A stretch of DNA of 33,051 nucleotides from Bacteroidota bacterium (GTDB lineage Bacteria > Bacteroidota > Bacteroidia > JABDFU01). Made by a program: the position numbers and the translations under genes. The stretch is taken from assembly GCA_013286655.1 (NCBI GenBank), contig JABDFG010000025.1, positions 1-33,051 on the forward strand, given 5' to 3'. Under the pieces are notes generated by a model. That model was not told the DNA's origin. It saw only the letters and a list, made by a program, of their open reading frames with translations, and ran no database searches. Positions 1 to 33,051 of this stretch are shown piece after piece; position 1 is the stretch's first letter, and every line of letters begins with the position of its first letter.

Positions 1-64
1 GTAAACGATACAAGGCCCCTTGCCGGAACGTCCGAAAAAGGAAAAAATTGCCAAAACATAATAA

Positions 65-95
65 CTTGCCAGAAAAAAATAAATTACTACTTTTG
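65..95 (+). promoter_or_regulatory. Promoter of tRNA-Gln
   Basis: CTTG at 65-68 and TACTTTTG at 88-95 are separated by 19 nt. This is a full match to the Bacteroidota -7 consensus TANNTTTG with a partial -33 (TTG). Transcription would begin about 100-103, some 26 nt before the tRNA. The leader contains a 7-bp inverted repeat (101-107 with 116-122), perhaps a processing signal. No coding sequence can be supported in bases 1-60. Confidence 0.6.
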
Positions 96-128
96 CCTCC
101 CATCTTCATTAAAAAGAAGATGGAAAAT

Positions 129-199
129 TGCCCGATCGTCTAAAGGCAGGACTTCAGATTTTGGTTCTGACTATGTAGGTTCGAATCCTGCTCGGGCAA
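129..199 (+). tRNA. trnQ: tRNA-Gln (anticodon TTG)
   Basis: A complete cloverleaf can be drawn. The 7-bp acceptor stem is 129-135 with 192-198, the D stem 138-140 with 150-152, and the anticodon stem 154-158 with 166-170. The loop 159-165 places TTG at 161-163, and a T arm with GGTTCGAATCC follows. The discriminator base is A199. CCA is not encoded. Confidence 0.95.
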
Positions 200-200
200 C
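184..200 (+). repeat. 17-bp direct repeat, copy 1 (tRNA-Gln 3' end, att-like)
   Basis: AATCCTGCTCGGGCAAC covers the 3' half of the T arm and the acceptor strand of tRNA-Gln, and recurs without mismatch at 361-377. A duplicated tRNA 3' end is the usual trace of site-specific integration into a tRNA gene. Confidence 0.7.
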
Positions 201-210
201 TGGAAAAAGA

Positions 211-236
211 ACCCTCGGCAAAAGCCGGGGGTTTTG
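211..236 (+). terminator. Intrinsic terminator after tRNA-Gln
   Basis: A 9-bp stem (211-219 with 224-232, one G-T pair) closes an AAAA loop and is followed by a T-rich run. It lies 11 nt after the tRNA and would end its transcript. Confidence 0.8.
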
Positions 237-288
237 CTTTTGAGGGAATTCAAACTTGTTTGATGATTTCCGAAAAAGCAAAACCTCC

Positions 289-320
289 CATCACGCCAAA
301 GCGTGATGAGGGTTCTTTTT
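289..320 (+). terminator. Second hairpin with T-run
   Basis: An 8-bp perfect stem (289-296 with 301-308) closes a CAAA loop, followed by GGTTCTTTTT. It lies between the two copies of the tRNA 3' end and no gene precedes it directly. It may be the terminator of a lost element gene. Confidence 0.55.
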
Positions 321-360
321 CTGAGTTAGACCCTCCTGAGCTTATAGGATCAGCGAAGCT

Positions 361-377
361 AATCCTGCTCGGGCAAC
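361..377 (+). repeat. 17-bp direct repeat, copy 2 (att-like scar)
   Basis: This is an exact copy of 184-200 without the rest of a tRNA: bases before 361 do not fold as a tRNA body. It sits at the 3' end of the recombinase remnant and just before a strong hairpin. That fits a former att half-site. Confidence 0.65.
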
Positions 378-378
378 C

Positions 379-425
379 AAACTGGATATGTAGCATAATC
401 TGCATCATATCCAGTTTTATTTTTG
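379..425 (+). terminator. Hairpin terminator behind the second tRNA 3' end
   Basis: A 12-bp stem (379-390 with 406-417) has a 15-nt loop and is followed by TATTTTT. It may be the original terminator of tRNA-Gln before an insertion separated the two. Confidence 0.65.
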
Positions 426-682
426 GTAGTATTGAAACTCAATTCCTTGTCCAAAGCCTTGTATTTAGGCACAAAGGAGAAAGGGGGCCGAAAATCCAGG
501 CTAACTTTTTTATCCTTCAAAAAAAGGTTCGAACCGATTTTTTCAAAAAATAATTTTGTTTCAAAAGATTCTATCAAAGAAGCTCGCCCCCGCGCGACAT
601 CATTGACTTTCACAAATTCTTTAAAAGGTTCGAACCAATTTTGCCCCTGTATGTCGTCAAAACATTTCGGACTTTTCGTAGG

Positions 683-943
683 CTAAGTTAAGGTGGTCTT
701 TTTCAAATATATTATTTTTTTGTTTAAAGTATTCATGCTTTCTAATAGCAATACCTGTTTAGGCTTTCGCTTTGCATTAGCCAGTCCATCAAATCCATTT
801 TTCAGATAACGGCTGTACCAGTCAAAAAATGTGCTTTTAGGAACACCAATCTCCTTGAGTGTTTCCCTTGCACTTTTCTCGCTTTGCTCCACCAGGCGGA
901 TTATCTCGTATTTCTCTTTTTGGTTAATTTTCATGTGCTTCAT
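683..943 (-). pseudogene. Truncated IS3-type transposase orfB (N-terminal part)
   Basis: The first roughly 65 residues form the helix-turn-helix start typical of orfB of IS3-like elements, with EIIRLVEQS near residue 14 and a VPKSTFFDWY recognition helix near residue 34, followed by a GLANAKRKPKQ linker. The following rve (DDE) integrase core of about 200-250 residues is missing. The frame runs out in the left terminal repeat of the element, and its stop codon (683-685) lies inside it. It starts 11 nt after the orfA stop, the arrangement in which orfA-orfB fusion by frameshifting usually occurs. No active transposase can be made from this copy. Confidence 0.7.
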
Positions 944-954
944 TCTTTTTTCAC

Positions 955-1308
955 CTATTCCAGCCCATTCAAGCTTTTTTTTAGAATCCGATTTTCAACA
1001 GTAAGGTCAGCAACGGCATCCTTTAAATTATCGTTCAGCTTTCTTAAATCCGTTACTTCGTCTGAACTGGCTTCCCGGACATAATCTCCGTTCAACCGCC
1101 TTTTCCCTGCTTCCATAAATTCCTTGTTCCATTTGTAATAGAGATTTTCATGGACATTGTACTTTCGGCAAATCGAAGCAATGCTGTCTTCGCCACGTAA
1201 GCCCTCTAAAACAATCTTGATTTTTTCTTCAGCAGAGAATGCTCTGCGAGTTCTGCGTTTAATCTCCTTGATATACGAGGTCGCACTTTGGGTGTTTCTT
1301 TTGTTCAT
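955..1308 (-). CDS. IS3-type transposase orfA
   Basis: This 117-residue protein has the HTH_Tnp_1 pattern: RRAFSAEEKIKIVLEGLRGE near residues 21-40, then SIASICRKYNVHENLYYKW as the recognition helix. A leucine-zipper-like segment near the end (DLRKLNDNLK to VENRILKKSL) would mediate oligomerisation. Length and order match orfA of IS3-family elements, which bind the terminal repeats and act with orfB. The ATG lies 69 bp inside the right terminal repeat. The gene looks intact, but its partner orfB is truncated, so it could at most act as a DNA-binding regulator of related copies elsewhere in the genome. Confidence 0.8.
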   Translation of the reverse strand: MNKRNTQSATSYIKEIKRRTRRAFSAEEKIKIVLEGLRGEDSIASICRKYNVHENLYYKWNKEFMEAGKRRLNGDYVREASSDEVTDLRKLNDNLKDAVADLTVENRILKKSLNGLE

Positions 1309-1436
1309 TTTGATGGGTTTTAAGAGTTAATAAAATTAATTGCTTTTCTTAAAATCCCACCTTAGAATTACCCTACATATGGTCCATTGAATGCTGACGA
1401 TTTACAGTAAAAAGAAATAAAACATTGCACTATAAA

Positions 1437-2342
1437 ATGTGTAACTTAGAAATAGTGAAAAAACCAATTTGTTTTATTTTATTTTTGTTTTCCCTATTTC
1501 ATTGTAATTGGGCTCGGGCTCAATTTATTTTGGCTGGAGAATATACTGCAAACGATTACTTTCACGATATTAATCCAGATACAGTATTAAAATCTGCTAT
1601 TCCTAATGGTGGCGGCAATGTTATCAGTTCATATTATCTAGATGTAGATGGTGATTCTAAATCCGATTTTAAAATTACCAACGAATGTGAGTGTTTAGCA
1701 AAGCCGATAGGATTGTTTGATATATCCATATCCGCGTTAAACAATTTCAATAAAATAGCATTTTCCCATATTGATAGTTGTACGGGAGGGGGAGGCTCAT
1801 ACGGATCAGAAGCAGAAGCGATAGCTTTTTCTTTTAATTATGCTGACACCATTAAGAATGCGGGTGCTTGGAAATGGACGGATACTGCATACGCATATTA
1901 TTATTTTTATGATATGGATGGTAAGGATTGTATCCAATATATTCCAGATACTTTTTATATTGGATTCCGATTAATAAACGCATCAGATACATTATATGGG
2001 TGGTTATGCATGTATTTTTATGATTATAAGATCACCTTACAAGAATACGCCTGTAATAAAAAGATTTTGGGAATTCTAGAAAATATGAATAATAAAATAT
2101 CAATGTCGGTCTACCCCAATCCCTCATCCACTTTCCTAACCGTCCAAACATCCCTCACCCAAGCCCACCCAATCCAGATCAGTTTGCTCAATCTCTTGGG
2201 TCAAATTGTATCATCTTCCGATCCTCCCATCTCTCCCTCCTATTCAATTGATGTGGACGATCTTCCCAAAGCCATCTATATTGTCCAGGTCCAGGATATT
2301 TTGACTGGAGAAGTTGGCAGACAAAAAGTTGTTATTCAGTAG
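1437..2342 (+). CDS. Secreted T9SS protein, tandem paralog 1 of 3
   Basis: The ATG at 1437 gives 301 residues. A TTG at 1425 and a GTG at 1455 are alternatives, and the GTG would make the N-terminus resemble the paralogs (MKK, short signal peptide ending ARA-Q). The mature part begins QFILAG and has a calcium-loop-like LDVDGDSKSDFKI, followed by paired cysteines (CEC) and a conserved FYIGFRLIxxSDTLYGWL segment. The last 75 or so residues are a type A T9SS sorting tail starting VYPNPSS, which is cleaved after export. The protein should be released or anchored at the cell surface. Function is unknown. The tail DNA is C-rich and nearly identical to that of the two following paralogs, while the bodies have diverged. 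Confidence 0.8.
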   Translation: MCNLEIVKKPICFILFLFSLFHCNWARAQFILAGEYTANDYFHDINPDTVLKSAIPNGGGNVISSYYLDVDGDSKSDFKITNECECLAKPIGLFDISISALNNFNKIAFSHIDSCTGGGGSYGSEAEAIAFSFNYADTIKNAGAWKWTDTAYAYYYFYDMDGKDCIQYIPDTFYIGFRLINASDTLYGWLCMYFYDYKITLQEYACNKKILGILENMNNKISMSVYPNPSSTFLTVQTSLTQAHPIQISLLNLLGQIVSSSDPPISPSYSIDVDDLPKAIYIVQVQDILTGEVGRQKVVIQ

Positions 2343-2464
2343 CAACTGTTCGGCGTAAATAGGCGGTTGGTAATTATTAAATGAGCACCAGCCTCGCTTT
2401 ATCAGCGTATTCTTAAATGTCCATTAACTTTATAAAACATTCCTAAAAAATCGACCTTGCTCTC

Positions 2465-3337
2465 ATGAAAAAAAAATATCTCATTATCTATGCTGTATTA
2501 TTTTTAAAATTGGGGGTAAGTGAGGCGCAATATATAAAAGCCGGGCAACATACTTTAAATGATTACTTTCATAATTTCAACCCTGCCCTGGTAATAAATA
2601 CTGGCGCTCTGCTTGATACTACTGCCACGTATCTTCTTGACTTAAATGGTGATTCGACCCCGGATTTTAAAATTATTAATCGTTGTAATTGTGGAGCATT
2701 AGGCGAAAGCATAATGGATATTAATATTAATGCGTTGAGTAATTCTAATAAAGTAGCATTCTCTCATTTAGACAGTTGCACGGGAACTCAAAATAGATCA
2801 TTTTCTTTAGAAGCAATGGCCTTTCCCTTTAGTTACGCTGATACAATTAAAAATTCGGGAGGGTGGAGATGGGATGATACATTGACTTTTAGATATAATT
2901 GGTATGACCAGATTGATCGTTATTGCGGCTTGTATATACCGGATACTTCTTACATAGGCTTTAGGCTAATAAATAATTCTGATACATTATTCGGCTGGCT
3001 GCTTATTAATTTAAATGGGTATTCAAAGATTACCTTACAAGATTATGCTTGTAATTTAAAACCAACAGGCATAAATGAGCTTTCGAATTATGATTTCCAG
3101 CTAAAAATTTCCCCAAATCCCTCATTCGGCAATATCAGCATCCAAACTACCACCCAATCCCATCCAGTCCAGATCACTCTGTTCAGCCTGCTTGGTCAAA
3201 CCGTTACTAGTTGCAATCCTCCCGTTTCCCTCTCTTATTCCATTGATGTGAGCGATCTTCCCAAAGCCATCTATATTGTCCAGGTCCAGGATATTTTGAC
3301 TAGAGAAGTCGGTAGACAGAAAATTGTTGTTCAATAA
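2465..3337 (+). CDS. Secreted T9SS protein, tandem paralog 2 of 3
   Basis: This is 290 residues with a signal peptide of about 21 residues ending SEA-Q. The body follows the family pattern: IKAGQHTLNDYFHNFNP, then LDLNGDSTPDFKI with CNC, an HLDSCTG motif, and YIGFRLINNSDTLFGWLLI. A type A T9SS tail beginning ISPNPS closes the protein. It lies 122 bp behind paralog 1 in the same direction. Its last 49 identical nucleotides with paralog 1 (3253-3301 against 2258-2306) and similar bases after the stop (AACTGTTCGG) show that the copied segment extends past the coding region. Role unknown. The metal-loop motif suggests a calcium-stabilised surface domain. Confidence 0.8.
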   Translation: MKKKYLIIYAVLFLKLGVSEAQYIKAGQHTLNDYFHNFNPALVINTGALLDTTATYLLDLNGDSTPDFKIINRCNCGALGESIMDININALSNSNKVAFSHLDSCTGTQNRSFSLEAMAFPFSYADTIKNSGGWRWDDTLTFRYNWYDQIDRYCGLYIPDTSYIGFRLINNSDTLFGWLLINLNGYSKITLQDYACNLKPTGINELSNYDFQLKISPNPSFGNISIQTTTQSHPVQITLFSLLGQTVTSCNPPVSLSYSIDVSDLPKAIYIVQVQDILTREVGRQKIVVQ

Positions 3338-3461
3338 CAACTGTTCGGAACATTTTGCTACTACAATGTAGCTTGAAATAGGAGCACATGTCCCATCAAT
3401 TAGGGTATTAAGACAGGGTAAAAAGTAGAAATATTCAGGTGTAAATACTTAGCTTAGAGCA

Positions 3462-4349
3462 ATGAAAAAGGCACTAACTGTTTTTGGGGGATTGTTTTTA
3501 CTACTATGTTTTAATAAATCAAAAGCTCAGTTTATTATTGCCGGACAACATGCGGCAAGTGATTATTACCATAGTATCAACAATGATACAACATTAAATT
3601 CTGCTGCATATTTAAATGTTCCTCCGTATAAAGAAGCTCCTGTTTCATTTACCCTCGACTTAAATGGAGATTCAAGTCCAGATTTTATAATTACTGGGGA
3701 TTGCAATTGTGGAGCATTAGGTCAAACATCTTCATATTTTAATATTATTACATTAAATAAATCTAACAATATGGCTTTTTCTCAAATTGATAGTTGCAAG
3801 GTCAGTAACACCAATAGCCCAATGATTTTTTCTTTTAATAGGAATGATACGATTAAAAATTTGGGAGCTTGGAAATGGAAGGATACTTTGACTATTAATT
3901 ATTCTTACTGGAATATGACTTGGGGAAGTTGTTACGAATACATTTCCGATACATCCTATATTGGATTTAGGTTAATAGGGAAATCTGATACTTTATATGG
4001 TTGGTTATATATTACTTTAAATGAAAATGAATATTCAATAATAACTTTATATAACTATGCTTGCAATAAAGAGATTACTGGTATTTCTGAAAACAATTAT
4101 AAAAATTCAATTTCTGTTTACCCCAATCCCTCATCCACTTTCCTAACTGTCCAAACATCCTTCACCCAAGTCCACTCCGTCCAGATCATCTTGCTCAACC
4201 TTCTGGGCCAAACCGTTATATGCTCCAATCCACCCGCCTCTCTCTCCTATTCAATTGATGTGGGTGATCTTCCCAAAGCCGCCTATATTGTCCAGGTTCA
4301 GGATATTTTGACTGGAAAAATCGGCAGACAGAGGGTTGTTGTTCAGTAA
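3462..4349 (+). CDS. Secreted T9SS protein, tandem paralog 3 of 3
   Basis: This is 295 residues with a signal peptide of about 22 residues ending SKA-Q. The mature part has IIAGQHAASDYYHS, an LDLNGDSSPDFII loop with CNC, DSCKV and YIGFRLIGKSDTLYGWLYI, the same order as in the two preceding genes. The type A T9SS tail beginning VYPNPSS matches that of paralog 1 almost base for base (4118 onward against 2111 onward). It is 124 bp behind paralog 2. A hairpin at 4371-4415 probably ends transcription of the cluster. Function is unknown; export by T9SS is well supported. Confidence 0.8.
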   Translation: MKKALTVFGGLFLLLCFNKSKAQFIIAGQHAASDYYHSINNDTTLNSAAYLNVPPYKEAPVSFTLDLNGDSSPDFIITGDCNCGALGQTSSYFNIITLNKSNNMAFSQIDSCKVSNTNSPMIFSFNRNDTIKNLGAWKWKDTLTINYSYWNMTWGSCYEYISDTSYIGFRLIGKSDTLYGWLYITLNENEYSIITLYNYACNKEITGISENNYKNSISVYPNPSSTFLTVQTSFTQVHSVQIILLNLLGQTVICSNPPASLSYSIDVGDLPKAAYIVQVQDILTGKIGRQRVVVQ

Positions 4350-4370
4350 CAATCTTCACCGCTTCGGCAA

Positions 4371-4430
4371 GTATTCAATTTATCTTCTATAGCACCACAG
4401 TTAAAAATTGAATACGTTTCCCTTTTCACT
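4371..4430 (+). terminator. Hairpin after the triple paralog cluster
   Basis: An 11-bp stem (4371-4381 with 4405-4415) encloses a 23-nt loop and is followed by GTTTCCCTTTTC. It lies 22 bp behind the stop of paralog 3. The T-run is interrupted, so termination is likely but not certain. Confidence 0.45.
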
Positions 4431-4475
4431 TGCTCACCTTCTGATAAAACAGGCTTATCCGTTTTAGTCTCCATC

Positions 4476-4712
4476 TTTTTAAAATAAAACGAAAAAGGTC
4501 GCGAAGATAGGTGGGCACGCACTAGACCCGCGCACTAAAGGGATATCAAGGTCAAGCCCTTCGGGTTTTCAAAAAAATCTCCACACCTCGCCTTTTAGGT
4601 CAGGCAGAGCCTGTCATGTTTTAGCTCAGGTCGTATTTTTTTGAAAAACCTTGACATCCCTGCCACTGTCCACCTATTGGTAAAGCTTTCTTTTTTCGTT
4701 TTCTTTTAAAAA
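4476..4712. repeat. 240-nt imperfect palindrome with nested hairpins
   Basis: There is no gene here. The outer arms 4476-4497 and 4689-4712 are complementary (TTTTTAAAA, then AAAACGAAAAA). The next arms are 4507-4516 (ATAGGTGGGC) with 4668-4678 (GTCCACCTAT). The inner arms are 4538-4551 (AAGGGATATCAAGG) with 4648-4661, then TTTTCAAAAAAAT (4566-4578) with ATTTTTTTGAAAA (4635-4647). Small hairpins stick out at 4555-4567 (CCCTTCGGG) and 4601-4613 (CAGGCAGAGCCTG). The order of the arms is preserved, so one RNA or single DNA strand could fold into a long branched hairpin. It lies just before two small mobile-element-like genes. Confidence 0.6.
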
Positions 4713-4740
4713 CATTTTTATAAAACAATCAAAAACAAAT

Positions 4741-4782
4741 CTAAAAAACTGCAAAGCCGGCAGGATAATCTCGGCAAACACT
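4741..4782 (+). repeat. 42-nt leader, copy 1
   Basis: These 42 nt end at the ATG of the 94-aa gene and align without gaps to 5130-5171, which end at another ATG. Shared blocks are CTAAAAA, CTGC, AGCC-GCAG, ATAATC and GGCAAACA. A CTGC/GCAG hairpin can form in both. It is probably a functional 5' leader duplicated along with the gene start. Confidence 0.6.
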
Positions 4783-5067
4783 ATGAAAAACAACGCAAGT
4801 TTTGAAGACAATTATTTGGAAGAATTTAAATTTCCAAAAGGCTCTGTAACTCTTAATTACTTCACAGGGATGATTGAAATTGAATTTAAGAAACGGCTTT
4901 CTAACAAAGCCATCGGTGAACTCGGATCAAAAGGGTTTCGTTGGTGCCCATCAACCAAAACCTGGTGGCAACCTTTTGCAGTGACTATCATCAAAGAGGT
5001 TGAGAAAATGACAGGAATTTCCTTCATTAATTTTTTTCCTGAAGTGATACCACCTGATTTTCAATGA
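4783..5067 (+). CDS. Small mobile-element-like protein, 94 aa
   Basis: The protein is soluble and has no signal peptide. Residues about 22-33 (VTLNYFTGMIEI), then a segment rich in K/R/N, then GFRWCPSTKTWWQPF near residue 50. GFRW-P--KTW is a pattern I recall from small domains of plasmid and conjugative-element proteins (for example in LPD-type or antirestriction multidomain proteins), where it follows a beta strand and precedes a helix. No firm family is assigned. It is preceded by the 240-nt palindrome and a 42-nt leader that is repeated in front of the next small gene, and it is followed after 15 bp by a strong terminator. That makes it a single-gene unit, probably left from an integrated element. 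Confidence 0.6.
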   Translation: MKNNASFEDNYLEEFKFPKGSVTLNYFTGMIEIEFKKRLSNKAIGELGSKGFRWCPSTKTWWQPFAVTIIKEVEKMTGISFINFFPEVIPPDFQ

Positions 5068-5081
5068 ATCAACAGAAACAG

Positions 5082-5114
5082 AATACAGGCAGAAATCAAC
5101 TGCCTGTATTTTTC
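5082..5114 (+). terminator. Intrinsic terminator after the 94-aa gene
   Basis: An 11-bp perfect stem (5082-5092 with 5100-5110) has a 7-nt loop and runs into TTTTTC. It separates the 94-aa gene from the following small ORF, which therefore needs its own start of transcription. Confidence 0.75.
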
Positions 5115-5129
5115 ACTATTTCAACACAG

Positions 5130-5171
5130 CTAAAAACCTGCTCAGCCAGCAGAATAATCCAGGCAAACATC
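5130..5171 (+). repeat. 42-nt leader, copy 2
   Basis: This aligns without gaps to 4741-4782 and likewise ends directly at an ATG. Differences in the hairpin (CTGCT/AGCAG here, CTGC/GCAG there) keep the pairing. It fixes the start of the 36-aa ORF at 5172 rather than the longer in-frame start at 5064. Confidence 0.6.
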
Positions 5172-5282
5172 ATGCAAAACAATTCAATATTAGATCATTT
5201 GAAGCCAATGGCTCAAAGGAGTTTTAACAACCTTTCCTTTAGTCCGGAACAAAGCAAACATTCAGTATGCCCAAAAGATTAG
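5172..5282 (+). CDS. Short protein, 36 aa, behind the duplicated leader
   Basis: The first residues (MQNNSI) resemble the start of the 94-aa protein (MKNNAS), and the 42 nt in front are a duplicate of its leader. After that the two proteins share nothing. The short product has LKPMAQRSFNNLSFSPEQS and no recognisable domain. It is either a real small protein of a mobile element or a truncated duplicate in which only leader and start survived. The in-frame extension back to 5064 crosses a terminator and the leader and is not believed. Confidence 0.4.
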   Translation: MQNNSILDHLKPMAQRSFNNLSFSPEQSKHSVCPKD

Positions 5283-5494
5283 TGCATCGGTAGCTTATTT
5301 ATCTGTACGCCAGTACATGTCTTATGAGCGTATAGCCTAGTTTATGAAGGATTGCATGTAAACCGTCAGCATAAAGTGGACTAAATTTCTTCGCTACTAA
5401 GCAAGTGTTTCCAAAGCTTTGCCGAAAGCATTCAATTCACAAGGCTCAGTTCTATAAATGGAATAAGGAGTTCTGGAACCCCGTGGCTAATATA

Positions 5495-5526
5495 GAAGAC
5501 CTTAGGTAGAAATAGGTAAGGTCTTC
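5495..5526. repeat. Inverted repeat (10-bp arms)
   Basis: GAAGACCTTA (5495-5504) pairs with TAAGGTCTTC (5517-5526) over a 12-nt loop. It lies 27 bp beyond the stop of the minus-strand 51-aa gene and could serve as its terminator. Between 5283 and 5494 nothing else is recognisable. Confidence 0.45.
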
Positions 5527-5552
5527 GCCTATTTTAGAAAAGGAAGGAGAGA

Positions 5553-5708
5553 TTAGATTTTTTTCTTGGATTTGAAGAATCCCTCGATATCAGTTCTGGT
5601 CCTCAGTTTGATTTTGTCCTTTGCAGCAGACTTATTTGCATCTTTCAGCATGGTGGCATTGATTTTTCTTTTCCGCTTAAGGTTCTTCTGTGTGTCGATT
5701 CTTGCCAT
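5553..5708 (-). CDS. Small, very basic protein, 51 aa
   Basis: The frame starts at ATG (5706-5708) with MARIDTQKNLKRKRKINATM, continues with DANKSAAKDKIKLRTRTD and ends IEGFFKSKKKI before TAA (5553-5555). Lysine and arginine make up about one third of the residues; there is no cysteine, signal peptide or membrane segment. It looks like a disordered nucleic-acid or ribosome-binding small protein, but no family was recognised. A good promoter lies upstream on the same strand: TATTTTTG (5794-5787) with CTTG 18 nt further up (5816-5813), and the latter is part of the palindrome at 5801-5816. The composition and promoter argue for a real gene. Confidence 0.65.
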   Translation of the reverse strand: MARIDTQKNLKRKRKINATMLKDANKSAAKDKIKLRTRTDIEGFFKSKKKI

Positions 5709-5786
5709 TTGTCTTAGTTATTGGTTGATAGATTTATAGTAAAAATATGAAAATAAACCATAACGAAACATCTTAAAACGATCAAA

Positions 5787-5816
5787 CAAAAATACATAGC
5801 CTTGTTTAAAGACAAG
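5787..5816 (-). promoter_or_regulatory. Promoter of the 51-aa gene
   Basis: On the minus strand CTTG (5816-5813), an 18-nt spacer and TATTTTTG (5794-5787) match the Bacteroidota TTTG/TANNTTTG promoter. The -33 part overlaps the palindrome CTTGTTTAAAGACAAG. Confidence 0.5.
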
Positions 5817-5853
5817 TTTAAGGCGATATCCTATTCCTTTTTAGATCTGCGCA
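5801..5853 (+). promoter_or_regulatory. Palindrome-containing leader element, copy 1
   Basis: The CTTGTTTAAAGACAAG palindrome (5801-5816) and about 35 nt after it recur at 21801-21853. Shared blocks are AAGTTTAAG, CCTA-TCCTT and ATCTGCGC. The palindrome arms differ by a compensating pair (G-C here, A-T there). It lies 50-100 bp before the flavin oxidoreductase gene and on the divergent promoter of the 51-aa gene. Confidence 0.55.
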
Positions 5854-5857
5854 AGGA

Positions 5858-5889
5858 TTTGGACTTATGACTCCCGCTAATTATATTAG
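5858..5889 (+). promoter_or_regulatory. Promoter of the LLM oxidoreductase gene
   Basis: TTTG (5858-5861), a 20-nt spacer and TATATTAG (5882-5889) fit TTTG-N19-21-TANNTTTG with one mismatch. The transcript would start within a few bases of the ATG at 5902. Confidence 0.5.
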
Positions 5890-5901
5890 TATTGCAGTTA
5901 A

Positions 5902-6918
5902 ATGAAGGGAAAATCATCAACAAAAAATTTGTCGGCCATCAGTACTTCAGTATTAGATTTGGCCTTGGTTTTAGATGGCAAATCAATTGCCTACACTTTT
6001 GCAAATAGTGTTGACCTCGCCCAGCACGTGGAAAAATGGGGTTATAAAAGATATTGGCTAGCCGAACACCATAACATGGAAGGAGTAGCCAGTTCCGCTA
6101 CAGCTGTCTTGATCGGCCAAATTGCTTCACAAACTTCTGAATTAAGGGTTGGTTCCGGGGGTATCATGCTACCGAATCATGCGCCCTTAATTATTGCAGA
6201 ACAATTTGGCACGCTTGAAACACTTTACCCTGGCCGTATTGACTTAGGACTGGGTCGTGCACCCGGAACGGATCAACTAACTACAATTGCACTTCGCCGC
6301 GACCAAAGAGCTGCGGTAGCGTTTCCGGAAAATGTAAAAGAATTACAGCAGTATTTATCCGCTTCCAATAAAAATGGCCGTGTAAGGGCAATCCCGGGCG
6401 AAGGATTAAACATTCCTATTTGGATATTAGGATCCAGCACAGATAGTGCATACCTGGCAGCCGCTCTGGGACTGCCTTACGCTTTTGCCAGTCATTTTGC
6501 GCCAGCACAGCTGCATCAGGCGCTATCCATCTACCATCAGCATTTTCAACCCTCTGCGCAAATGAAAGAGCCTTATGTAATAGCATGTATTAGTGCTGTA
6601 GTTGCAGATACAGACGGAGCCGCAGCTAAACTAGCTACCTCTTTTAAAAGATTGTATCTGGGAATCATTTCAGGACAACGTGAAAAGTTAAAGGCGCCAG
6701 TTAATCCGGATGAGTTTTACTTAGACCCTCATCAGGAAGCAGCCCTTCAACAAATGATTACTTGCTCATTTATAGGTGGTCCGGAAAAAGTGCATACCGA
6801 AATGCAACAATTTTTAGATGAAACCCAGGTAGATGAACTTATGATTACCTCACCAATATTTGATCATTTGGCAAGACTTCATTCCTATGAAATTATTGGT
6901 AAATTTAAAAATAGTTAA
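5902..6918 (+). CDS. LLM class flavin-dependent oxidoreductase
   Basis: This 338-residue protein belongs to the luciferase-like monooxygenase fold (TIM barrel, PF00296), in the single-component YhbW/MsnO8-like group. Visible landmarks are [13 protein letters not shown] at the first strand, [12 protein letters not shown] near residue 49 (the AEHH motif is typical), [14 protein letters not shown] near residue 92, and [13 protein letters not shown] near residue 115. FIGGP near the C-terminus is the phosphate-binding loop for reduced FMN. Members oxidise small organic substrates with FMNH2 and oxygen; the substrate cannot be told from sequence. It is soluble and cytoplasmic. It stands alone with its own promoter and a leader element shared with the marR operon, which hints at common control. 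Confidence 0.9.
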
Positions 6919-6972
6919 TCCGAGGAATAAAATCCAAACAGTTTCAGCGTAGTATAGAAAAGATCAAAAACA

Positions 6973-7590
6973 ATGGTTCCAAAATTCACTCCTGACGAAA
7001 AAGAACTGATCCGGCTGACTTCCTTTTTTAAAAAACAGTCTGAGCGGCTGAAGGAAGAAAATAAGCTTGGCGAGAATTATATTCAGCTACTGGAAACCTG
7101 TGATAAGTTGATTGGGCAGATGCATATCCATGCAGGTAACCGGGAAATCATTCGTGCCGAACAGGAACAATTAAAAAAATTGGTCAAAGATAATGCCCGC
7201 TGTCCTAAATGCGGGAAAAACACAAATTTAAAACTAGCAGGAACAGGTACTAATCAGGAGGGTTGGATAAGCAACAAATACAAATGCCGTCACTGCAACA
7301 TAGAATTTGTTTGGAACGCTCCGAATAACCCATGGGATATGATTCCTTATGTAGAGCGCATGGTCAGCGAACTGGAGAAAAAAGCTGAGGCACAAAACCT
7401 GAGCTCTACTGAGCAGCAAATCAATGTAGAAGCCCTTATACAGATGAAAGCCAATCTGGCCAAACTAAAACCTGTTATAGATGCGTCACAGATAAACATG
7501 ACTGATCTGGAAGAAAAGGAAAAAATCATGGCAGAAATGGTGACGAAGGTTAAAAAACACTTGATGATCGAAAAGATCAGAATGTCCTGA
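6973..7590 (+). CDS. Zinc-ribbon coiled-coil protein, 205 aa
   Basis: The N-terminal 75 residues are a charged helix (LTSFFKKQSERLKEENK onward) predicted to form a coiled coil. A zinc ribbon follows: CPKC near residue 77 and CRHC about 30 residues later, separated by a beta-hairpin-like stretch. The C-terminal 90 residues are again helical and charged. There is no signal peptide or membrane segment. The pair of CxxC knuckles supports structural zinc binding. No named family was recognised. It follows the oxidoreductase gene by 54 bp and might share its transcript, but no functional link is evident. Possible roles include nucleic-acid binding or a scaffold. Confidence 0.7.
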   Translation: MVPKFTPDEKELIRLTSFFKKQSERLKEENKLGENYIQLLETCDKLIGQMHIHAGNREIIRAEQEQLKKLVKDNARCPKCGKNTNLKLAGTGTNQEGWISNKYKCRHCNIEFVWNAPNNPWDMIPYVERMVSELEKKAEAQNLSSTEQQINVEALIQMKANLAKLKPVIDASQINMTDLEEKEKIMAEMVTKVKKHLMIEKIRMS

Positions 7591-7807
7591 AGTACGTTGA
7601 GCATTTTAGCACCACCATAAGATTGCCCGATCATCCGGCTCGTCAGGAAATGTTAATTGAAAACACAATTAAAACAGCGGAATAGTCTTGTTCTTTCACT
7701 AGTGTTTTTTCTGTCAATAACATTATAATGTATATTCAGATCATATTTAATCCCAAAATTGAAAACATAATCGAACAGATGAACCGGACTTTCCTGTTGC
7801 TTGTCAC

Positions 7808-8038
7808 TTACTCTAAATTCAAATTCCCCGAATACTCCCAGGTCCCCGATTTTTTTTCCAGACCATAAAAAGCCAACAGTTTAGGAAATTCCCCGACAGG
7901 GAATCCATATTTTGACTGTAACTCTTTCAAAAGAAGATACATATCCATATCCCAACAAAAGCATCGTTTAATTCGCTTCCGGCCAGGGTATATTAAATTA
8001 ATAAAATCGGTCGAGCATTCAATCGGAGACAGTATCAC
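7808..8038 (-). CDS. Hypothetical protein, up to 76 aa
   Basis: The frame from GTG 8038 gives 76 residues; an internal ATG near residue 31 would give 46. The C-terminal half (LLLKELQSKYGFPVGEFPKL, then FYGLEKKSGTWEYSG) has a natural amino-acid make-up, but no family was recognised. It could be a small gene or the end of a decayed larger one. The 7591-7807 stretch before it on the plus strand shows nothing recognisable. Confidence 0.3.
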   Translation of the reverse strand: MILSPIECSTDFINLIYPGRKRIKRCFCWDMDMYLLLKELQSKYGFPVGEFPKLLAFYGLEKKSGTWEYSGNLNLE

Positions 8039-8189
8039 GTCCAGATTGAGAATAGGATTTTATGGTCTAGCTTGCAGGGATCTATGCAGGAGAGAGTGGA
8101 TATAGCTATAAATGTCCAACTCGAAACAATTTTAATTACACGTAAATATATGAAAGACAATAAGTCAAAATAATCAACTAGCTAATTTT

Positions 8190-8504
8190 TTAATCAACCG
8201 AATTTTTCACAGATTTAGAAGTTGCCTTTTCCTTTCTCATGGGTTTTTTAGTAGGCCCTGCTGGTCTTTTAAAGAACGATTTATATTTTGGTTGATTGCT
8301 TCCCTTACTCTCACCATGCTTTTCAGTTTCCGATTCTTTTTCTCTCGCCCTTTCCTTTTTTTGCTCTTCCTTCAATTCTGTTTCAGTTTGCTTATTAGTG
8401 GCAGATGGGGTTGCCGGAAGTTTGCTAAGCTCCTGCGCCTTCACGAAAGAAGAGATCCAAACAGCCTCTATCAACATTACTATAAAAAGACTCCTACGTT
8501 TCAT
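8190..8504 (-). CDS. Secreted, highly charged protein, 104 aa
   Basis: A typical signal peptide covers residues 1-23 (MKRR, a hydrophobic core, then VKA-Q). The rest is almost entirely charged and polar: a Glu/Lys-rich stretch at about 40-68 followed by a basic tail with FFKRPAGPTKKPMRKEK. It is predicted to be disordered, apart from possible helix in the Glu/Lys part, and lacks cysteine. It should lie in the periplasm or outside. No family is recognised. The gene stands alone. The fit of signal peptide and start codon makes it more credible than the overlapping plus-strand frames. Confidence 0.6.
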   Translation of the reverse strand: MKRRSLFIVMLIEAVWISSFVKAQELSKLPATPSATNKQTETELKEEQKKERAREKESETEKHGESKGSNQPKYKSFFKRPAGPTKKPMRKEKATSKSVKNSVD

Positions 8505-8700
8505 TGCCTAAAGAAAATTATTTTTTTGATCGCATATTACTATTATTCGGTAAGAAGGAGTTTTGGCACGTCAAGCAACGAATTTCCACGTTTGATTCTA
8601 AATTAGAAGGTTTTGATGCCGTCCTGTTTTTTCTTTTTAGTAACTAATAAAAAATATAACTAAATTTAATACGACCTAACTCTCAGGTTGAATCAATGAA

Positions 8701-11673
8701 ATGCAAAATCATCTGTTAAAATCAGTTTTCCTTTTTACCATTAGCCCATTTTCATTGATTTACGGACATTCCTCCGAAAGCTGGACAATAAACCCTTTTG
8801 ACAATAAAATTTTTATTGAAAACAGCGGACAATTTGATCAGGAAACAAATTGCAAAGACAAAATTCTATTCGGGGCAATTTTGGGAAAGATACAGGTATA
8901 CTTTACAAAAACTGGGCTTATCTACCGGTATGAAGAACCCCCGAAAATAGTAATCCATGAAAATGAAAAGGATGAAACTTATCTTGAAAAACCAAAAATC
9001 CATTTCTTGGAACTTAAATGGGAAGGCGCCGGTTCAGGAACAACGATGGAACCAGCGGATAAGCAGGATTATTTTTTCAGTTACCCCTCCGGAAAAAACA
9101 GCTCAGTAAGAACCGGAGGCTTTAAGAAAATAATTTATCACAACTTGTATCCGGGTATTGATGCAGAATATTTTTTTCCCAAAGGCAAAGAAGGCATAAA
9201 GTATACGCTTATCATTCATCCCGGGGCCGATGTATCATTGGTAAAATTGAGTTATTCAGAAACACGGAAAATAAGTTTAAACGAAATGGGAGAAGTTATC
9301 ATAAACAGTTCTATGGGGCAGTTTACAGACCATACCCCGGAATGTTTTTTCGCGGAAAATAAAGTCAACGTAAAAGCCGCGTTCCGCCTTTCCGGAAACC
9401 AGGAGTCTTTCATTTTAGATAAATCCTATGACAACTCTAAGACCTTGATTCTGGATCCCTGGTCAACAAATCCCAACTTTGCCGGAACAACAGATAAGGC
9501 ATTTGATGTGGATTACGACAATAATGGAAATGTATATGTTTATGGCGGAATAGGATTTCCCCAGAAATATCAGCTGATTAAGCTAAACAGTTCGGGAACC
9601 ATTCAATGGAAATTTTCCGCTTTTCCACAGCCGTACGGCGATTTTGCAGTGGACAGAAACACCGGAACCTCCTATATTGTCCAGGGCTCGGCTGCTTTCG
9701 GTGCAGCTGCAAGAGCAATGAAAGTCAATTCCGCAGGTAATTTAATTGCTGAGTTTCAAGGAGACTCCGCAAAAAACGGAGCCGTGATGAATGAAATGTG
9801 GAGAGTTGTGTATGATCCGTGTACGGGCAAGCTGATTATTGGAGCAGGCGGAACCAGTGATGTAGATGGAGGGATGTTACTTGATACCAGTATGCTACAG
9901 GATATACGGGCCAATGTGCTGCATGCAACCAACAGCGCACACGATATAGCATTACTTGCCCGGGACCCTTCCGGAACTTATTGTTATATGGCCGCAGCTG
10001 CTAATTGTTGCGACAAAACATTAGGCGATGTTCTGGTGCAATTGCCCGTGTCCACCCTTACCCCATACAACTATTTAGTTTCAGATGGCTTTGGTTTTAC
10101 TGAAATAGCGGATACAAAATACAAACTGGGTTCTATTGGAATGAATGGAATGACTGCCAGCGTCAACTGGCTCTATATGTATAATGGAGATACGCTGCAG
10201 CAAAGAAATAAATCCACGGGCGCATTTAATAATTCCGTCGTAGTCGCTAATAATAAACCCTATGATTGGGGCGGGCTGGATGTAGACTTATGCGACAATA
10301 TTTATGCGGGAGTAAAAAACAAAATCAATGTATATAATTCTTCACTTGCGCTCACTAACACCATTTCCCTCCCCGACACCGTGTATGATTTAGTACTTGG
10401 ATTCAATTACCAGGTAATATATGCCTGCGGGGACGCTTTTGTGTCGTCCATTCCGGCCCCTTCGATTATAACAAAAACAAGAACAGCCAGTTCTTCATGC
10501 GCCTGTGATGCATCTGCCTCACTTCAACTTTGCGGAAACGCTTCGCCACCTGGTTTATCTTTTAACTGGAGTAACGGGCAAAACACTTCATCGCTGAGTG
10601 GTCTTTGCAACGGAATTTACACGGTAACTGTCACGACCTCTTCTCCGGCATGTACTTCAGCAAGTTTATTCATAGATACGCTGCAGATTTTTTCATCCGG
10701 TCCTGCGAATATAAAAATAACAAGCGTTGTAACGGATAATGTATGTTACGGGTCCAGCAGCGGAAGCATCAGTTTATCGGCAAACGGTGGCAACGGTATG
10801 TACAACTATAGGTGGTCACCTTCCGGAGGGCTTGGCCCCGACATAACTGGCCTGAGCGCAGGAAATTATTCATGCACCGTTACAGATCAAGGGGGTTGCA
10901 GTGCCAGTACAATAGTCAGTGTCAGCCAACCCGCTGAAATAACGATTAACTCCATCACTGCTGTGAATGCCAGCTGTGGCATGGATAATGGAAGCATTAT
11001 AGCTAATGCAAGCGGCGGAAGCAGTTTACTTACTTATAGCTGGAACATCGGAATCACCGGTATGTTTATTAATAACCTTTCTGCCGGTATTTATACATTA
11101 ACTATTACTGACGCAAATGGATGCTCCATTTCATCTTCTGCTACACTTCTTCAGATTCCCAAACCAACTGCCTATGCGGGTGTCAACGAAGTAATCTTAA
11201 GGGGACAGCGTATACAATTATTCGCAAGCGGAGGGCTAACTTATTCCTGGACACCAGTAGAATCACTCAATAACCCTGAAATTTACAATCCTGTAGCCGA
11301 TCCTCATCAGACCACAAATTACATCGTTACTGTAACGGACGGCTACGGTTGTTCAGCCACTGACAGTGTCTTAATTACAGTGGAGGAATGCGACCTCTCA
11401 GAGTTTTTTGTCCCAAGTGCTTTTTCACCAAATGGGGATGGACAAAATGATTTTCTTTTTGTCAGGGGACCAGCTTGTATTTCTAAGATGAAATTCATTA
11501 TTTTTGACAGGTGGGGAGAAATGGTATTTGAATCTACTGATCCGGGTTACGGCTGGGATGGAAAATTTAATGGAAAAAATCTGGACGCAGGTGTTTTTGT
11601 ATATTACCTGAACGTTAATTTATCGAATGGACAATCACTCAGCCGAAAAGGGAACATAACACTTTTGAAATAA
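8701..11673 (+). CDS. T9SS type B (CHU_C) surface protein with SprB repeats, 990 aa
   Basis: A signal peptide covers about residues 1-22. The region 30-250 contains IENSGQF and YPGIDAEYFFPKGKEGIKYTLI, the pattern of the N-terminal domain found in many Bacteroidota gliding-motility-associated proteins (DUF7948-like). The middle part, about 255-590, is a propeller-like region with repeated Asp/Asn/Gly strands. From about 600 to 830 there are SprB-like repeats, each ending SAGNYSCTVTDQGGC or similar. An Ig-like segment follows, and the last 85 residues are the CHU_C sorting domain (FVPSAFSPNGDGQNDF, FDRWGEMVFES, WDGKFNGKNLDAGVFVYYL). T9SS exports it to the surface, where type B tails often remain with the cell. 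A role in adhesion or motility is plausible but not shown. Confidence 0.88.
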   Translation: MQNHLLKSVFLFTISPFSLIYGHSSESWTINPFDNKIFIENSGQFDQETNCKDKILFGAILGKIQVYFTKTGLIYRYEEPPKIVIHENEKDETYLEKPKIHFLELKWEGAGSGTTMEPADKQDYFFSYPSGKNSSVRTGGFKKIIYHNLYPGIDAEYFFPKGKEGIKYTLIIHPGADVSLVKLSYSETRKISLNEMGEVIINSSMGQFTDHTPECFFAENKVNVKAAFRLSGNQESFILDKSYDNSKTLILDPWSTNPNFAGTTDKAFDVDYDNNGNVYVYGGIGFPQKYQLIKLNSSGTIQWKFSAFPQPYGDFAVDRNTGTSYIVQGSAAFGAAARAMKVNSAGNLIAEFQGDSAKNGAVMNEMWRVVYDPCTGKLIIGAGGTSDVDGGMLLDTSMLQDIRANVLHATNSAHDIALLARDPSGTYCYMAAAANCCDKTLGDVLVQLPVSTLTPYNYLVSDGFGFTEIADTKYKLGSIGMNGMTASVNWLYMYNGDTLQQRNKSTGAFNNSVVVANNKPYDWGGLDVDLCDNIYAGVKNKINVYNSSLALTNTISLPDTVYDLVLGFNYQVIYACGDAFVSSIPAPSIITKTRTASSSCACDASASLQLCGNASPPGLSFNWSNGQNTSSLSGLCNGIYTVTVTTSSPACTSASLFIDTLQIFSSGPANIKITSVVTDNVCYGSSSGSISLSANGGNGMYNYRWSPSGGLGPDITGLSAGNYSCTVTDQGGCSASTIVSVSQPAEITINSITAVNASCGMDNGSIIANASGGSSLLTYSWNIGITGMFINNLSAGIYTLTITDANGCSISSSATLLQIPKPTAYAGVNEVILRGQRIQLFASGGLTYSWTPVESLNNPEIYNPVADPHQTTNYIVTVTDGYGCSATDSVLITVEECDLSEFFVPSAFSPNGDGQNDFLFVRGPACISKMKFIIFDRWGEMVFESTDPGYGWDGKFNGKNLDAGVFVYYLNVNLSNGQSLSRKGNITLLK

Positions 11674-11734
11674 AAAAATCTGAATTTAATGGTATATCGG
11701 AAACTTATCTACGCTTTCCTTTTAACACTTCAGC

Positions 11735-11808
11735 GAACGGTTTCTTATACAACTTGCTTTCTATCTAGAGATTTCAGCACAAATCAGAAAATAGTAATAA
11801 CCAGGTGA
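11735..11808 (+). pseudogene. Vestigial T9SS sorting tail
   Basis: The bases 11770-11808 read DFSTNQKIVITR and a stop, nearly the same as the end of the next gene (DFSTNQKIIIAR). The bases after both stops also match (AGGTGATCT-CCAG). Going upstream, the similarity continues in another frame (SANGFLYNLLS against SPGLYFVQM), so a frameshift is present. This is the relic of a second copy of the 3' end of the following gene. Confidence 0.6.
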
Positions 11809-11845
11809 TCTTCCAGTATGTTACCGTCACAAAAAAATTAAACCA

Positions 11846-13651
11846 ATGACCCGCAAAACAAAAAAAATAATTTTCCATTCCTTTCTCTTTTTGAGTCTTT
11901 CTGGTTGGGTAAAAAATTCATACGCCCAATGTACTGGTTCCGGGCTGGCATACAGTTGCCCAACGGGGACAACGGTTGCTCAGGTAAATGCAGCAATATC
12001 CAGTGCCAGCGATGGTGCCACAATAACTTTTGACCCAGGCTCCTATACCTGGGACACCCCTATCTCTCCGGTCAATGGAAAAGCAGTAACGCTTATAGGC
12101 GCAGGTACTGCAGGGGGAGGAAGCAATGTCAATATTCAAGGTGGAACAATTACATTAGAAGGAGTAACTGTTGATAAAAAATACAGGATCAGTGGTTTTA
12201 CCTTTTCGGGAGTCCCTGGAGGAACAGCAGCAATATGGATATATCCATCCTTAGGTTATACACTAACTGACTTAAGAGTAGATCACAACACATTTAGCAG
12301 TATGGATCCCGGGGGAAGTAATAGCAGTATAGCCATTCTGGTTGGCTGCACCGAACCTTACGGAGGGGCAACAACGGGAGTAATTGACCATAATACGTTT
12401 ACCGGAGCCGACAACTTTATGGCTGTAAAAGCACTTGGTATTGGTAGTTCCGTAGCTGCGCCACCCTCACCTAAAGGAACAGCGAACAATCTTTTTTTTG
12501 AAGACAATACCCTAAACTTTACAACGATGTCGAATGCTTCCAATGGATGCGTAGATATCTGGGAAACCGGTTCTTTGGTTTTTCGACACAATACGGTCAC
12601 CAATTGCCTCTGGTGTGCCCATGAAGAAGGCCACGGAGGTGGCTCTTTGAGCGCGGAGGTATACAACAACAGTTTTAGTAATACGTCAGGACAATACATA
12701 GATGGGACCCGGTTGATTCATCATCAGGGATCCGGAGAATTACAAGTTTTCAATAATAGCTTCTACACGCCCAATACAAAATCGGAAGATCCAATAAGTC
12801 TTACAGATTATCGTTCCTGCCCTGCCGATCAGACTGCTACAGGTCTCTTAACTGAATGTGACGGAACACAAGCTATTGACGGTAATCGGTCACCAACGGG
12901 AACCTATTATGGATACCCGTGTTGGCGGCAACTGGGGAGAATGGGAGCCGGCTCTAAAGAATCTACCGGCCAACCCGGAGCTTTATCACCTGTGTATCTC
13001 TGGAATAACTACTGGAGTGATGCCTTGACAAAAATAGACCCTGTTGTAGAGAATCCATGGAGCTGTGTTGGTCCACCCACCCCTTCAACTCATATTATGG
13101 AAAATAGAGATTATTATACTGCTGTATCAGCTAATGCGCAGACTTCTCCAACCATTCCTTTTGACGGTACAACAGGAATGGGTTTTGGAACGATAGCGAA
13201 TCGACCGGCAACTTGTTCGACGAACAGTCTGGAATCCGGCGGCGGTGTCGGATATTTTGCGACCGACGTAGGAAGTCAGGGAACGCTCTATAGATGTTCA
13301 GCCACAAATACCTGGACGATTCAATATACACCTTACTGCTATCCTCATCCCTTAGTGAGCGGTAACAATTGTCAGACCCCAACTGCAATTTCAGAGCCGA
13401 AAAATTCCGGTCAACTCATAAAAATGTATCCCAACCCTGTCTGGGATAAACTCTATTTTGATAGATCATCATCCATTTCTCAACTTTTTGTGAGCATTTA
13501 TACAATCAATGGGAAATTAATTGCAAAAAAAATGCTGGATTTTCAGTCAGACAGGAGCATCGATGTTTCTGATTTTTCACCAGGCTTGTATTTTGTGCAA
13601 ATGGTAAACGGAGATTTCAGTACGAATCAAAAAATAATAATAGCCAGGTAA
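11846..13651 (+). CDS. Secreted beta-helix protein with T9SS type A tail, 601 aa
   Basis: A signal peptide spans about residues 1-27 (ending SYA-Q). The body reads like a right-handed parallel beta-helix of the pectate-lyase superfamily: VNAAISSASDGATITFDPGSY at the first coil, then repeated turns such as ISGFTFSG, VDHNTFSS, IDHNTFTG, FEDNTLNF, FRHNTVTN and VYNNSFSN. These repeated -HNTF- coils stack asparagines. No catalytic residues of a known polysaccharide lyase can be fixed by eye. The last 80 residues are a type A T9SS tail (MYPNPVWDKLYFD to KIIIAR). It is probably a secreted carbohydrate-active or carbohydrate-binding protein. A degraded second copy of its 3' end lies just upstream. 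Confidence 0.8.
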   Translation: MTRKTKKIIFHSFLFLSLSGWVKNSYAQCTGSGLAYSCPTGTTVAQVNAAISSASDGATITFDPGSYTWDTPISPVNGKAVTLIGAGTAGGGSNVNIQGGTITLEGVTVDKKYRISGFTFSGVPGGTAAIWIYPSLGYTLTDLRVDHNTFSSMDPGGSNSSIAILVGCTEPYGGATTGVIDHNTFTGADNFMAVKALGIGSSVAAPPSPKGTANNLFFEDNTLNFTTMSNASNGCVDIWETGSLVFRHNTVTNCLWCAHEEGHGGGSLSAEVYNNSFSNTSGQYIDGTRLIHHQGSGELQVFNNSFYTPNTKSEDPISLTDYRSCPADQTATGLLTECDGTQAIDGNRSPTGTYYGYPCWRQLGRMGAGSKESTGQPGALSPVYLWNNYWSDALTKIDPVVENPWSCVGPPTPSTHIMENRDYYTAVSANAQTSPTIPFDGTTGMGFGTIANRPATCSTNSLESGGGVGYFATDVGSQGTLYRCSATNTWTIQYTPYCYPHPLVSGNNCQTPTAISEPKNSGQLIKMYPNPVWDKLYFDRSSSISQLFVSIYTINGKLIAKKMLDFQSDRSIDVSDFSPGLYFVQMVNGDFSTNQKIIIAR

Positions 13652-13845
13652 GGTGATCTGCCAGGTGCGTGATCAGCATAGCACCCCTTCCTAGGTATCG
13701 CATTCAGAAGTTTAATGTTCAGGTAATATTTGTTCGACTTGCCAAATCTGTCCGCCCAATTTATTCGTATCTATGTTGACTCATTATTGTTTTTCTATCA
13801 CATTTTGATTGAAAGCAGTTAGAAACATTAAAAAAGTATGAAAAA

Positions 13846-15984
13846 ATGAGACGAACGTTACTTGTTTACTTTATCCCTTTATTTTTTCTTTTCGCAGATG
13901 TTTCATTTGCCCAATGGAAAAAGTTAGATGGCCCGTCAGGCGGGACGATTACTTCTCTTGCCACCAATGGCAATAATGTTTATGCAGGAACTCAATCTGG
14001 GGGGGTTTACCTTTCAACGAATAATGGAATGAATTGGGATGCAATTGATTCAGGATTACCCGATAATTATGGCGTTTATTCGCTTGCAGCAAATAAAGGA
14101 TATGTTTTTGCAGGTGGCAATAATGGGTCCTTCTACCGATCAGAAAATAATGGAACAAGTTGGGAATCTTCCAACACAGGATTACCTTCTGGAATATGTA
14201 CCTCATTATTAGTAAATGACAGCAATCTTTATGCGGGATTCAGTAACAATGGTATTTATCTTTCCAGAGACAATGGTATAAGTTGGAAGTCTTTAAACGC
14301 TGGACTTCCCGGTCATTCAATCACTTCTATTGCGGTAAGCGGAACAAATTTATACGTAGGGTTATATGGAAGGGGTATTTACGTGTCTTCTGATAATGGG
14401 ACAAGTTGGGCTCCCATAAACACAGGATTAAATAGTCTATATATTGAAAGTTTGTTTATTAATGGCGCTGACATGTTTGTTTCCACGCAAAATGGGGTTT
14501 ATCATTCAACTAACAACGGGAATAATTGGGTAGTGGATACAGTTGGCTTAGATAACTTCGGTGTAGTTACATTTTGTGCAAGCGGAAACAATTTATTTGC
14601 TGCTGGTAGTGCTAATGGCAATGGTCTCTTTCTTTCTACGAATAACGGAACAAGCTGGTCCCCCGTTAAGACCGGATTATTCACTTTGGAAAATGGCTTG
14701 TCAGTGAAGGTCGTTTTTGCAAATGCACTTTTGGTAAATGGTTCAACTATTTATATAGGAACAAATAACGATGGAATGTATATATCAACAAATAATGGCA
14801 ATAGCTGGAAAAATTCATACAAGGGATTAACTAATATAGGTATTAGTGCATTAGCCGCCGATGGGGAAAATGTTTTTGCGGGTACCGATGTAAGTATTTA
14901 TGGAGGTGTTTATTCATCAGCGGATAAAGGAATGAACTGGACTCCATCTGATTCCGGTCTTTCTTCTACTAATCTTGATTTTAGTGCGATTGTGCTTGAT
15001 GGGTCAGAAATTTTTGCCGGCATTTCGGCTTCCGATACTGGTCCGGGTGGCATATTCCTTTCCTCCAATAATGGAAAATCCTGGACGGAAGTTGATTCGG
15101 GTGTGACAACCCTGTCAATTTCCTCATTGGCTGTTTTTGGAAATAATCTTTTTGCAGGTACACATAACTCAGGTGCAAATGGCGCAGGTGTATTCCTTTC
15201 TACAAATAAGGGTGTCAGTTGGACCAATCTGAGTACTGGATTGCCGAAAGCTAATGATTATCACACATTTGCGCAAATCGGATCCACTCTCTTCGTAGGA
15301 TCCACCCTAGGTGTTTATTTCTCCACGAATAATGGAATGGATTGGACACCGGCAAATACCGGTTTGAATATTTTACAGGTCAATTCCCTGGTAACAATTG
15401 GAACAAACCTCTTTGCAGGAACTTATGGAGGTGGCGTTTATCTTTCCACAAATAAGGGAACAACCTGGACAGCTATCAATTCCGGACTTAGCAATAACAT
15501 AGTCTATGCTATGGCGACCGACGGAAAAAATATATATGCAGGAACGAATGGCGGTGCTGGATTGTATCGCTCCAGCGATGAGGGAGCCAGCTGGCTCCCT
15601 TTTAATGGGGGACTTAAAGATTCTGTAGTCCTTTCACTTGCTGTTAGCGGATCAGATCTGTATGCAGGAACACGGAGCAATGGCATCTATTATCTGAATT
15701 CCGGAAATACTCCAACTAGCAGTGGTCCCATTTTCACTCAGGAAATCATCACACTTTATCCAAATCCCGCCACTAGTCAACTCAACATAAATTTTAACAC
15801 AGAAACTAATTCAACACACATTCTTCACTTGTATGATATGGAAGGAAATTGCGTGTGGACTTCAAAAACCGTTGAAAAAAGCATTTCATTAAGCCTCTCA
15901 GGTTATGCTAAAGGAATATATTTATTAAGCGAAGAGGATTCTTTAAATCAGTTCGGTATCCGAAGAAAAATAGTTGTCGAATAG
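13846..15984 (+). CDS. Secreted BNR-type propeller protein with T9SS tail, 712 aa
   Basis: A signal peptide covers residues 1-22 (ending SFA-Q). From residue 25 to about 625 the protein consists of 13 repeats of about 45 residues of the form LAxxGNNLFAGTxxGGVYLSTNNGxxWxxxxxGL, the Asp-box-like (BNR/sortilin) blade found in sialidases and photosynthesis factor Ycf48. Thirteen blades suggest two propellers in tandem. No sialidase active-site arginines were spotted, so a binding or scaffold role is more likely than catalysis. The C-terminal 75 residues are a type A T9SS tail (LYPNPATSQLNI). The peptidase gene follows after 38 bp and may share its transcript. Repeated codons (for example ACAAATAA-GG) make this stretch prone to recombination. 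Confidence 0.85.
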   Translation: MRRTLLVYFIPLFFLFADVSFAQWKKLDGPSGGTITSLATNGNNVYAGTQSGGVYLSTNNGMNWDAIDSGLPDNYGVYSLAANKGYVFAGGNNGSFYRSENNGTSWESSNTGLPSGICTSLLVNDSNLYAGFSNNGIYLSRDNGISWKSLNAGLPGHSITSIAVSGTNLYVGLYGRGIYVSSDNGTSWAPINTGLNSLYIESLFINGADMFVSTQNGVYHSTNNGNNWVVDTVGLDNFGVVTFCASGNNLFAAGSANGNGLFLSTNNGTSWSPVKTGLFTLENGLSVKVVFANALLVNGSTIYIGTNNDGMYISTNNGNSWKNSYKGLTNIGISALAADGENVFAGTDVSIYGGVYSSADKGMNWTPSDSGLSSTNLDFSAIVLDGSEIFAGISASDTGPGGIFLSSNNGKSWTEVDSGVTTLSISSLAVFGNNLFAGTHNSGANGAGVFLSTNKGVSWTNLSTGLPKANDYHTFAQIGSTLFVGSTLGVYFSTNNGMDWTPANTGLNILQVNSLVTIGTNLFAGTYGGGVYLSTNKGTTWTAINSGLSNNIVYAMATDGKNIYAGTNGGAGLYRSSDEGASWLPFNGGLKDSVVLSLAVSGSDLYAGTRSNGIYYLNSGNTPTSSGPIFTQEIITLYPNPATSQLNINFNTETNSTHILHLYDMEGNCVWTSKTVEKSISLSLSGYAKGIYLLSEEDSLNQFGIRRKIVVE

Positions 15985-16022
15985 CTCATAATTTTTAGTT
16001 GAATACACATAGAATTTTAAAA

Positions 16023-19000
16023 ATGGAAAACAAAAAAATAAAAAAGGAACAACTTTTTCCAAAGTTGAATTACCTACTGATTTTTATAATGTGTTTAATC
16101 GGGGCATTCACCCTATCACCGGTGAATGCAAAACCGGTAACTCAAGACACGGCCCAAAAGATTGCTATTGCATTTCTTAATCAACACACGGGTGCGCCCA
16201 TTTCAGGCGCATTTCTTGCTTATACAGATTTCACGGCTGCGGGAGATCCTGTTTATTACGTATTTAACATAAATTCAAATGACGGATTTATTATAGTAGC
16301 GGCAGAAGATGCAGCCAGCCCTGTTCTGGGATATACCAATAGTGGCCGGTTTAAGCTTCCTCCTCCTTCTTCAACAGCAGGTTACTGGCTTGGTAAACGA
16401 AAGTCCGAAATCATTGGAATACGATCCCGAAATCTTGCTGCTACCAGGGAAATAAATGACCAGTGGTCGGGCATTTTTAGCAGTAAAAATAATTCGGGAA
16501 GTGCCCGGATGGCTTCTTCAAGTGTTTCTCCTCTTTTGACTACTACCTGGGATCAATCCCCTTATTATAATGCCTTATGTCCTGGCAGTCCGAATTCAGT
16601 AACCGGTTGTGTAGCTACGGCCATGGCACAAATAATGAAATTTTGGAGCTTTCCGGCAAAAGGAACAGGATCCAGCTCTTATTGTGATTGCACTTCGGAT
16701 GGATTCACCGAAAACTACGGAACATTATCTGCCAATTATGGTAGCACCACGTATAACTGGTCAAATATGCCCAATAATGTCACCTCGGCAAATAGTGATG
16801 TAGCAACTTTAATGTATCACTGTGGTGTAAGTGTTCATATGGATTATAGCCCCACAGAAAGTTTATCATCCATGTTTGGCGCTCCCGCTTGTTCCCAGAA
16901 TGCCTATGTCAGCTATTTTGGATACGACTCAACGTCTATACGCGGTATATACCGAACATTAATGACTTATTATACGGACTCGGCCTGGATTAATTTATTG
17001 GCTTATGAGTTAGGCAAAGGCAGACCTGTTCAATACATGGGTACAGATGCAACAGCGGGTGGTCATTGCTGGGTTTGCGATGGATATGATGCAAGTGATG
17101 ACTTTTTTCATATGAATTGGGGCTTTGGAGGACTCTACAATGGTTATTTTTCGATAAATTCTTTAAATCCCGGAACCAATGATTTTGCATTGGATGAGGG
17201 TGCACTTGTTGGAATTCAGCCATTACATGCATTACCGCCAGTGTCAGATTTTATGGCGATAAGCGCAACCAGTTTATGCGGGCCAGGGGCAGTACTTTTT
17301 GAAGACCTGAGTTCCAATTATGCCACTTCATGGTCATGGACTTTCAGCGGCGGAAATCCCTCAACTTCCGGTTTGCAAAATCCGGTTATTGCTTATTCAA
17401 CTCCGGGAACATATGCTGTTACGTTGATTGCCAGTAATGGTCACGGAACCGGAAGTACAATGACAAAAACAGGTTACATTACAGTTCTTCCTACAAGCAT
17501 GCCAGCCAGTTGTATTCCTCAAACAATAGTGATTGGCGTACAAAATAAGGAGAATGAAAATACAGACATCGGTATTTCAAACGTCACGCTTAATACGATT
17601 AATAATAACAGTGGAAGCGCTGCAGGCGATGGAGGCTATGTTAATTTTTCCTGTTCCGCTTATACTACTTTACAACCATCCACTTCTTATACGGTTAATG
17701 TTACGGTAGGATTATATAACGACGAATATGTGAATGTTTATATTGATTATAATAACAATGGAGTATTTACCGATCCGGGAGAACAGGTATTTCAGGGGAC
17801 TACTGCATCAATGGGTCTTCAAACGATTCATTTTGTAACTCCTGCTTCACCGACAACCGGCAGCTATTTAAGAATGCGGATTATGGATGATATTTCTCCA
17901 ATCCAAAATTCATGTACCGATTTATCCTACGGTCAGGCAGAGGATTACGGCATTTATTTTAATACGGTTTGTACAGAGAGTGCTTCTGCCACAGTTATTT
18001 CAAATGAGATCTGTAGAGGTGGCATTACTGGAAGCGCATCCGTTTCTGTTAACGGAGGGACAGGTCCTTATTCCTACTTCTGGACGGGAGGAACTACTGC
18101 CCAGACCGCCACTGGTCTTGTAGCAGGTTCCTATGTCGTTACCGTTACCGATAATAAAGGATGTACTGCAACAAGCTCGGTCAATATAACGCAGCCTTCT
18201 ACCATAATAACTACCTCCATTACATCCACTCCATTTAATTGCGGAACAAAAAACGGAATTGCCACGGTAACAGCCTCCGGAGGAGGAGGAACTTACCATT
18301 ATACCTGGTCACCCGGAGGTGAAACAGGCGTAAATACCACATGGACAGGCTTGGGGAACAATGTGGTCACAGTAACTGATAATTTGGGCTGCCAGGTTAC
18401 GGCAGCATTAAGTATTGTTTCAGGGAGCAATAATCAATATTCTTATGCCTCTCTTCCAATTCCTGTTATACTTAATTCTGATTCCTCCTATTATGTTGTA
18501 AGTCACGAAATGAATTGCGGAGATCAGTGGTACGATAATAATACAGCTGTGACAACGGGTGCAGGAGCAACAATTCCATCACCTGTTTTTGCCAATGACC
18601 TCTCTCCCAGGTCATGGGGCTTCAACGGGACCGCAAACCATAGCTATGTGCCAGTTGATTTTCAATACAAAACGATGAGTTTTGTCACCAATAAAACGCT
18701 GGGTACCCTGCGAAATAATTATTCAGGCTGGGTGGGTATGGAAGTTCAGGTAGGAGCAACACCCATTACGGTAAATTCACTGGGTCGTATTTTCGTAACC
18801 GGGAACGCAGGTTCACACAGTATCAAAATTGTACTGGCCAGCACGGGTCAGGATGTCCCCGGAGGTTCCGTTACCTTTCAACCAGAAGGAACGAATGGTC
18901 AATATACATATGTCTCTCTTCAAAGCCCGATCACACTTAATGCAAATACAACCTATTACATAGTGAGCCATGAGGTAAAGGGAGGAGATCAGTGGTACGA

Positions 19001-20306
19001 TAACAATACCGCTGTTACAACGACTTCATCAGGAACAATTCCCTCCCCTGTTTTTGCCAATGATCTCTCTCCTCAAACCTGGGCCCTTAATGGAAATGCA
19101 GGTCATAGTTACGGGCCATTGGATTTCCAGTACACGGTTACTCAAAGTAATTTTATCAGTTCCAGGACCCTTGGCTCCTTACGCAATAATTATTCAGGTT
19201 GGGTAGGCATGAAGGTGCAGATCGGCTCTTCACAACAGGAAGTCTCCGCACTGGGTCGCATTTACATTTCTGGCAATGGCAATGCACATACCTTAAAACT
19301 TGTACAGGCCGGGAATGGTCAGGATGTTGCTGGAGGCGCTGTAACTATTATGTTTATGGGGCCATCTTTTACAGACTCCATTCATATCGTCCCTTCTAAT
19401 TGCCGGCAAAGCAACGGAAGCGCTACAGCAACTGCTTTGGGTAGTTGTGGTGAACAATTTTCTTACCAATGGAGTAATAATGCAATTACACCTGCTATTT
19501 CTAATCTGGCTCCGGGATACTATACGGTAACCATTACAGATCCGAATGCCTGCAGTATTTCTTCAGGAATCACAATTACTGATATAGGTGCCGGAACAGC
19601 CAATGCATCAGTCATAACAAATGTGAATTGTTTTGGCGGAAACGATGGAAGTGCAACAGTTAATATGACTGGTGGTACTATTCCTTATACGTACAAATGG
19701 AGTAGCGGATCAACTTCTCAGACAGCCGATAGCTTAAGTAATAATTCTTATATGCTAACAGTTACGGATCATAATGGATGTCAAAGCAATTCTCAGGTAG
19801 TGATTACGGCCTTATATCAACTTCCCCCGGTACCGGTAATAACCCAGAACGGCAACACACTAACATCAACTTCCTCCAGTTCTTACCAGTGGTACCTCAA
19901 TGGCGCCATCTTGTCTGGCGCAACTTCACAACACTATATACCTGTTTCCAACGGACATTATTCAGTTCAGGTGACCAATTCTAATGGATGTACGAATACT
20001 TCCACTCCCTATAACTATGACGCTACCGGATTGAACGAATTATCGGGATTAACTGAAATTTCATTATTCCCAAATCCCGCTGATGTCAAAAGCATTCTGG
20101 AACTTAATTTGCCAAAACAATCAGATATTGTGCTTGAAATTTATTCTATTTCGGGATTGCTATTGGAAAAATCGTTCACCGGAAAACTAAATGAAGGCAA
20201 GAACCAGATTGAATTAAATACCCTGAATCTGGCAAGTGGTATATACTTATTGAGAATTAAATCAAATGATGATATAAAGAGCACACGGTTCGCCATCGTT
20301 CATTAA
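16023..20306 (+). CDS. C10 (SpeB-like) cysteine peptidase, multidomain, T9SS tail
   Basis: The ATG at 16023 gives 1427 residues; an in-frame TTG at 15999 is less likely. The order is: signal peptide (1-36), inhibitory Spi-type prodomain (about 37-165), C10 peptidase (about 170-395) with nucleophile Cys196 in TGCVATAMAQIMK, His348 in GGHCWVCDGYD and the HMNWGFGG motif, PKD-like domain (about 400-480) and GEVED domain (about 490-630). SprB-like repeats follow. Then comes a duplicated module with GGDQWYDNNTAVTT and LGRI--(S/T)GN motifs (about 780-1080), more SprB repeats, an Ig-like segment and a type A T9SS tail (LFPNPAD). The enzyme should be secreted as a zymogen and activated by loss of the prodomain, as in SpeB and interpain. 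Both catalytic residues are present. Confidence 0.9.
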   Translation: MENKKIKKEQLFPKLNYLLIFIMCLIGAFTLSPVNAKPVTQDTAQKIAIAFLNQHTGAPISGAFLAYTDFTAAGDPVYYVFNINSNDGFIIVAAEDAASPVLGYTNSGRFKLPPPSSTAGYWLGKRKSEIIGIRSRNLAATREINDQWSGIFSSKNNSGSARMASSSVSPLLTTTWDQSPYYNALCPGSPNSVTGCVATAMAQIMKFWSFPAKGTGSSSYCDCTSDGFTENYGTLSANYGSTTYNWSNMPNNVTSANSDVATLMYHCGVSVHMDYSPTESLSSMFGAPACSQNAYVSYFGYDSTSIRGIYRTLMTYYTDSAWINLLAYELGKGRPVQYMGTDATAGGHCWVCDGYDASDDFFHMNWGFGGLYNGYFSINSLNPGTNDFALDEGALVGIQPLHALPPVSDFMAISATSLCGPGAVLFEDLSSNYATSWSWTFSGGNPSTSGLQNPVIAYSTPGTYAVTLIASNGHGTGSTMTKTGYITVLPTSMPASCIPQTIVIGVQNKENENTDIGISNVTLNTINNNSGSAAGDGGYVNFSCSAYTTLQPSTSYTVNVTVGLYNDEYVNVYIDYNNNGVFTDPGEQVFQGTTASMGLQTIHFVTPASPTTGSYLRMRIMDDISPIQNSCTDLSYGQAEDYGIYFNTVCTESASATVISNEICRGGITGSASVSVNGGTGPYSYFWTGGTTAQTATGLVAGSYVVTVTDNKGCTATSSVNITQPSTIITTSITSTPFNCGTKNGIATVTASGGGGTYHYTWSPGGETGVNTTWTGLGNNVVTVTDNLGCQVTAALSIVSGSNNQYSYASLPIPVILNSDSSYYVVSHEMNCGDQWYDNNTAVTTGAGATIPSPVFANDLSPRSWGFNGTANHSYVPVDFQYKTMSFVTNKTLGTLRNNYSGWVGMEVQVGATPITVNSLGRIFVTGNAGSHSIKIVLASTGQDVPGGSVTFQPEGTNGQYTYVSLQSPITLNANTTYYIVSHEVKGGDQWYDNNTAVTTTSSGTIPSPVFANDLSPQTWALNGNAGHSYGPLDFQYTVTQSNFISSRTLGSLRNNYSGWVGMKVQIGSSQQEVSALGRIYISGNGNAHTLKLVQAGNGQDVAGGAVTIMFMGPSFTDSIHIVPSNCRQSNGSATATALGSCGEQFSYQWSNNAITPAISNLAPGYYTVTITDPNACSISSGITITDIGAGTANASVITNVNCFGGNDGSATVNMTGGTIPYTYKWSSGSTSQTADSLSNNSYMLTVTDHNGCQSNSQVVITALYQLPPVPVITQNGNTLTSTSSSSYQWYLNGAILSGATSQHYIPVSNGHYSVQVTNSNGCTNTSTPYNYDATGLNELSGLTEISLFPNPADVKSILELNLPKQSDIVLEIYSISGLLLEKSFTGKLNEGKNQIELNTLNLASGIYLLRIKSNDDIKSTRFAIVH

Positions 20307-20437
20307 AAACCAGGCACTTTTTTCAGCTTGTCTCTAAATTTATCCCCTTATCTTTTTAGCTGTTGGTTTCACATTGGTTGAAAGCTCCTTTCACCGATTA
20401 AACTCCAGCCCACACCGATTTTAATCCTAATCCGGCT

Positions 20438-20467
20438 TTTCGGAAGTACAATAAGATGTTACTTTTG
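20438..20467 (+). promoter_or_regulatory. Promoter of the first MFS gene
   Basis: TACTTTTG (20460-20467) matches the -7 consensus fully; TTTC at 20438-20441 lies 18 nt upstream as a weak -33. The leader to the ATG at 20506 would be about 30 nt. Confidence 0.5.
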
Positions 20468-20505
20468 TGCCGGAAGAAACTTAACAACAGACTAAATTGA
20501 AGACG

Positions 20506-21738
20506 ATGGAAAAAGAAACTACCCCGACACTCAAAAAATTTGCACCTTCCCAGGTTATTGTCATTATTCTTCTTGCACTAACTCAGTTTACGGTAGTTCT
20601 TGATTTCATGGTGATGTCACCACTTGGGGACATGCTGATGAAATCGATGGACCTGAGTACCACACGTTTTGGTTTTGCGGTATCCGCGTATGCATTTAGC
20701 GCCGGCATTTCAGGCTTGCTCACCGCAGGCTTTGCAGACAGATACGATCGCAAAAAACTATTGCTCTTTTTTTATGTAGGCTTTATCTTCGGAACGCTGT
20801 TTTGTAGTCTGGCAAGTTCTTATCCGACACTCCTCATGGCCCGTATTATTACCGGCCTGTTTGGAGGTGTTATCGGATCCATATCGATGGCGATTGTTGC
20901 AGATCTTTTCCCACTGGAAAAACGAGGAAGGGTCATGGGTTTTTTGCAGATGGGATTTGGAGCGAGCCAGGTATTGGGGATTCCCATCAGTCTTTACATA
21001 GCAAACCTATGGGGCTGGCAATCACCATTTCTAATGATCGTTTGTCTGGCCGCTGCAATATGGTGCATTATCCTATTTAAACTCCAGCCAATCACCAAGC
21101 ACCTGGAAGTAAAAAATGACAGGAATGTACTTCACCACCTTTGGCATACCATCCTTCAGCGCAAATACAGAATTGGATTTTCAGCTACTGCTCTGCTTTC
21201 AATAGGAGGATTTATGATGATGCCTTGGGGAAGCGCATTTTCCATCAATAACCTGCACATTACACAGCAACAGCTCCCGATTTTATTTATGGTAGGAGGA
21301 GTTAGTTCGCTGATTATAATGCCAATGATAGGAAAACTAAGTGATAAGTTCGACAAGTTTACAATATTCGCATCCGCATCTGTCTGGATGATCATTTTTG
21401 TTTTAATTTATACACACCTTACACCTGTCCCCTTTGTAATAGTACTGCTGATGCAGGTATTAATGATGATCGGAATCATGAGTCGCATGGTCCCCTCTAT
21501 GGCTTTGGCCTCAGCCTTACCTCAGCCGCAGGATCGTGGGGCATTCATGAGCATCAACTCATCATTACAACAGATAGCAGGAGGAATTGCGGCAGCCGTT
21601 GGAGGATTGATAGTAGTACAAAAAGATAAATTCAGCCCCTTGCAGCACTATGACACATTGGGATACGTTATAGTGTGTATTTCACTTGTAGGGATATTGA
21701 TGATTTACAGGGTAAGTAAATTGGTCAAGCAACAATAA
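20506..21738 (+). CDS. MFS transporter (DHA1-type drug/sugar efflux)
   Basis: The ATG at 20506 gives 410 residues; a TTG at 20497 is in frame. About 12 hydrophobic segments are visible. The loop between segments 2 and 3 has the MFS signature A (GFADRYDRKKLLL), and segment 4 has ARIITGLFGG. The family (MFS_1, AraJ-like) exports drugs, sugars or metabolites from the cytoplasm using the proton gradient. The substrate cannot be told. The gene has its own promoter and is followed by 263 bp before the marR operon, so it is probably a separate unit. The C-terminal half contains LMQVLMMIGIMSRMVPSMAL, as in other members from Bacteroidota. Confidence 0.88.
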   Translation: MEKETTPTLKKFAPSQVIVIILLALTQFTVVLDFMVMSPLGDMLMKSMDLSTTRFGFAVSAYAFSAGISGLLTAGFADRYDRKKLLLFFYVGFIFGTLFCSLASSYPTLLMARIITGLFGGVIGSISMAIVADLFPLEKRGRVMGFLQMGFGASQVLGIPISLYIANLWGWQSPFLMIVCLAAAIWCIILFKLQPITKHLEVKNDRNVLHHLWHTILQRKYRIGFSATALLSIGGFMMMPWGSAFSINNLHITQQQLPILFMVGGVSSLIIMPMIGKLSDKFDKFTIFASASVWMIIFVLIYTHLTPVPFVIVLLMQVLMMIGIMSRMVPSMALASALPQPQDRGAFMSINSSLQQIAGGIAAAVGGLIVVQKDKFSPLQHYDTLGYVIVCISLVGILMIYRVSKLVKQQ

Positions 21739-21800
21739 TCATAAAATCCATCTGTCAAATTAGCTCTCCGACCATGGGAAATTTAACCCCAACAGATAAT

Positions 21801-21865
21801 CTTATTTAAAGATAAGTTTAAGCCAGTAACCTACTCCTTCACCCATCTGCGCCAGATGGGCCAAA
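21801..21865 (+). promoter_or_regulatory. Palindrome-containing leader element, copy 2
   Basis: CTTATTTAAAGATAAG (21801-21816) is the second copy of the element at 5801, followed by AAGTTTAAG, CCTA-TCCTT and ATCTGCGC. Here the last block forms a perfect hairpin (CCCATCTG/CAGATGGG, 21842-21860). It lies about 140 bp before marR. Its role is unknown. Confidence 0.55.
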
Positions 21866-21951
21866 GAGATACCTGTTCCCCAGATTATTTGTTTCTATAA
21901 AAAGAATTCAGCCGGAAAAGTCATGGACGTCAATACAGTAAATAAAATCAC

Positions 21952-21975
21952 TATATTTGTAAGGTAACCTTACAA
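21952..21975 (+). promoter_or_regulatory. marR promoter with palindromic operator
   Basis: TATATTTG (21952-21959) is a perfect -7 element. It overlaps TTGTAAGGTAACCTTACAA (21957-21975), a palindrome with two perfect 9-bp arms around one central base. Size and position fit a MarR dimer site that blocks the promoter, so autorepression of the operon is expected. Confidence 0.75.
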
Positions 21976-22001
21976 GATAGACTAATAAGTTAAAGGTGCG
22001 A

Positions 22002-22430
22002 ATGAACACACAGGAATTATCCTCATCACTGCGGGCGGTCGTTTCTACTCTGCACAAAAGCTTACGTAAGCAAGCATCCGCAGTCAATGCATACTCGATG
22101 ACTGAAATAGACACCATTGGACATTTGTTTCGCAGCACTTCCCTTTTACCCACTGAACTTGCTGCTTTAACGAAAATAAAAACTCAGTCTATGTCACAGA
22201 TTCTAAATAAGATGGAGTTACAAGGGGTGATAAAAAGAACCCCTTCTACGGAAGACAAACGCAAAGTCTTCATTTCACTAACCCCGCTTGGAAAAAAAAT
22301 TGTGGAGAAAACCAAGTATGAAAAAGATGAATGGTTGAAAGACGCTATTGAAAAGCTACTCAGCGACAAAGAAAAAGAACTACTTATTAAAACTTTACCG
22401 GTATTAAATAAACTAAGTGAAACCAAATAG
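22002..22430 (+). CDS. MarR family transcriptional regulator
   Basis: The ATG at 22002 gives 142 residues; a GTG two codons earlier is possible. It has the winged-helix order of MarR: N-terminal dimer helix, LLPTELAALTKIKTQSMSQILNKMELQGVIKRT as helix-turn-helix (about 48-81), then the wing STEDKRKVFISLTPLGK (about 82-100) with the conserved D-x-R, and a C-terminal dimer helix. Such proteins repress efflux and detoxification operons until a phenolic or other ligand binds. A perfect palindrome lies on its own promoter. The following MFS gene overlaps the last 14 bp, so the two are translated together and the regulator very likely controls that transporter. Confidence 0.9.
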   Translation: MNTQELSSSLRAVVSTLHKSLRKQASAVNAYSMTEIDTIGHLFRSTSLLPTELAALTKIKTQSMSQILNKMELQGVIKRTPSTEDKRKVFISLTPLGKKIVEKTKYEKDEWLKDAIEKLLSDKEKELLIKTLPVLNKLSETK

Positions 22431-23697
22431 GATAAAAGATACATTTAAGGCATTCCGAAACAGAAACTATGCCTTATTTTTTAGCGGACAGTCTGTCTCG
22501 CAAATCGGCACCTGGATGCAGCGAACTGCCGTCAGTTGGGTCATTTATACGCTGACGCATTCGGCTTTTATGCTCGGACTTGCCGTTTTTGCCCAGCAAT
22601 TTCCCTCCTTTTTACTTTCGCTGTTTGGGGGTATTATAGCCGACAGGTACAGTCGTTATAAAATACTGCTGATCACTCAAACAGCATCGATGATACAGGC
22701 AATACTACTTGCTGCGTTAATTTTAACACATCATTATGTGATTTGGGAAATCCTGACGCTCAGCGTTATACTGGGCATTATAAATGCCTTTGATGTACCC
22801 GCAAGACAACCAATGGTTCACGAGATGGTCAATGATAAGGAAGACCTGGCGAATGCCTTTGCACTCAATTCGGCCATGGTCAATATGGCCAGGCTGGTTG
22901 GGCCTGCCCTATCCGGTATTGTTCTCCAGACCTTGGGCGCAGGCGTATGCTTTTCATTGAACGCACTGAGTTTTGTGGCTGTGATTACGTCGCTATTACT
23001 AATGAAATTTCCAAAACTCCATCCACCAGCCTCAAAGAAAAAAGTCGCAGCAGAGCTTTTAGAAGGCTTTCAGTATTTGAAACAAACACCTGCAATTGGT
23101 ATTTTAATACTCATGCTTATCTTCTTAAGTTTGTTCGTTTTACCCTACGATACAATTATACCCATTTTTGCCAAAGTGATTTTCAAAGGCAATGCTGCTA
23201 CTTTTGGCTATATCAGTAGCTTTATGGGCTTAGGAGCTATTTCAGGTAGCCTGTTTTTAGCCTCCGGAAAAAAGGAAAGCCGCCTTAAAATTATTTTGCT
23301 AACCAGCGTTGCAATTTTAGGAACAGGGCTAATCTTCTTTTCCCATATAAGTTATTTTCCGGCTGCTATGCCCTTTGCCGTTCTAATAGGCTTTGGGTCA
23401 CTGACACCGATGACGGCAATCATCACAATTATACAGATGGAGGCTGCTGCTCACATGAGGGGGCGTGTGATGAGCTACGTCGCCATGAGTTTCTTTGGAA
23501 TGTTGCCTTTGGGAAGCCTCCTCACCGGGATTATTTCTCAACAAATTGGAGCACCCAATACGCTCCTTTGTCAAGGCATAATGGCACTTATCATTATCGC
23601 CCTGTTCTCAAAATTTCTGAGAACGGGGAAACCAAACAAGAAGAGCAATACAGATCAAATTGAAACAGCAGAAGACCTGGTAATAGAAAAAATTTAA
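22417..23697 (+). CDS. MFS transporter (MFS_3, EntS-like exporter)
   Basis: This is 426 residues starting at GTG 22417, inside the end of marR; no ATG fits before the first helix. The start AFRNRNYALFFSGQSVSQIGTWMQR is characteristic of the MFS_3 group (PF05977), which includes the enterobactin exporter EntS and macrolide exporters. About 12 membrane segments are seen. Signature A appears as GGIIADRYSRYKILL, and DVPARQPMVHEMV follows segment 4. It should export a small compound across the inner membrane, controlled by the preceding MarR. The charged C-terminal tail (about 25 residues) is cytoplasmic. Next comes an isochorismatase-like gene 30 bp downstream. Confidence 0.9.
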   Translation: MKPNRIKDTFKAFRNRNYALFFSGQSVSQIGTWMQRTAVSWVIYTLTHSAFMLGLAVFAQQFPSFLLSLFGGIIADRYSRYKILLITQTASMIQAILLAALILTHHYVIWEILTLSVILGIINAFDVPARQPMVHEMVNDKEDLANAFALNSAMVNMARLVGPALSGIVLQTLGAGVCFSLNALSFVAVITSLLLMKFPKLHPPASKKKVAAELLEGFQYLKQTPAIGILILMLIFLSLFVLPYDTIIPIFAKVIFKGNAATFGYISSFMGLGAISGSLFLASGKKESRLKIILLTSVAILGTGLIFFSHISYFPAAMPFAVLIGFGSLTPMTAIITIIQMEAAAHMRGRVMSYVAMSFFGMLPLGSLLTGIISQQIGAPNTLLCQGIMALIIIALFSKFLRTGKPNKKSNTDQIETAEDLVIEKI

Positions 23698-23727
23698 TGA
23701 ATCATTAACCAATAAAAACAATAAAAA

Positions 23728-24294
23728 ATGGAACCGAACAAACAAAACAACACCGCCCTGCTTGTAATGGATATGCAGACTACCATTCTTGGAATGCTTC
23801 CGGAAGTCAAAGATTTTACCGGAAAAGTAGCCAAAGCCATAACAAATGCGCGTACTAAAAACATTCCCGTCATCTATGTGGTAGTTGGATTCAGACCAGG
23901 AACACCCGAAATAAGCATGAACAATAAAGGTTTCGCAGCAAGAAAGGAAAGTATGGCTAAGGCCAATATGGATGAATGGATGAAAATTGATACTTCCGTA
24001 GCGCCGCTCCCAGGCGAAATCATAGTTACAAAACGCCGTGTAAGTGCATTTACAGGAAGCGACCTGGAGGTAGTTCTGAGGGCATTGGGTATACAGCATA
24101 TAGTGCTTTCCGGCATTGCCACCAGCGGGGTTGTTTTGTCAACCCTTCGCGAAGCAGCGGACAAAGACTTCCGCATAACCGTATTGTCTGATTGCTGCGC
24201 AGACGGAGACCAGGAAGTGCACCAGGTACTGACTACCAAAGTTTTTCCACGTCAGGCAGATGTAATTACATCAGAAGAATGGGGTAAAATGTAA
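23728..24294 (+). CDS. Isochorismatase-like hydrolase lacking the catalytic cysteine
   Basis: This 188-residue protein has the isochorismatase fold (PF00857). Asp15 (LLVMDMQ) and Lys102 (VTKRRVSAF) of the usual catalytic triad are present. The third position, normally Cys in G-x-A-T-x-x-C-V, is Val135 here (GIATSGVVLSTLREAAD). Cysteine-less members include true isochorismatases such as PhzD, while amidases of the family need the Cys. So this is likely not a nicotinamidase-type amidase; it may hydrolyse a vinyl ether or act in another way. It is the third gene of the marR operon, and a role in changing or disposing of the exported compound is inferred. Confidence 0.85.
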   Translation: MEPNKQNNTALLVMDMQTTILGMLPEVKDFTGKVAKAITNARTKNIPVIYVVVGFRPGTPEISMNNKGFAARKESMAKANMDEWMKIDTSVAPLPGEIIVTKRRVSAFTGSDLEVVLRALGIQHIVLSGIATSGVVLSTLREAADKDFRITVLSDCCADGDQEVHQVLTTKVFPRQADVITSEEWGKM

Positions 24295-24319
24295 ACCCTG
24301 TTTAATTCAGACAATTTCT

Positions 24320-24327
24320 TATTTTTG
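24320..24327 (+). promoter_or_regulatory. -7 element before the 128-aa membrane protein
   Basis: TATTTTTG fully matches TANNTTTG and lies 26 bp before the ATG at 24354. No clear -33 was seen at the right distance. Confidence 0.45.
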
Positions 24328-24353
24328 CGAGTATAATTTTTAATATCAAAAAA

Positions 24354-24740
24354 ATGAACCCATCGCCTGAATATGTACCCGGAACCTGTAACATTGGTCC
24401 CGCAGAAATAAAAGCACGCAGAAAGGCTGCTGTATTTTCACTCGTATTAAGCATTGCAGTCATTCTCCTGTTACTCCTGGTTGATGCGAACCGAATTTGG
24501 CGGCTCATTCTATTTATTCCAGTCGCTTCACTTGTCGTTGGCTTTCAACAAACCTATTTTAAATTTTGTGTGGGATTCGGAATGAAAGGACTATTTAATT
24601 TCGGAGATCTTGGAAAAAACGACACCATCGAACAAGCCGAATTCAGACAAAAGGATCGTAAGAAAGCCCTACAAATGATCGTGACCGGAATCGTAGCTGG
24701 ATTAATCGTAGCCATACTATTCTATCTTCTTCCGTTTTAA
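24354..24740 (+). CDS. Membrane protein, 128 aa
   Basis: The N-terminus YVPGTCNIGPAEIKARRKA precedes three hydrophobic segments (about residues 26-43, 47-65 and 107-126). A hydrophilic stretch between the second and third carries NFGDLGKNDTIEQAEFRQKD. The start motif with Cys and the acidic loop occur in short membrane proteins of Bacteroidota annotated only as hypothetical, as far as I recall. It has its own -7 element, so it need not belong to the marR operon 59 bp upstream. It is an inner-membrane protein of unknown function. Confidence 0.7.
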   Translation: MNPSPEYVPGTCNIGPAEIKARRKAAVFSLVLSIAVILLLLLVDANRIWRLILFIPVASLVVGFQQTYFKFCVGFGMKGLFNFGDLGKNDTIEQAEFRQKDRKKALQMIVTGIVAGLIVAILFYLLPF

Positions 24741-25070
24741 AGTTTCTTCCGATCAAACTATCTAAAAACTCATTTATTGACCTCCTGAAAGAAAAAAAAT
24801 GAGCCGAACTTATCATTGCGTTTGAATTCGTATGATGTAATTTAAAGTATTAAACTGGAGTGGAGGAGTCAATTATACCATTTTGGGTACATTTTGGGCA
24901 TACTTTGGCCTACTAGCCTCAGAAACGAATTACTTGAATATTATGTGAAATTTGGATACCTGAACAGTAAAGAAACAATTCATTTCCCGATGTCCACTAA
25001 AATTCCCTGTCATTTTATAAAGATGAGTAAGAAACTTGGGTAGCTTATTCCTAAGGCAAGGATTAAAGCT
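24741..25070. other. Gene-free stretch of 330 bp
   Basis: No coding frame of credible length, RNA fold or repeat array was found. The only pattern is a threefold ATTTTGGG-like unit at 24880-24912 with 11-bp spacing, without a following gene on that strand. The stretch lies between convergent genes. Confidence 0.5.
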
Positions 25071-25520
25071 TTACTTCTTAACTACCACCTGAATGGTTCT
25101 ACTCCAGTCCTGACCGTAACTCTGATGCATCCCGTCAGCAAATTGAAGTGTTAAGGTGTGTGAACCAGGACTTAATTGTAAGGTATCCGAAGTTTGACCT
25201 TTCCCAAAATGCAGATGAGTCTCATCTTTAGCAACCATTTGCCCCTTTTCAACGAAACTGCCATCAACGATAAGATGGTGGTGGCCTTTGCCGGTATTAA
25301 GTTTACCTGCAGGTTCCACCTCCATGCCCTTCACACCCATTTGAATAATTACGGGTGATTTTACGGTATCTCCATCTTTCAGATTTGAAAAATACACTCC
25401 ATTCCCATCTATGTTTTGAACATTCCGAGTATTGGAATTACCAGTTTCCACTTTTGGGGTTTGGTCGCAAGCAATTATCATTGAAAGCAATACGAATGGC
25501 ATTAATATTTTGATTTTCAT
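25071..25520 (-). CDS. DUF4399 lipoprotein
   Basis: The ATG at 25520 gives 149 residues; a longer frame to 25556 would place 12 extra residues before the signal and run into the regulatory array. The signal peptide ends in a lipobox-like SMIIAC with Cys18 as the lipid anchor. The mature part has VYFSNLKDGDTVKSPVIIQMGVKGMEVEPAG and GKGHHHLIVDG, the DUF4399 pattern, followed by HLHFGKGQTSDTLQLSPGSHTLTLQFADG. The histidine-rich motifs suggest metal binding, but this has not been shown for the family to my knowledge. It is periplasmic or outer-membrane attached. Its promoter carries the four-heptamer array shared with three other genes here. Confidence 0.85.
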   Translation of the reverse strand: MKIKILMPFVLLSMIIACDQTPKVETGNSNTRNVQNIDGNGVYFSNLKDGDTVKSPVIIQMGVKGMEVEPAGKLNTGKGHHHLIVDGSFVEKGQMVAKDETHLHFGKGQTSDTLQLSPGSHTLTLQFADGMHQSYGQDWSRTIQVVVKK

Positions 25521-25538
25521 TTGTTTTGAAATTTTCAA

Positions 25539-25596
25539 TAAAGGAACGTACAACACATTAAAACAAAAGTAAAACGAGATTAAAATCTTATTAAAT
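25539..25596 (-). promoter_or_regulatory. Heptamer array and -7 element, site 1 (DUF4399 gene)
   Basis: Read on the minus strand: ATTTAAT (25596-25590), TTTTAAT (25585-25579), TTTTACT (25574-25568) and TTTTAAT (25563-25557), each 11 bp apart. After 10 nt comes TTCCTTTA (25546-25539), a weak -7 element. The ATG is 18 nt further on. Confidence 0.7.
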
Positions 25597-25633
25597 AGAT
25601 TTTGGCGATTATTCCAAAATGAATTCTAAATAA

Positions 25634-26125
25634 TCACGAATTCCATTTGAAATAAAACATCACTAAGGCCACCATGAGAATAGTTACTGCTATGTATATT
25701 GCAACCATCTTCTGTCTGACTTGTTGATTTTTGTATTCTTTTCGCTCGACCGAATTTAAAATTCTTTGGATGAGCATATCTGTCATTTTGGTTGAGTCCT
25801 TGTCCTTTACCAAATAATCATAACTAACTTCCTTAGGCAAATCCTGCCGCATTGTTTGATCGTCTGGCTCCAAAAGTATAATTACTGAACTTTTGGATGT
25901 CCTTTCTTTAATCATTTTTGACACCTCCAGTATCTGTTTACCTAACATTTTATAATCCAGTATGATAACATCCGGTTTGGCAAGCATATTATTTACACAT
26001 TGACCGGCAGTTTCAAAACTCAGTATCTCGTAGCTGGAATTACGCTGAAATTTATAATTGAGCATGAAGGAGTATATTTTTTCTGGTTCAAGAATAAAAA
26101 CGGTATGTTTTTTATGATCTTTCAT
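25634..26125 (-). CDS. Receiver-domain protein with C-terminal membrane anchor
   Basis: The 163 residues begin with a CheY-like receiver: VFILEPE at the first strand (Glu13 and Glu15 in place of the usual Asp pair), VIILDY with Asp57 as the phosphoacceptor, and YLVKD with Lys107. The conserved Thr/Ser after strand 4 is not evident (VIILLEPDD). After a charged helix (about 116-139), residues 141-159 are a hydrophobic membrane segment ending FYFKWNS. A receiver tethered by a tail anchor and lacking an output domain is unusual. It would sit on the cytoplasmic side of the inner membrane, perhaps as a phosphate sink or adaptor for the nearby histidine kinase. Its promoter has the shared heptamer array. 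Confidence 0.8.
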   Translation of the reverse strand: MKDHKKHTVFILEPEKIYSFMLNYKFQRNSSYEILSFETAGQCVNNMLAKPDVIILDYKMLGKQILEVSKMIKERTSKSSVIILLEPDDQTMRQDLPKEVSYDYLVKDKDSTKMTDMLIQRILNSVERKEYKNQQVRQKMVAIYIAVTILMVALVMFYFKWNS

Positions 26126-26129
26126 CGGG

Positions 26130-26187
26130 CAAATATCAAACGATGCAATTAAAGAATGGTTAAACTTGGATTAAAATGGAATTAAAA
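26130..26187 (-). promoter_or_regulatory. Heptamer array and -7 element, site 2 (receiver gene)
   Basis: Read on the minus strand: TTTTAAT (26187-26181), TTTTAAT (26176-26170), GTTTAAC (26165-26159) and CTTTAAT (26154-26148), each 11 bp apart. After 10 nt comes GATATTTG (26137-26130). Only 4 nt separate this from the ATG, so the transcript is leaderless or nearly so. Confidence 0.75.
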
Positions 26188-26265
26188 AGACTTGAGTTTG
26201 CCCCTTGCAAACATTAGTCTTTTTTATACCCTTTAGGGTGCTAAAAAGGATTTTTTAGTCCTCTA

Positions 26266-27585
26266 TTATGCACGAATAATTGGCAGTATAATCAGTATTT
26301 CAGTTCCCATTCCCTCTTCTGAATTAATTTGGATAAGGCCTTTGTGGAGTTCAATTATTTTTTGAGTAAGGGACAATCCCAATCCACTACCTGGCAAACT
26401 TCTTGCATTTGTTGCGCGGTAAAATGGTTCGACTATTTTCGAAAGTTCGTTTTTAGGTATCCCGATTCCTTTGTCTTTAAAACGAAGTTCAATGTCTTCT
26501 TCGTTTGCCATAAATACAACGTCTACGCTCATATTATCGGAATACTTGCAGGCGTTTTCCATTAAGTTAAAAAATGCCGATTCGATCAGTGGTTCATTTC
26601 CAAAAATAGTTAACCGGGATTCATCTTCTGGAAAAGTTAAAAATGCAATGTTGGCTTTATAGGCAGGAAAGTTTTTTAGCAACTTTTCCCTGGAGGAAAA
26701 TAGAAGTTCATCTATTCTTACATTCCGAAGTTTCAAGGCTCCCACATCCGTTGTGGCGAGAGCCAAGTCAAGCAAATTATTGGAAATTTTACTAAGTCCT
26801 TTTATATCGTTTAAAAGCGATTCTAATAATTCAATGTATTCCTTTGTATTTCTTTCCTTTTTGAGTGTCACTTCAATATGTCCGGTGATTGAAGTCAGTG
26901 GTGTTCGCAATTCATGTGAAGCGTTGGATACAAATGCTCTTTGCATTTCAAAGCCTTTCTCCAGGCGATCCAGAACTTTATTAAAAGTGATGGAGAGTTG
27001 TGCGATCTCATCTTTTTTGTTTCCCTCATTTAATCGAACATTCAGTTTGGACATCGTAATCTCCTTTGCATCGGTAATAATTTTAGAAATGGGATGTAAA
27101 GCCAATCCGGAAAATAACCATCCGGTTACATAAGAAACAAGCACTGCCAGGAGTAGCCCAACTGTCAGTATAATTTTAAGATTCCTGATATTGTCCTGCC
27201 CATATTTATCAAACGCAGAAACAACTACCTTAAATTGTTTATCGTTTACGGAATACTGAAAGCTACAGGTTTCAATCTCAATCTTATTATTGGTGCTATC
27301 TTTTGTATCACTATAAACCAAGTTATTGTTTTGATCAAATACAGAAATTGTTTCGTTGAAAAGTGCATTTTTTGTATCGGCATTAATGGAATTTAACAAA
27401 TTATTGTCGATTTGTTTTACATCTGTCAGGAGGTTAACCACTGTAGTACCCCTGTTTTTCATCCGTATTGCAAATTCAGACGCCCTGTACGAGGACGAAA
27501 AATAAAATAACGATAATCCGAATAAAAGAAATAGACTTGCAACAATAAGACAAAATTTCAATGCAAGATTCTGGCGAATGTTCAT
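26266..27585 (-). CDS. Sensor histidine kinase
   Basis: The 439 residues are organised as follows: membrane segment (about 10-30), periplasmic sensor of about 105 residues (32-136), second membrane segment (137-163), HAMP linker (164-215), and HisKA with His224 in SNASHELRTPLTS. The ATP-binding domain has the N box NLMENACKYSDN, the G1 box KDKGIGIP and the G2 box GSGLGLSLTQKI. All boxes are intact, so it should be active. Its gene starts 5 bp after the response-regulator stop, forming one operon with it. The signal is unknown; the overall plan resembles CusS/QseC-type sensors of envelope or metal stress. Confidence 0.93.
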   Translation of the reverse strand: MNIRQNLALKFCLIVASLFLLFGLSLFYFSSSYRASEFAIRMKNRGTTVVNLLTDVKQIDNNLLNSINADTKNALFNETISVFDQNNNLVYSDTKDSTNNKIEIETCSFQYSVNDKQFKVVVSAFDKYGQDNIRNLKIILTVGLLLAVLVSYVTGWLFSGLALHPISKIITDAKEITMSKLNVRLNEGNKKDEIAQLSITFNKVLDRLEKGFEMQRAFVSNASHELRTPLTSITGHIEVTLKKERNTKEYIELLESLLNDIKGLSKISNNLLDLALATTDVGALKLRNVRIDELLFSSREKLLKNFPAYKANIAFLTFPEDESRLTIFGNEPLIESAFFNLMENACKYSDNMSVDVVFMANEEDIELRFKDKGIGIPKNELSKIVEPFYRATNARSLPGSGLGLSLTQKIIELHKGLIQINSEEGMGTEILIILPIIRA

Positions 27586-27590
27586 CAGGA

Positions 27591-28274
27591 TTATGATTCC
27601 TTTAAGATGTAACCCATCCCAACATGGGTATGAATAAGTTTGGAGGAAAATCCCTTATCTATTTTATTACGGAGAAAGCTAATATAAACATCAATTATGT
27701 TGGTACCGGTGTCAAAGGTAATATCCCATATTTTTTCAGCTATCTCTGCCCTGGAAATTACTTTATTTTTGCTTCTCATTAAAAATTCCAAAAGTTGAAA
27801 TTCCTTGGCAGTTAATTCAATATTTTTTCCAGCCCTGCATACTGTCTTTGCATCCAGGTTCATTTCCAGATCCGCTATTTTCAAAATATTAGTTTGAAGG
27901 ACCGCATGATTCGTCCTTTTAAGGAAGACACGTACCCTTGCAAGCAGCTCTTTAAACTCAAAAGGTTTTACAAGGTAATCATCCGTACCGGCATCAAATC
28001 CTTCGAGTTTATCTTGAGTAGTTCCAAGAGCTGTAAGCATTAGAACAGGTACGGAAGCATTGTGATTCCGAATTTCTTTACAGACTTCAAAACCATTCAT
28101 CATCGGAAGGTTAACGTCCAAAATGATCATGTCATAATTCTGAGATAGCGCCATTTTCTTCCCTATTAATCCATCGTATGCAACTGCGGTTTCAAACCCT
28201 TCTTCTTCAAGACCCTGACGAATGAATGATGCAACTCTTTTCTCGTCTTCTATGATTAATATTTTAGTTCCCAT
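27591..28274 (-). CDS. OmpR-family response regulator
   Basis: This 227-residue protein has a receiver domain (1-120) with the acidic pair Glu9/Asp10, phosphoacceptor Asp53 in MIILDVNLPMMNG, Thr81 and Lys103 (DDYLVKPF), followed by a winged-helix DNA-binding domain (about 130-225) with LTAKEFQLLEFLMRS, RAEIAEKIWD, and the recognition helix TNIIDVYISFLRNKI. It is the partner of the histidine kinase directly downstream. OmpR-family proteins bind head-to-tail to direct repeats spaced by about one DNA turn. Four such arrays (11-bp spacing) lie around this operon, one in the intergenic region upstream of it, and it is the natural candidate to bind them. Confidence 0.93.
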   Translation of the reverse strand: MGTKILIIEDEKRVASFIRQGLEEEGFETAVAYDGLIGKKMALSQNYDMIILDVNLPMMNGFEVCKEIRNHNASVPVLMLTALGTTQDKLEGFDAGTDDYLVKPFEFKELLARVRVFLKRTNHAVLQTNILKIADLEMNLDAKTVCRAGKNIELTAKEFQLLEFLMRSKNKVISRAEIAEKIWDITFDTGTNIIDVYISFLRNKIDKGFSSKLIHTHVGMGYILKES

Positions 28275-28320
28275 TGTTCAAATATGCAAATTGTTTTACT
28301 CAAAAATGATACCGACATAC

Positions 28321-28378
28321 AATTAATCTGATTTTAATTTCATTTTAATCAGTACTTAATTGCATTATAAGAGCTTTG
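28321..28378 (+). promoter_or_regulatory. Heptamer array and -7 element, site 3 (barrel-protein gene)
   Basis: AATTAAT (28321-28327), TTTTAAT (28332-28338), TTTTAAT (28343-28349) and ACTTAAT (28354-28360) are each 11 bp apart. After 10 nt comes GAGCTTTG (28371-28378). The ATG at 28401 is 22 nt further on. The array lies between the divergent regulator and barrel genes and is oriented towards the latter. Confidence 0.75.
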
Positions 28379-28400
28379 AGATAGAATCAAAACAAGTAAC

Positions 28401-30542
28401 ATGACTAGATTGGTGAATATCTCGACAGACAACGATTTTAAAAGAAAATTCCTTTTATCAATGGTCGCCCTCATAACAAGCATTGCTTATGGTCAACATA
28501 AAACTGATATAACATTAACAGTAAAAAGTGATTCTTTGAAATTTTCCGAACCTGCTAACAATATAAAAGATGGAGATAGCACCTATCTCTACTTTACTTC
28601 TAACGATGAACAGCCAGTTATAAAAGTGTTCTTTAAAGAAAATAATTTACTACCTCTGGCCCCGCTTTCTCTTTTGCCCTCTGATCATTATACCATTATC
28701 GATTCACTTAAAAAAAATATGGATGGATTGTATGGCGGGAAAATAAGGTTGAACGATTTTCTTACAGATCAAAGACCTGTTTTAAGTGTAAAGGTAGGCT
28801 CCAATCATTTTAATTACAATTTACTACCCGTTATCCTGCCAGTAATTACTACAGATCAGAAAACAGTAGATGTTTTTCAGGAGGAACAGAAAACCATTGA
28901 GTTTCCTGAAACTAATGGGTTTAATATAAAAACAGAAAATTCATTTATTCAGGGGAAGGACTTTGACTACAAATTAACAAATTATCTCAATTTGCTGGCT
29001 ATAACAATCAAGCCCCACAGCATCGGAACAAGACAAATAAATATTCCATTAAAAAGCAATTTCCCTGTTCTGGATTCTAAAGGGAACCTTACGAATAATA
29101 TTCAAATTCTTTCCATTGGCATAAATGTTAAACAATTTAAGTTTTCTTATATAAATTTTGACAAGAATGCTATTTTCTATTCTCCTGATTCAAAAATCAG
29201 TCAACAGATAATGGTCGATTATAATCCTCTTTTTGAACAGACCAAATCATTCAGAATAGAAGATCAACAAAACGGTGGAGAGTTGATTGCTGAATTAATT
29301 GTTGAATCAATTGTAGATAACACTAAAAAAGTCGTATGCAGGATAAAACCGTTCGCCTTTCATAAAGTTTCGGACGGTTATCTGTATATTAAAGATTCAG
29401 AAAAGAACCGGTTTATCTGTAATCTTAATATCAGTGAAAAGCCAAAGATTGAAAAAGTATCTATCCGAAAAAACGGCGATGACTGGGATGAAACCCTAAC
29501 TGTTCATCCAGGTGAACAAATCGAAGTGAGAATACAAGGTAAGGACCTTGAAACAAATAAAATACAATTTGATGGGATTTCAGACGCAAAACAAGACACT
29601 GTAAAATCTTCTGATGAATTTGTCTATTTCCGCTTCAAAGTTCCACTTGCAATCGCCAATAAGCATATTTCCATATTCCTGGATCGTAAAGAAACATCTT
29701 ACCAGTTAAGTGTAAGGGATTATAAAAAACCTTCCCAGTTCGATTTTGTAAACATCAATTACGGGAAGGCACCTGTTGCTCTTACGGATGTTCGATTCAA
29801 TAAACCGTTTTTTTATGATAGTGCTATTAAAGACATCAATATCACATTTAACCCCAATAGAATTGATATAAATGACAAACTCTATGGTAAACAGTATATT
29901 AATATCGAGGTGAAGATTCTTAATAAAGACAATGATCTGATTGAAGATGAAAAAATTGAAAATCTGGTTATTTGCCCCGGGGATCAATCACCAAGAAAGG
30001 GGCATTATGATGTTTCTGATTGCAATGAGCCGCTTATAAATCTTAATGATTACCTGGATCATAAAACCTATAAGCTACCCGAATTTACCCAGATTATCAT
30101 TATAGTGAGTCACGATGAAAGTAAATACGATGATACGAAAGGATATAAGCGAAAAATCAAACTCATCCTCTCACGTAAGTATAATTATGACCTACAGTTG
30201 TCATTTCCAACAGGACTTTTAGTGAAAAATTTCGGAGACGGAGGAGGTATTGGAAATTTATCCGGTATAAGTGCCTCAGTACTTTTTAATATGACCCCTT
30301 ACGATGATAAACAACCCGGTCAGTTAAGGCCCTATTCCATCGGCGCAGGTTTTTTGGCACTTAATGCATTAAATCTCAGCAGTACGGCAACATCTGATCT
30401 TGGCATTGTTGTTATGGGAACAATCCAGCCTTTCAGGAAAAATGCCAAATTCAGTGTTCCAATCTATTTTGGTTATGGATACTTTGTTAAAAGTAGTAGG
30501 TTCTTTGAAATTCTAGGCCCAGGATTGCAATTTAATTTTTAG
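28401..30542 (+). CDS. Envelope protein with Ig-like repeats and a C-terminal outer-membrane barrel
   Basis: The 713 residues begin with a long signal peptide (about 1-31, ending AYG-Q; a start further in is possible). The middle, about 35-570, is rich in beta strands and looks like several Ig-like domains (for example VHPGEQIEVRIQGKDLETNKIQF near residue 370). From about 590 the alternating pattern YNYDLQLSFPTGLLVKN to the terminal GPGLQFNF, ending in Phe, is typical of an outer-membrane beta-barrel. No family name was recognised. It is transcribed divergently from the regulator operon, behind its own heptamer array, so it should be a target of the two-component system. Confidence 0.65.
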   Translation: MTRLVNISTDNDFKRKFLLSMVALITSIAYGQHKTDITLTVKSDSLKFSEPANNIKDGDSTYLYFTSNDEQPVIKVFFKENNLLPLAPLSLLPSDHYTIIDSLKKNMDGLYGGKIRLNDFLTDQRPVLSVKVGSNHFNYNLLPVILPVITTDQKTVDVFQEEQKTIEFPETNGFNIKTENSFIQGKDFDYKLTNYLNLLAITIKPHSIGTRQINIPLKSNFPVLDSKGNLTNNIQILSIGINVKQFKFSYINFDKNAIFYSPDSKISQQIMVDYNPLFEQTKSFRIEDQQNGGELIAELIVESIVDNTKKVVCRIKPFAFHKVSDGYLYIKDSEKNRFICNLNISEKPKIEKVSIRKNGDDWDETLTVHPGEQIEVRIQGKDLETNKIQFDGISDAKQDTVKSSDEFVYFRFKVPLAIANKHISIFLDRKETSYQLSVRDYKKPSQFDFVNINYGKAPVALTDVRFNKPFFYDSAIKDINITFNPNRIDINDKLYGKQYINIEVKILNKDNDLIEDEKIENLVICPGDQSPRKGHYDVSDCNEPLINLNDYLDHKTYKLPEFTQIIIIVSHDESKYDDTKGYKRKIKLILSRKYNYDLQLSFPTGLLVKNFGDGGGIGNLSGISASVLFNMTPYDDKQPGQLRPYSIGAGFLALNALNLSSTATSDLGIVVMGTIQPFRKNAKFSVPIYFGYGYFVKSSRFFEILGPGLQFNF

Positions 30543-30641
30543 CGTCGAAATTCAATCGATTAAATAGGAGGCAACAGAAAATAAAGCATAAACAAACAGT
30601 ATTAATTATTTCATAGAAATGCAAAGATAGATATGGATGAA

Positions 30642-30699
30642 TTTTAATCCTTTTTTAATCCCGTTTTATATCCGTTTTCATCTTGGCAGTGTTCTTTTG
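30642..30699 (+). promoter_or_regulatory. Heptamer array and -7 element, site 4 (lipoprotein operon)
   Basis: TTTTAAT (30642-30648), TTTTAAT (30653-30659), TTTTATA (30664-30670) and TTTTCAT (30675-30681) are each 11 bp apart. After 10 nt comes TTCTTTTG (30692-30699). The leader to the gene at 30889 would be about 180 nt and contains a 34-codon ORF. Confidence 0.75.
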
Positions 30700-30774
30700 T
30701 TAAAAAAATAAATTTTAACCCTAAGGTCGTTGAAAATAATAAGTAACTAAAAAATTGGTAAACGAAGAAAACAG

Positions 30775-30879
30775 GTGACAATAAATAAGGGAAACAGAAG
30801 AACCATTGGGATTTTATTACTTCTATTTGCCTTGTCAGTTTTTACCGACTTTTATCACAGAGTAAAAATTAAACTTTAA
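30775..30879 (+). CDS. Possible 34-aa membrane peptide in the operon leader
   Basis: A GTG at 30775 opens a frame ending at TAA 30877-30879, 9 bp before the next ATG. The peptide has a basic start (MTINKGNRRT), one hydrophobic segment of about 15 residues (IGILLLLFALSVF) and a polar end (DFYHRVKIKL). It has the form of a small single-pass inner-membrane protein or a leader peptide. The upstream frame is closed by a TAA eight codons before the GTG. Only the composition and position support it. Confidence 0.35.
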   Translation: MTINKGNRRTIGILLLLFALSVFTDFYHRVKIKL

Positions 30880-30888
30880 AACTGAAAT

Positions 30889-31434
30889 ATGAAGAAGATC
30901 GTCAACAACTATCCCAAAAAACTAATTAAAGGGAAAAGGGAGTTAAACGCAAGGCGTTTTTTGAATATACTCCTGGCTGCGGTTATTACCGGAAGCATAC
31001 TAATTACTGATACCGGTTGCAAAACTCATAAGGCAGCAACATCAACAAATACAGATGATGCTAAGGCTAAAGCAGAAGCCGCAGCAAGAAAGAAAGCGGA
31101 GGAAGAAGCTGCTGCTAAAGCGGCAGCAGATGCGGCAGCCAAAAGGGAACCCTACAACAGGGTAGAAAAATACTTTCAACAAATATCAGACGCACCTGAT
31201 GTTAACACTGCAAATCAGACAATTAATTCTGCTATGTCCTCTTTTAAAACCGGGGACATTCCTGTTTTGATTATTATTTACCGCAATGGCATTTCTGTTG
31301 ATTATGATCAGCCCACAACTATCAGCAAATACCTGAACTACCTGAAAGATCAGAAGAAAAATCCAAATGCAGTAGATCATCTGGAAATGGATGGTAATGG
31401 AAAAATAACAGAAGTAGTATTAATTAAAAAATAA
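30889..31434 (+). CDS. Membrane-anchored or lipoprotein with Ala/Lys/Glu helix, 181 aa
   Basis: A basic N-terminus of about 23 residues is followed by a hydrophobic stretch (24-40) and TDTGC with Cys44. It could be a lipoprotein, but the position before Thr42 is Asp rather than Leu, so a plain membrane anchor is also possible. Residues about 56-88 form an AKAEAAARKKAEEEAAAKAA-type rigid helix like that of TolA. The C-terminal 90 residues form a small globular domain (YNRVEKYFQQIS, then IPVLIIIYRNGISVDYDQPTT). The C-terminal domain was not recognised. The following gene begins 5 bp after its stop, so the genes are co-transcribed. Confidence 0.7.
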   Translation: MKKIVNNYPKKLIKGKRELNARRFLNILLAAVITGSILITDTGCKTHKAATSTNTDDAKAKAEAAARKKAEEEAAAKAAADAAAKREPYNRVEKYFQQISDAPDVNTANQTINSAMSSFKTGDIPVLIIIYRNGISVDYDQPTTISKYLNYLKDQKKNPNAVDHLEMDGNGKITEVVLIKK

Positions 31435-31439
31435 TCCCC

Positions 31440-32018
31440 ATGTCAAGGAAATCTCTCATCATAATAGCGTTAGTATTATCAGGTATAGCACCTGTACTCT
31501 TTGCTCAGGATAACGTCACACCTCAGCGCAAACATGCGATCGATTCATTGGCCCTTGAAAAAGTAAGGGATTTGAGTAAGTATATAAGTATTATCGGTGA
31601 TAAGGGCACCTCATTCTCCGAGGCTTCCAGGGTTATTAAAAGGGCCGATGAGCTTTTTGCCACTGGTAGCAAAATGGGCGTGTCAACCCTTGCAAGCCCT
31701 GCCGTCAATTACTTCACAGTAGATAATTATTTCAAGCGTTTAATGGCATTGAACTATATCAAAGTCAAAATTGATTGGTATAGCATCCACTATATAAGTG
31801 ACCTGGAAAAACAACCAGATGGTAAATACGTGGGTGTTGTAACCATATACCAACGGTTCGAAGGTTACGGAGCTGAGGGACTTAAATACACAGACGTAAC
31901 TAAAAAGGATGTCACCATTTATGTGGAGAAGAAACACACCCAGATTAATGGGATGCCAATTGATTTTTGGGACGTAATTTTGGGAGATATGAAAGTAACA
32001 GAAACAAAAAAGCAATAA
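31440..32018 (+). CDS. Secreted protein of unknown function, 192 aa
   Basis: A signal peptide covers about residues 1-22 (ending LFA-Q). The mature part starts with a charged helix (RKHAIDSLALEKVRDLSKYI), continues with FSEASRVIKRADELFATGS and has a strand-rich C-terminal half (VKIDWYSIHYISDLEKQPDG, KYVGVVTIYQRFEGYG, TIYVEKK). The Y-x-V-x-V-x-I-x-Q strand pattern and DFWDVILGDMKVTETK end fit a small lipocalin- or cystatin-like domain, but this is guesswork. It is the second large gene of the lipoprotein operon, 5 bp after the first and 15 bp before the third, and is probably periplasmic. Confidence 0.7.
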   Translation: MSRKSLIIIALVLSGIAPVLFAQDNVTPQRKHAIDSLALEKVRDLSKYISIIGDKGTSFSEASRVIKRADELFATGSKMGVSTLASPAVNYFTVDNYFKRLMALNYIKVKIDWYSIHYISDLEKQPDGKYVGVVTIYQRFEGYGAEGLKYTDVTKKDVTIYVEKKHTQINGMPIDFWDVILGDMKVTETKKQ

Positions 32019-32033
32019 ACAGATTCTTAAAAT

Positions 32034-32882
32034 GTGAACTTAATAAAGTGGATTTCGCTTTTCGTATACATTCAATTTTATCTTCGGGTTGAAGCATCCG
32101 CACAAACGATAGTAGCACCAACTCTGGAGGATGAAGTGGTGCTTTATGCCTCAACAAAACAGGTAAACCAGTTTTTCAGAAGATTTAACAATGAGGAATC
32201 TATTGACGGAAGTCGCTATTACGAAAAGGATAGCCTTTACAGGAACCCCATTACACGTTCCTTTTTTTTAAACCTGCTCTTTGATAAAGAAAATTCATTC
32301 GTAAAGGAGGATTTAAAACGACAATTTATTCAATATGTAGGTGACCCAGAGAAACCTGTTTTCCTGGATTTTCATGGCGGAAACTGGATCGCTCAGGTCA
32401 ACACTATTTTTTATTGGGAAGGAAAAGAAGTAAATGCAACTCTCTTTCTCAAATTGCAGGAAGAAAAAATCGGTTCAAAATGGGTAATCAACCGTGTCTG
32501 TTTCAGACCATTTGAAGAGTTCTTTGTTAAAGATACCCAGGATACCGTCCATTTTTTGCATCCCTTAAGTCATGAATTGGAATTCATGAATCTGTACAAA
32601 GTTTTTCACGATGATAAGAATATACTACAGAATTATACTGAACGAAATTATGACCCCGACTACCTGGCACTTTTCCTTTTTGAGGTAAAGAAAGGAAATC
32701 TCCGTTTCAAAACAGTTACAGATGTAAAGTTTCATTTTTTCCAGGTGGATAATTGGTATTTTGAACTTTCACAGTTCAACCGCGCAGGTTATAACACAGG
32801 CTGGCTCATTTCGGACCTTCAGAAACTAGATAGTAAAGAAAAAGACTCTTTGCTGAAAAACGTTTACAACAGGTATGAATAA
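32034..32882 (+). CDS. Secreted protein of unknown function, 282 aa
   Basis: The GTG at 32034 is needed, because the overlapping ATG at 32032 reads straight into TGA. A signal peptide spans about residues 1-24 (ending ASA-Q). The mature protein has LYASTKQVNQFFRRFNNEES near residue 38, VFLDFHGGNWIAQVNTIFYWEGKE near residue 108 and KWVINRVCFRPFEEFF near residue 153. No family was recognised. Like its operon neighbour it seems to be a soluble periplasmic or surface protein with mixed helix and strand. The next gene starts inside its last codons (8-bp overlap), so the operon continues beyond the window. Confidence 0.7.
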   Translation: MNLIKWISLFVYIQFYLRVEASAQTIVAPTLEDEVVLYASTKQVNQFFRRFNNEESIDGSRYYEKDSLYRNPITRSFFLNLLFDKENSFVKEDLKRQFIQYVGDPEKPVFLDFHGGNWIAQVNTIFYWEGKEVNATLFLKLQEEKIGSKWVINRVCFRPFEEFFVKDTQDTVHFLHPLSHELEFMNLYKVFHDDKNILQNYTERNYDPDYLALFLFEVKKGNLRFKTVTDVKFHFFQVDNWYFELSQFNRAGYNTGWLISDLQKLDSKEKDSLLKNVYNRYE

Positions 32883-33051
32883 ATTTATAAAGATCACCCC
32901 TTTGTTTGTTTTAATGGTATTTGTTTTATTTCCTGTCTGTTTAGCCATGTCTGCTGATAGGCCCTGTATGCTCATAAGCATACATGCGGGCAGGCCTTTA
33001 TTTCATTATGTCCCCAAAATGGAAAGAGTAGAGAATATACCATCTGCTGAA
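32875..33051 (+). CDS. Secreted protein, N-terminal part, cut by the window end
   Basis: ATG 32875 overlaps the stop of the preceding gene (ATGAATAA) and the frame stays open for 59 codons to the end of the window. The N-terminus is a signal peptide or membrane anchor (MNKFIKITPLFVLMVFVLFP, cleavage perhaps after Ala24). The visible mature part contains CMLISIHAGRPLFHYVP. It is the fourth or fifth member of the operon that starts at site 4. Nothing can be said about its function from this piece. Confidence 0.6.
   Translation, partial: MNKFIKITPLFVLMVFVLFPVCLAMSADRPCMLISIHAGRPLFHYVPKMERVENIPSAE

Follow-up and report, generated by a model that had tools for sequence, protein, structure and literature searches.

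Receiver domains are usually regarded as soluble messengers, and the principle of a regulator-like inhibitor encoded in its own regulon is already known. The closest precedent is Osp from Rhodobacter sphaeroides, a single regulator-like domain that has the Asp but lacks the acidic pair and the Lys, and whose expression is activated by CtrA (PMC9430884). Its direct target is the kinase CckA, which is inhibited at an equimolar ratio, and the D51N form of Osp also works (PMC9430884). Sequestration of a kinase by non-cognate regulators is another documented damping route (PMC10368727). MrrA from Caulobacter is likewise a stand-alone receiver tied to histidine kinases; it is reported as part of a phosphorylation hub of the general stress response and apparently not as a degenerate receiver in such a feedback regulon (PMC5964349).

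Here, we describe a tail-anchored receiver (REC-TM) from a Bacteroidota bacterium. Like Osp, it is a single receiver-like domain in which the phosphorylatable Asp is kept and a Mg2+ acid is lost (PMC9430884). Osp is expressed under the pathway's own regulator via a conserved site, and the corresponding element of REC-TM is a putative repeat site. In contrast, no anchor is described for Osp, its Lys is missing, and its target is an alphaproteobacterial hybrid kinase/Hpt/CtrA relay. The likeness is one of anatomy and proposed circuit.

The locus and its neighbors

The window, that is, the whole stretch of DNA analyzed (33,051 nucleotides), contains the following genes and elements around REC-TM.

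25071..25520, (-) strand: putative DUF4399 lipoprotein, putative regulon member (PF14347, E 1e-32; start inferred at an internal Met)
25634..26125, (-) strand: tail-anchored pseudo-receiver gene, REC-TM (ORF of 163 aa, PF00072, syntenic ortholog)
26184..26224, (-) strand: terminator-like hairpin and T-run between the kinase and REC-TM genes (-16 kcal/mol, z -4.4, 0/200 shuffles as good)
26266..27585, (-) strand: histidine kinase (HAMP-like, HisKA, and HATPase_c by Pfam)
27591..28274, (-) strand: OmpR/PhoB-type response regulator (Response_reg and Trans_reg_C)
28401..30542, (+) strand: predicted exported protein of 713 aa, putative regulon member (ORF and site geometry)

The REC-TM ORF begins with ATG, and ORF inspection found no in-frame start codon upstream. 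Because the hairpin and T-run separate it from the kinase gene, REC-TM is probably a separate transcription unit. The same-genus genome G005 has an identical gene order from the regulator through the kinase and REC-TM to DUF4399, and the divergent 713-aa gene and those that follow it are also arranged alike; its REC-TM ortholog (L032:7430-7921) is 45% identical. The other products are 92.5% (regulator), 80-81% (kinase), 87% (713-aa protein), and 70% (DUF4399) identical to their G005 counterparts. The corresponding dN values are 0.04 for the regulator, 0.12 for the kinase, 0.07 for the 713-aa gene, 0.25 for DUF4399, and 0.40 for REC-TM, and dS is saturated between the orthologs of both REC-TM and the kinase. 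REC-TM evolves fastest of the compared genes, yet its frame, its anchor, and the Asp and Lys are kept. Judged by these rates (dN 0.40 despite saturated dS), REC-TM is under constraint. In another genome, G004, the regulator and kinase pair is represented by a diverged homolog that no REC-TM adjoins. Elsewhere in the window, transposase-like helix-turn-helix ORFs near the contig start (683-1308) are possibly the remnant of an insertion element, and at 1425-4349, three paralogs lie in tandem, each encoding an exported protein of ~300 aa with a similar C-terminal sorting-like domain.

Architecture of REC-TM

Three parts can be distinguished in the protein.

25760..26125, (-) strand: receiver domain, residues 1-122, with Glu13-Pro14, Asp57, Leu85, and Lys107 (AlphaFold2, Foldseek, and residue counts over 101 homologs)
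25706..25759, (-) strand: K/R-rich helical stalk prolonging α5, residues 123-140 (AlphaFold2 and family K/R bias)
25649..25705, (-) strand: C-terminal transmembrane segment, residues 141-159 (KD 2.60)

Residues 1-122 match PF00072 (31.2 bits against a cutoff of 30.2), and the AlphaFold2 model, computed with a 48-row alignment of anchored receivers, has a complete (βα)5 fold with a mean pLDDT of 90.2, so that the protein is a receiver by both profile and fold. Foldseek matched the receiver model to PhoB, PhoP (1mvo, E 3.6e-6), NtrC1, and Spo0F; the matches of a single-sequence model, whose pLDDT was only 59, were disregarded. The receiver with Asp57 and Lys107 that had been proposed from the DNA alone is confirmed, and both residues are invariant among the 101 anchored receivers (101/101 each).

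The model contains one continuous helix (111-162) that runs from α5 through the charged stalk into the membrane segment. The possibility that residues 141-159 form the core of a soluble fold is ruled out, as the segment lies outside the receiver fold in the model. Hydropathy, the model, and the tails of the homologs agree with the proposal of a C-terminal membrane segment in place of an output domain. The K/R content within 15 residues averages 4.2 before the anchor and 0.6 after it among the 101 anchored receivers; this excess points to an N-in topology, with the receiver predicted to be cytosolic.

A family of anchored receivers in Bacteroidota

The combination of a receiver and a C-terminal anchor had been taken as a singular oddity of this protein, a view that did not survive the homolog search: it characterizes a large Bacteroidota family. 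Besides REC-TM, the host genome, at 72.55% completeness, has at least four short receivers with a C-terminal anchor (L028:9261, L028:10249, L029:7112, and L030:7565), and relatives across the class likewise encode such proteins. Hosts include Prolixibacter, Sunxiuqinia, Puteibacter, and Chitinophagaceae. One family-bearing MAG labeled Azovibrio is suspected to be mis-binned. A single-protein scan of the genome contigs with REC-TM matched no relative; the pattern used for the relatives was built on a canonical subset of five rows, as a 19-row alignment gave none usable. In the scan of named genomes (best 80 loci), the anchor was present in 78 of 79 short homologous ORFs, a sample of best matches that includes near relatives, so that its frequencies are not unbiased.

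The tail after the anchor has a median length of 8 aa and is at most 14 aa in 98/101 proteins, being longer in three. Such short tails indicate that no further domain follows the anchor, and none was found in the 101 anchored receivers. REC-TM shares this architecture, a short protein composed of receiver, stalk, and C-terminal anchor and then nothing. Among 55 genes of this biased sample with enough flanking sequence, 25 directly adjoin two-component genes, commonly following a kinase gene, or a hybrid kinase gene and then an Hpt gene, in the same direction; roughly half of the sampled members have no such neighbors. Tandem stand-alone receivers, both anchored and soluble, occur among hybrid kinases, Hpt proteins, and LytTR-type regulators at L028:9261-11565, L034, L036, and L044.

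The closest non-anchored proteins by score are the receivers of Bacteroidota NtrC-family sigma-54 regulators, which differ in having an AAA+ domain after the receiver and no anchor. The tree places the window lineage ambiguously, and neither a single clade of anchored and stand-alone receivers that includes the window protein (p-AU 0.74) nor a grouping with the NtrC receivers (p-AU 0.65) was rejected. In a non-exhaustive literature search that covered few subscription journals, no paper describing anchored receivers or response regulators was found. Both the tail-anchored architecture and the extent of this family, which is widespread in Bacteroidota, are apparently undescribed.

A degenerate active site

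A catalytically complete receiver has two acids, the Asp, a Ser or Thr, and the Lys. In the 101 anchored receivers, the second acid (position 14) is Asp in 98 and a Ser or Thr occupies position 85 in 100, the sole exception being the window protein; Gly65 is conserved in 99. At these three positions, the window protein carries Pro14, Leu85, and Ile65, and the ortholog carries Ser14, Ser85, and Leu65. REC-TM thus lacks two of the five canonical residues, and Pro14 and Leu85 make it a pseudo-receiver under a published definition, which the ortholog also fits (PMC12632262). By its residues, the family is catalytically canonical and the window protein is the exception. The other Bacteroidota members (L028, L030, L033-L047, and L060-L139) resemble it in length, receiver signature, stalk, single anchor, and short tail, but their active site is complete, and their genes stand alone or in relay clusters. 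The window protein differs in Pro14, Leu85, the missing Gly65, and its OmpR-type repeat site. What sets it apart is a degenerate active site combined with membership of a putative regulon, not the anchor.

An altered acidic pocket had been predicted, and the alteration is real, as Asp14 is replaced by Pro. It had been misassigned to Glu13/Glu15: the acidic pair is residues 13 and 14, and Glu13, found in 47/101 anchored receivers, is normal for the family. The switch Thr/Ser is indeed missing, with Leu85 at the position where the other 100 proteins, including the ortholog, have Ser or Thr. Because Asp57 and Lys107 are kept, residual phosphorylation is possible. Another anchored receiver without the second acid (Asp-Gln) was found at L035:7377-7865; no kinase gene is nearby, and its branch in the tree is long.

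Repeat sites and promoter geometry

Candidate regulatory sites, each composed of four TTTAAT repeats at 11-bp spacing, were found at the following positions, together with a promoter element.

25557..25595, (-) strand: repeat site before the DUF4399 lipoprotein gene (0 mismatches; geometry)
26130..26137, (-) strand: GATATTTG, putative -7 element of REC-TM, 10 nt past the repeats and 4 nt ahead of the start codon
26148..26186, (-) strand: four 11-bp TTTAAT repeats before REC-TM, putative OmpR-type regulator site (0 mismatches; also present in the ortholog)
28322..28360, (+) strand: repeat site between the regulator gene and the divergent 713-aa gene (1 mismatch)
30643..30681, (+) strand: weaker repeat site upstream of the gene at 30889-31434 (3 mismatches; 2 in the site of the G005 ortholog)

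Four repeats at 11-bp spacing are what tandem dimers of an OmpR/PhoB-family protein would be expected to bind. With at most two mismatches, the pattern has five matches in 2.6 Mb, three in the window and two on host contig C29; chance occurrence is rejected, as the reversed control gave 0. With at most three mismatches, the host genome (G000) has nine matches (two in controls) and G005 has ten (none in controls), and the remaining genomes of the genus have between zero and four each, almost always with three mismatches. The G005 sites occupy corresponding positions, among them the far end of contig C33, the counterpart of host C29. This synteny suggests that the end of the window contig (33051) and the start of C29 are probably adjacent and that the sites form one local cluster. 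The C29 sites (L145:2487-2525 and 2941-2979) flank a small Lys/Ala-rich exported peptide, and the neighboring genes encode two ClC-type chloride channels and a further receiver and kinase. In G005, a second DUF4399 gene lies behind its repeat site (C33:14000-22388, L166). The motif (A)AGTCTT precedes several repeat sites, including one in the window (26160-26190); in the window and before DUF4399 in G005, it is the 3' arm of a hairpin, so that terminator and operator may overlap.

The consensus of the Bacteroidota -7 element is TAnnTTTG. An octamer that resembles it and ends in TTTG or TTTA lies exactly 10 nt after the fourth repeat at five of six host sites; at 28322..28360, it is GAGCTTTG, pointing toward 28401. 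In REC-TM, GATATTTG is followed by CCCG and ATG, and in the ortholog, a weak element, GACCTTCA, at the same 10-nt spacing from the repeats, is followed by CTCA and ATG. The predicted -7 element ending 4 nt before the ATG thus exists as sequence and recurs at the same spacing in a second species. In the DUF4399 and 713-aa genes, the -7-like element is about 16 to 23 nt ahead of the start codon. The 4-nt distance, being both specific to REC-TM and conserved, supports a near-leaderless transcript, and the REC-TM mRNA is probably leaderless or nearly so. Taken with the ortholog, the repeat sites and promoter geometry strongly support the original placement of REC-TM in the putative regulon of the adjoining kinase, in which the regulator would bind and activate.

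Proposed function of REC-TM

The fold, the anchor, the loss of catalytic residues, the repeat sites with their geometry, and the conservation pattern, as seen in the sequence or the model, suggest a circuit whose remaining steps (regulator binding, activation over repression, kinase docking, and inhibition) we infer. The histidine kinase would phosphorylate the adjoining OmpR-type regulator, which would bind the four TTTAAT repeats and activate REC-TM from its own promoter, apart from the kinase operon. REC-TM would be anchored at the inner membrane with its receiver on the cytosolic face, and its α1/β5-α5 face would dock on the dimerization/phosphotransfer domain of the kinase. The docked protein, itself presumably a poor phosphate acceptor, would block the kinase or compete with the regulator, passing no phosphate on, and the loop would close as negative feedback. 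To this reading, an Osp-like negative-feedback decoy tethered beside its own kinase, we assign a probability of roughly 0.45. It is supported by the adjacency of the two genes, whose products are both membrane-bound, and by the concentration of repeat sites with fixed promoter geometry in the two genomes that have the locus. Retention of Asp57 and Lys107, the small number of known orthologs (two), and the many sampled family genes that do not adjoin two-component genes speak against it.

In known kinase-receiver complexes, α1, the β5-α5 loop, and α5 contact the histidine kinase. Between the two orthologs, these elements are identical at 19/28 positions, compared with 15/40 for α2, α3, and α4, whereas 788 control pairs of other anchored receivers at similar identity had a reversed mean bias (-0.09, sd 0.12; none ≥ +0.30); the comparison was chosen post hoc from the alignment with one ortholog pair, and the control pairs are not independent, so that the bias of the docking face is suggestive only. 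No specific likeness to α1 of the cognate regulator was found in REC-TM beyond ExEK, and the overall identity is 28%.

The original prediction had offered a phosphate sink or a feedback adaptor, and the feedback part fits the present data. As a sink, the anchored receiver would take phosphoryl groups from the kinase, drain them, and set a threshold. Such sinks are reported among single-domain receivers, the kinase gene adjoins, and Asp57 and Lys107 are kept. However, with Pro in place of Asp14 and Leu in place of Ser85, the protein has lost its second Mg2+ ligand position and the hydroxyl that stabilizes the phosphoryl group, which makes the sink rather improbable, and the ortholog also lacks the second acid. 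The degenerate active site likewise weighs against an output adaptor, in which the kinase, with or without phosphate, would activate REC-TM and the signal would pass to a membrane partner such as a transporter or envelope machine. The continuous helix from α5 through the stalk to the anchor could carry such a signal, family members follow hybrid kinase and Hpt genes at many loci, and ClC channel genes lie near further repeat sites; but α4, which commonly contributes to the output face, is one of the elements that differ most between the orthologs, and this role is unlikely here. Other REC-TM proteins at the end of hybrid-kinase/Hpt relays may serve in this way.

The sign of the feedback is unreadable from sequence, and anatomy and regulon evidence would equally suit a positive loop or scaffold, with REC-TM recruiting or stabilizing the kinase or raising its kinase/phosphatase ratio. 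The closest precedent, Osp, inhibits (PMC9430884), and we consider a positive role quite improbable. Least credible is a decaying paralog of little function that is losing its active site by drift. The dN of 0.40 against 0.12 (kinase) and 0.04 (regulator) and the loss of canonical positions would be expected of it, but the frame, the anchor, Asp57/Lys107, the repeats, and the promoter geometry have persisted in a second species although synonymous sites are saturated, and the conservation of one face appears non-random.

More broadly, it is a tentative and rather doubtful proposal that tail-anchored receivers form a general Bacteroidota class that acts on kinases within the membrane plane and that some members, as here, have become catalytically dead decoys in their own two-component regulon. 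As a test case, the locus would be compact, comprising a single kinase and regulator, a handful of promoters, and one putative decoy. If the proposal is true, a large family of receivers is fixed to the membrane by its own α5, often beside kinases or Hpt proteins, and many Bacteroidota relays would end or be controlled at the membrane.
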